From: Bidens hawaiensis
Lineage: Eukaryota > Streptophyta > Magnoliopsida > Asterales > Asteraceae
Direction of reading: 5' to 3'
DNA: 64,000 nucleotides
NCBI GenBank assembly: GCA_021521415.1
Contig: JAIQDT010005465.1
Coordinates: forward strand, 1 to 64,000
Of this stretch, positions 1 to 64,000 are shown piece after piece. The notes under the pieces are model-generated. The model had not been told where the DNA came from, ran no database searches, and saw only the letters and a program-made list of their open reading frames with translations. A program made the translations under genes and the position numbers. The first letter of the stretch is position 1; each line of letters begins with the position of its first letter.

Positions 1-1172
1 GAACATGTCATATGGTTCATTCTGGTCTACGAATTCCAATATGAAAATTTTCGGATTAGATACTGAAACGCATATTTATGACTTCGTATAGTTTATAAGG
101 TTTATTACAAGACAATTTACCCGCCTTCTCATCAAATCCAGTTAAGGAAACACTTGATTTAGGCGTCTATATGAGTATATGACCATATAAAACATTTTTG
201 GGTCAAAACCATAACCATCACCGAACTACCGGTTGACCAAAGAATGATAACCATCATTTATTGTTAGCAAGTTTTACAAGTTGACTTAGTTCGGTTATGG
301 ATCAGTTACCCACAAACTATAAATCATTATAAAATGTTTTGAGTCCGTCACCCGACCACACTTTACATTGAGATTTAGAGGTGCACAAAATACTCGGTTT
401 TGGACCCGACCCGGAATTGGTTCCTACTCGTAACTGACCCGAGGGTATAAAAGTAGTTAAACGAGTTGTATTCACGTTTGTTACTTTTGTTAAGCGTGCC
501 GCTTCAAACCTGTTAACACTGTTAAGACAAGAATTGCTAGCCCTCCACGGACCTGTACACGAAACCAGACCCAAATCGGTTTTGACTGTTGTTAACCAAA
601 CCCGAAACCGGTTCCTGAAAATACCTGGTTTATGCACCTCTAATACCCGGTTCCGGGTATGGAACCGGGTATTGAAAATCGGGTATTGGCAATACTCGGT
701 TCAGGTTTAAGTACACACATTGTCTCTAAAAACCATACCATATGCATAAGGTGTATAAAACCGATTATTCTAATATCGGCTACTCGAAAACCCTATTTTC
801 CGGTAAGTTCGGTTATAGATCGGGTATTGAAAATATCTGGTTCTGGTTTTTGGGTATTACCGAGTACAGGGTCCGGGTCCAGTTCCACGTTATATTACCG
901 GGTTCAGGTTTTTTATGCACCCAACTTTTCATTAATTAGTTTTTGGGGCTCAACGATTCGATTCTTCACCTCTTTTTTACATTAACAAGCCCAACATCTT
1001 CTTCCAAAGCACACAAAATTTGGTGGGAACCAATTAACCATTTCCCGCCATTTCCCCATTTCTTCCAAACCCTACCAATTCATATCCTCTCAAAACACTC
1101 TTCTTCTTCTTCACACGATTCACACCTCTAATCCACTGTAACAAACAATAAACAAACACACAGCTAATTGCA
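1..1172. other. Upstream region of the primase gene, repeat-rich
   Basis: No coding exon is supported here. About 370-960 holds degenerate repeats built from CGGGTATTG and CCGGTT strings; ends like TAGAGGTGCACA (about 371) and TGCACCTCTA (about 633) resemble the hAT-type MITEs found elsewhere in the window, but no matching target duplication was found. The last 200 bases before the start codon are C/T-rich (TCTTCTTCTTC near 1097), typical of a plant 5' leader. No clear TATA box was identified. Confidence 0.5.
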
Positions 1173-4100
1173 ATGGATGTTATTGACAGATCACAGAAGA
1201 ATAAACCTTCAGCATCATCATCTGACGGTGTACGTTCAACTCTTCCGCTGTATCGTACGGCTCCCGTGCTAGAAGTCAGACTCGAAGACTTTGAGCGGTT
1301 CGCCGTTGACCGCCTTATAGGTTGTTATTACATTATTTTACTTTATTATTATTATAGCTTTATATCTTCACTCTCCGGTTTATTAATTACATTCGTATAT
1401 GCAAATTGAGTAGCTGTTTGCAGTCGATTGGCTTTTAGGTTGTTACATTATTTAACTACGTCTGTATATGCTAATTGAGTAGCTGTTTGTGGTCGATCGG
1501 CTTTTAGGTTGTTACATTTAACTTTATATTTTTACTCTTCGGTATATATATTATGTTTCTGAGGGTGTTTGGGATTGCTTCTTTAAAATGCTTTTTGCTT
1601 TTTGGAGAGGCAAAATGTTCAAAATGCCCCTCCAAAAGCACTTTATAACATTTACTATTTGAGGTCGATTGGCTTTAGGTTGTGACTTTATAACATGCCC
1701 TCTATATGCTAATTGAGTAGCTATTTGAGGTCGATTGGCTTTAGGTTGTTACATTTAACTTTATAACATTTACTTTTATATTTTCACTCTTCGGCTTATT
1801 AATTACGCTCATGTATGCTAATTGAGTAGCTGTTTGCAGCCGATTGGCTTTTAGGTTGTTACATTATATGCAAATTGAGTAGCTATTTGCATTCGATTGG
1901 ATTTTAGGTTATTACATTGTTCGTCAATGTGAATGAGTAGCTATTAGCGGTCCATTGGCTTCTAGGCTGTTACATAATATGCAAATTGAGTAGCTATTTG
2001 TTGTCGATTGGCTTTTAGGTTGTTACATTATACGCAAATTGAGTAGTTATTGGCAGCCGGTTGGCTTTTAGGTTGTTACATTTAACTTTATATTTTCACT
2101 CTTTGATCTATAAATTATGTTCGTGTTATCGTGTGTGCTAATTGAGTAGCTAGATACTAAATGTTCGTGTTGCTAGGTTTAGGATTTCGAACGATGCGCT
2201 GGCGATTGGCTTCTAGTTTAGATTTAACTTTATGTTTTCACTCTTCGATCTATTAATTGCTTTCGTTTATGCAAATTGAGTAGCTATTTGCTGTTGATTG
2301 GCTTTTAGGTTATATTTAACTTTATATTTTTGCTGTCCGGTTTATAAATTATGTTTGTATATGCAAGTTGAGTAGCCATATTTGCTGTTTTTTGGCTCTT
2401 AGGTTACATTTAACTTTATATTTTTACTCTTTTATTTATAAATTATGTTTGTATATGCAAAATTGAGTAGCTGGGTTCGCGAAATGCTACATGTTTGTAT
2501 TACTAGGGTTAGGATTACGTACGGTTCGCTGTCGATTGGCTTCTAGGTTACATTTAACTTTATATTTTTACTTTATGATCTAGAAATTATGTTCGTGTAT
2601 GTTAATTGAGTAGCTAGATTCATGAAATACGTGTTTGTATTGCTAGGGTTAGGATCCTGAACAATTCGTTGTCTATCGGCTTTTAGGTTACATTTAACTT
2701 TATGCTTTTATTCTTTGGTTTATAAATTACATTCGTATATGCAAATTGAGTAGCTATTTGCCGTCGATTGGTGTTTAGGTTACATTAAATTTTATATTTT
2801 CACTCTCTGATCTGTAAGTTATGTTCGTGTATGCTAATTGAGTAGCTAGACTCATGAAATACTACGTGCTCGTATTGCTTGGTTTAGGATTTGGAACAAT
2901 TCGTTGTCTATTGGCTTTTAGTCTACATTTGACTTTATGTTTTCATTCTTTGGTTTATAAATTACATTCGTATATGCAAATTGAGTCGCTATTCGCCGTC
3001 GATTGGTGTTTAGGTTACATTAAACTTTATATTTTGACTCTCTGATCTATAAGTTATGTTTGTGTATGCTAATTGAGTAGCTAGATTCATGAAATACTAC
3101 GTGTTCGTATTGATAGGTTTAGGATTTAAAACAATTTGTTGTCTATCGGCTTTATATAAGGCTCGGGCTAGGCTATTTTTGAGCTTTTTAAGTGTTCTGA
3201 TTTCGAGTAGTGTGCAAGTGTCTTAGTTTGTTTGCATAATCAGTTTTGACACTGTAGAGGGTTATTATTCATGTTTGCTAAATACAGTTCTCAGAGGGAT
3301 ATCTGATGGACTTGCTAGAGGGAAGAAGCCTGATGAAATGGAGAAATTGGTCAGTGATAGTTTTCTTTATGTTTGCTTAGTTTTTTTACTCTTTAAAACA
3401 TGATGTTTATTATTTTTTAAACCAAGTAGGTGCGTGATTTATGGAAGGCCAATATGAGACATCCACAAGCATCAGAGGATTTGAACAAAGATTTGATATC
3501 TCATTTTGTTTTGCGCCTTGTGTATTGTCGATCGTAAGCTTTTGAATCTCACTATTTGTTTGTTTTCTTTGTGTTTTGATGTCTTATGTGATTTTTGAAC
3601 TAATTGTGTAATCTTAATTTTGTGATATTTTAGAGAAGAATTAAGGAAATGGTTTCTTTCAATGGAAACCACTCTTTTTCGGTACCGGTTTAAGCTTGAA
3701 AATTCCGATCATGTATGTTAATCCAGCTTATTTTTATACACATTGATATATGTATGAATGATTAATCAAGCTTTTCTAGTTCTGATATTGATAATTGGTG
3801 TTTTGAATTTCAGTTGGCATTAATGAATGAACTTGGCATTACATACGAAGTTGTCTCCTCAACAGAATTTGGGGTATTAATTCAACTTATCCAACGTGGT
3901 TTTCTTGTTCGTGTTTGTTTATGTTCATTTGTTGATGCTATAAATGAATGGTTCATGAACGTAAACGAACAAACATAGATGCGCTAGAATCAATTAAAAG
4001 TAAACGTGAACAATAGTGTGCTGGGCTTAAAAAGTTATCAAAACTACACTAAATCCTTAAAAACTTGAATGAATATATTAACAAACGGAAATGAAAAAAC

Positions 4101-7078
4101 TAACAAACATAAGCTAACGAACATAAGTAAACACATATGAACAGATTTAGATGAATGAACGTTCACGAACATAAATGAATGATAAACGAACGAGACATGC
4201 GTTTATGTTTCTTTGTTCAACTAATTGAACTATTAGTTTGTTTTCTCAACAAACTAACTTCCCGTATAATGCTTGGTTCCATTACAGCCCTAGAGTCTAG
4301 TATTAGATACCGATTAACTATTCTGATGAAGCAAACATATTCTTTGTTTATGATTCATTTCAGGACAATAATTTGCGTGAGAATTTGAACTTGGTTGCAC
4401 GCTCAGTTAACCAACCTCTACCCACTCGTATGTGATAAATGCATTATCACCAATAATTTAATTTTTAAGTTTTGCTTTCCTTGTTCAAGTGCTTTAACAT
4501 TTTATTTTTGGTTTTCTTCATTGCAGCTGGTGGCTTATTTAAGGTACGCTGTCTAGTTGAAGTTCCTGCACATTCACTTTATTCATTCAAATTAGAAAGT
4601 TATAGTTTTCTAGAATCATATTTCATGTTGGATTCATTTCAATTGATGTAGGTTTCGTTTGAACAAGTTCCAGAACTTGTGGCAACTCGCAAAGTGTTCA
4701 TTCAGAAAGGATATGCATATGTTGGTGTGAATCAGGTGAGTGAAACATTATTATTAGGGCTCTTTTTGTAACACTAATGTAGTAATGTAGTACAAAGATA
4801 TATACTAAGCAATGTTTTTATTGTTATTTGATTAGGTTGTCTCATTTGTTGTTCCACACTTTCGTAGCCATCTTTCGAAAGCTCTCGTTCTCACAAACAG
4901 GTTACTCTGGAACTTTGTGTCTCTTAGAAATAATTTTTGTCTCTCTTAAATAAAAAAAATAGAAGATTTTACGCATTACAATACAGTTTATGTGACTTTC
5001 AGCCCGTTTGAGTTGTCATTTTATAATCTATTTTTTTTAACTGTTTTGAGTCATTGGAGTAAAAAACATACGATCCCATGAAGTTTACTGAGTGCTAATC
5101 TTTTACTTCCCAGAAAGTGGACATCTATGATTAGGGAACAAGAAAAAGACCGTCTAACACCAGTGAGTTATAAAATATAAATCTACTTTAATTGTTTTTT
5201 TTTTCATTGAATAAAAAGCTAATTTTATTCATTTGTTATGAATTAGATAGTTGAAGCCCTAGCCACTAGTTATTTAGGTCCTGATTATGGCCAGGTATGT
5301 TACCTAATTTTACTCAATCTTACTTCAAAATCGTAAAAGTCTTTTCTTGATGTTTGATATTATTGTTATTATCTTAACAGGACAGAGAATTTGGTGAAAT
5401 ATCTTTAAAAGACATCGATCAAGTAGCAAGAACTTCATTTCCTTTGTGTATGCAGCACCTTTTCAACGCGGTAAGTAATATTATACAACTGGTCACTCAT
5501 TTTTCATTCTAATTTATTAAGATTTTTTTTTATATTTTATCTTTGTTTTCACCAAATATGATCAGTTGAGAGAAGATCATCATTTGAAACATGGAGGAAG
5601 GATGCAATTAGGCTTATTTCTCAAGGTAATGTATTTTAAAATATTAATCTGGATAATTGTAATTCTAACCTTTGAACATTTTTCAGGGTGTCGGGTTGAA
5701 GTTAGACGATGCACTTGCATTTTGGAAAGCAGAGTTTTCTCAGAAGGTAAACATTGATTATTTAAATATTATATACTTAATGATTTATTTTTTCAAGTGT
5801 TAAGTGGATGTTTATTATTAATATCAGGTTGGTTCTGAGAGATTTGACAAAGAATATGCATACGGCATACGTCACAATTATGGTAAAGAAGGAAAAAGAA
5901 CTGTAAGTATCAACTTTAACTGATCATGCTTATGCTTTATTCTTATAAAAATGCGTTTAACATATTTTAAATGTTACTTTTAGGATTACACACCATATTC
6001 CTGTCAAAAGATTATCTTATCAACCCCTGGAGTTGGGGACCATCATGGTTGCCCTTATCGTCATTTTAGGTAAGTTTAGTTACCAAAATTATAAAATCAC
6101 TTAACTTGGATTAGCGTGTAAACAAACCGAACAAGCACAAACAGGGCTTGCTCATGCTCGTCTGTTTAACTTAAACCAAACAAACAAACAATTTTCTTGT
6201 TCATGTTTGTTTTCGTTTATGTTCATTCATTTATATTCTAAACAAAAATTAGAGAATGTAAGTGAACAAAGAAAATTAACGTGTTTTTGCATGTTTGTTA
6301 ATTTTCCTAAATTTGATTGGATGATAGGTTGATGCATGAAGGGCCAGTTAGTATTGGTATATAAATATAAATATATTTGTAAACGAACATAGACGTACAA
6401 AATTTTAATGAATGTTCACAACCGTAAATGAACTAACAAGGTGTGTTTCTGTTTGTTCGTTTACCTAAATGAACAAATATATGTTCATTTTTGTTTGTTT
6501 ATTATATTAATGACATAAACGACCTTCTTGCGAACGGTTCACAAACTCTTTACTGTCTTACTGAATGTTCAGTTTATTAAGGCTTAACTTGAAACAATAA
6601 ATCCCTTAACGTTAGATTGCAAGTACTTCAAGCAACATTATCTAATTTTTATTACATCGTTGGAATATCTATCAGCTATTTTACCATTTTACCCTTGGTT
6701 TCGTGTCTGCAGTGAAGAAAACCTAAGGGCTGCTCTTGGTAAAATGGGAGTAAGCAGCCGTGCGTTAGAAGATATTATTGAAAAGGCAAAAACTAGACAT
6801 TATCAGGTCATAACTCATTAATATTTATTGTAAATTTCGTTCTTTTCATCTTTGGAAGTATTAATTTTTATAATATATGTGCAGTTGGCATGCACTTTGA
6901 CTTTCGAAGCGCTTCATAACACATCTTGTGATGCCGGAATCAACCATCCAAATCAGTACTTTAGTGAAAGTCAAAAGATCCTGAAAGAAAAGGTAAATTT
7001 TATTAATAACTGTTTATGTATAATATGTTCAATTGTTTAGAATACTTTTTTTGGTTGCAGAATACGTCAACGGCTTGA
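1173..7078 (+). CDS. PRIM2: DNA primase large subunit (PriL/PRIM2), complete, 19 exons
   Basis: Regulatory large subunit of eukaryotic primase; with the small catalytic subunit and DNA polymerase alpha it makes the RNA-DNA primers of nuclear replication. Exons: 1173-1320, 3288-3349, 3430-3533, 3634-3712, 3814-3873, 4364-4427, 4527-4543, 4652-4735, 4836-4900, 5114-5162, 5247-5294, 5381-5470, 5566-5625, 5687-5746, 5828-5902, 5984-6069, 6713-6806, 6885-6992, 7061-7078. All introns appear GT-AG and the sum is 1371 nt, giving 456 aa, about the usual length. The C-terminal 4Fe-4S cysteines are all seen: C283 (FPLC), C362 (YSCQK), C378 (HGCPYRH) and C418 (LACTLTF), with spacing nearly identical to human PriL. 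Motifs DNNLRENLNL and INHPNQYF also match the family. The start is the first ATG of the open exon. Exon 7 is only 17 nt. It looks intact and functional. Intron 1 is a repeat array, and introns 5 and 16 hold GTTCG-rich repeats. Confidence 0.95.
1380..3165. repeat. Diverged repeat array filling primase intron 1
   Basis: About 18 units share the core ATTGAGTAGCTATTTGC followed by a GATTGGCTTTTAGGTT segment, TACATTTAACTTTATATTTT, and a link to the next ATGCTAATTGAGTAG. Basic spacing is about 50-110 bp. From about 2460 a longer higher-order unit appears, which adds TGAAATACTACGTG and TTGCTAGGGTTAGGAT segments, with copies near 2460, 2610, 2840 and 3070. The array takes up most of the 1967-bp intron and stops short of both splice sites. 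No coding content is seen. Confidence 0.85.
3880..4170. repeat. GTTCGTTTA-rich interspersed repeat in primase intron 5
   Basis: Degenerate sequence dominated by GTTCGTGTTTG, AACGAACA and similar strings in both orientations, like the copies at about 6105, 7144, 16611, 19120 and 21912. Ends are not clear. Confidence 0.5.
6105..6600. repeat. GTTCGTTTA-rich interspersed repeat in primase intron 16
   Basis: Begins near AGCGTGTAAACAAACCGAAC and ends near AGGCTTAACTTG. It is made of forward and reverse GTTCGTTTA words and so can fold on itself. It belongs to the family described at 7144-7905. Confidence 0.55.
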
Positions 7079-7143
7079 TGCGTAAATTGTAACTTTCTAC
7101 AAGTGTTATAGTGTGTACAATGGCAGTGTAAGTATCAACTCTA

Positions 7144-7905
7144 GGCCTGTAAACGAACCGAACGAACACGAACAAGGGCATGTTTGTGTTCGTTTATTTA
7201 ATTTTAAACGAACACGAACACTTAATCGAACACGTATTTTGTATTCGTGTTCGTTTATTTGAAAAATGAATATGATCGTGTTTGTTTATGTTCGTTTGTT
7301 TAACATCTAAACGAACAGTTCACGAACATAAATTTACATAACTGAATAAAGATAAACAAACATAAATGAACATATATGAACAAAAACAAACACGTACGAA
7401 CATATATGAACACACTTGAATTAACACAAATGAGCAAATATAAAACCATTTAAGTAGATAACTCTTCCGGATAATAGAGGTGGGCAAATAAACCAGTTAA
7501 CCGAACCTACCCGAAAACTGAATTGGTTTGTAATTTTCTCCACCAAAACCAGTTAACCGAAACGAAACCGGCCAAAACCCGAACCAAAACCGATCGTCAC
7601 TGTTCATGAAACCGGTTTCAACCCGAAATGAAACCGATCATACACCGGTTTTGACTTTTATTGACTAACCCGAACCGATTTTAAGTTTTAAACCGATTTA
7701 TGCACCTCTACCGGATAATGTTTAATTACTTGCTATTAATTTGTAAACAAACATAAATAAACGGACATAAAAGAACATATAAATAAACGAACGTTCACAA
7801 ACATATATGAACGAGTAAAACATTTGCTCATGTTCATTCGTTTAATTAAACAAACATAAACTAACTTCTTGCTGAATGTTTGATTCGTTTAAAGGCTTAC
7901 TCAAT
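7144..7905. mobile_element. GTTCGTTTA-rich foldback-like repeat downstream of the primase gene
   Basis: Left edge AGGCCTGTAAACGAACCGAAC; right edge GATTCGTTTAAAGGCTTA, roughly its complement. The interior alternates AACGAACACG and GTTCGTTTATTT words. A 236-bp hAT-type MITE (7475-7710) is nested inside it. The same left edge, AGGCCTGTAAACGAACCGAAC, recurs at 16612 in a CAMTA intron, so this is a family. No protein is encoded; a non-autonomous DNA transposon is the likely class. Confidence 0.6.
7475..7710. mobile_element. hAT-type MITE with 8-bp target duplication
   Basis: Terminal inverted repeats TAGAGGTGGGCA and TGCACCTCTA, flanked on both sides by CCGGATAA (7467-7474 and 7711-7718). The 236-bp interior is composed of AACCGG/CCGGTT words. 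The 8-bp duplication and terminal TA..TA fit the hAT superfamily. It lies inside the GTTCG-rich repeat and is therefore younger than it. Confidence 0.8.
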
Positions 7906-7910
7906 TCATC

Positions 7911-9585
7911 TTGTAACTTCTATGGAAGTTAACAAGTCTTTTGATATATTACAATATAATCGATATTTAATATTTATGATTTTATTTACAGGTGGTCATT
8001 CGAGTCGCGTTGTGTGGATCCGTATTACTAAATTTATGCACATGTAAATGAGTTTAACTAGTATTTTGTTTGAGTGATTAGTAATATATCTAGGAATCTC
8101 TAAATTAAATGCACTTTTAAGCAATTTAAAGAGTTTGATTTCTAACTTGGTTCGTTTTAAGCTACAACGGCAAAAATCCTAAAACTCGTCCTTGCCTTGT
8201 CGTTTACCATCCGGCTCACCTTTTTTGATTTTCATTGGCTTACATCCGTAGTCCAATACTCGGATTAAATGGTCTTATCAAATGAGAGCATCACAGCACA
8301 TGCAAGTATGCGAGTCTGTAAATGCCCTTGCAACGATTTTTGGATTGACAACCGTCATACCGTTAGACCAATATATTAACATATATAACAGTTATAAACT
8401 TAATATTAATATATATAACACTGATAAACTTAAAAACGTATTTCTGTTTTTTTACTGTGATATAACTTGTGAAAATTAGTACACAGGAATAAAAATGTAT
8501 GTAATTGAATGAATAATTGCAACATTGCATTTTAACTAAGTTTTGTGTAGTTAAGTTTCAAGTCAAATAAGAGGTTTTTTTATTAAAATACGACTAAGTT
8601 GAAATTTGTTAATGTGATGATTATCTTTTAAAAACTGCTTATTTGATTTTTAAATATCAAATAAGCAATTTTAAGAAGCTCAGCCAAATAACCCTGAATG
8701 GTTATTATTCTTTACTACGCTAAGGTTATAATCATTTTTATTAAACGGCTTTAGTGCAACTTGTTCGAAACCTAAAACAATGGTATTCTCCTTTGTTGGA
8801 TTCAAATTGAGACCCTTAGGAGTTGCCATAAGTGTAGTACGAACCTGATACATCCTCTTGCCTCATGCTTAACATAGGTAGCGTTTGACTCACGATTACT
8901 ATAAAACTAGGGATGACAATGGGTCGGGTTTAAGTAATTCCAAACCCATACAATGTTATAAAATCTTGTCACAAACCCATCCTGAATCAGGCGGGTTTTT
9001 ATTGGTAATTACCCATTAGGTATCGGGCAAACCCACGGAGTTTCGGATATACCTGTTAAATTATTAAAAATACCCATTGTATATACTCAACTCAAAGCCC
9101 GTCGGGTACCTGTCGGGTTTCACTAATAACTAATCAACTACATAGGAAAACCCATTAATCAAATACAAAAAAATGTAGCCCGTCGTCTTAGACCATCATC
9201 AACACAATGCATTTGATGAGGTGGATGATGACATGGACGAGGGATACAAGAGAGTGTATGAAAATAAATTAAGTGAGAGAAAGTAGAAAGAGGTTTGGTC
9301 ATAATGGATCGTTTAACAATTTTGTGTTGAATCATAAGAGATAACCTAGTATATGAAACTATTAACCTGAATCCACCCGACTCGACCTGATTCTCATCGA
9401 ATACGCTCGTGGTTACTAAGTCAACTATAAAAATTAATTTAATTACCATACACCATAATAAAAAAACCCAATTTAAACCCACATGTATTAAAAAACCCCA
9501 CCATTTTAAACTTTTTTTATAAAAAAAAAACCCATTAGTTTAGCTAGTTACACATTATCACTCCAATACAAAAAGAAAAGAAAGA

Positions 9586-9618
<33 letters not shown>

Positions 9619-9898
9619 CATCCTCATTTCATTTCCCTGCAACGTAATATTATTATACAACTCCGTTCCGACGTCGTTTCCGAATTCCGGTCACCGGAGT
9701 TTTACTCTTATCGTTACTTCCAACCACCACTTGTACTTATCCGTACAGATTATGTGTTTCTATTATTATTATTGTTATTATTATGATCTCCGTGGTCATC
9801 GGAAGGCTGTAACTTAGCCACGTCACTTAAAAACTCTAAACCACCGGTACAGTTAAATCAGTTTTCCGGCGTACGTTGCAGTTGTTAAGTGTATACAG
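7911..9898. other. Intergenic region and CAMTA upstream sequence
   Basis: No gene supported. Contents: primase 3' flank with possible polyadenylation-type AT-rich sequence (about 7911-8160); undistinguished AT-rich DNA to 8900; a one-ended repeat starting TAGGGATGACAATGGGTCGG (about 8911), rich in CGGGTT/AACCCA words; and a TTA/ATT microsatellite (about 9586-9619) with a second short one near 9762-9786, in the likely CAMTA 5' leader. The reverse-strand open frame at 9159-9482 runs through this repeat and looks non-coding. Confidence 0.55.
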
Positions 9899-12800
9899 AT
9901 GATGACGTCAGGTGAGAGTTTCAATATCTCTCTTTAAGTTAATTATAATTGCAGTGTGTGTGTATATGATGACGTCAGCTCGTATGATTAATAGCTTTAA
10001 TTAGCCAATTAGGTTATCGTAAGTCAACAAACGCTTAAAACTGATTTTACGTGTTTAATTACATATTAATTAGCCATTGTTATACGTGTTGATTTAGGCG
10101 ATTTACTGATCTAGTGATCTCTGCTAAATTAACTCGAGCTCGGCTGTTAGTAGTTTTTTACTTTTTTTTAAGCTCGAGCTAGACTTGTTTATTATTTGTC
10201 AATTAATTTATGTAAGTTTTTAGTTATTTTTAAATATTTGATAAAAAATTTGAACTAGCCTAAGCTCGGCTCGAGCCAGTGTAGTTACTTGCAGTGTGTG
10301 TATATGATGACATCAGCTCGGATGATTAATTGCTTGAATTAGGTTATCATAAGTTAAAAAACGCTTAATACTGCTTTTACATTGTTAATTACACATTAAT
10401 TTGCCGTTGTTATACTGATTTAGGCGATTACCGATCTCTGCTATATTAACTCGAACTCGGCTCGTTTTGACTTACCAGGGCTTGAGCTTGAGCTCGTTTC
10501 GAGCTCTTTTTCTAAAGCTCAAGTCAGGCTCGGCTTGTTTATTATTTGTTAATTAATTTATATAAGTTTTCAATTATTTTTATATATATTGAGAAAAACT
10601 TTAAATGAGACAAAGCTCCGCTCGAGCTCGACTAGGTAATGTAAACCAAGATATAGAAGTTGTAAAACTTTAAAACACACAAGGCTTGTTAAGGCCCGAC
10701 GAGCCTAACTGATCTTCCCATACAAGGCTCAAGCTCGGGCTTGGTAACTAAAAGAGCTTTTATTGAGGCTCAGACTCGGCTTGTTTTGAGCCTTTTATTG
10801 ATCCGAGCTCGAGCTCGAGTTGATTGTGAGTGGTTCTGCTAGTATGCACCCCTAGTTTTGAAAGATGCTATAACCGGTGGTTAGGTGTCAGTTAGGGATT
10901 TTCCAATAGAAACAGGTTTACCAAACATAGGTTAATGAGGACAGTGCTGATAGGTATTATTTGTTAAGTGGTTAATAACCAAACTAAACGGGTTACATAG
11001 GTTAGGGGTTTTCCACTCAAAAACCGGTTAGGAACCGTAACCAATACACTGGTAAATTGGTATTAGCAACTCTAGGCTATTACTTGAACAAGCAGTTGCA
11101 TCACTTTCATATTTTCAAGCTAGCTACATATTTTGAATATGTTCATGGATACAGCTAGGGGTGTTCACAGTGCGGTTTTGGTGATTTTTAGGTCAAACAG
11201 TGTTTTTAATCTCTGAAAACAGAAACCAAATCACTTAAAAATTGAAACCAAATTGGTGATCGGTTTAAGTTAAAACAGTAAGTAATGTATGTGAAACTGT
11301 AACAAGTTTTATGTCATGTGAATATCATGTAACAACATTATCTTGCTATTCTAATGTTAGCCATGTATCTTACTTTTTATTTTTTATTTTTATTTCAGGG
11401 TATAACATCACTGATCTTGTCCAAGAAGCACAAATCAGGTGGTTAAAACCAGGGGAGGTGCTCTTCATACTGCAGAATTTTGTTGAAAAACAAATTACCA
11501 ATGAGCCTGTCCAAAAGCCATCCAGTAATCTTTTTTCATTTATACATCTATTTTGCTTTCGTGTTTATTTAGCAGCTAATATCATGTAATCTTGTTGATT
11601 GAATGTTTTACAGGTGGTTCTTTATTTCTGTTTAACAAGAGGGTCCTTCGGTTTTTCCGTAAAGATGGTCATACTTGGAAGAGAAAAAAGGACGGAAGAG
11701 CTGTTGGGGAAGCACACGAACATCTAAAGGTTTTTTCATTTTTGTCAAAGCACGATCATAATTCTTCTGTACCGTTATTTTCTGATTGTATTATACATTT
11801 ATATAGGTTGGAAATGTTGAAGCATTAAACTGTTATTATGCACATGGTGAGACGAATCCGAACTTCCAGAGGCGTAGTTATTGGATGTTGGATTCGTGAG
11901 TATCTTTCATCTCTTTTAAACTTAGTTTCATGAACAATTTGGTACTAAATGTTCCGTCTTAACTAAAATTTGGAACATAGATTTAGATTCTAGAATATTT
12001 TCGTGCTAAGATTCTTACATTTCTTGATCTCATGGTGACAGGGGAATGGATCACATTGTACTTGTTCACTATAGAGATATAACCATGGTAAGTCTTTTGT
12101 CAGTTTGTGTGTACATCATATGTGTGCATACATTTTGTGACGAAAAGTTGACTATTATATGTGCACGTATCATGTTGACCACAAGATCTTTTGTGTTGAT
12201 TTTTAATGGTTGCAGAGTGGGCATAGTCCTGGATCCACTTCAACAATCTCTCCGGGCTCTTCGACTATTATTCAGGGTTCAAGCTCCTATGCTTCTCAGT
12301 TCACACAATCTGCTGCTGGTTTTAATCACTTTTATGAACCTTATGACAACAACTCTAGTCCCAGTTCAACAGAATTTAGTTCAGAGGTGATTACTATATC
12401 CAATGGAACAAGTCCCATGAGTTGTTCACAAGGAATTGAGGAAACTGGTGGTTCTAATTTTGAAATTGATCAAGCGTTGAGAAGAATAAAAGAACAATTG
12501 AGTTTGGATGAGGATAATATGAAAGACATCAGTGCGTTTTATAGCGAGAATGAGATTTCAAATGATTCAGGGTTTTCGGTTAATGAACAAGATTTTGGAG
12601 GGATTCAAGATGGTTCAAACAATTATGCATCTGAACAATATCCAGGTTTGTTCATTTCCAAATGTTTATCATGTTAATAATAATTAAAAAACAGTACTGT
12701 TATGGTATAAACCAGATAACTTTTATTATAAAGATTTAGGAGGTTGTATGCATTATAAATAGTTTTAATTTATTTCATAGAAACATCCAAACGATTTACA

Positions 12801-15800
12801 ATGAAGTGGCAGGTAAGCGGGCAACAAGCTGCGCCGCAACCCCCTTTTGGATAGCAAACCCAATCCGACTAAAAACAAAGTTTTGATTCTTATGGTCTGA
12901 TACGTTACTATACACAACTTTCTGAACCCTATTCAAAAGGTCCACGGCATCTGGAGCTAAGAAACCAAAAGTGTCAAAGGCGAAGGGGATAAACACGTGT
13001 TGATTCTCCAAACAAGCTCTCTCGTGTTTAGCAACCTTGCCCGATGCCGCCTTCAATGCTGCCTGACCTGCTACAAATCCAGTGTCCCTAATCCCAACAA
13101 GAGGGGACACTCCTGTGAGGTCGACACAAGCGTGTTTTCCCCCTACCCACCCAAAAACAAGTATATCGGCCGGTCGTAATGTAGATCTTCCTTCTTGAGG
13201 ATCCGTAAGAAAGTTTACGGGGGCTTCCTTTTTAGCCGAAATTCCGGCTCGTTTAAGAACATCGCATAGAACATCCCTCACCAAATCATGCCTGTACTTA
13301 AACCCAAGCAACTCTTTGCAGTGAACCGCATGCTCGCCAAAAGAATCCAAACAAACCTTACGGCAAACCGGGCACGGCTCATCTACCGGAAACAAAGGGA
13401 TCATTAACCGATACTTCAGGATGGCCCGGTACTCCAAAGCCGACATATGTTGGCCCAATCCTTCAATAGGGAGAACACTTAAGAAATCTTGAGCCCGAGG
13501 AGCCCGAAGACACTCAAACACCGCTTTCTGACGAGGGGATAAATCAAACTTCATTTCCAAACTCTTGATGATTCCACTATTTAGTTTTGGGAATTGGGAG
13601 ACTTGCAATCCATTTGACCCGTTCACCTTTAACATTTTTGGTTTGGCCCATTTGATCATTTTAAGAAATAATACGACCCAAATTGACTCATTACGGTGTG
13701 AATCCATTTGATCACCTTTAACTAACTATTACAGTATGAATCTGAATAGCAAAACCTAATTAAAATTTCGGTTTTTGGTTTTTTGGAAATATGGTTAGTT
13801 GATTATTATACGTTTGGGCCAAAATGAAATATAATCTATAAATTCAATAACAAAAGTCGGTTTTTACGGATCGGTTTGGTCTTTTCGGTACATGCATATA
13901 TGAACCAGAAATTTGGTTTTTTGAAAAAACCCAGCAATTCGGTTTCATGTTGGGTTGGGTTTTCTTGGTTACGGACTTATGGGTCGGTCACTTCGGTTTC
14001 ATGCACACCCCTACTTAATATTACGTTTCAGGAGGTTATATGCATTAAAATTAATCTTTGGAAAAGACTTTTTGATTCGTTGACCTTTAGCTAACGTTTT
14101 TGGTATGACCCGTTTGATCTGTTTAAGAGATAACACAATCCAATTGACCCATTCATAGGATAATGGATCAAAATTACCACTTATAGTATTTAGATATTGT
14201 CCATATTACACATCATCTTCTTTTTATGTCAAATATGATAATATTTGATAGAACTTATAGCACAAACTAACTGCAAAATAATGTAGGTGGTTATGCGAGA
14301 CAAAATCAGTTGCGGCAACAATCAGAGGGTGAATTTTGTATTTCAAGTCAACAAACTCCACTTTGGAATGATGTGTACCCTTCAGACAGAAATGTAAGCT
14401 TATATTAATTTATTAATCATCTTCAGTGTGAATAATTCTTACAATACCATCACTTGTAGCCTTGTTATTAATGTTGTTTATAGTGTTCTTTTAATTTTAT
14501 TTTTTATTATTTAAACAGGGTGTACTTTTACCTCAACCAAGAAGAGATCCAGTGGAACAAGAGAAGTACAATTCTGGATACACTGCTGCAATTAATAACT
14601 GTAAGTCCAGTAATTTTATCCAATCTGTAAATTTCAGTATTTTAAATACAATTTTACAAAAGTCAATTTTATTTGCAGCTTCTGTATTGCTGCCTAATGA
14701 ACTAGAAGAATTTAAATTTCCTTCATATATCCCTGCAAGAAATTTGTCTGAAAGTTACCCTGACATATACCCGACGATGTTTGACCAAGGTCAAAGCGGA
14801 CCTCCTCTCGAATCAGATTCAGTTTTCACCATTGCACAAGAGCAGAAATTTACCATTCGTGAGATTGCACCTAAATGGGGATATGCATCTGAGCCAACAA
14901 AGGTATATTCATTGAAAATTTGAACTTATATAAGGTTTCCAGTGAGTTAAACAATGTTAACTAATAAATAATCATATTATAATTTTTATAAATAATATTG
15001 GTACTTTGCATCCAACTTGGTTCATGAAAAAAAATCTATTAATAACATATGTTTTCCATCCCAATTTATTTTAACAATTACCTTTTGACATTTATAGCCA
15101 GGACTTTAAATTAGTAAAAAATAATTGTTGTAGATTTAAAAATAAGATCATGTTAAAATAAAACAAGACATTATGATTGTGAAATAGAGCAGCTGCCAAA
15201 AAAGTTCTATAGGCTTTCGGTAAATCGACATAAGTCTCTTGACTTTGTTTTTTGCATGATTAAACCCCTAGAAAGTTGATTAAAAAGTACCTCTAATAAA
15301 GCTTAGGCCTTAGGGACTTAATTATGGAAAAAGGTACATTTTCATTGAATATGAAAAGTATAGAGATTTGATGATGTAAAAAAGCACTTTTATGTAAATA
15401 ATATGAGTGGACTACTAGTAAGTTTTAAAAGTAAAATGGTTTAATCATACAAAAATAAGGTCAAGGGACTTTGTGCATATTCAGCAAAAATGCAAATCAT
15501 TTTCTTAAGAATGACCCTTGACTCTTGTAAAATATTTTAAATACAAAAGGTAAGATACCATTGTTAATCATTTCATGAAAATAACTTTCAAGTGTTCAAA
15601 TTATTTCTAGTTTCTTGTATAATTCCCTTTCATGATGCTGTGATTTTCAGTAGTTACTTACATAAAGAATTCAGTAATTAGATATGTTTGTTAGTTATGC
15701 GACTCTACATTATTTTTTTTTGTTACATGTGTGTTCTTTAATAAGGGTAAAAAGTCGTTACATACTTTTACAAGTCAAAGATATGTACATTTCTTGATGC

Positions 15801-18800
15801 AGGTACTCATTGTTGGAAATTTTACATCTGATCTCACCAAAAGACAGTTATACTGTATGTTTGGCGAAACCGAGGTTCCTGCTGAGATGATACAAGATGG
15901 AGTCCTATGCTGTTACGCTCCCACTTGCTTACCTGGAAAAGTCGCTCTTTGTATCACATCTGGCAACCGAGAATCTTGCAGTGAAATCAGAGAATTCGAA
16001 TACCGTGTTAAACCAGATAAAAAATCTAGAAATTCAGAGGAAATGTTATTACTTGTGAGATTTGTGCAAATGTTGTTATCTGGTCAACTTAGTCAAACTG
16101 ATGACTCATGGTCTCAAGTTATAGAGGCTCTTTTAGATGGAAGTTTGGATTCATCTAATGCAATTGATTGGCTTCTAGAAGAACTGTTAAAAGATAAGTT
16201 GCAAATGTGGCTTTCTTCTCGTCTGCAAAACAAGAAAGGTGTTACTGGTTTGTCTAAAAGAGAACAAGGGATAATACACATGGTTTCTGGGTTGGGCTTT
16301 GCATGGGCCTTGAACCCGATTCTTAAATCGGGAGTTGGTGTAAACTTTCGTGACATTAACGGTTGGACTGCTCTTCACTGGGCTGCTCGATTTGGAAGGT
16401 AAGTTGTTATCATATGTTATGTATATTCCTAAACATCTGTATTTTAAAAGGGCAAAAGTGGAATTTATTTATCACATAACGTGTTAGTTACATAACCTGG
16501 CCTGTTTTGACCCGTACTAAAAATTGACCCGTTTTAACCACTGACCCGTTAGGCCGTTATCTTGCTATATCTACAATGCATGTATGTGTGCATGTTTAGA
16601 GCTGCAAATAGGCCTGTAAACGAACCGAACATTCGGTGTAAAGTTCGTTTATGTGCCCTTATATAATAAACAACGAACATGAACTAAAAAAATTGATTGT
16701 TTAGTTCAAAGAACGAAGATGAACATGTGTCTTGTTTGTTTGTGCATTTATGTTCGTGAAGGTTCGTTCATTTAAATTGGTTAATATTCATTTGTTTACG
16801 TTCATTCATGTTCGTTAGTTTACGTTTGATTATGTTTGTTAGTTTATGTTTGATTGAAATGTTCTTTTACGTTATGATATTCATTTAAATTTTTTAGTTT
16901 CATGGCAATTTAGTCTAGTTTTATAAGCAACACATTGTTGTTCACATCTAACTGGTTTTAGCTCAGTTATGTTTGTTCATCTATGTTCAGTAATGTTCGT
17001 TTGTTTACCTTCATGAACCATCATTTAAACTGTTAATGAACGAACACGTTCATTTTCTTAACGAATGAACACAAACAAGAAAACCCCATTCGTTTAATTT
17101 CATATCCGGCCATCGTTTCTTTAAAGTTAAACGAACAAACAAAAATCAACTTAAATGCAATTTTGTTTAATTTTAAATAATAGGGAAAAGATGGTAGCTG
17201 AACTCTTGGCTTGTGGTGCATTTGCTGGAGCCGTTACAGACCCGAGTCAACTCGACCCAACCGGTCAAACTCCAGCTTCACTAGCTGCAGCATGTGGACA
17301 CAAAGGACTTGCAGGCTATCTCTCAGAGATCTCACTAACCAGCCATCCATCTCTTCAACAACAACAAACAGAACCTTCTAGAAGCTCTGGTGATATAACA
17401 TCCGAAACGAAAACAGTTACAAACGAGGATCTTTCTCTTAAGGATACTTTAGCCGCTGTTCGGAATGCAACGCAGGCTGCTGCACGTATACAGTCTGCGT
17501 TTCGGGCTCATTCGTTTAGGAAGAGACAGCAAAAGGAATCAGCGTATGTTAGCGGAGATGATGAATATGGTCTGCTTTTAAGTGATATTGAAGGATTTTC
17601 AGTAGCTGCAAAGTTGACTCTTAGAACCGGGAATCTTCATCATAATGCTGCTTTGTCTATCCAGAAGAGATATAGAGGGTGGAAAGGCCGTAAAAACTTC
17701 CTTGAACTTCGTCGGAAAGTAGTTAAAATACAGGTCGGTTTCACTCTCTTGAATGGGTCGGTTCGGGTAACGGGTTGAAACTGGTTTGGGTTGAAACCGG
17801 TCGTTTTTAGTATGGGATGAAATAGGCTGAGGCGGGTTTGGTGTACTGCAAATAGAGGTGCGCATGGGTCGGTTTGGGTCAGGGCGGGGATCAAACCTCA
17901 CAAAAAACTGGAAATTTGGGTTTTTGAAAACGATTTGGTTTTGTTTTTTTTTTCGATTTTAAAAACGGATTGGGTTTTGAAATTTGGGTCTAACTTTTTT
18001 GTTAATTAATTGATTATTACACATTTAGGCCTAAATTATTTGGCTACACCTTTTATTAGCTTTTTACAATTTACATAACATTTTAAAAAAATATTATAAT
18101 CTGTAAATTCAATAACAAAAATTCGTATTATACGGTTCTGTGTGGTTTTCCTGCACACACAAAACCGAGACCGTACCAGGATTCGGTTTCTGAAAAAGCG
18201 TAAAAGCAAACCGTCAGTTTTGGATTGTGTTCGGGTATTTCGGTTATGGATCAGTTACTTCGGTTCCATGCACATTTCTAACTGCAAACACCTTTTGTTC
18301 GTTTTTATGTATAATTAATGTGGTATTTGTGAGTCAAGAAACAATACTAATACAGTACTAATCTAAATCCTTGAATCAAGCATCAAAAATAAACTTTAGA
18401 CGAATTTCAACCACTTTGACCTGTTTGACCCGATTGGCCCGTTCCCTTCTAGCTATGTTTTTTTACTTGACCCACTTAAGATATAGCACAATTCAAGTCA
18501 ACCCGTCCATTTGACTCTAGCGGTGAAGCTTGGCTGAGAGCGCGCGCGTGTGTGTGTGTTTTTCTTTTGGGGGGGGGGTGTTCTCAAAATGTATTAAAAA
18601 AAAATCATGAGCGAGGGGCCGGGCTCAATTTTTCAACCGAAAACGGGTAAATTTACACTACTACGCAAAATAAAAAAAAACGGGGGGGGGGGGGGGGGGG
18701 GGCTGGCCCTCACCAAGCTTCGCCTATGTTTGAGTCGATCCATTAAATATTATTACAAAAACTATATTACTTTAGCCTGCATACTTAGTTCAAAACCTTT

Positions 18801-19635
18801 TTGTGTTTGGCAGGCTCATGTAAGAGGTCATCAGGTAAGGAAAAGCTTTAAGGTTTTCTGTTGGGCAGTTGGGGTAGTTGAAAAAGTTGTGCTGAGGTGG
18901 CGACGTAAGGGAGTAGGCTTACGCGGTTTCAAACAAGAACTAGCAGCCATTGATGAACGTGAAGACGAAGATTTTGTTAAAGTGTTTCGCAAGGAAAAAG
19001 TGGATGTTTCCATTGATGAAGCTGTTTCACGCGTGCTCTCAATGGTTGACTCTCAAACGGCCCGCCAGCAGTACCGCCGTATGCTTCAAAAGTACCAACA
19101 AGCAAAGGTTGGTTCTTTTTGCATCAAATAAACGGACGGGCATGAACAAAAAATTTAGTTCATTTAATTAGGCGAACGAACATGAAAACACATTTTGTTC
19201 GTGAACGTTCGTTTGTTCATGTTTATTCGTTTAAATTTTAATCAATACATAAAAGGGGCTCGTTTAAATTAAAAAAAAAATTATTACAAGTTTAAACATG
19301 GATAGATGATTTTTGGATGAACATCAATAAATTTTTTTTGGTAGAATCATGTAAATTTATACCATACCACGTATTAGATGCGTTTTTGGATAAACTGTGA
19401 TGTATTAGACTTGTTCGTTTGTGTTTGTTTTTGTTAGTTCATTTTAGTTTGTTTGTCCGTCAACTATTCTTTTAGATATTAAACAAACGAGCATACCCAT
19501 TTTCTTAATGAGCGGACATGAACAAAAATATTTGTTCGATTATATGTTCATGGTCGTGTTATGATGCAGGCTGAACGTGAAGGTTTGGAGAGTGAAGCAG
19601 GCTCAACTTCTCAAAGTGATGTGATGAATGTGTAG
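9899..19635 (+). CDS. CAMTA4: CAMTA4-like calmodulin-binding transcription activator, complete, 13 exons
   Basis: Nuclear transcription factor that binds CGCG-type promoter elements and responds to Ca2+/calmodulin in stress signalling. Exons: 9899-9911, 11399-11524, 11614-11729, 11807-11895, 12042-12087, 12216-12645, 14287-14393, 14519-14600, 14679-14902, 15803-16398, 17184-17733, 18814-19107, 19570-19635; total 2739 nt, 912 aa, somewhat shorter than Arabidopsis CAMTA4. Domains: CG-1 about 8-130 (RWLKPGEVLFILQN, FFRKDGHTWKRKKDGR, IVLVHYRDI); acidic variable region; TIG/IPT from 412 (VLIVGNFTSDLTKRQLYCMF); ankyrin about 570-655 (NGWTALHWAARFGR); IQ motifs near 709, 766 and 790; CaM-binding helix about 807-833 (WAVGVVEKVVLRWRRKG). 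CAMTA4 rather than CAMTA1/3/5/6 is judged from the CG-1 wording (GSLFLFNKRVL). Two in-frame ATGs open the tiny first exon (MMTSG). Large introns hold MITEs and an antisense RLE relic. All splice sites appear usable. Confidence 0.93.
9903..9910. promoter_or_regulatory. Perfect TGACGTCA palindrome (bZIP-type site) at the CAMTA start
   Basis: The octamer TGACGTCA overlaps the start codons and first exon. It is the classic palindromic core bound by TGA/bZIP factors. Because it lies in coding sequence it may be chance, but it recurs exactly at about 9968-9975, and with one change near 10306-10313, within a local duplication in intron 1. Confidence 0.35.
9950..10440 (+). repeat. Local duplication in CAMTA intron 1 echoing exon 1
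   Basis: A unit of about 150 bp beginning GTGTGTATATGATGACGTCAG, followed by GCTCG.ATGATTAAT and GGTTATCGTAAGT, occurs at about 9955-10110 and again at about 10293-10440. Both begin with a copy of the exon-1 string ATGATGACGTCAG (9966 and 10304), but these copies are followed by CTCG, not a GT donor. Between and after them lie GAGCTCGAGCTCG-type repeats (to about 10850) ending TATGCACCCCTAG. Confidence 0.7.
12796..13600 (-). pseudogene. RLE-type (R2-like) retrotransposon C-terminal domain relic in CAMTA intron 6
   Basis: An open frame on the strand opposite to CAMTA, ending with TAA at 12796-12798. In order it shows a Cys/His cluster of the form C-x2-C-x10-H-x3-C (CPVC ... GEHAVHC), then KYRHDLVRDVL, then RPADILVFGWVGGKHACVDL, and a tail ending QLVARLPATSL. 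A CCHC knuckle followed by an R-H motif and an RPD/RPAD...D motif is the layout of the restriction-like endonuclease of R2-class non-LTR elements. No reverse transcriptase is present, so it is a 5'-truncated relic or a fragment. The open frame extends to 13707, but its first ~35 codons are intron repeat sequence shared with 33360-33450. The domain itself has no stop, so the insertion is recent or the domain is conserved. An unannotated host protein family is the alternative. Confidence 0.6.
16611..17150. mobile_element. GTTCGTTTA-rich repeat in CAMTA intron 10
   Basis: Starts AGGCCTGTAAACGAACCGAAC, the same edge as at 7144, and consists of GTTCG/CGAAC words in both orientations up to just before the exon at 17184. 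Non-coding. Confidence 0.55.
17853..18280. mobile_element. hAT-type MITE in CAMTA intron 11, 8-bp target duplication
   Basis: Ends TAGAGGTGCGCATG and ATGCACATTTCTA (imperfect inverted repeats), flanked by ACTGCAAA on both sides (17845-17852 and 18281-18288). 428 bp, with no open frame. Same terminal family as 7475-7710 but longer. Confidence 0.75.
18536..18720. repeat. GT and poly-G tracts in CAMTA intron 11
   Basis: A GCGCGCGTGTGTGTGT run near 18540, a G9 run near 18570 and a G20 run near 18683-18702, about 110 bp before the exon at 18814. Such G tracts are prone to sequencing or assembly error, so lengths are uncertain. Confidence 0.7.
19120..19560. mobile_element. GTTCGTTTA-rich repeat in CAMTA intron 12
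   Basis: AT-rich sequence with AACGAACATG, GTTCGTGAACG and GTTTGTTCATG words in both orientations. It fills most of the last intron, ending about 10 bp before the exon at 19570. Confidence 0.5.
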
Positions 19636-20708
19636 AAGATATTATTACTTAAATCAGTTTGTGTAGAAGAAATAATAATAGTTGTAGTTATTCTTATTAT
19701 TTTATTATTATGTGGTCTAACTTGATAGATTGGTTTGGTATTGGGTGTTTTGTATAAATGTAAATAGTATGAAATGGTTTTATTTTAGCTCTATTGTTTG
19801 GGATTGTTGTGATACAATTTTAAAGTTTAGCTTTACGGCGCCTAATGAGACAAAATCTGGATATTTAACTTTCATTTTGATAGCATGTAATGAATGTTGT
19901 GCAGTGGGGTTATGGTGGGATGAGTTCAAGCATGGGGCGTGTGGGAGGATTGTGAAGGATGGGTGGCGGTTTGGGCGGGCTTAGGTGGTTGCATGGGTGA
20001 CTAGGTGATGGCAACGCATAATTACATATAAACTATTGTTAAAATTTTAAATAATTTATTAATATAATGTTAGTTAATTCTTTTACTGGATTCTGTAAAG
20101 TTAGTTTTGTTAATAATAATCTTGGACCTGCTGATCACTTATGTTTAGTAAAGTTAGTTAAGTTGATAATTGTCCTGATAGAAAGACAATTGACAAAGTA
20201 AGATTGACAAAACTACGTTTTCATTATGGTCAAATCCAGATGAGTACCGGAAATGCCAAAGTAAATGGGTTATAGAAATTCATGGATAAATTGGATTTAA
20301 GAGTTATTTGTACGATGAGTTGCCACAATAATAGTTTGTGGGTTGAACGATTATATGTTATTTAAAGAAGGGAAAATGACGAGGATTTGTACAATGGGTT
20401 GCCATAATAAGTTCGGGGCTAGATGTATTGTGTGAGGACATTTTAGGAACAACTTGGTTAGCTGGACAAAAGCTTGAACTATTTATTCAAAATAGACTTT
20501 TATATTTTGTAATGACCATAAACAAGAGCCAAGGACAATTACTATCAATAGTTGGTTTAGTTTTTAAAAAAACTAACTTTTACACATCCTAATTGTATGT
20601 TGTATTATCATGAGTCACAAGAAAAAAAGTTTTAAAGTTATTATCCTTGATAGTGATGGTAATCTTTCAAATAAAATTTCAAATGTTTAAAAATTTGTAA
20701 CAAAATTT

Positions 20709-20741
<33 letters not shown>

Positions 20742-21411
20742 CTTTTTTTGTTATTATTTTTGAACGACTAATATTTTTGCGCTCTATAAGGCTCGAACCC
20801 GTGACTTACATTTCACATCTTATTCACCTTGCTAATTATTTTGTACTTTATAGACCTTACTAATTATTTATGCACTTTATTGGGTTTAAATGACTATATT
20901 TAAGTTGTTTGGTTACAAATTTATTTGATTTTTAAAATATTTCATAGATCATAGATTATATTTATTAATATGTTATAGAAATATTTTCTTTCTGTCCGTG
21001 TATCACACTGGCATATAGACGAGTATATTATATAATTATAACTTTCATAATTTGACAATTTCAACCCAAACTTAAACTATTAGCCTTATTTGATTCCACC
21101 CTCAAACATTAAGGTCTAAAGTGAATTTATTTATAACCCGTTTACATAATATGGGTATCCCAAGATCCAGCCCCAAATCCGAATCCTAATCCCTAACCCG
21201 GTTCAATTGGGTTTTCTTGAACCTTAATTTTCAAAGCATTTATAGAAATTGAATCAATTCTCGTTTTATACTTACCTAATCCGGCCCGACCGACATTGTA
21301 ATTAAGTTATTAAGATCAAACGGGATTCGTTTCTTGTGATATACATATCAGACCTAAACCCTATGTCGTTATACATGTAAACTATTATATAAACTTAATT
21401 AATTTAGCAGA

Positions 21412-21815
21412 CTGACACATCTATATAGGAAAAAGACAAAAATTATCACATTAAGAAATTGTTAGAGGTCATTGATAGTATGAGAGAAGAGACAGAAAAT
21501 GGTTCCTTATAAGACCACCTCCTGACATTAAAAAAAGTGCTTTTTTTATTAGGTGTACGTTTTCTTTGTCGTGTCCTCTGAGTTTGTCAGTGGTTTGTTA
21601 TGATTATATGATTTACACCATTTTTGTGTGACTAGACATTGGCTAGCATATGCATGTATTGCAGCTTTACTCTTTAAGCCCATTTTTACTGTTTAATAAG
21701 GTTAATGAAAAATATGACATTCCTCAAAATACATATATTTTAACTTAATAATTTAATTATCTAAAAATCGCATATATTAACACATACATCATCTTAAACT
21801 TTTTTTAATTTAGAT
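21412..21815 (+). repeat. Dispersed repeat, inverted copy at 50310-50735
   Basis: Sequence such as GACACATCTATATAGGAAAA, CACATTAAGAAATTGTTAG and GTGTACGTTTTCTTTGTCG is matched in reverse complement at 50310-50735 over about 400 bp. A partial third match lies at about 49700-49830. No open frame; class unknown. Confidence 0.65.
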
Positions 21816-21911
21816 TATTATTAGAGAAATATAGTTTTAAAGTAATATTATAATTTAAAACATTAAGAAAACAAAAAAAATGTTTCTCTTCGCTCAACAT
21901 ACTAATACTAT

Positions 21912-22508
21912 AATTAGGGTTGTAAACAAACTGAACGTTGGTGAACCGTTTGGTGGAAGTTTGCTTATATTCGTCCGTTTAATAAATGAACGAACATGAA
22001 TAATGAATTCGTTAAGTAAGCTTAAAGAACACAAATAGAGGTTGCGTTCACTCACTTGTGTTTGAGAACGTTTGGAAATGTGTATGTGAACGTGGACGAT
22101 AATGTATTCGTTCGTCTGGTTATGTTTGTTTACATATATATGTTCATTTATTAGAATTTTACTACTAATATTTTACTTATTTGTTACTCTAATATTTAGC
22201 ACGAGTTAAAACTAAAAAGTCTAAATCTCTAATCAATTCAACTCCCACCTCCCTAATCAATCATTATTATTCTCAAATTAATATAAGATTGTGTTGGTTT
22301 TTGTTCGTCTGTTTCTGTTTATGTCCGTTTATGTGTGTCCGTGTTCATTAGAGTCCGTTTATAAATTTAACGAACGGACCTGAACGAACACGGACACAGA
22401 CATTTGTTCGGGAAAGTGTTCATGAATCATCCGTTTATCTGACAAAAGATTAACACACGAACATAAACGAGATCTCGTTCGATTCGGTTCATTTACAACC
22501 CTTGTTTC
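21912..22508. mobile_element. GTTCGTTTA-type element with inverted ends
   Basis: Left end AGGGTTGTAAACAAACTGAAC; right end TCGGTTCATTTACAACCCT. The two are near complements, so this is a terminal-inverted-repeat element of about 590 bp. The interior has GTTCGTCTG and ACGAACGGAC words. No coding. Confidence 0.6.
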
Positions 22509-22683
22509 TTATACTGAATGGACTAAAATAAATGCATAATATGTCAAGCATTATTATTATTATTATACACAAACTTATTTAAGTAATAATATCATCTACA
22601 CATTCATTACATCACCTTCAAAGTTGAGCCTAGTTCATTCTCCAAGCCTTCACGTTCTGCCTACATGACAATTAATAAAAGGA

Positions 22684-22720
<37 letters not shown>

Positions 22721-23256
22721 CAACCGGGACATGTTCATGTTTTTTTATTTAGTTATAACCGAACACAAACATGAACATATGAACATGAATATATACATAG
22801 AAAAACACAACAAAGAAAAAATGCATAGCCAAAAGATGTCTAATAATGAAAAGAATAATAACAGTGATTATGAGACGGATCAGCGGAAACAAAACAATAA
22901 CAAAATATATCAACAAAATATATCGTAGCAAAAATAGCTACTATAACTATATACTAAAAAAATTGATTTCGGATTAACGTACATATATATACAATTGAGT
23001 TGAACATATGATACTGGATTTGATATACAAGAAAATTATTAAAAACAATTATGCATGTAAAACATTTTAAATTTCCAAGTTAGCTTTTGTACGCGACTGT
23101 CACTTGATCATTATCTTAACAAGCTAAAATGGTACGTAACACTTAATTATAGTACCGAATATATTACTATATATTTTGAATGAAAGAGATTTTTAATGAA
23201 AGATAATGAAAGAAATTAGAAAAATATATAGACTCGATAGCAATACAAATTCCCCC

Positions 23257-23311
23257 ACGTGATATATGGCTAAATACACTTTTACCCCTTTCTAACCCTA
23301 CCTATATAAAG
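23257..23311 (+). promoter_or_regulatory. G-box and TATA-like sequence before the acidic repeat region
   Basis: CACGTG at about 23258 is followed about 45 bp later by CTATATAAAGC at about 23302, a good plant TATA-box match. It stands just upstream of the repeat-coding region at 23325, suggesting that region derives from a once transcribed gene. Function not shown. Confidence 0.4.
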
Positions 23312-23324
23312 CATCTTTTATCTA

Positions 23325-24935
23325 TGACCGTTTGAAAATTATCCTCCTGCTGCTGCTCTTAATGAGAATGTCAATTTGAATCCTAATGCTCATCCTCCTG
23401 CTCTTGATGAGAATGTCAATTTGAATGATAATAATGTTCCTGCTAATGATCATGATCATGATGTTGCTGCTGATGATCATGATGCGCTTGTGAACAACGT
23501 TAATCATGATGGAGAAGAAGATGTTGCTGCTGATGCGCTTGTGAACAACGTTAATCATGATGGAGAAGAAGAAGATGCTGATGATGCGCTTGTGAACGGC
23601 GTTGATCATGATGGAGAAGAAGATGCTACTGATGATGCGCTTGTGAACAACGTTAATCATGATGGAGAAGAAGATGCTGTTGATGATGCGCTTTTGAACA
23701 ACGTTAATCATGATGGAGGAGGAGAACAAGAAGAAGCAGCACCGGGCGTCGTTGTCGCTGGTAATCTCTTCGGGGAGGGGGGTGATAATGTTGGTCGTCA
23801 TGGTAGGGGTGTGCATATTTAGTTCCGGACCGAAAAACCCGACAAGACTGACCCTAAATAACCCGAACCCGGACCGACCCGGATTATAAACGTATGCAAT
23901 CGGTCCTTAATTTCTAGTCTAATCGGTCTCGGGTCGGGTTCGGGTAGTAGAGAGTGAAAACATGCCAGAAACCCGAAAACCGAATTCTGTATAATAAAAA
24001 AAAAAATTTATTCAGGCATTTCACCATACAGTTGGTGTGCAAGTATAAAAAATAATGTAGAAATCAAGTTTGTAGTGAATTGAAGCCATAATAACAAAAT
24101 CAAACAAGAATTACACCTATACCACAAATGCACACATATATTTTCATCAATTCAATCATTTAAGGTAAAAACATAAACATTTGTATGTAATTAAAAATTA
24201 TGAATTACCTTTAAAATGGGGAAGAATAGTAAAATTGGTGGAGACGATGAAGATTGGATGTTGAATTGAAGTCTGATCAGCCCTAATTTCAAACGTATTC
24301 GTGTGGGAATCGCTTATTCGGTCTACCCTGTATAACCGGTAACCGAGACCGACTTCGTCGGTTAACCGAGTTTTGAATGTAAGGTCCGACTTTGGTCTTC
24401 AGTTTAAGTAATTTCGGGTATCGGTCTCGGGTCGGGTAATAGTCGGGTCGGGTCGGTCCATTTCAATTGCACACCCCTACGTACAGGAGTTCTTAATCCG
24501 TTCGCGATCGGGGAGGCGAATGATAATGCTGGTCATCATGGCGTACAGGAGTTCGTTAATCCGTTCGCGATCGAGGAGGAGGAGGAGGTCTGTGATGATG
24601 ATGCCGCTGTTGAAGACTATCAATCTCTTCGCCAACTAACCAACCGCAAGGGGCTTCAAGCATTTCTTTTCTTGGTTGAGAATGAATACATATATATTTT
24701 TCTTTTATATCTTTTTGTTTACATTGGTCTAGCCACCTCTAGCGTTATGCCATTAGAAAGCGAAATCATGATAGCAGCGATGATTAGTTGCTACCGTTTC
24801 CCGTACTTAGTTAATATGATGTTGCAACACCCTTTTAAAGATACAACTTTTCGTCTTTCTAGTTATTGTTTTATTTTTAAAGCTATTAATGCAAACTTTA
24901 CTCAGCACTTGGACTTAGACTCTGGAACTTTCTAA
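23325..24935 (+). pseudogene. Unrecognised acidic repeat protein, probably broken
   Basis: Not a family I recognise. The frame runs from about 23325 with two PPA.L(N/D)ENVNLN repeats, then five tandem repeats of about 45-60 bp encoding variants of DALVNNVNHDGEED, then a Gly-rich segment (NLFGEGGDNVGRHG) where a 676-bp MITE (23804-24479) interrupts it. After the MITE a tandem copy continues (GEANDNAGHHGVQEF), followed by EEEEEVCDDDAAVEDYQ, LRQLTNRKGLQAFLFLVENEY and a hydrophobic tail (IFLLYLFVYIGLATSS) to a stop at 24933-24935. There is no in-frame ATG before the repeats (TGA upstream), and the first post-MITE copy lacks one base relative to its duplicate. The N-terminal exon may be missing, or the gene is dead. 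The reverse-strand frame at 23322-23816 is a shadow. Confidence 0.4.
23804..24479. mobile_element. hAT-like MITE (TAGGGGTGTGCA ends) inside the acidic repeat region
   Basis: Ends TAGGGGTGTGCA and TGCACACCCCTA are perfect inverted repeats. The 676-bp interior is rich in CGGGTCGG/CCGACC words plus AT-rich filler. Flanks CGTCATGG and CGTACAGG do not form a target duplication, and the duplicated unit downstream (about 24521-24560) gives an unoccupied version of the site that joins cleanly. Confidence 0.75.
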
Positions 24936-25393
24936 TTTGGTCACATATTCGATGATTTAGTTGCCAGTGTTTCCTAATTGCTTTTTAGCCCATCAGTTCC
25001 TTATCCGAATAAGCCAGAGGCGATGCGAATTATTAAGATCTTATCGAGCCCTGTGCTTCCCATTCAAATTATTTATCCTTTTAGTGTGTTCAGAATCAGG
25101 GGTCACAGTTGCAGCGTGAGTCAACACGTTCACTTTCATGTCTAACAAAAAAATAATAATAAATAACTTTTTTTTTTATAAAAAGAAGTATGCAACGCGT
25201 CAACAGTTTCTGAACATAGAGTTTATATGTTTATATAGTAATATGTTTTGATAATGCACCGCGTCAACAGTTTCGTCACAGAGTCCCCATGACCTAGTTC
25301 TTGAGAAGCCCTGTATGCAACATACGGCTTCAAGGACTTTTTGGGAAACTTCACATAGTAGTTTTCGAGGATGTGTTTTGAAAGTTATGGTTT
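24936..25393. other. Unassigned stretch between the acidic region and a copia fragment
   Basis: No supported gene. A short open frame on the reverse strand (25200-25397) has no recognised motif. The string CGCGTCAACAGTTTC occurs twice (about 25197 and 25261), a small direct duplication. Confidence 0.4.
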
Positions 25394-26781
25394 TCATACC
25401 CGAATCACCTTCTTTGTTCCGGTTGTATTTTCCTTTTGATTTGTCTCGGGATTGCTCTTGATGTCGCTTTCCTTTCCCTTTTCCCCACCCTTGGAGTTGC
25501 TCGGATAGGAAGATTTATTAAACAAGAGCTTACCATGATTATCATCCATATCATCGACACTTTTCACACGGTCCTCATAGGCTTTTAATCTACCTACCGC
25601 TTCTTCATACTTTATGGTTTTCAAGTCAATAACTTGTTCTAATGAGGCAACAACGTTTAAAAAACGCTTAGGCATGCTTGTAAAAAACTCTCTTACTAGC
25701 CTTTGTTCATCGAGTGGCGAACCGAGCAAGGCGAACTTTGAGGCTATACCGGATAGTCTCCCGGAAAAGTCATCAATAGTATCGGTGCCTTTCATCCTCA
25801 TGGTTTCAAATTCAGTAATTAAGGTATGTAGGCGAGCTTCCTTAACCCTCTCTTCGCCAACATAACGGGTCTTGATCGCGTTCCAAATTTCCCAAGCGAA
25901 TTCGTATTGGTCAACTTGTTGTATTTGTTCTTCCGTAATGGATTGAAACAGATATGCAATCGCAGCACAAATCTTCTTTTCATCTACTGCAGCTCCTGAT
26001 CTTGGCTCAACAACATCCCACAAATCATGGCTTTGAAACACGGCTTTGATTCGAAGCGCCCAGGTGGTGTAGTTGTTCTTCGTGAGCATCGGACAGAGTA
26101 AAGGAATTGAAGAACCGCCCGTACGGTTTGAAGAATCACCCTTAGCTCCTCTTCTTCTCTGGTGGCTATAGGTTTTTAGAGTTATTGAGTCGATTGTAAA
26201 AAACAGAAAAGAACGACACAGAACCTTTGAAGATTGCTGGGTCTTTGAATATCAATACTAATATTCCTCGTTAAAAGAAAATTGAGTAATATAGGTTTAT
26301 ATGAAGTTTGAAACTTATATAAAATAAGTTTTCCACTACTGCCACCAATTAATCCAAGACTCAATTAATTAATTGTTGTTGAATACAAATATTCCAGCCA
26401 ACAGGAAGTCTTCCACCGCCACCACAATTAATCTGAATCTTCAGATTAATTATAGAACTCGTGTTTAAACCGAGCTCTTGATACCAATTGAAGTTTGGTA
26501 TAAGCTCGATCATTGTAACTTTCATTAGCTCGAAAAATTACAATGCATAATGATATAACCCATGAGCTCGGGTATATATATTAGTTTAAACATGAAAACC
26601 TAATTAGACTAGAATACAAACACCTTATCATACTCAAATACTAATTAGTAAAAACATATTTAAACAATTAATTAAATAACTTGTAGCCCAAGTAATGTGC
26701 TCGACTTGGTCTCCAAGATACCGACTTGGTCTCCAAGATACCGATCCATTATAGGCTGACCAAACCAAATTATGGCTAACA
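25394..26781 (-). mobile_element. Truncated Ty1/copia element: 5' LTR, primer site and gag
   Basis: Read on the reverse strand: an LTR (26781 to 26489, 293 bp, TGTTAGCC...TTCA), a primer-binding site TGGTATCAAGAGCTC starting at 26486, then a gag frame from 26089 to 25394 (231 aa). The gag has the copia UBN2-type pattern: NYTTWALRIKAVFQSHDLWD, AWEIWNAIKTRYVG, KEARLHTLITEFETMRM, and LVREFFTSMPKRF. It stops before any zinc knuckle, and no protease, integrase or RT follows, so the element is cut off at about 25390. Its LTR abuts the broken end of the CAMTA copy at 26782. Confidence 0.8.
26489..26781 (-). repeat. LTR of the truncated copia element
   Basis: TG...CA termini on the reverse strand and a tRNA-Met-type primer site two bases beyond its 3' end. 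It contains a 20-bp tandem repeat (about 26703-26745). No partner LTR was found at lower coordinates. Confidence 0.7.
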
Positions 26782-27561
26782 ATAATAGTTCCTCTGAATT
26801 TCTAGATTTTTTATCTGGTTTAACACGGTATTCGAATTCTCTGATTTCACTGCAAGATTCTCGGTTGCCAGATGTGACAAAGAGCAACTTTGCCAGGTAA
26901 GCAAGTGGGAGCGTAACAGCATAGGACTCCATCTTGCTCAGCAGGAACCTCGGTTTCACCAAACATACAATATAACTGTCTTTTGGTGAGATCAGTCGTA
27001 AAATTTCCAATAATGAGTACCTGCATCAAGAAATTTGTACATCTTTGACTTGTAAACGTATGTAACAATTTTATACCCTTGTTGATTAACACACATGTAA
27101 CAATTAAAAAAAATTTGTATGTAACAATTTTATACCCTTGTTGATGAACACACATGTAACAATTAAAAAAAATAACGTTAAGTCATATAACTAATAAGCA
27201 TATCAAATTATTGGATTACTTTATGTAAGTAACTACTGAAAATACAGCATCATGGAAAGGAATTATAAAAGAAACTAGAAATAATTTGAACATTTATTAG
27301 TTTTTTTCATGAAAAATGATATTGATATCTTACCTTTTGTTTTTAAAATATTTTACAAGAGTCAAGGGTAATTGTTAAGAAAATAATTTGCATTTTTGCT
27401 GAATGTGCACAAAGTCCCTTGAATTTATTTTTGTATGATTAAACCCTTTTACTTATAAAGCTTAGTAATAAAGTCTATGACTCTGTGCACCTTAATAAAA
27501 TCTACAACAATATTTTTTTTACTGCTTTCCATGTTAAAGCAAATTTAAAGTCCTGCCTATA
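26782..27561 (-). pseudogene. CAMTA pseudogene, left arm, part 1 (TIG exon and intron)
   Basis: Reverse-strand copy of the start of CAMTA exon 10 (26782-27020) plus the intron before it. Relative to the parent it has lost 6 nt (GAG-CAAGATGG) and has a 2-nt deletion at TTTGTCACATC that shifts the frame. It ends at a point matching GAGGAA.T.TTATT of the parent, where the copia LTR begins. The intron part continues to 27561 and, after the copia insertion, resumes at 32194. Confidence 0.85.
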
Positions 27562-27712
27562 TATTAGACAGTTTAGATACATACATATTAGTATAACAAA
27601 AGGGCTTGTGTGTAATTATGTTTATTACTTATATCCTTTGTAATCTACTTATATCCTTTGTAATCTGATGCTACGTAATACAATATACAATACATCTTTA
27701 CCAAGATTAACT
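27562..27712 (+). repeat. 5' LTR of the 27.6-kb copia element
   Basis: Begins TATTAGACAG and ends AGATTAACT, immediately before the primer site, so the termini are not the usual TG...CA. It contains a 20-bp duplication (ACTTATATCCTTTGTAATCT) absent from the other LTR. Confidence 0.85.
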
Positions 27713-30700
27713 TGGTATCAGAGCCTTGCTCTGCAACCCTAAAATAGCCACCACCATCCCCCTCCTCTCCTCTTTTTCGATCAACTGATCTCCAGCAAAT
27801 ACAAATCAATGGCGTTGCTTCCCTCCTTCACTACAGCCGAAAAGACCAATCACAACTCTCACAAATTCGGTTTCACCGTCTCTTCCACTAACTATGGTGA
27901 CTGGAAAACAATGATTCAACCTTTTCTTGTAACCAATAAACTTTTTGGTTATGTAGATGGAACTATCCCGTGTCCAGATTCCACCATTACAACTCCTTCT
28001 GCCAGCAAAGAAATCCCTCCCACAACCCAACCGAACCCTAATTATGAAACGTGGGTCTCCAATGATGCCCATGTACGTATGTTGCTTCTTTCAACAATTT
28101 CTGAAGGTGTGTTTCAACATGTTCAGGGCACCACTTCTCGCGAATTATGGCAGGCTTTGGAGCGTGCTTTTGCTCCCAACACATCCTCTCGAGAGTACAC
28201 GCTAAAACAACAACTTCTCAGAATCCAGATGACAGATGATGAAACTGTTACAGCATATCTCACAAGAGCACAAGGGTATGCTGATGCCTTGGCAAACATC
28301 GGAGAACCGGTAAAAGAAAAGGATCTAGTTATGCATGTATTGACTGGCCTTCGTAATGAGTACAATACCTTGAAGTTCACTATATTAGGACGTCAATTTC
28401 CTACGACCTTTTCTGAATTAAATGGTCTTATCTCAGATCATGATTATATGGTTAAGAAACCTGATCCGGTTTCTCCTCAGGTTTTCACGGCTACCACCAC
28501 TAAACCGTCCCCACCTACGGCCACCTCTTCCATACCTAATGACACTGTTGTTGCTCTTCAACAGCTTATGTCTCAACTAGGTCTCCCACAGACGCCATCT
28601 TCACAACCGCAGGCCATGTATGCTTCCCGTGGTCGCGGTTATTCAAATAGAGGTCGTGGGGGACGTGGCAACTCTCGCTATTACAACAACAATGGTGGTA
28701 ATCGGGGTCAATTTAATTGGTCAACTAATCAAAACCTGGTTCATGGTACTTGTAACAGGTGTGGAATTGGACATATACCATCTCTTTGCCCCAATCGTGA
28801 TCCGAATACATTGAGGTCACCGCAACCAACTGCCAACTATGCTGATTTCCGCTCACAAGCATCAACTGCATGGCTCCCCGACACTGGCTCCAACAGTCAT
28901 GTTGCATCAGACCTTCACATCCTTGATAATTTTACACCCTATTACGGTGAGGATTCTCTTCATGTTGGCAACGGTGAGGGTTTACCTATATTACACATTG
29001 GTTCAACCAAAATTCATTCCACCACAAAAACTTTTTCCATATCTGACATACTTCATGTACCACAAATTAAAAGAAACCTTCTTTCTTTTCAAAAGTTTTG
29101 TCTTGATAATGACGTTTTCTTTGAATTTCACTCAACTTTTTTTGCTGTGAAGGACAAGTTTACACGCAATACCCTCCTCACGGGTCCAAATGACTTGGGC
29201 ATCCACATCCAGATCTTTTTGAAGTCTATGATTTTAAATTTCTCACTTCCTGTCAGTAATAAAAGTTTGAGTTTCTCTTGTACTTCTTGTCACATGGGGA
29301 AATACTCAAAACTTCATTTGCTATCATCAACTTTTCAGAGTAATAATGTTTTGGATTTGATTTTTTGTGATGTTTGGGGGCCTGCACCTGTTAAATCATC
29401 AAATGGTGATAGTTATTTTTTTACTCTGTGTTGATCATTTCACTCGCTACATGTGGTTCTATCCGTTAAAACATAAATCTGATGTTTGCACGATTTTCAA
29501 ACAATTTCATGCTATGGTTGAACGACAATTTAACACAAAATTAAAATCTATTCAAACAGATTGGGGTGGTGAATTTCGACCCCTTTCTCCCTACTTTTCA
29601 TCACTTGGTATAATACATCGCTTATCTTGTCCTCACACAAGTGAACAAAATGGTTTTGTTGAGCGACGTCACAGACATGTTGTTGAAACCGGGCTTACTC
29701 TTCTCGCTCAGTCGGGTGTCCCTCAACGTTTTTGGCACTTTGCTTTCGACACCGCCGTGTATCTCATAAATCGCATGCCCTCTCGTGTTGCTTCCCAAAT
29801 CTCTTCGTTTGAACACATTTTCAAACGAGCACCTGACCTTTCCTTTTTACGTGTGTTTGGATGCCAATGCTATCCTCACTTACGTCCTTACAATAAACAC
29901 AAAATGGATTTTCGTTCTACACCGTGTGTCTTTCTAGGTTATAGTTCTTCTCACCATGGTTACCATTGTCTAGATTCCCACACACATCGCCTCTATATTG
30001 CACGACATGTCCGTTTCAATGAACATCTTTTTCCATTCTCTCAACCACCACCTATCACAACTCCTTCCCCACAACCTGATCCTTATGTATCCTCATTTCC
30101 CATACCTCAAAAATTTCCCAATTCTTCTAACTCATCTACCACACCAGATCCCATTTCAACCCCTATGGCCTCACCACAAACACCACCTGTCACCACAAAC
30201 ATCCCTGATCCAGCCCCAACACCGACACCACCTGTCATCACAAACATCCCTGATACAGCCCCACCTTCACCTCAAACAACCCACACACCTTCCATTCAAA
30301 CCTATTAGCGACGTCTCAAACAATCCACAACTACACAAACACAGTCTACCCAACCCACTCAACCATCCACCACTGCTCCTCCCAACCGCACCCGTCCTGC
30401 CAACCTTAGACCAAATCCCTTTAAAACTAAACCTTACCAACCATCTGCCTTTATCGCCACCTCTGACCCTACCCAAACTGAACCCACCACCTTCACCGTT
30501 GCACACAAATACCCTCAATGGCGGGATGCCATGGCTGCTGAATACAACGCACTTGTGAAAAATGGTACGTGGACTTTGGTTCCACCAGTTTTGAATGTTA
30601 ATGTAGTTGATTGCAAGTGGGTTTATAAGATCAAACGGGATCAACATGGAGCCATTATAAGGTACAAGGCTCGTCTCGTTGCCAAAGGTTTCAATCAACA

Positions 30701-32053
30701 GGCTGGTATTGACTATCATGAAACCTTCAGTCCAGTTGTCAAGGCAACCACAATTCGCATGGTTCTTTCCTTGGCCGTTACCCGCGGGTGGTCTCTTCGA
30801 CAATTAGATGTTCAAAATGCATTTTTAAATGGTGATTTGCGTGAGACAGTTTATTTAAGACAACCACTCGGATTTATTGATCCTGCCAAGCCAGACCATT
30901 TATGCTTGTTGCACAAATCTCTATATGGTCTAAAACAGGCACCCCGAGCATGGTTCCAACGCTTATCTGGGGCTCTTCAGCATCTTGGCTTTAAAGGGTC
31001 AAATACTGATCCTTCACTTTTTATTTACTCCCAAGCAGGTACTCTTTTATACATGCTCGTGTATGTTGATGATATTATTTTGAGGGGCAACAGTCCGGCT
31101 GCCATTGACAAAGTTGTTCAACATCTTAGTACTACCTTTGCGCTGCAAGATATGGGAAATCTGTCTTATTTCTTGGGGATTGAAGTTACATCCAATGGGC
31201 CTAATTTATTGCTTTCACAAAAAAGTACATCTTGGAGATTTTAAACAAAGCAGGTCTTTCCACATCGAAGCCTGTTTCATTTCCATGCTCCACCTGAGCT
31301 AATCTAGCTCTTGGTGACAATCCCCCCTTTGACAACCTGGTAAAGTATCGTCAGCTTGTCGGAGCTTTGCAATATCTCACCCTGACACGACCGGACATCG
31401 CCTTTGCAGTTAACAAAGTTTGTCAATTTATGCATTCGCCTACACAAAATCATTGGTCAGCTGTTAAACGAATCCTCCGTTATCTTCAGGGAAGTTTAGA
31501 TCATGGTCTTCTTTTTCAGCGATCTTCTGGCTCCACAGTACATGCTTATACTGATGCTCACTATCGACCTCTCACCGCCTACTCAGATGCAGACTTGGCA
31601 GGTTGTCCAGATGATCGTCGATCCACAGGGGGTTTTGCCATATATCTTGGATCTAATCTTGTCTCTTGGTCAGCTCGGAAACAACGTACGGTATCCACGT
31701 CATCAACTGAATCTGAATACAAAGCATTAGCCGATACAGTTGCTGAACTAACTTGGCTTGAAGCGCTTCTCCGTGAACTTGGAGTACCAGTTAAGTCTGC
31801 TCCCGTCTTATGGTGTGATAATCTTGGTGCCACATACTTATCAGCTAATCCAGTCTTTCGCGCTCGCACAAAGCATGTTGAAGTTGATTTTCATTTTGTG
31901 CGAGAAAAGGTTGCTCAAAGAAGACTGTCTGTTCAGTTTATCTCCACACATGACCAGATTGCTGATGTCTTTACCAAGCCACTGCCCTCAGATCGATTCA
32001 TGCTTCTACGGGACAAGCTACAGCTAGTTTCCCGGGCTTAGCTTGAGGGGGAC

Positions 32054-32188
32054 TATTAGACAGTTTAGATACATACATACATATTAGTATAATAGAAGGG
32101 CTTGTGTGTAATTATGTTTGTTACTTATATCCTTTGTAATCTGATGCTACGTAATACAATATACAATACATCTTTACCAAGATTAACT
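32054..32188 (+). repeat. 3' LTR of the 27.6-kb copia element
   Basis: Preceded by the polypurine tract GAGGGGGAC and followed by the target duplication CTATA. 135 bp; has an extra 4-bp ATAC relative to the 5' LTR. Confidence 0.85.
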
Positions 32189-32193
32189 CTATA

Positions 32194-33450
32194 CATGTCA
32201 AAAAGTAATTGTTAAAATATATTAGGATGGAAAACATATGCTATGAATATGGTTAGCAGTGTGATGCAAAGTACTTATTCTTTATAAATTTATAACATGA
32301 TTATCTGTTAGTTAATATTGTTTAGCTCACTGCAACCATTATATAATTTCATATCTCAAAGAATATACCTTTGTTGGCTCAGATGCATATCCCCATTCAG
32401 GTGCAATCTCGCGAATAGTAAATTTCTGCTCTTGTGCAATGGTGAAAACTGAATCTGATTCGAGAGGCGGTCCGCTTTGACCTTGGTCAAACATCGTCGG
32501 GTATATGTCTGGGTAACTTTCAGACAAATTTCTTGCAGGAATATATGAAGGAAATTTAAATTCTTCAAGTTCATTAGGCAGCAATACAGATGCTGCAAAT
32601 AAAATTGAGTTTTGTAGTATTGTATTTAAAATATTGAAATTTACAGATTGGATAAAATTACTGGAGTTACAATTATTGCTCCAAAGTGGAGTTTGTTGAC
32701 TTGTAATACAAATTCACCCTCTGATTGTTGCTGCAACTGATTTTGTCTCACATAACCACCTACAGTTTTTTTGCAGTTAGTTTGTGCTAAACTTGATCAA
32801 ATTTTATCATAATTTGACATAAAAACAAGATGATGTTTAATATGGAAAATATCTAAATAGTATATGTGGTAGTTTCGATCCATTATCCTATGAATGGGTC
32901 AATTGGATTGTGTTATTTTTTAAACAGATCAAACGGTCATACCAAAAACGCAAGCTAAAGGTCAGCGGATCAAAAAGTCTTTTCCAAAGATTAGTTTTAA
33001 TGCATATAGCCTCCTGAAACGTAATATTAAGTAGGGGTGTGCATGAAACCGAAGAAACTGACCCATATGTCCGTAACCAAGATAACCCAACCCAACACAA
33101 AACCGAATTTCTGGTTCGTATATGCATGTACCGGAAATACCAAACCGATCCGTAAAAAGCGACTTTTGTTATTGAATTTATAGATTATATTTCATTTTGA
33201 ATGTTAAGTAATTTATAAATAAATAATAATAGATGGTTTAGTACAAAAATATTAGGCCCAGATGTATAATTATCAATTAACCATATTTCCGAAAACCCAA
33301 AAACCGAATTTTTGGTTAGGTTCGGTATTCAGATTCATACCGTTAAAGGTGATTAAATGGATTCACACCATAATGAATCAGTTTGGGTCGTATTATTTCT
33401 TAAAATGATCAAATGGCCCAAACCAAAAACGTTAAAGGTGAACGGGTCAA
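32194..33450 (-). pseudogene. CAMTA pseudogene, left arm, part 2 (exons 9, 8 end, 7 and intron 6)
   Basis: Continuation of the reverse copy. Exon 9 is complete at 32369-32592 (224 bp, the same length as the parent, frame open, one K to E change: EIAPEWGYASEP). Then a deletion joins the end of exon 8 directly to the middle of exon 7 (about 32685), losing the intron and most of exon 8. Intron 6 sequence follows (32760-33450), including the GGGGTGTGCATG-ended repeat, but the RLE relic present in the parent intron is absent. The arm ends about 33450, where the direct right arm begins. Confidence 0.85.
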
Positions 33451-35638
33451 ACGTTGGTTTTTACAGGCCGGTTCTGTTTTACCTGTACACGCGAAACCAA
33501 ACCAGAAATTTGGTTTTTGAATAAAAACATAAATAAACTTTGCATTTGGGTTAGGTTCGGTTATGCTGATTATCTGGTTACGGGCCGGTTATTTTGGTTC
33601 CCCTACTTAGTATCACGATTCCGGAGGTCATATGCATTATAAAAAAGTCTTTGGGAGACTTTCAATCCGTTTGACGTGTTCAACTTTAGCTAATATTTTT
33701 GGTTTGACCCATTTGATCAGTTTAAGAAATAGCACAATCTAAATTGACCCCTTCATAGGTAAATGGGTTGAAGTTATCAGCACATCATATTCTTTCTTTA
33801 TCAAATTATGATAATTTTGATAAAGTTGAGGACAAACTAACTGCAAAATAATTTTAGGTGCTTACGTGAGACAAAATCAGTTGCAGCAACAATCAGAGGG
33901 TGAATTTTGTATTACAAGTCAACAAACTTCACTTTACCCTTATAATTTCTGTAACATGTATAAAAATAGAGTTTGTCAATACGAATGTTGGTGAGAATAC
34001 ATAAGTTTTAGTTAAGATATATATAGATAAAAACCACAATTTATATGTTAATGTTGAGCATCACAATTCTTATGAAAATGTAAACAAATAAATAGATGTG
34101 GACCCGTTCCAATTGATACAAAATCAATGTACTTGGGTAAATGTATGATCATACTAGATGAGATTAGATGAGGATGAGATACCAACCACCAAAAATAAAA
34201 TAAACAGTTAAGCACATAGAACATAGTCATAGATCATGCAATCGTCACACATAAACATATAATGAATTGTGTTTGAATAAATGCGGTCAAAACATAAGTA
34301 ATTTAAATACGATATACATGCTACCCCCAAAATGTGTAAAAGATAAAAAGGGGTATGCAAACTCACCTTAACGAGTGGATTAACAAAGATGAGACGACAA
34401 TATAAAACATTAAGATGGAAACGATCGAGCTCCTCGCGATACGTCGACAAAAGTTCGTAGTTATTAACGATAATATTAATTAATTATAAACAATATAATA
34501 ACAAGATTTATGACGGCTTTGGGACTCGATATGGTATTAAGTAACATTAAAATATCATTAGATTAATTATCTTAATTATTGGTTATTGTTATTAGTATCA
34601 TTGTTATTATTATTGTTATTAAATTTTAAGGTAGATTTACAAATAACTATATTTAACAATGAGAAAGTTAAACGAACATTTAGTATGATAATCTAAAATG
34701 ATTTGATTCGTTAAGCAAGTGAAAATAATACTAGTTTTAAAATAGTTATGGATTGAATATAAAGTGTGTGTATATATATATATATATAAGATAGAAAGAA
34801 AAAAAAAGAAAAATTGATTAAACTTATTAATTAATCATATAAAACATATTTTACTTTGTGTAGTCATATAACAAAACTAACATTAAATAGTTAAATTTTA
34901 ACTAACAAGTTTCATGACCCACCAACTTTGTTTCCAAAACTCAATTTATTATACATAAAAAATATTAAACAGAAACTTGATTTTAAAACTTTGATATGTG
35001 TAAAACAAGATACATAAAATATTATATAAACTATTGAGCTTCTTCTAATTGATATAATATTGGTTTATCAATATATATACATAACCAGACGACGTTAACT
35101 TTCCGGTTAGACCAACCCACCTCCAAACAAATTCACATAACCAAACGACGTTAACTTTCCGGTAAACAATCAGAGCTTATATTGATCATGTTTTATGTGA
35201 ATAATCCTTATAATATCTTCATTTGTAGCCTTTTATAATATTGTTCAAGTTTCACTTGTATGAGTGTACTTTTAATTTTAATTTTATTATTTAAACAGGG
35301 TGCACTTTTACCTCAACCAAGAAGAGATCCAGTGGAACTACAAGAGAAGTACAATTTTCAAGTTAAAGATGTATAAATTTCTTGATGCAGGTACTTATTA
35401 TTGGAAATTTAGCAAGTGACCTCACCAAAAGACAGTTATATTGTATGTTTGGTGAAACCGAGGTTCCTGCTGAGATGATACAAGAGGGAGTCCTATGTTG
35501 TTATGCTCCCACTTGCTTACCTGGCAAAGTTGCTCTTTGCATCACATCTGGCAACCGAGAATCTTGCAGCGAAATCAGAGAATTTGAATGCCGTGTCAAA
35601 CCAGATAAAAAATCTAGAAATTCGGAGGAACTGTTATT
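33451..35638 (+). pseudogene. CAMTA pseudogene, right arm (direct copy of intron 6 to exon 10)
   Basis: Direct-orientation copy: intron 6 from about 33452, exon 7 start (about 33857-33935), an insertion of about 1.2 kb (33940-35170), then intron 7 and exon 8 (35299-about 35356). A deletion next joins exon 8 to the intron just before exon 10, and the TIG exon copy follows (35391-35638). The TIG piece is open (DLTKRQLYCMFGETEVPAEM) but lacks everything after SRNSEELLL. Both arms share changes against the parent (for example EEL for EEM), so they derive from one earlier copy. Not a functional gene. Confidence 0.85.
33940..35170. mobile_element. LTR-like insertion inside the right CAMTA arm
   Basis: The first part, with words such as CTGTAACATGTATAAAAATA, GTTGGTGAGAATACATAAG and GCTACCCCCAAAATG, is a diverged relative of the gypsy LTR at 36946-39307, in the same orientation. 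The rest is AT-rich with an (AT)n tract near 34770. Near the right edge ACGACGTTAACTTTCCGGT occurs twice (about 35091 and 35147). No coding frame and no clear target duplication. Confidence 0.5.
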
Positions 35639-35654
35639 AGGCAACAACGTTTAA

Positions 35655-36244
35655 ACTAGGTAAGCAATAACTTGTAAACCGGGAACACAACATATTTTTC
35701 CATCCCTCATTTTCCTTCTCTTTCCTCCTTTAAAGAAAACTCGAAAACATAGTGTAAAAGTCTAATGCTTAAAAAACAAATATGTAACCGGATACACACA
35801 TGGCAACAACAAGCAAAGAACTCAAATCAGGTGAAGCACTTTACCAACATTTATACATGACCATCCTCACATAAAATAAAGGAACAAAATCACATCATAC
35901 GACGATGTTTTACAGGTCAAAACACACATGATCCAACAGTGCAACGACCCCATTCGACTATAAGCCAAAGGCGCAGATAATGACAACAGCCTACACTCAA
36001 CTTTTACAGAATATGATCAAAAGAAGCACATAATCACCTAAGTCCAGAGCGAATGAAGAAGCAGCCCAAACAAACACTAAATAAAAAGTTCTCTACTTTA
36101 ATAGAATAATAATAATGCAGAAAATAACATTTTATAACATACAACTATAATTAATCAACCAACTATAACTAAAACCATAAAACACATTATACATACTTTC
36201 CGTCCAAGATTACATGGCATCGAAAAGATGATTTTGTTAGTTTC
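35655..36244. other. Intergenic stretch, no gene seen
   Basis: Unremarkable AT-rich sequence between the right CAMTA arm and the 3' end of the POB1-like pseudogene. It may contain the former 3' untranslated region of the latter. Confidence 0.5.
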
Positions 36245-36945
36245 TCAACAAATCTCAGCAACCTCAGCCCTAAGATGAAGAACACCATCAACGAAATAAT
36301 CATTATCGTCTCCAATAAACGTAGTCCACGGAACTCCGAACAAATTTGAGGTACCAATTCCCACACCATTCTTAAATGTATAATTTCCTCTGTGCTTACT
36401 AACATACTCGTAGCTGTACTTAGACCTTGCTGCAAACTCATAGTCAAATGCGAAAGGAACCCTTTCCTTTTCCCCATGATTCATACATATATGAAGCCCG
36501 AAACTTTCTGTGTTAAAACATCGGGCCGTTGAGAGAACCATTGATGATTGTGAGTACCCAAGTTAAATGCTTCAAAACCAACCATCCTCGATGGAAATAA
36601 CCTTGCACACACGTCATGTTTTAAATTGAAGTACACCACACAGCACGGCCTTGGTTATTTAAATTCAACCATCTTAGTGGGTAGGCTTAAATAGGCCCGT
36701 TCCACAAACCAACGATTAATAATAGAGTTTTTATCCCTGATACATCTATGCCGCGTGTTTGGGATCTCAGCTTTGAAAGAGAGTGCTTCATTTACTACCT
36801 TTTTAGCAAATTCAGGATCGAACTCCTTGCAACTGAGGACTTGTGTAATCTTTCTACGTGTGATGAGAGGGAAACGAATAAACTTTGCAAGACGAGTCAT
36901 AATGATTTCACGGCGCTCCTTTTTGTTAGGGTAGTGGGCCAAGGC

Positions 36946-39307
36946 TGTCACACCCCGACCAAAGACGGCGGAACATGCCGGGGTGCAACGTGATTGGACA
37001 AATACACAAGACACTATAAAAGTGACAATATTTAATCAACTCATTAATTTCATTCAATCACCAAAGTAACACATATTGTTCATACAAATAACATCAAAAC
37101 ATAAGAAATAGATATTGTTCATTCTTCTAATAACCTAGCGGTATCAAAATAGAATGACGTCTTCAAACTCCAACTCAAGTAATAATCAAACCTGTAACAT
37201 GCATAAAATAACATTTGTCAACACGTATGTTGGTGAACAATTTCATAGTTTTGAGTATATATAATATGAGTGAAATCCACAAACATATATGAGACTATAA
37301 ATAAAGCATCAATCATGGTATATAAAACATATGTAATTGAGGATCCTTTCTAATCGGTAAGAATACCGACATACTTGGATAATGAGACCCTATTCTACTA
37401 GCACAGGGCTAAGTAGTTAGGGGTATGATCATACTTAATGAGGCTCAACAACAACAAAAAAATAAACACTCGCGCACGTAAAGCATATGAGACATATAAC
37501 ACACAATAGAGCAAGTATTCTAGCATCATATACCCTAAAGTTTGTGGTTTGGGAAATGAGTATAATATAAATCATTTTTGTTTGAATAAGTATGCATGTT
37601 ACCCCCAAAAGATAAAAGTGAAAACGGGGGATGAAATGTACTCACGTTAACTAAGTAACTTGAAAGATTGATTCGTGAATAATCGGAGATCGGGTTTAAC
37701 GAGCAAAACCTAGATTAAACGGGTCTTAAGTTAGTAGGTAGTCTTGGAAGGGTTTAAAATAAAATATGACAAGTAAAGTAAATAAATGAAGTTTATGGTT
37801 TAAAAATGTAAATACTTGGGAAATTAAAGACATGTTCTAAAAAGTAAGTTTACTCGAAACCGGGTCTGGGTCTTGGTATTTCATTCATAATTATTACTCA
37901 ACCTATGTTAAGTAACTTATGTGGGTTATAATGCACTAATGCAAGACCCTTTGGGTATATGAACACCAAAACAAGGTTTTAATCGAGTGTTCGGATTTGT
38001 TAACTTGGGTCTAGATAATTAACTAAACTCAAAGTTAACTTTCCAAAATGTTTTGAGATAACTCAATAAAATCGAAAGACTTAACCAAGTATATAGTTCT
38101 ATTATGAAGAACCTTAACGTCCGTTAAGTGTGTATTTGGTATCACCGGCCCAAGCTTGTTATAAGATCAAGTTGGATGCCGACACCAAGTAAGTTGATAA
38201 AATACTTAAAATTAGTTTAAAATACATTCTTGAAGAAAAGATGAGTTTCGATGGCCAAAAACACACTTGTGTGTCTTAGGCAAGTGAACTCGGTTTAGTT
38301 CGGTTTTGGTTCGGTCCTTGACTCGGAATGATACCGAGGATGGTTGCCACATACCCAAATACCATAGAACTATCAAAATGGTTTTAGAAGTTACAAGGTT
38401 CAAATCTTTCATAAACATGTTTATTTAACTATTTTAAACAAAACTAGTAAACAAAACTATTTAAAACAAAAGCTAGTAAACAAGAGTTCGGTCTTGGTTC
38501 GGTCTTGATTCGGGTCTAATCTCGGGATGAAACCGAGACTAGTGACTTCATACCCAACACCATGGAACTCTTTAAACATGAATTAAAACTAAACTACTTA
38601 CAATATAAACAAAAGCATTAAAGGGAAATAGTATAAACAAGACTAGTAAACAAGAGTTTGGTCTTGGTTCGGTCTTGATTCGGGTCTAATCTCGGGATAA
38701 AACCAAGACTAGTGACTTCATAACCAATATCATGAAACTCTTTAAACATGAATTAAAAGCTAAACTACTTACAATATGAACAAGACTAGGAGAGCATTAA
38801 AGGAAAATAGTATAAACAAGAACTACAAAGAGTTCTCCATGTAGCCTTGCCTTGTAGCATATCATCTCCCGAAGAAGATGAAAGCCGAAGGAAACAAGGG
38901 GTGCATATTATATATATGTTGTGCCACAAGATATGAATTAATAAGTAACAAACAAGAATTAAAGAAGGTTATTGCTTGATTATTAAGAACCTTAGAGGTT
39001 AGAGATATGAACTTTATTAGGGAGAGAAAGAAGATGAATGAGCAAAGAATAATGAAGAGGATGGGGTTGTTTATATAGGGAAGGAGTCAAACTTGTTTTC
39101 CTTGTTTTATATCAATACTTGCATGTGTTTTTTTTAAAAAAAAAAAGGTTTAAATAATACAATCTAGTAACAAATCCAAAAGGTAAGAGATGATTATGAA
39201 ACATAAAAATCCAACATTTTATATTAGTGAAAGATTTGGTTTACAAATCGGGTCGGGTTTTGATACAAATACAAATACAAAAAAGATCGAAAATGACGAA
39301 TGTTACA
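36946..39307 (-). repeat. 3' LTR of a Ty3/gypsy element
   Basis: On the reverse strand it begins TGTAACATTCG just after the polypurine-like AAAGTAGGGAAGAC (39308-39321) and ends GGTCGGGGTGTGACA at 36946. At 2.36 kb it is long, as in Tekay/Del-type chromoviruses. It contains a 75-bp-scale internal repeat (TTCGGTCTTGATTCGGGTCT near 38490 and 38665). Confidence 0.75.
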
Positions 39308-39340
39308 GTCTTCCCTACTTTAGGAAATTTCGTCCCGAAA

Positions 39341-39985
39341 TTAAGAAGAATCCGTAATAAATAAGTGCGGGTACTTTTCCTTCATCTCGTCTTCTCGTTC
39401 CCAAGTAAATTCAGCGCCACGCCGTGATTCCCAACGGACATTAACTAAACGGATGCGGCTACGTTTGGTTCGTTTCTCATTGCGGTCCACAATTTCAACG
39501 GGTTTTTCGATCATTTGCAAGGTTTCATCGATACGTACTTCGTCGAGAGGTATGTGGAGGTTACCTTCGGCTAAGCACTTTTTGAGGTTTGAGACATGAA
39601 AGGTGGGATGAACACCGGCAAGTTCTTGCGGTAAATCGAGTTTATAAGCCACTTTTCCGATCCTTTCGAGGATTTTGAATGGGCCTACAAAACGGGGTGC
39701 TAGTTTTCCTTTCTTTCTAAAACGGACTACCCCCTTCCAAGGGAATACTTTGAGAAGGACAAAGTCGCCAACATTAAACTCGAGAGGTTTTCGCCGTTTG
39801 TCGGCATAGCTCTTTTGGCGACTTCTAGCAGCAAGGAGATTTTTGCGGATTTGATCGATACGATCGGTAGTGTCTTGAACCATCTCGGGACCGGTGATTT
39901 GGGCTTCACCAATCTCGTTCCAACAAATCGGAGAAAGACACTTACGACCATAAAGATCTTGGAAAGGAGCCATCTCAATGCTAGA
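39341..39985 (-). pseudogene. Ty3/gypsy pol C-terminus (integrase end and chromodomain-like tail)
   Basis: About 210 codons: [69 protein letters not shown], then a tail with [20 protein letters not shown] typical of Tekay/Del integrase C-termini. Everything upstream (gag, protease, RT, RNase H, integrase core) is missing; the frame is joined at about 39985-39998 to LTR sequence. Confidence 0.9.
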
Positions 39986-39997
39986 ATGATAGCTATT

Positions 39998-40893
39998 ATT
40001 TCACACCCCGACCAAAGGCGGAACATGCCGGGGTGCAACGTGATTGGATAAATACACAAGACACTATTAAAGTGACAATATTTAATCAACTCATTTACTT
40101 CACAAATCAATAAACAACACATCTTGGTCATACAACAAATTGAACACAAGTAAACAAATATATTGTTCGTTTTACTAATATCCTAATAGTCTTGGTAACG
40201 TTTTTTCGTCAAGTCCTCAAGTCGATAAAAGTCAAACCTGTAACAATGCATAAAATAATATTTTGTCAACACGTATGTTGGTGAGCAATTTCATAGTTTG
40301 AGTATATATAATATGAGCGAAATCCACATACGTATATGAGACTATAAATAAAAGCATCAATCGTGGCATATGAAACATATGTAAATGAGGATCCTTTCTA
40401 CTCGGTAACAACCGACATACTCGGATAATGAGGCCCTATTCTACTAACACAAGGCTAAGTAGTTAGGGGAGCGTATGATCATACTTAATGAGGCTCAACA
40501 ACGACATAAAAATAAACACTCACGCACGTAAAGCATATTAGGCATATAACACACAAAAGAGCAAGTATTCCAAGTATCATATACCCTAAAGTTTGTGGTT
40601 TGAGAAACGTGTATAATAAATCATTCTTGTTTTGAATAAGTATGCATGTTACAGGTTTGATTATTACTTGAGTTGGAGTTTGAAGACGTCATTCAATTTT
40701 GATACCTCTAGGTAGAATGAACAATATCTATTTCTTATGTTTTGATGTTATTTGTATGAACAATATGTGTTACTTTGGTGATTGAATGAAATTAATGAGT
40801 TGATTAAATATTGTCACTTTAATAGTGTCTTGTGTATTTGTCCAATCACGTTGCACCCCGGCATGTTCCGCCGCCTTTGGTCGGGGTGTGACA
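39998..40893. repeat. Partial LTR followed by an inverted copy of its own end
   Basis: 39998-40645 matches 36948-37607 in the same orientation (CACACCCCGACCAAAGG, CATGCCGGGGTGCAACGTG). At TATGCATGTTAC (about 40640-40651) it switches to the reverse complement of 37202-36946 and runs to TCGGGGTGTGACAG at 40893. The switch-point string is shared by both source segments. Confidence 0.8.
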
Positions 40894-41140
40894 GATATTT
40901 ATGATTGATAAAATAAATAAGTATATAATAGACAAGTGTATTGAACAATGAAGTAGGGTAAACACGTATAGGCAACACGTATAAGGACCCTAAAGTAAAG
41001 ACTATACTAGGTCGTTACGTCTAACCACCCATCTTATAGTCTTGTGGCTCTGATACCAGTTGGTATCAAAGCCACTCCTGTGTCGTTCGGGATGTTGGGA
41101 CACGCCTCATCGAGGACGATGAGTCCAAAGGGGGGTTGTC

Positions 41141-41338
41141 TGTAACACCCTTGGCAAACACAACATTGTCCCACTCTTAGGCTATCCCACATCGGCCGTG
41201 GACAAGAGAGATCACTGGTTCATAAGTAATGTCCTGCCTCTTCAATCACCAACACGTTTTGGGCAACCAAAAACAAATCCGTGAGCTCTTCGTGGGCAGA
41301 GCGGACAATATTGGTGGTGCGAGGGGCCGGATGTTACA
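41141..41338. repeat. 198-bp LTR-like unit (TGTAACACCC ... GATGTTACA)
   Basis: Ends are TGTAACA and its complement TGTTACA. Next to it stand AAAGGGGGGTTGTC (a possible polypurine tract) and, about 90 bp away, GGTATCAAAGCC/GGTATCAGAGCC primer-like strings in both orientations (about 41045-41070). The compact layout suggests a TRIM-type miniature LTR element, but a second LTR is not seen. Confidence 0.45.
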
Positions 41339-42051
41339 AAGGCCCACCTGAGGACAAAACGGTAAACCATGTCTTTAGAGAACACGCGAAGATCATCACT
41401 AGCTATAATTGCCTCAACAGCAGCAAGCGGCAATCCAACAGTTGCATCTTTAAATCTGCCATTGTTAACAAAATATCATATTATTCACTAATAAATAAAT
41501 ATTTTAATTTAACTTTGAGGAAGCCGAAATACTTGATTATGTCTTTGTAATGGACAGCATAAAACTGCTTGGCGGCAACAGTTAGCGGCTGAAATGCTTT
41601 GGCTATTAAGATAGTGGAAGGAAGATTAAGATAAACTCGTATAGATTCAGGTCTCATCGGCAAAGTTCTTAATACGCGGCCGCAATGTCTTATGCAAGAA
41701 GCAACTACAAACTTGTCAGCAGCTATCAGCACATCAAGCACCTCAGAAGCCGTTGTAATGGTCAATTTTTTGCTATACATAAATTTCAGTAGTTCCGTGA
41801 AGGCAACTTCCTCTGTTAAAAAACATACACATTTTAAAAACTACAATAAACTGCACATACATTATACATATTAACATAACTGTAAAATCTTACTACTACA
41901 AACCTGAAGCATTGATTTGCAAGGGTACATAGCGTTGTGCTGACTCTCTCATCCCATTTGAAAAGAGCTGCGTGAAGAACCGACGGATGACTTAACATCA
42001 TGAATAAGAACAAAATCAAAGTCCATTTTAACATTAAGCTTAACTTTGTGT

Positions 42052-42452
42052 TTGGCTTAGCTTTCTTAACCAAGCTTATAGCTTTTTTTTACAAAATAAG
42101 CTTAACTTTGTGTTTGGCTTAGCTTTTTAAGCCTATGCTTATTAGCTTGTATAAGCTCATCTGAAGAAGCTTATTTGAATATGGTTTTTTAGCTTATTTG
42201 ATAGAAGCTTATTTTTTTAAGGGTGTAAATTACTCATTTGTCCTCAAATGGTGGTGGATTAGTAATTATTACTCTAACAAATTAAAGAATGTTGGATTTA
42301 ACAACTTATTAAGAAAAATAATTAACTTGTAGAATATAAGCTAATCCAAACACTTAAAAAGAGCTTATCAAATAATAGAAAAAAAGCAGCTATAAGCTAA
42401 TTTTATATATAAGCATAAGCTTCAAAATAAAAGCTAGGCCAAACACCCCCTA
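42052..42452. mobile_element. GTGTTTGGC-ended MITE in the BTB gene intron
   Basis: Left part repeats AAGCTTAACTTTGTGTTTGGC twice (about 42032 and 42099); the right end is GCTAGGCCAAACACCCCCTA. The interior consists of AAGCTTATTT/AAATAAGCTT words. Inverted ends of this type mark a common plant MITE family. It fills most of the intron between exons at 42470 and 41967. Confidence 0.5.
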
Positions 42453-43041
42453 AGAAATCAGTCAATTACCTTGCAGAAAAATGGACTTCTTGCAGCTAAA
42501 ACCGGAGAGCTAACAAAAAAGGCAACACCTCTAACTGTATAAACCATATAAACAACAATAGAATTTTGATTAACTTTAAAATAATAAAAAACTAAAACTT
42601 GTTAGAAAATGAACAACAACTGTTTAGGTATATATTTAACCCTAAACCTAATTATATTCTAAAGTCTTTTGCATATTAAATTGAAATACATATGTCAATT
42701 TATATACCAGTTGTTGAGTCAGAAACCAGACCGACGCGAAGAACACGATCAGAGAAACTGCGATTATTGAATGCGAAACCGAAGTCGCAGTCGTCGCAGC
42801 GGACATCTTCGTTGTCAGCATCCTCCGTGACCATTGTTCTAGGGTCGAATTCATCAAAATTCCATGCTCTCATGGTATCCATGTGAAACAACAAAGAGTT
42901 TTGGACTTTTACAAGCTGACGGACGTAATAAATAAAAGGGATATATATATATATATATAGGGAAGACAATGGGCCGAGTTTTAGTTATTCTCAAACCGTA
43001 AAGTCCGTCTTAAACCCATTAGGTATTTATTGGAACGGTTT

Positions 43042-43454
43042 ATTGGATTTTAATAATCTAAACTTTGCATTGTTGGCCGGCACTGAGCCGAACTTTGAAA
43101 ATATACCACAACAGCCTCAACTTTCAAGCTATTGGCCGGCAACAAGTTTTTCACTAACGGGGTTAGATCTCGTTAGTTTTTGATGACGTGGAACCGCTTA
43201 CATGGAATTTTTTTTAATTCTTATTTTTTATTTAGTATTGCTTGGTTAATCCACGTAATACTAAATAAAAAATAAGAAATAAAAAAAATCCATGTAAGCG
43301 GTTCCACGTCAGCAAAAACTAACGAGATCTAACCCCGTTAGTGAAAAACTTGTTGCCGGCCAATAGCTTGAAAGTTGAGGCTGTTGTGGTATATTTTCAA
43401 AGTTCGGTTCAACGCTGGCCAACGGTGAAAGGTTTGGATTATTAAAATCCAATA
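43042..43454. repeat. Large near-perfect foldback (about 2 x 190 bp)
   Basis: ATTGGATTTTAATAATC... at 43042 is matched by the complement ending ...TATTAAAATCCAAT at 43454. The arms share TTGGCCGGCAACAAGTTTTT, AACGGGGTTAGATCTCGTTA and TGGAACCGCTTACATGG in inverse. The loop is about 20 bp near 43247. No open frame. It lies about 160 bp upstream of the BTB pseudogene start. A transcript would fold into a long hairpin able to feed small-RNA processing. Confidence 0.85.
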
Positions 43455-44392
43455 GGCCTATCCGTCAGGTTTTTGTGATTTGTGATTTGGGGATTCTATC
43501 TCATTAGATTTTTTTTTTTTAAAAAGGGTCAGCAAACATATAAGGTCTAGGTACTTCGTACGGGGTTACCCAATGACTAATAAAATGACAAAGGAAACAT
43601 AATACAAATGATTCGTGTTTTATATATAAATAACAACCGATAACACTTTTTTAGTGTAAAAAACTACGCCATATCTGTTCACTACGAGCAGGGTCGGGCC
43701 AACCGATTTTAGAAGTTCCACGATGAGGATGATGTTTACGATGTTGTTGGAACGCATCCTTATCATATGCGATTTGTGTAGTCCGAGCTAGAAATCGCCA
43801 TTCATAACAAGGATTTTTACTTTATTCATTTCACGTGTCTTATGTTCCCTAACATGTCACCTTACAAAGACCATGTGTAGCCAAAACTTTACGCATTTGG
43901 GCGTTATACGACAAGTGGCTTTCTAGTTAGCATTGGATAGTTTTTTTTTTAAAAAAGTGGCGTAGTAGTAAAAGGTCCATAACTTTCATGCAATCATAAA
44001 CAACCCTCTCACTCTCTCTCTCTGTCTCTCACACACACACACACACAAAATGTCTCCCCTTCAAAGTTATATACATAACTTTGAAACCAATAACTTTTAG
44101 GAGGGCGGTGAGTTATGGGCTATAACACTACCCATAACTCTCCCATTACACATGTGAACAACAAAAAATGGAGCTAGGGGGGGGGGGGAGAACGGAATTG
44201 TTGCATTATTTAAAATATTTTTTCTTTTTTTTTTATGTTTTGGAAAATGCTCATGTCGAATAATTTCATAAAAAATATTTCACAAAATAACAAATAATCA
44301 AATATGACTTATAAGGAAATATTTAGTAGTTTATGAACTTATGGTTTAAAGCTTAGATTTTTGTTATTTTGAGAATCCGAATTTGATATTCG

Positions 44393-44472
<80 letters not shown>

Positions 44473-46030
44473 TGACGTCTAAGAATAAATATATTAATGA
44501 ATTTAGTTGAAATTGACTTAAAATCATAATAACTTGAAATATGTATAAATGGTTATTAAAAATATTTTTTTTATTTAAGGCATGAATATTGAAAAATTAT
44601 GAAATGGTCAAGTTCATTAAAATTCGTTTCTTGAATAACTGGTGAAAGTCAAATTATATAACATATATTTGTAAACTTCATATAAATGGTGAGAATCCGA
44701 ATTTAAATGATGAAAATCGGTTTCTAAAATGTCATATTAAATGTGCATTATTTTAAAATGTAAAGTACGATAATATTGGAAAGTATAAGACCATCCGTAG
44801 CCTAGCCAAGTTACAGCGTTTTGAAGCCAAAACGTCGGGAGTACCCCCTCCCGCCCCCCCCCCCCCCCCCCCCCCGGCGGCTTTATCACGTGGAGTTTTG
44901 GCGATAACGTTTGGATGGCACACGTTTTGATGAATTTTGATAAGATTGTGTGTAGAGAGGGGAGAGAGAAGAGGATATATAAAAACCACCACAAAATTTA
45001 CCGAAATAAATGACTATCACTCTTAGTTCATGTGTCAATTTTGTCAGACTTAGGCATAATTTGGTTTACATCTTATATTTGGTCCAATACATGTCCAATT
45101 TTGGTTTTTTTTTTACCGTAGTTTGTCACACTCTTCACAAAATGGGGGGAGGATTGGAAGAGGTATAACGACGAGGTGTGGTGTGTTGTCCGCCGTTGTC
45201 GTCGTCTCTCTCTCCAAAGATCTGAGATCACCAACGCTATGGTATTGGCTCACATCTGGAGGTTTATTTCAAGTGGTCGATGGCGGTCTTGGAGGTTGAT
45301 TTCAAGAGATCGATAGCGGTTTTGGTTTGTGGTTGTTAGGTTATAGTGGATTAGTGGTGACAGTGGTGCGGTGATGATGAAGATGATTGGGAGGGGATGG
45401 TGACAGTGGATGGAGTGGGTGGTACGAGGGTTGTGCACGGTTCGGTTCGGTTTTAGGCAAAATCGAAACCGAAACCGAAATCGGTTTTTGAATATACAAA
45501 CCGTTCGGTTTCGGTTTTTTCGGTTTCGATTTTTCGATTATTATCGGTTTCGGTTCGGTTATAGTCGGTTTATTTTAATTATGTATGATCACATATGACA
45601 TAAAGAACTTTTATGTCTGATTTGGGGCCTAATATGTTTCATATTGAACAATATGGAACATATTGAGGGTGTCAAAATAGATGTTTGGGTGTCCTTATTA
45701 TTTTGACCTTGAAACCTTAACTTTTTGTGGGGACGAAGATTGAGGAGTTGATATAATAATCCATGACTTTTAAATATAGTTATAATAATACCTCAGGTTT
45801 GTTTGGTGGTTCAGTGGTTAACTTAGCTAACGTACTGACCGCAAGCCGGCTTGTTAGTTACATCTTGTCTCAATCCAATCGTCCCAACTCGCATAGGTTT
45901 TATCAATCTTATCGTATGATTCTCACCTTTTTTTTCACCTTCAGTCTTTCGTCATGAAGATGCATTCCACCACTGTCAAATTACGTATTGATGGTCAACT
46001 AACAATCATATAGCATATGGAAAAGACTAA
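43455..46030. other. Intergenic region with simple repeats
   Basis: No gene supported. Contents: (AC)n near 44031-44047; G runs near 44177; a pure (AT)n tract at 44395-44469; a C20-type run near 44855-44874; AACCGAAACCG-type repeats near 45430-45560; and a tRNA-promoter-like string GGTGGTTCAGTGGTTAAC near 45806 in a segment (45716-45990) that has a diverged copy at 52590-52890. Confidence 0.5.
44395..44469. repeat. (AT)n microsatellite
   Basis: About 75 bp of uninterrupted alternating AT. Likely length-variable. Confidence 0.95.
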
Positions 46031-46886
46031 GGTTGTGTTTGTTTTTACTTATAAGGTCTGCAAGAAGCCTATGTCTGCGGGCGCGCAGACATAAGCTCTT
46101 GAAAACTGTTTGTTTTTATAAAAAAAATTGAAAATTGCTTTTATGGTCTTAAAAAATAGGCTAATATCACCATCTTCACACATCTTCACACTTTTTAACA
46201 TCATACCAACACCCAATGTTCAACGCCACCACCATCTACCGTCCGCCGCCACCACCACCCATTCGCACCACCACCGTCCACCACCACCCACCGTCCGCCA
46301 CCACCATCACCACCGTCAAGCACCCACCACTATCACCGTCCATCACCACCACCACCCCCGTCGACCACAACTACCGTCCACTACCACCACCATCCACCAC
46401 CACCCGCCACCGTCACCACCCATCGTCCGCCGCCACTACCATCCACCACCACCACCACCCGCCGTCCGCCGCCACCACCACCAGCCACAACCATCCACCA
46501 CCACCATAGTCCACCACCCACCACCACCGTTCATCACCACCACCCATTGTCGGCCACCATCACCTTCCACCACCCACCACCACAACCGTCTATCACCACC
46601 ACCCACCGTTCAACGCCTACCACAATCGTCTACCACCACATACTTCCATAGTTCGTACACCGCTACTAATTATTTTAGCAGTCTACAAACGTTAAATGAC
46701 GTTTATCTACTGTAATATATATTATAGGTAACTAGTTTTTAGCTTATGCAGACGATATCCAGTTTATAAAACAAACAGTATTATATTTTCAGATTGCAGA
46801 CCTTCAGGCCACATCTTTAGTTGCAGACATTAAATTAGATGAAATCAGATTGTATACAATTTTTGTCTTCAAAAATAAACAACACC
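46031..46886. mobile_element. Tourist-like MITE carrying a CCA/CAC-rich tract
   Basis: Ends GGTTGTGTTTGTTTTTA and AAAAATAAACAACACC are inverted repeats; the flanking 3-bp duplication TAA (46028-46030 and 46887-46889) fits PIF/Harbinger. Sub-terminal pairs such as AGGTCTGCA and GCAGACCT are also mirrored. The middle (about 46200-46640) is an impure CACCAC microsatellite, absent from typical MITEs. The His/Pro frame it yields (46128-46715) is not credible as a gene. Confidence 0.7.
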
Positions 46887-46889
46887 TAA

Positions 46890-48030
46890 TGATGCTAAAT
46901 AATAAAGATACGAATTCGATCACATGGGTCGTTTGTAGCAAGACGTTAGATTAGGATAAAAAGGTTGCATATGTCAATACGATCCCATCACATGTCACGA
47001 TTTTATTATGATCTAAACTATTATTTACAACATAAGAGTTGTTTTTTTTTTCTTTTCTCAAATATATGAAGTTGATAACCGTAAAGGTTAGGCTCAGGGG
47101 TGCAAACGAGCTTAGGTCGAGCTCTGGCCCGTGAAAGATTTTTCACAAATTATTTAATAAATAATATGATTCACGAGCCGAGCTCGAGGTTTAGAAAATG
47201 AGCTAGCCTCGAGCTCTCGTGAGTCAAGTCGATCTCAAACCTAGTTGAATTCGGGCTCGGCTCGGGTCGTACGCAACCCGTAATTAAGCTAGAAATGTAA
47301 CAAACGATCGGTATTATTTGTTTGGTCTTAACAACACGCTTTTGCTTGTTTATCCATGCGAACTTGTTATATTTTAACTCGACCTTATATGAACAAATAA
47401 TGCTCGACCTCTTGAAGCCGGGTCATACCATAGCTACACCACTTCATTTGATTTCACACCATCAAACAGCCGTCCACAAAGCACTTAGACCGCCGTCTGG
47501 ACCAAAAAAGTCTAACATTGGATATTATTTGAGTCATTTGAACAATATCTTGCACCCGACCTTTTGACCAAAGGGGTTCAAAGTTTAAAATTATTGGTCT
47601 GAACAACTGATATCCGGACGATCATTCTGTTCATAAACAATCAAACTATAAAGCATTTTTTTGTCAAAACGATCGTCCGAGTGTCCGACCCCTATCCCAT
47701 GGTCGTTTGAAACAATGTTGGATTTATTTTTAACCTTCAACTCTAGCTAAACTAATAATTATTACTCTAATAAAAGCATGATTAATAACTTTGCAATTTG
47801 CATAGCACTTACTAAAAAGCAAGAGTAACAAAAAGTGTTACTAACCAACAGCATAACATAGCTAAACAAATATTGCATGCTCTCAAACAAAGCATAGATA
47901 AAAGTTAAGTCTCTTTTTTTTTCTTTTTTTTTTTGGGTGCATAGAACACATTTGTTGAAGGCATTGGCATAGATAACAGAATCACAACCAAACATTTAAA
48001 ACTCAAGTGAACTCACTATACACACACATA
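46890..48030. other. Intergenic stretch with one partial repeat
   Basis: No gene supported. 47095-47290 has GAGCTCGGCTCG/GAGCTCGAG words with an AGGGGTGCAAACGAGC start, the same family as in CAMTA intron 1. The rest is AT-rich without features I can name. Confidence 0.5.
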
Positions 48031-48034
48031 TTTA

Positions 48035-49100
48035 CCAAGACTATCAAATTTTGGTATCTAAAACAACCTTCATGAAAATCGTATATCATACGTATACATT
48101 ACTACATACATTTAACCGTATTTATTATAACGTTACAAACTATATATATACTACAATACATTCTTTCTTTTGCCCACTTGTGAGGTTTCATCAACTAACG
48201 AAAACTAAACTGCAAAACCCAAAAAATATGAAGTCCAGAGTTGACCGAAAAAGTCAACTTTCTAACCCGCTCCTTTTTCTGATAACTTGAAAATATAGAT
48301 CAAAAACTACGTGATGGTAAATGAATCGGTTTATGTATCTAAGCTCGCTCTACAAAATCAACATATCTCCACCAATAAATGTTTTTGAGTTAATGGCCAT
48401 TTCCGTCCCTGTATTTGAGGTTGCTCGATGGTTTTGGGCTTTAGTTATGCTCTTCAGGGTTATAAACAAAAAAAATAAAAAAAAACTGAATTAAACTGAA
48501 CATTAAATTGACAAATTTTCAAACTTGGACTGAATTGGCAAAAATATCAAACCACAGGGACTAAGATGACCATTAACTCAAAATTAAAAGGAGAAAGACA
48601 AAAATACCCTTAAACTAACGGCATAGCTGGATGCCGTTAGACGGATGGGACGTAATTGGCTAATATTTAAAACTATGAGGACTAAATTGACAAAATTACA
48701 AATTTTGGACTAAAGTGGCTAAAGTAGCAAACCACAATGACGAAAATGGCCATTAACTCAATGTTTTTTGTATGTACATCACATCGTCACCGTAACTAGT
48801 TTCCTGAAATAAAAGTCCATTAATAATAATAATAATAAATTATATAACAATAACAATATATTAACCTACTAAACGTACAAATAATCAGAGTAATTATTAT
48901 TACTCTGCATTTTTTAAACCAGAGTAATTATACTAAAAGAAATGAAGTGTAATAATAATTACTCTGGTTTAAAAACTGCAGAGTAATAATAATAATAATA
49001 ATAATTACTGTAGTTATTTATAAGTTTAGTAGTACGTTAAATCTAATTGTATTTGATAATAATAATAATAATAATAATAATAAACTCACAAGTAAATATT
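48035..49100 (+). repeat. Segmental duplicate of the AHK3 downstream region (copy 1)
   Basis: Matches 59950-60610: GGTATCTAAAACAACCTTC, CGTATATCATACGTATACAT, CATTCTTTCTTT, CGTCACCGTAACTAGTTTCC and AATAATAATTACTCTGG occur in the same order in both. It is interrupted at 48387-48759 by a MITE absent from the other copy. AT-rich and non-coding; contains AAT-type microsatellites near 48823, 48985 and 49060. Confidence 0.8.
48387..48759. mobile_element. MITE (GAGTTAATGGCCATTT ends) with an unoccupied duplicate site
   Basis: Ends GAGTTAATGGCCATTTCC and AAATGGCCATTAACTC are inverted repeats; ATGTTTTT flanks both sides, and the homologous site at about 60285 has a single ATGATTTTT. A duplication of about 8-9 bp suggests a Mutator-like or hAT origin. 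About 373 bp, no coding. Confidence 0.75.
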
Positions 49101-51170
49101 ATGAAATTTATAAATATATTTTGTAGTTTTATAAATTACCTTATTACAATTTATGTGACAGCTTGTCTAGTTTAATTAGCTTAATTATGTACTCATATCA
49201 TCAATATAAAATATCATTACTTAGAAAAAAAAAGTAAAATAATAATAAAAAAATAAGTTTTATGAACATATTCTTTACTAGTACTATGGTAAAGGTGGTT
49301 TACAACTTTACATAGGGGGGCCATTTAATAAAAATCCAATCTTTTATTTTTTCATTAAAAAGTACTATATATATTTTTCTCTTTTTAATTAAATAATATT
49401 GTATTATTCCTTCATCGTTATCGTTTCTCTTTCATTCACTCAAAACCACTTTTAAAATGTAATAAAAAATTATATTATGTGATCAGTAACTTTTCAAATA
49501 TACAGAAAAATTACTGCATTTCTCAATACTTCACTCATAACACCCTAAACCACTCCCTATATTATAAAAACTTCACTCATATTGAATTTGAATGCTATAA
49601 AATAAGAGAGAAAAAACATTTACCCGTCCTTTTTCATAAAAAAACAAAAAAAAGTTTATGAACATATTCTTTACTAGTCCTATGGTAAAGGTGGTCTACC
49701 AGGGGATCATTTCTTGTCTCTTTCTTGTCCATTTCTATGGCTAGATTGTAACAAGACCTCCAACCGTCTTTCTTTCTCTCTGATCATTTTTGTCTTTTTC
49801 TCTGTAGATGCGACAATCTTTAGTCTCGGGTTGGTTTACTTTATATGTAACTAGTATTTATATCCCGTGCGTTGTGGTGGAGCCGTTAAAACTAATTTTG
49901 TGTTTGTAATTAGAAATGTTTATAAAGCCTCCAAATTACATATTTCCCCGATGTTATATTTAATTACATATTTCCCTTCTAGTATGCAATTAACCCTTAT
50001 CCTTTTCAATTTACAATACCCTAGTGAAAAAAGCAATTATCTCTTACATATTCACGCATCAGAGAACAAACACAGCGAACACAACAAACATGATAGAGCA
50101 ACAGTTCACCTATGTTCCGTTCGTTTACAATCCTAATTATAATGTTAGTATGTTGAGAGAAGAGAAGCTTTTTTATTTTCTTAATGTTTTAAATTATAAT
50201 ATCACTTGTTGCTCGCTTACCTATTATCCAGATATAGTTCGGTTTGTGTTATATATAAAAGGATCAACGTATATCACTTTAAAACTATATTTCTCTAGTA
50301 ATAATCTAAATTAAAAAAGTTTAAGATGTATGGGTTAATATATGTGATTTTTAGATAATTAAATTATTAAGTTAAAATATATGGTATATTTGAGGAAGGT
50401 CATATTTTCCATCAACCTAACAACAAAGAAACTAAATGGGCTCTAAGACTAAAACCGCAAATCTGCAATACATGCATATGCGAGCCAATGTCTATGTAAT
50501 CACACAAAAATGGTGTAAATCATATAACATTAACAAATATTAACACAACTCAAGGGACACGACAAGGAGAACGTACACCTAACAAAAAAAACAATTTTTT
50601 AATGTCCGGAGGTGGTCCCGTAAGGGATCATTTTTTGTCTCTTCTCTCGTACGATCGTGCGACCTATTATGATAATGACCTCTAACAATTTCTTAATGTG
50701 ACAGTTTTTGTCTTTTCCTATGTAGATGTGTCTGCCTTAAAGTGAAATAACATCTTTTTAACGAAAGAATATATACTTGTGGCCTAAACATTATTTATTT
50801 TCACCCGTCTCACCCGCCACACTGGTGCTTCTATCAGTGTGAACCTGCTTCCACCAACATCGTTTCATCACACAAGCAACTCCTTCTCTCTTCACATGTT
50901 CCACACATTGTGTTTGAGACACTTTTATCCCAACTATCATGTGTGGATTGGTAACTAATTTATTTAAATGTTGTGTGAATATTTGGTTTGATAATTGGTT
51001 ACTTAATACAGTACTTCTTTATATGATTTAGTTAAGCAATGGATGTGGTGAAAATTTTAAGATAAAGGTTAGGTTTTGGTGAAAATTTTAAGATAAAGGT
51101 TAGGGTTTTGGCTGTATAGAATCTAAATGTCGATGCTTAGTATTTAGTTACCAAATTTACGAATGATTGT
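49101..51170. other. Intergenic AT-rich region with repeats
   Basis: No gene supported. A 45-bp direct repeat (ATGAACATATTCTTTACTAG) occurs at about 49262 and 49656. 49700-49830 and 50310-50735 hold copies of the dispersed repeat at 21412. The short open frames at 49867-50314 have no recognisable protein pattern. AGATAAAGGTTAG repeats near 51060-51100. Confidence 0.5.
50310..50735 (-). repeat. Inverted copy of the 21412-21815 repeat
   Basis: Reverse complement gives GACACATCTACATAGGAAAA, CACATTAAGAAATTGTTAG and GTGTACGTTCTCCTTGTCG, matching the first copy over about 400 bp with substitutions. The two copies are about 29 kb apart. Confidence 0.65.
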
Positions 51171-51628
51171 AACGCCCTAAGCCAGGAGTCATGAAAGTTG
51201 GGTTTACACATGCACATAGCTCTTGAACTTCGATTCTAGACCATTGAACGCGAAACTACAATTGTGGAGGAAGCTTGCGCATAAAAAACAATAGATCAGA
51301 AGAAATACTATTTTGGGCTCGATACAGTTAACTTTTCAAATTAACGTCAATAAAAGTATTTAAAACACAAAGGGTAGCAAAATATGTGACTTGTAATAAT
51401 GTGTATAGTGTTAGACTATGTTTAAAACATCAAAAGATAACAAATAGCAACAACAAAAACATAGCATCTCATCAGTCGTGGTACGATAGCGACAACAAAC
51501 ATAACTACATCTCACTAGTCGTGGTATGATAGCCAACTACAACAGAATAATATGTGCAGGTGGGACATGCAATAGTAGTTACAAAAGGTTAGACTATGTA
51601 ATGAATCAAAGAACTAAGCCTCGAGTCC

Positions 51629-52309
51629 TTATAAGGCGTGTTGAAGCTGTTGCACAACTTCTAGTAGGTTGTTGACTTGGTCAACATTCTCCACTCTTCC
51701 CTGTAGTTGTAGCTGATGCTGGAAGTTGTGGATCTGTTCTCCGAGTTCGTTGAGTCGATGGCGCACGACCATCTCGAGGAGGTCAATGATAGGGTTCACC
51801 ACCCCCACCACCGCTAGCAGCAGCATTATTTCCGCCCTCAAGCTCATCAACATCAACGTGACCCTCAAAAACGTCGAGTATTCCTACTTCAAGTGCACCA
51901 TCATCACCAGCACCACCAAACGCCCAATTAGTAAGCACAGACATCCCCTCAAAATAATTATCTGAATCAGCAATCCCCTCAAAAGGATCTGCATCTGGAT
52001 CTGGATCCTGAAAAGGTTTTATTTTGTCAAAAACATCGACTCTCTCTTCAAACGCGCCAGGAAACAGGATCTGATGAATGTCATTGACGTTCACGAACGT
52101 CTCATGGCCATCATCAGCAGCACACCATAAAATGGATTCCATTCAGCAAAAGGATTGACAAACTCTAGGTCGTCTGGGTTAGGAAACAATTGGGTGGCGA
52201 TGAGAGGGTTCCATTCAGCAGCAGGCGGGAGAAGAACTTCGTTGATAAGATCAAATTCGTCAGGAATTACTAAAATCAGAGAAAGTTCGGAATGTTGTTG
52301 AACTAGCAC
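51629..52309 (-). pseudogene. Acidic gag-like frames, probably retroelement remnant
   Basis: Three overlapping reverse-strand frames (52309-52091, 52142-51783, 51868-51629) encode in series PPAAEWNPL and DDLEFVNPFAEWNP, then an Asp/Glu-rich stretch (PFQDPDPDADPFEGIADSD), then a helical segment (VVRHRLNELGEQIHNFQHQL). Successive frame changes suggest one broken reading frame. A sequence like an LTR start (TGTAACGCCCTAAGCC) lies at about 51175 and the composition resembles gypsy gag N-termini, but no diagnostic motif is present. Confidence 0.35.
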
Positions 52310-53306
52310 TAGCGGTTAAGGATTTCCGGAAGCATTAAAATAGTCATCCCACCAGCGGCTGGTTGCATGGTGGTGATTCGGAACTAACTTCCGTTTCCTC
52401 CAGGATGCGAAGATAGGAAATACGACAACACTATGTAGTTTGACATGTCAATTACATAGTTAATGGGAGTTGTGGCGGGCACGTGTGTTGCACGTTGGTT
52501 ACCGGCAACCGGTTGTCTCTCGAATGACACTGTAGCTTTTGACCCAGAATTACCCATTTTATTTACCAATTTTGACTTTTTTCTTTTTACCTTGAAACCC
52601 TGACTTTTAGGGGTAACGAAGATCTTGGAGGTTGTTGTAATAATCATGTAATCACGATTTTTAACTAAAGTTGTAATAATACCGTAAACATGGTTTGTTT
52701 GGTGGTTCATTGCTTAGCTTACGGAATAACCGCAAGTCGTCTTGTTAATTACTTCCCGTCCCACCCAATCTACCCGACTCGCATAAGTTTTACCGGTCTT
52801 ATCATTAGATTCTCAGCTTTTTTTATGGTATGGTTTTCCAGCTTCGGTCCTCCGTCGTCATGCAATCCACCGTTGTCAAATTACGTCTTAGCATCTTAAA
52901 TGACCCAACACACCCGAGTGTGTTGTTTAAAACTAATACATGTGATCTTTCAACTATGTAAAACTTCGAAACACCCAACCGCCCCCTTCTCATACAATTC
53001 TCGATCCCTGGCTCGGCTACTTTCGAGATTCCTTTTTTTTATTGATCCGAGCTCAAGTAGCTCACGTCACGTGTGCCTTGGCTCATTTGCACCCCAGTGG
53101 TGATTAGAAAACTAACAAGACACGCTAAATTGAAAACAATCGAGCTCATTGATGTTGCAAATGAATTTGAAATGCAAATGGAGGTTTAAATACGCATTTC
53201 ATACTCTTTTTTTCTTGTTCCGCCTAAAATGTAAGAATATTTCAAAGTCATTTGTCTAACAATATTAAGCTAAGACTGATTTGTGAGCTATTTGATAATT
53301 AGACTT
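52310..53306. other. Intergenic stretch, second copy of the 45.7-kb segment
   Basis: 52590-52890 is a diverged copy of 45716-45990 (GGTTTGTTTGGTGGTTCA, CGCAAGTCGTCTTGTTA, TGTCAAATTACGT). 52980-53100 has CGAGCTCAAGTAGCTC-type repeat sequence ending TTTGCACCCCAG. No gene supported; the reverse frame at 52384-52710 has no recognised motif. Confidence 0.5.
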
Positions 53307-53311
53307 GGGTA

Positions 53312-53714
53312 TGTTAGAATAAATATATTTTATATATATTTATATATGGCCCTTATAATTATTTATTTTATTATTGATCATTGATCTAAATAACCTTATG
53401 TTTATAACTGGTAAATCCTTGATGGACGGAATTACCCTTACTAACATTAATAGGGTTTCCCCTTGGGTGTATATATAGAGAGCTTACTAGAGAGGTTAAT
53501 AACGAATGATGAATAATAACACCATAAGATTCATCCCCTACCTCTCTCTCTCAAATCGTGTTCATCAAGAACACCTAATCTCCATCCTAACCATACACCC
53601 TAAAGGGGAACTCGATCAGATTAAGAAGATGTCAATCTCAAACATCACTGGATTATCAGGTATTACATATTTCCTTGTTTCCATTATATCATCGATTATA
53701 GAAACTGATCAACA
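53312..53714 (+). repeat. 5' LTR of the 53.3-kb element
   Basis: TGTTAGAATAAATATATTTT start, CTGATCAACA end; TATATATAGAGAGC near 53471 is a plausible promoter TATA. Two bases separate it from the primer site. Confidence 0.95.
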
Positions 53715-54106
53715 TGTGGTATCAGAGCATGATGTTGATTAATCAGTTTCTTCGATGTCCATAAAAACTGGAATTAAAATAGGAAACGAGTTTTTGATTA
53801 AAACCCTTATGTTTACGGTTTTGATCATCATCATAAAACTGATTGGATCTGATGTTCGTATTACTTCTAACGAATTGTTAGGTCTGATTAAAACCTGTTC
53901 ATTATAAAAACCTGATTATTTTCGAAATCTGTTTTACAAAACTTTCAGATTTCGATTCCAGTATTAAATCTGATAATATAATCGAAAACAGTTTCGTAAA
54001 ATTCTTGAAACTGTTCTTGTTTTTTTTTTTTTTTTTTCGAAGATGTTCTTGAAGAACATCATAATTTTCGAAAACTAACCTTAATTAGGATTAACTTGGG
54101 AAAATG

Positions 54107-54425
54107 AAATCTGTTAAAGAGATAATATTATCTCTAAGTTTAATTTCAAAATCTTTTAAATAAAATAAAAAATATAATTTTGAAATCTTATTAAAATTAG
54201 AGATAATCTAAAACTTTAAAGAAATAATATTATCTCTAAGTTTAATTTCAAAATCTTTAATATAAAATAAAAGATATAATTTTGAAATCTTATTAAAATT
54301 AGAGATAATCTAAAACTTTAAAGAGATAATATTATCTCTAAGTTTAATTTCAAAATCTTTTAAATAAGATAAAAGATATAATTTTGAAATCTTATTAAAT
54401 TTTGAGATAATCTAAAACTTTATAA
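54107..54425 (+). repeat. Three tandem 102-bp repeats with a palindromic core
   Basis: Units start near 54118, 54220 and 54322. Each holds AGAGATAATATTATCTCT (one base changed in unit 2), an 18-bp perfect palindrome, followed by AAGTTTAATTTCAAAATC and AATTTTGAAATCTTATTAAA, which can pair with each other. Confidence 0.9.
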
Positions 54426-54489
54426 CAGAATCTCCCAAATCCCTTAAAATTAGGAAAAGGTTATCAGGTTGATTATTCTTTTCGAATTC

Positions 54490-55050
54490 TGCTAATGTTG
54501 CGAATCAAGGCATCTATTCGCAACAACTGGACTCTAATCGCAACAAATGAAATGTTGCGAAATCGCATGATGTTGCGAGAATTACATATTATCTTGCGAG
54601 TAACATGTTGCGAATGTCCACTAATTATGTTGCGATCAGAACCTAGCATCACAGAATGTTGCGAAGGGACATATGTTGCGAAAAGTCACTAATGTTGCGA
54701 ACCTTAAGATGTTGCGTATTACTTAAGATGTTGCGACGAGCTAATTTTGCAAGATGTTGCGAGTATTACCTATTGATGTTGCGATCAGCCCATAAAATCA
54801 CAGGATGTTGCGAGTACTCTTAATCGCAACAATTATGTTGCGAGTGCTTTAAATCGCAACAATGCTGATTACATCACAACAACTCCATTCGCAACATCTC
54901 TCATAACAACATCATTCGCAACATCTCTTATAAAACATCAATCGCAACATTACTTATGACTGCACTGTTCGCAACATCTAAAATCCCCTAACCAAATTCG
55001 CAACATCACTTCGAAGAAATCGCAACTTTACTTATATCTTACATGTTGCG
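54490..55050. repeat. Dense cluster of TGTTGCGA / TCGCAACA words
   Basis: Fourteen exact TGTTGCGA and nine exact TCGCAACA in about 560 bp, plus near matches. Forward words dominate to about 54850 and reverse words from 54850 to 55020, so the two halves could pair. Spacers between words are unrelated to one another, so this is not a simple tandem repeat. Confidence 0.9.
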
Positions 55051-55089
55051 AAATGATCAGAAACCCTTATATATAACCTAACTGATTAA

Positions 55090-55600
55090 GGGGCCCTGCT
55101 CCGTTAAATTACTTAACTTAAATAACACTTATAGTTCACTTCTGCCCAACGGTGATGTGTAACCTAATATTGTTATTTAAGTCTAATTAAGTATGTCACT
55201 TAAAAGTGTATGTCCTAACGTTATCAGACATTCGCATGACTTTAGTTTTGCTTAACTTAAACAACACTTCATGAGTTCACTTCTGCCCAATGGTGATGTG
55301 GTAGCTTATCAAAGTTGTTTTAGTCTAACTAAGCATAGTCATCTAAAAGATGAGTATCCTAAAATTGCTAGATACTCAAATGACATTAACTTTGCCTTAA
55401 ATACCTTAAATGTCTCAATTCTGCCCAACGGTGATTTGTTACATTTATGTATTGCAAACTTACCTTGTGCATAACAACTTGATTGTTCCAATTCTGCCCA
55501 ACGGTGATTTGTTACAATTATTTTCGCACAAGAATTTTATACTTAAATAATACATTTTCTGCCCAACGGTGATCTATTTTATTTAAGTATAATAAAATTA
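55090..55600 (+). repeat. Array of five hairpins with a conserved 17-nt loop motif
   Basis: TTCTGCCCAACGGTGAT at 55140, 55281 (one base changed), 55419, 55492 and 55557. Each copy sits between pairing arms: 55111-55127 with 55171-55192; 55251-55265 with 55314-55333; 55389-55413 with 55441-55460; 55464-55486 with 55514-55532; 55537-55550 with 55579-55592 (14 bp perfect). Stem sequences differ while pairing is kept. Confidence 0.8.
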
Positions 55601-58239
55601 ATTTTGGTGTTATACTTAAAATTATCACATCTTCATAATGATCCTTACATTAATGATCCTTCATTAATGATCCTAATTTCAGTCTGCCTTATTAGATTAC
55701 CCATAACATAAATCACTCTAAAATTCTTCTATAAAGTTTGAATCTCAAACCTAAATCATCCATTCTTATTACAAAACCTAAGAAGAGTTTTGCTTCTAAA
55801 AGGGTCTTATAAAATTTGCCCTTTTGAGTCTTGATTATCCTTAAAGACTTGAAATTCTTACTGCTCATTCTGATAAAAGTATTACAGAAAAACACTTGAG
55901 CATAATCAGTGGGATAAATAAATATGTCTCTTATGATAATCAAGAACTCCTTACATGATTCCTATCAGGTGAGCAATTACGGATTCTAAAATTCCTAAGA
56001 CTAACGTTTTTTTTTTCTATGGAAATAATAGAATCAAAACAATTCCTAAGATGCATGCAAAACACTCTAATTCTAAATAAAAAGGTTAATTGGCATTTGT
56101 GAATACATCCTAATATTTAATTCCATGACCCATAAACTGAGAGCTTATACATGGAACTTAATGAAGTCTTTTCAGTGTATTACTTTTCCACCAGTACAAT
56201 TAGATGCCTTAAGAATCAACTATAACACTCAGAAGTACTAAAGGAAACTGAGTGTGTTGCTAGCAATATATGTACAGGAAAAGGAATGCCTAAAATTGAA
56301 AATCAAATGTTATTCACCTTACTACCACTAAACCTTAAAAGAGGATAGTTCTAAAGACTTGAAACAAAATACAAGTACTGCTTCCAGCTCTAAGTTCTCA
56401 AAGGGAAAGTCTCACTGCAAAATCATGCCATTAGACTAGGCACGAGCAAAGAGACTATCCATACCTCAAGGGAACAGTTGGCTAAGAAAGGTAGTTACCA
56501 ATTAATGATATTTAACTCCACTAATATTAATATCCCTATTAACACATGTTAGTTGAGTTTAGTTTTATACGTTTCCTTATCAGAAATCGATAATAATTAA
56601 GATGAGAGTCAGTGACTCATTTAGTGTTAAGGTTGTAAGAACCATAAAAGCTGTTTTGTATTAAGCTTTATGATACCTTAAACATTCTAGAGTTTACTCA
56701 GAATTTAGTATCAATACTAAAGCTACATTTTGACAGTTATAAGGTTTTAAATGACCAAAACAAAGTCACTACTAACTAAAACTATCATATTATCGGTCGT
56801 TATTATCTGAATAGAAACCTTATAAGATAAAACTAAGCGATGCTACAAATTTCACAACCTTTTGTTATCATAGAAATGAGAATTTAACAAAAGATAAATG
56901 AGACTTACGTACTTCATCCATTAAGACCAAAATTTTCATGAGAAATCATGACTCGGTTGACAAAGGATGAATCGCCATTAAATCTCATTCTTAGTGATTT
57001 GAAAGCATGTGTTAAATGCCCTAAATATAAACTGGATAAAGGGAGTAAGTGAGGTCCACCATAAGTTATAATTCACTGCTATTAGTGGAGCTTAGAAGAA
57101 TATCAACTTGTATCTAATCTGTTTCCTACTGGACAAGTTCTTTAAAGAAATCAATTCATATATACTTATCAGTATTCCTTCTAAATATGTCCTTAAAATT
57201 TCTTATGAAATATGGACAATAAGGAAATCAAGTCTAAAATGTATGAAAGTTTCCTATGACATGAATCGCCAAAACTTGTATGGACTTTTAGAGGCCTAAA
57301 AGATCAGTGGGAGCACTGAGTGTCCTTATATGCAAGAGATGGGGGAGAAACAACTTAATCTACCTCATAAAACATCCCTTGTATAAGACACTGCTCCATT
57401 ATATCTTGTCTCCTTAACATTTAATGCTACTCCTAACAAATTTTGTTGGATACCTAAATATGGGAAAACTTAGATTTCTTACCAAGACTAATTAATATAA
57501 TCCTCAATTAGAATTTATTGGTCTTCTGATGTTGACCCTAAGCATGCTGAATTCTTACATATTTCTAAGGTCAGTAGGAGCAGTAAAAGTCCTTATCATA
57601 ACTTGGCTAAGTACAAGACGCGGGGGGAGAGATTGTCGCTTACTTTAACTCCGATTACACCTCTTGTACACCATACTGCACCAACTCTTACATACTTAGA
57701 AACTAATATTGCTCCTAATATACCTGAAAATATGAAACTCCTTATAAACCCAATAATCAACTCAGGAGGTCATCTAGGTCTCAAAGGCCTACTAACTTTG
57801 ATGATTATGTACCCTACCTGACTAAAGATTAAATGGATTTTGGAAGGTTTAATGATCCTACCTCTTCTAATTAAACCATTAGTATCAATCAATCTTCTAA
57901 AATAGTATAACGTTTGGGATTTGGTTGAATTACCTAAAAGGTAGTCATTACTAAACTAAATCTGAATGAATAACGTTAATACACTAAAGGTATGATTGAT
58001 TGATAAAGGTATACTCAAGAGGGAATAAATTATCAAAGAACCTAGTTCCTTGTCTTACAAAAGGTTACTTTGAGGATCATCACTGTTCTAGTAGCTTATA
58101 ATAATTTAGAGCTACATTACATGAACATTAAAACAACTTTCCCTAACACTGGCCTACATGTTCGTAAAATAACCTGTAAGTTCTAAACTGAAGGTTAAGA
58201 ACACTTAGTTTGTAAGTCAATAAAATCCATGTATGGGTT

Positions 58240-58700
58240 GATGCAAGAATCAATAATGAAATCATAATGCAACTCTCTTCATCAAGAACTAAGTGGATTG
58301 ATTTACCTACCTCAAGATGAGTGGGAGCAACTAATGTAAACTTGTCCTTATATAGATGACATTCTTTTGACAAGTATATGTTACATGAGTCAAAGTATTG
58401 TTAACGCATATCTTGACCTAATCAATCTCGGAGATACCTCTTATTTAATAGTTATCAAAATACACCGAGATAGACTCATTAGTTTTATATGTTTTACATG
58501 AAACGGGTCCTTACACTTGTAACATACAATATTGCTCTCCTTTAGAGGCTAATAGGATAAATGAGATTATTTCCTTATGCATCATTAATTAGATGCCTTA
58601 AGAAGGTTCAAATCTATACTCGTTTAGATATTGGTCACATTGCTAAACACTAGACTAATTATTTCTATTGTGAAGCATCTGATAAAATATCACAATATCT
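58240..58700 (+). pseudogene. Degenerate copia reverse transcriptase/RNase H fragment
   Basis: The catalytic stretch YIDDILLTS (58349) and, about 225 bp on, PYASLIRCLKK and TRLDIGHIAKH correspond to the YVDD box and the TRPDIAFAV region of copia pol. Several stops and frame changes lie between them. Confidence 0.75.
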
Positions 58701-59545
58701 CTAAGAAACGAGACACAATAATTTAAAGAAGAAGAAGTGAGAACTAAAAAAACGGTTGACTACTAATATTCTAACTTTGTCAACTTCTGGGTATATCCTT
58801 ATGTCAGCAGACATTACTATCTCATGAAGGAGTCCTAACTAACTGATAACAACGACCTAAGTTATAATGACATAATATGTTGCTGATCATAACGCAACGT
58901 GTCACTAAATGTTGTTGGAAAACTTTATCAGTTGACTCATAATTTATTAACTTCATATAAATCCAATATTGAAGACTTATTGTGATAAAGTCAGCTACCC
59001 TTATTTCTTGAACAGTAACAGTTCAAGCGGGGCTGCATTAGAATTCGATACAAGTCTAAATTATTGTTCGCTTATGACTTAAGAACAAATAGAGGAAACT
59101 AAACTTTTGTATCGAATGCATTCATGATATGCTTATGGATCCACTAATTAAAGGTCTGTCACCCATAAGTCTCCTAAATGGCCAATAATAGAGACGGGTT
59201 TTACCAATGACCAAGCGCAACTGCGTATCGTACTATGAATGATTAATTATTAATTTTTCCTCATACGTTGAAAATTTGTTTTGTCTCTAAATACGTTCAT
59301 GCATGCCTAAAGACGTATAGACACTAATTATACAAATCAACGGTAAGGGCTTATTTGTCAATTTGATCCTAAAGTTAGGTTTTAAATTTGAGTTGTAGTA
59401 TGATTAATGGGGGTCCTGAGTCGAATATTGATTCAACGACTGTATTTCTCTGCTGCAATTTAGGTTTAGAACTAAAATGAGTATTAACCTCTGATCAGAC
59501 TAATCTAATGCTCATAATAAATAATTACTAGGCCAAGTGGGAGAA

Positions 59546-59948
59546 TGTTAGAATAAATATATTTTATATATATTTATATATGGCCCTTATAATTATTTAT
59601 CTTATTATTGATCATTGACCTAAATAACCTTATGTTTATAACTGGTAAATCCTTGATGGACGGAATTACCCTTACTAACATTAATAGGGTTTCCCCTTGG
59701 GTGTATATATAGAGAGCTTACTAGGGAGGTTAATAACGAATGATGAATAATAACACCATAAGAATCATCCCCTACCTCTCTCTCTCAAATCGTGTTCATC
59801 AAGAACACCTAATCTCCATCCTAACCATACACCCTAAAGGGGAACTCGATCAGATTAAGAAGATGTCAATCTCAAACATCACTGGATTATCAGGTATTAC
59901 ATATTTCCTTGTTTCCATTATATCATCGATTATAGAAACTGATCAACA
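59546..59948 (+). repeat. 3' LTR of the 53.3-kb element
   Basis: Same length as the 5' LTR; differences seen at four positions (for example TTATCTTATT for TTATTTTATT and ACTAGGGAGG for ACTAGAGAGG). Confidence 0.95.
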
Positions 59949-59953
59949 GGGTA

Positions 59954-60610
59954 AATTTCGGTATCTAAAACAACCTTCCTGAAAATCGTATATCATACGT
60001 ATACATTACTACATACATTTAAGCGTATTTATTATAAAGTTACAAACTATATATACCACAATACATTCTTTCTTTCGTCCACTTGTGAGGTTGCATCAAC
60101 TAACGCAAACTAAATAGCGAAACCTGAAGAAGATGAAGTTCAAAGTTGACCGAAAAAGTCAACTTCCAAACCCGTTCCTTTTTCCGATAACTTGAAAATA
60201 TAGATCAAACACTACGTGATGGCAAATGAATCGGTTTCTGTATCTAAACTCGCTCTACAAAATCAACATATTTCCACCAACAAATGATTTTTGTATGTAC
60301 ATCACACGTCACCGTAACTAGTTTCCTGAAATGAAAGTCCATTAATAATAATAATAATAATATTAAATTTTATGACAATAATAATATATTAACCTACTAA
60401 ACTTACGAATAACTAGAGTAATTATTATACTATGCAGTTTTGAACTTAAGTAATTATACTACAAAAAAGGAAGTGTAATAATAATTACTCTGGCTAAAAA
60501 ACTGCAGAGTAATAATAATAACTCTAGTTATTTATACGATTAGTACGTTAAATCTAGTTGTATTTGATCATATCACATAATATTTAATAATAATAACTCA
60601 CCCTTGTGAA
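59954..60610 (+). repeat. Segmental duplicate (copy 2), downstream flank of the AHK3-like gene
   Basis: Partner of 48035-49100 in the same orientation, without the MITE. It begins at the retrotransposon insertion point and ends about 80 bp before the AHK3 stop codon. Non-coding, with AAT microsatellites. Confidence 0.8.
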
Positions 60611-60691
60611 GAAAACGGCCCCGTTACCAAAAATGTCTAAAAACACGCACAATTTGGTCAATTTTTGTGGGGCCGACGAGGTTGAATCGAC

Positions 60692-63600
60692 CTATAGGAA
60701 AAACCGAGAAACTTCTTGATATAGTTGGTTAGCTTCAAACGGTTTAGAAACATAACCATCCATCCCAGATTTAAGGCATTGTTCATGTGTAGCTTGGATG
60801 ACGTCGGCAGTCATGGCTAAAATCGGTACATGCCAGTTTGAAACATTTGCATAATCTTGTAACGGTAAGCTCCCGTGTTGGATACGAGTATTTATTTCTT
60901 GTTCGTTGTCGCGTATCATTCTTGTCGCTTCAAACCTAAAATTCAAGAAAAAAAATATATGTAATATTATAAAAATTTAACATTAAAAAAAATATTAATA
61001 TTATATTAGATTATATTATATTATCCTTACCCGTCCATTTCTGGCATTTGGATATCCATAAAACACGCATCAAACGAGTGAGGCGGTTTTAATAAAGAAA
61101 TAGCTTTCCAACCATTTTCCGCACACACAACCTCCGCACCGTATTTCTTTAACGCACCCGCAGCAACCCGAAGATTTACATTATTATCATCGACCACTAA
61201 TATTTTCCTGCCGACTAATAATTTCGACAAGGATAATTTCGGTATTTCACCATTTCTCTCATTGCTTCTGTTACTTCCCATTGCCCGTTGTAACGAAGCC
61301 GCCAACATGCTTACTCTTAATGGCTTCGTTATGACAGCTGGCGAGCATATCCCGTTGTACTGGCGGGACCCACCAATCGAATTCGTTAAAATAAACAACT
61401 TTGGAGGATTATCCAAATTTCTTAATTTGTAAAAAAACACCGACGAATTACTCGAATCCCGATCCCAAACTTCCTCCTCGACTAACACGACGTGTACGGT
61501 TTGACTTCCGTTGGTCAACATTGACAACACGTTGGTCAAACTCGAGACGGCTTCCACGTGCATTCCTAGCCGTTGAATGTGATATCTCGACACCTCGGCT
61601 CGTACGGGTCTCGGGTCAACAACAACCGCTTGCATGCCGCAAAACTCCGGCTTTGACTTTGGTTGACTGTTGAGTTTTACCTCGTTCGGGTTAGAAAAAA
61701 CCGCGGTGAAAGTGAAAGTTGACCCAATATGCGGGACACTATCGAACCCGATCTCACCGTTCATTAAGTTGACCAAACACTTGCTGATGCTGAGCCCGAT
61801 ACCGGTGCCTCCATGCATACGGTAAATAGACGGGCCCACTTGCATAAAGGGTGTAAAGATTCTGTGTTGTGCTTCTAGCGGGATCCCGACACCGGTATCT
61901 TCGACTGATATTATTAAAGTTACGGATTCGGATGGGTCGTCAACTTGACCCGCGGGTAGGAATCCTTCCCAGCTTCGGTTTCTATCGGCTACAGGCAGTC
62001 CACTTAACGTGTCTTTTGAAGACGGTTCGGTTTCTACGTCTATTGACTCTGCAACTTCTTCTAGAAGGTGCACCGTAACAAAGATGTGTCCTTTTTCGGT
62101 GAACTATAGCGGTTAATATGGTAATAATTAGTTCATGTAAAAAATCCCTTAAAAATAAATTCAAAAAAATAATAAAAAAATCATAACTCAAAATATAAAT
62201 AAAAAACGAAAAAAATTAAAAAACTAAATTGTTTCCGCCATCATTCCCGTTCCAAAAAAAATAATAAAAAAATGACAAAAAAAAAATTGACGATAAGACA
62301 CAATGACGAAAATGAACAAAAGACACAGTTATAACTAAAGAAAGACACAATAGATCGCAAAATATAACACAATGCCGAACAAAATGTAGCACAATGTTGA
62401 GTAATATAACACAATATAAAGAAAAAAAGGCACAGTGTAAAGGAAAAAAGACATAATCAATGACGAAAATAAACACAAAACACAATCATCATCATCATCA
62501 TCATCGTACTCAGTATATCCCACCAATAGCAATGCTATGGTAGGGTCTGAGGAGGGTAAGATGTAGACAGCCTTACCTCTATCCCATAGGGATAGAGAGG
62601 CTGCTTCCGGTGAGACCCCCGGCTCGATAGTAGTTTTACATCAAGCCTTGGACATAAGGCACATAGCACTCAATCATCGGGACACCGGCTGATTGGTGCA
62701 TGTGCCCTTGTCTTTCGGCTATCAACGCCACCACATGATGCCTGATTAACCTTCCGCCACTTTTAACGTTATTTTCACGAGATTAGTAAAATAACGTCAA
62801 AATTAGTGCAATTTTACTTTTGCCCACCCGAGGGTTCACACATATATACATTATATGCGCGCACCGCAAGCAGGGCGTAAACACAAAACACGACGAATTT
62901 TTTACTAATCAGGGCGTAATTTTGACGTTATTTTACTAATCTCGCAAGCAGGGCGTAATTGTGTTTACGCAAGCAGGGCGTAAACACAAAACACAATGAT
63001 AAACAAAAATACACGACGAATTTTTTCACTTACCATTGTGTTTTTTTAGAATGACGGTGGAAACATTTTTGTGTTTTTACTTTTTTCTTTTTTTTATTAA
63101 GTTTTTAGTTGTGATTTTTTTTAACTAACCAGAAAGTATTTCATGTCAACCCGACCCGTTCATGTGAAAAGCTAAAACGGGTCAACTTTGATTTTTATTT
63201 TATTGACTACGGGTCAAACCGGTTAAATTAAAATATAAATAACTATAAGAAGTTCAAACTTCAAAGTCACTTGTAGCATAATAAATCAAGTGTTTATAAC
63301 CTCCTAAAAAAATTTGATCATTATTTTTTATTTTAACAATTATTTATTTAATCATAGTATACTATTTATTATAAAAAAATAATGAAAAAATTCTTAGGAA
63401 AGTCAACCCAACCCATTTTGACTCATTATCCAACAAACACAAATAAAAATATACCATACCTTAATCGAGTTGCCCATGAGATTTGTAATAATTTGACGAA
63501 AGCGCCCTGGATCACCGATTAAAGTTTCCGGGACCTTCGCCGATATGTAGACCGCCAACTGCAATTATGCACAAATTAGAAAAAAAAAAATTTACATCAA

Positions 63601-64000
63601 GTTAAAAAATAAAGAAAAGGTAAATATCTAAATTCTTGCCTCAATTCCTTTTTCTTGAGATTTCCCGGAAAATAATGACAAAACATCATCAAAAATTTCC
63701 CGAAGATCGAACCGAACCGCTTCGAGCTCAAGTTTTCCCGATTCAATTTTAGCTTGATCAAGAACAGCATTTATTAATGAAACAAGAGCTTTTCCACTCG
63801 CTTGAGCAGTTCTAACATAATCTTGTTGTGTTACATCGAGAACTGTGTCCATAAGCATATCCAGCATCCCTAAAGTAAAAACAAAAAAACAAAAAACAAG
63901 AAATTTTTAAAAAAAATAAAGATTCAAGAAACTTTTTTAAAGGGTAAAAATCAATGTTTTAAAAACAGGTATTTTACTTATACTGGATTGAGCTAAAAAA
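60692..64000 (-). CDS. AHK3: Cytokinin receptor histidine kinase, AHK3-like, 3' part only
   Basis: Hybrid histidine kinase that senses cytokinin at membranes and phosphorylates histidine phosphotransfer proteins. Exons seen (reverse strand): 63869-63640 (MLDMLMDT, QDYVRTAQASGKALVSLIN, DQAKIESGKLELE), 63558-63460 (DPGRFRQIITNLMGNSIK, the N box), 62103-61031 (SVEDTGVGIP and GGTGIGLSIS ATP-binding G boxes; receiver-like domain; ILVVDDNNVNLRVAAGALKK; phospho-acceptor in FMDIQMPEMDG) and 60935-60692 (ILAMTADVIQ; DGYVSKPFEANQLY). The CHASE sensor and the HEIRTPMN phospho-histidine exon lie beyond 64000. The first listed intron has a GC donor. AHK3 rather than AHK2/4 is judged from DVTQQDYVRTAQASGKAL and KDTLSGLPVADRN. 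No lesion seen; probably functional. Intron 62104-63459 holds a SINE-like repeat. Confidence 0.95.
62530..62760 (+). repeat. SINE-like interspersed repeat in AHK3 intron
   Basis: Contains GGGTCTGAGGAGGGTAAGAT, CAGCCTTACCTCTATCCCA and AGAGAGGCTGCTTCCGG, strings I recognise from a SINE-type repeat widespread in plant genomes. No tRNA-like head or target duplication could be fixed by eye. Confidence 0.45.
62865..63035. repeat. GCAAGCAGGGCGTAA repeats in AHK3 intron
   Basis: GCAAGCAGGGCGTAA occurs three times (about 62867, 62944, 62969), interleaved with ACACAAAACAC, ACACGACGAATTTTTT and TTTTGACGTTATTTTACTAA segments, each present at least twice. A small scrambled repeat cluster. Confidence 0.65.

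Follow-up and report, generated by a model that had tools for sequence, protein, structure and literature searches.

Anatomy of the element and its hairpin array

The window (the whole stretch of 64,000 nucleotides of Bidens hawaiensis DNA that was analysed) contains an LTR retrotransposon with an LTR pair, a target-site duplication, a primer binding site (PBS) and a polypurine tract (PPT) (Table 1). Its Copia-type coding domains are recognisable from an RT remnant in the window element and from the gag, GAG-pre-integrase and RVT_2 domains of a related family, T2. The RT remnant is the one clear similarity in the coding part (E 0.002 vs. 0.18 for the best reversed control); a Pfam search of 20 short dead pieces returned no Copia domain and one weak, unrelated match below the cut-off. 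The region 55600-59400 contains 97-112 stops per frame over approx. 1266 codons, and the U5 exon of the window element has no working gag to join. Near-identical LTRs and a target-site duplication around a stop-ridden coding part indicate that the element moved recently, though its genes have long been dead.

The PBS, which we take to be of the initiator tRNA-Met type, lies between inverted-repeat arms (53700-53750) that are kept in the window, in two T2 copies and in the older relative L046, and the primer site may be presented in a loop. The stretch 53727-55100 holds 15 TTGCGA and 10 TCGCAA motifs, compared with 8 and 7, respectively, in one T2 leader, and the spacers differ; these repeats may form another structure built on a repeated motif. 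Elsewhere in the window (27562-32188), a further Copia element has gag and RT domains, short terminal matches and, below the cut-off, an integrase core; it lacks the 17-mer described below.

Table 1. Features of the window element, with positions counted in the window; z-scores compare folding energy with that of dinucleotide shuffles on the plus strand.
Feature	Position	Strand	Remarks
Target-site duplication GGGTA, left copy	53307-53311	.	right copy 59949-59953; read directly
5' LTR (TG...CA)	53312-53714	+	block against 3' LTR 400/404 identical, one chance flanking base included
U5 segment ATG...CAG	53629-53659	+	predicted first coding exon in T2 relatives; donor GT at 53660; by comparison with T2
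PBS TGGTATCAGAGC	53717-53728	+	flanked by inverted repeat AACTGATCAACAT / ATGTTGATTAATCAGTT
102-bp tandem repeats	54093-54422	+	three copies, partly palindromic
TGTTGCGA / TCGCAACA array	54540-55060	+	both orientations
Two diverged tandem units	55102-55393	+	approx. 141 bp apart, shared structure; 38 consensus pairs, 0 broken
Hairpin 1	55116-55182	+	core 55140-55156; z -4.95
Hairpin 2	55255-55324	+	core 55281-55297, CAAT loop; z -2.10
Hairpin 3	55387-55462	+	core 55419-55435; z -4.31
Hairpin 4	55464-55532	+	core 55492-55508; z -3.88
Hairpin 5	55537-55592	+	core 55557-55573; z -3.99
Dead gag-pol region	55641-59300	+	RT remnant 58016-58246; YIDD motif at approx. 58349
PPT AAGTGGGAGAA	59535-59545	+	same run in a T2 copy
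3' LTR	59546-59948	+

Between the PBS and the dead gag-pol region, a 17-nt core occurs five times, always on the plus strand (434 bp from the first core to the end of the last); the second copy differs by one change, C to T. Five copies at up to three mismatches were reached by 0/100 shuffles of the window. All copies share the apical fold.((.(((....)))))., while their stem sequences differ. The hairpin unit UUCUGCCCAANGGUGAU consists of UC/GA, a bulged U and GCC/GGU round a CAAN loop. In most of the hairpins tabled, a CAC/GUG clamp flanks the core, and the stem sequence is otherwise free if paired; the clamp itself shows a paired change, i.e., it is CAA/TTG in hairpins 3 and 4 of the window-type family (T1) and CAC/GTG in most others.

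When every left arm of the window hairpins is combined with every right arm (a 5 x 5 matrix), the true partner is the best one in every row and column, and only 1 of 120 arm permutations, the true one, attains the observed pairing sum. With shuffled arms, between 0 and 5 of 1000 trials equal the stem energy actually found. The stem of hairpin 5 is a perfect 14-bp helix (55537-55550/55579-55592). Outside the array, 3.5-8.6% of element positions have arms at least as strong; equally strong stems are thus common in this AT-rich element, and the case is carried by the conserved core together with the matching arms rather than by stem strength alone.

Folded whole, the array region 55080-55640 gives z -6.96, a value reached by 0/100 shuffles. 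On a 150-nt sliding scale, the mean z is -2.16 for the leader, compared with -0.63 and -0.96 for the upstream and downstream genomic flanks and -0.99 for the dead coding part; five such 150-nt segments inside the array average only -1.67, and the antisense strand of the leader folds almost as well as the sense strand (-2.03 vs. -2.16). Further small stems lie between hairpins 1 and 2 (55183-55250) and between hairpins 2 and 3 (55324-55390); their sequences differ and they pair in both units, although folded alone they are weak (z 0.09 and -1.82, respectively). At the gathering score, Rfam returned no match; eight weak, chance-level matches below it (E up to 5) fell in the leader, none of them on the array.

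The first-pass annotation had described five copies of the core with a single change in one of them, arms that differ from copy to copy yet still pair, the 14-bp stem, and a location between the primer site and the dead pol of a recently mobile element, and in all these respects it proved accurate; its expectation that the region would fold is also borne out, both hairpin by hairpin and as a whole. Its mention of a dimerisation signal was not supported as regards the loop. The core lacks self-complementarity, and the element contains none of the 7-mers of the core's reverse complement, so neither dimerisation via the loop nor kissing with another part of the element was retained. Plant initiator tRNA-Met was likewise rejected as a pairing partner of the core (the score was reached by 223 of 300 shuffled cores). 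A search of viral contigs with the 17-mer (Y at the loop base) gave ten single matches in unrelated contexts.

Origin of the array and constraint on its pairing

The segment 55109-55303 aligns with 55248-55441 at 74% identity. As judged from this alignment, the array arose by old tandem duplication, and the unusual part is the constraint that acted afterwards. Across the pairs of units 1 and 2, four are altered on both sides and two on one side. The alignment energy of the two units is -21.9, compared with -7.5 +/- 2.6 when the substitutions are redistributed, and the observed value was reached in 0/1000 redistributions; for hairpins 3 and 4, redistributed substitutions likewise reached the alignment energy in 0/1000. 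The bare count of two-sided changes is not significant in either comparison (103/1000 for units 1 and 2 and 180/1000 for hairpins 3 and 4).

The comparison between families was based on 17 hairpins from five families (T1, five; T2, four; T3, four; L046, three; T4, one), with T3 represented by the copy L047 in the arm-swap test and by L117 in the tests of identity and strand. Mean pairwise identity is 0.952 in the core, compared with 0.446 and 0.508 in the 16 nt on either side. With their own arms, the hairpins average -11.58 kcal/mol, compared with -4.75 kcal/mol for swapped arms, and 0/200,000 permutations reach the true sum. Only 10 rows and 7 columns of this 17 x 17 matrix are won by the own arms, partly because homologous hairpins from different families fit one another. 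Five hairpins are weak, i.e., shuffled arms reach their energy in 10 (T2, hairpin 1), 19 (T2, hairpin 2), 37 (T3, hairpin 2), 12 (T3, hairpin 4) and 39 (L046, hairpin 3) of 500 trials. The core adopts the same fold in 15 of the 17, and the sense strand of the hairpins folds better than the antisense strand (mean z -3.28 vs. -1.96; stronger in 13 of 17).

When right arms are dealt out anew among T4 copies, pairing is nearly preserved (243/2000 reach it), and thus this family gives no significant covariation signal of its own. Covariation, which the first-pass annotation had taken as the mark of its reading, therefore appears between hairpins and between families and is missing within this one family. 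The same annotation had argued for selected RNA structure as opposed to simple duplication; the first part is upheld, whereas the duplication that it dismissed is visible in the alignment. Overall, the comparisons support the view that the array is an RNA structure under selection, the pairing of which has been kept between hairpins and families.

Families carrying the array and a predicted leader intron

The genome-wide search for the 17-mer that the first-pass annotation had proposed returned 525 exact copies in the 3.47-Gb host assembly and none for the reversed control. The matches listed (about the first hundred places) are spread over 30 loci; all 30 were fetched, and 30/30 belong to this lineage. 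Twenty are of T1, and each of these has five cores at nearly the same spacing with up to two mismatches per core. Seven belong to T2, and 7/7 have four cores spaced 135, 74 and 75, each with up to one mismatch. The remaining three are older relatives with three (L046), four (L047) and one (L048) cores at up to three mismatches. A search with L047 led to T3: among the 40 loci scored, 16 of the 39 others were fetched, and 16/16 have three or four cores. The search with L048 led to T4: again among the 40 loci scored, 38 of the 39 others were fetched, and 35/38 have one core at up to four mismatches. Hairpin number thus varies between families (5, 4, 4, 3 and 1), and not all relatives therefore require multivalence. 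T3 (L117-L132) had 1822 first-look candidates, of which 40 were scored, and looks like a large older family. LTR pairs were not found for the T4 copy at C114 and the T3 copy at C85, and no PBS was seen in a second T4 upstream stretch (L138).

T1 has multiplied recently as a protein-dead family. The RT piece of the window element was found in eight of ten T1 copies at 98.0-99.8% identity, with no match in the other two. In the ten aligned stretches, which include these two, 97 of the 98 window stops in this piece (three frames) recur in seven to ten stretches and one in four. LTR pairs were found in six of the ten copies (97.8-100% identical), four of which have readable 5-bp duplications of their own; dead genes have therefore been inherited by several independent recent insertions. 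Sampling independent of the array gave the same picture. A search with the PBS head listed 40 perfect matches including the window, 20 of the 39 others were sampled, and within the 241 bases read all 20 have at least one array core and 18 have two; the sampled heads are identical to T1, so this test covers T1 and not other families. The tract from PBS head to array is approx. 100 bp shorter in four of the 20, which suggests that the number of 102-bp repeats varies between insertions while the hairpin array stays. On host-assembly contig C8666 (58365-70959), three PBS heads lie on one strand, 6231 and 6233 bp apart, and the LTR-to-LTR period of the window element is 6234 bp; these heads probably mark elements joined in tandem, with LTRs in common.

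T2 combines the array with open genes. A stop-free gag-pol frame of 1379 codons is present in three of the seven copies, and the other four have breaks. One copy, searched as pieces, gave Pfam matches above the cut-off to Copia gag, GAG-pre-integrase, Pol_BBD, SH3-like and RVT_2, with the integrase core just below it, and another copy has one CCHC knuckle. LTR pairs, detectable in six of seven, are 93.2-99.8% identical. Compared with one T2 copy in alignments with many gaps, the window element is 91.8% identical over 1712 aligned positions of 5' LTR and leader and 75.1% identical over 3390 aligned positions of the coding part. Position-matched cores (window 1, 3, 4 and 5 vs. T2 copy 1-4) show 0/68 differences, the chance of which is 3e-9 at 25% divergence and 3e-3 at 8%. 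Such identity could reflect either selection on cis signals or repeated recombination, and the T1 and T2 leaders as a whole may be alike through recombination rather than selection. T2 is thus a relative that has open genes together with a matching LTR, PBS and leader, and it is likely, as far as sequence can tell, the helper that moves T1.

The T2 array appears to sit in a leader intron, with an exon containing the ATG and the donor in the LTR and an acceptor just before gag. Homology to gag begins well upstream of the first in-frame ATG of T2, where the stretch beginning PNCGIETLTGANFTAWKDSL matches T4. Upstream of this ATG, T2-T4 differences summed over ten related T4 copies number 66, 51 and 150 at the first, second and third codon positions, respectively, which is the mark of coding sequence. 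Just 5' of the gag homology, a pyrimidine-rich run ending in AG is present in 7/7 copies (22-23 pyrimidines of 30, vs. a leader mean of 16.3 of 30, with at least 21 in 3.6% of leader segments). The T2 LTR has an ATG, 28 further nt and the donor motif GTATTAC in six of seven stretches (in L043, in the downstream LTR only). The phase also fits, as the 31-nt U5 exon comprises ten codons and one base and the acceptor exon supplies two bases before PNC; donor, acceptor and matching phase are thus all found in T2. Between the main T1 and T2 versions of the U5 exon there are two differences, each at a third codon position and each exchanging one serine codon for another.

Other relatives show parts of the same arrangement. 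In T4, 16 of 18 copies scored have a gag frame without an ATG, and the one U5 seen (L137) has a GTAAGT donor in fitting phase after ASSSSKITIPT, with no ATG there. A database protein of dodder, marked partial, begins MASSSSKVS and continues into the same gag; this start fits the U5 exon, although it is serine-rich and itself a prediction. Relatives of this Gag occur in sunflower and carrot as well as in dodder. The acceptor stretch has diverged in the window family, where no acceptor could be placed; nor was a clean U5 donor seen in L046. Provided that the intron exists, the PBS, the TGTTGCGA array and the hairpins are all intronic, i.e., the message would lose them and the genomic RNA would keep them.

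Possible functions and relation to known systems

It is reasonable to regard the array as an RNA element that is multivalent, acts in cis and belongs to a single Copia lineage. Structured RNA lies between the PBS and gag in both the candidate helper and the passenger, as would be expected of a packaging signal. An element that acts at the RNA level, is repeated, is kept by helper and passenger, is absent from the spliced message and lies downstream of the PBS has the profile expected of a signal for recognition of genomic RNA. The array might be a mark borne by genomic RNA, with packaging by trans-supplied Gag as its likeliest purpose, a reading that we consider about evenly balanced between right and wrong. 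The predicted leader intron would hold the PBS and the array, so that the spliced, translatable mRNA would lose the array while the genomic RNA would keep it. The zinc-knuckle part of Gag would then recognise unspliced genomic RNA via the array, packaging being the most likely step, and protein-dead T1 would keep the array because it is needed for packaging by Gag from the partner family. Splicing, Gag binding and packaging are all steps that we infer.

Packaging by Gag is ranked first, and export or intron retention second. In the latter case, the hairpins would serve nuclear export, nuclear retention or splicing control by recruiting a host or element protein, so that the intron-bearing genomic RNA leaves the nucleus unspliced, as with the transport elements of mouse IAP and MusD. 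The position of the array inside the predicted intron suits this, since the signal would act on unspliced RNA only, and the RTE and MTE elements are described in a 2025 review, as far as its available text goes (PMC12786077). However, no known export motif was recognised in the array, Rfam gave no match to it, and splicing itself is a prediction; this role is possible but rather unlikely.

Alternatively, the pairing could be a mutational by-product, in which tandem duplication combined with template switching during reverse transcription repairs imperfect palindromes and produces compensatory changes without selection. The array did arise by tandem duplication, and palindromes are abundant elsewhere in the element, but such a process leaves unexplained why a 17-nt core is 95% identical over five families when the arms are at 45-51%; we consider it improbable. 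Somewhat less probable still is an enhancer array acting at the DNA level downstream of the promoter. The best candidate of this kind is the MSA site, a mitosis-specific site bound by MYB3R factors, as CCCAACGGTGA agrees with the consensus at 10 of 11 positions and clustered copies are typical of enhancers. Nonetheless, T3 lacks the AACGG heart of the site (all 63 cores fetched have A at the fourth loop position), as does hairpin 2 of the window family, and a DNA site needs neither matching arms nor a folding preference for one strand.

A translation element, i.e., ribosome shunting or internal entry across the long leader, would account for a structured leader with 32 AUGs between the PBS and the first in-frame gag AUG (counted in one T2 copy), but it would be superfluous if the leader is spliced out and gag starts in the U5 exon, and dead T1, which is unable to translate gag-pol, still keeps the array; this role is very improbable. 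That the repeats are a coding remnant of gag, an objection raised in the first-pass annotation itself, has a negligible chance: every one of the five copies can be read as the peptide LPNGD (one of them in a different frame from the other four), yet in 7/7 T2 copies both the gag acceptor and the gag frame lie downstream of the array, with stops before the gag frame in the three open ones, similarity is confined to the core, the T3 loop base would alter the peptide, and no relative was seen with the array inside an open gag frame.

For packaging, retroviral leaders may be regarded as the closest working analogue and BARE1/BARE2 as the closest plant pair, with membership claimed in neither. Large retrotransposon derivatives (LARDs) are non-autonomous elements with a conserved non-coding interior that is said to be structured. 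They share non-autonomy with the window element, which differs in keeping a recognisable dead pol and in having an identified partner with open frames. Sireviruses are characterised by a large gag, palindromic repeated motifs and, in some of their members, an env-like gene.

Retroviral packaging signals (psi), such as RSV M-psi and its 82-nt micro-psi or the HIV-1 leader, lie in 5' leaders as structured stem-loops between the PBS and gag and are read by a zinc-finger Gag, according to the portions of the source consulted (PMC5035971). The array differs in that a single near-identical core is repeated and in that it belongs to a plant Copia lineage; the likeness is drawn without a claim of homology. 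Furthermore, the RSV signal is upstream of its splice donor in that account, whereas the array is downstream of the predicted donor (PMC5035971).

In the barley Copia pair, BARE2 cannot make Gag and is packaged into BARE1 particles, and packaging and dimerisation signals are said to be conserved in BARE2; a Gag-less member thus stands beside a partner, as here, and BARE likewise has separate RNA pools for translation and replication (PMC3735527, in the passages seen). BARE divides these pools by two transcription starts, capping and a Gag-favouring splice, whereas here a predicted leader intron holds the PBS and the array; in the parts of its description that were available, no repeated hairpin array was found (PMC3735527).

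The mouse IAP RTE and MusD MTE are also cis-acting structured RNAs on full-length LTR-retrotransposon transcripts, but they use the NXF1 pathway (PMC12786077, excerpts). Sireviruses, which are plant Copia elements, similarly carry repeated motifs that are conserved in their non-coding parts; in contrast to the core, these are palindromic, mostly with a CGG-CCG signature, placed either 5' of the LTR's TATA box or close to env, and likened to transcriptional activators (PMC2829016, as excerpted). A stem loop near the PPT is described there, and the words 'packaging' and 'hairpin' do not occur in the main text as accessed (PMC2829016).

According to the accessible sections of a 2025 review, the export of LTR-retrotransposon RNA in plants has yet to be studied directly, and plant elements are generally without introns, with Ogre and EVADE as exceptions (PMC12786077). 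No description of the 17-mer motif or of a leader-intron hairpin array was found in the literature searched (titles, abstract starts and passages, with most subscription journals outside this scope). Cis-acting leader RNA of an LTR element is therefore known as such; the novelty lies in the repetition of one near-identical core, in the predicted intron and in the pair of dead and open families. How plant LTR retrotransposons select RNA for packaging is poorly known, and the array makes this step testable. One genome offers a defined 17-nt core, natural variants of stem, loop and copy number, a dead passenger and an open-frame partner, and packaging, export and splicing can be separated with short RNAs and one protein domain. 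Such a signal would also help to explain the continued multiplication of a family without a protein of its own.

A wider picture can be offered only tentatively, as doubtful but possible: in this plant Copia lineage, the packaging code might be a repeated hairpin 'barcode' in the leader intron, splicing might sort message from genome, protein-dead members might parasitise intact ones by keeping the barcode, and the loop-base change of T3, which affects almost all of its hairpins together, could trace a matching change in its Gag. On the last point, L047 itself has C at the loop base in one core and L046 mixes C, A and T, so this base may simply be free.
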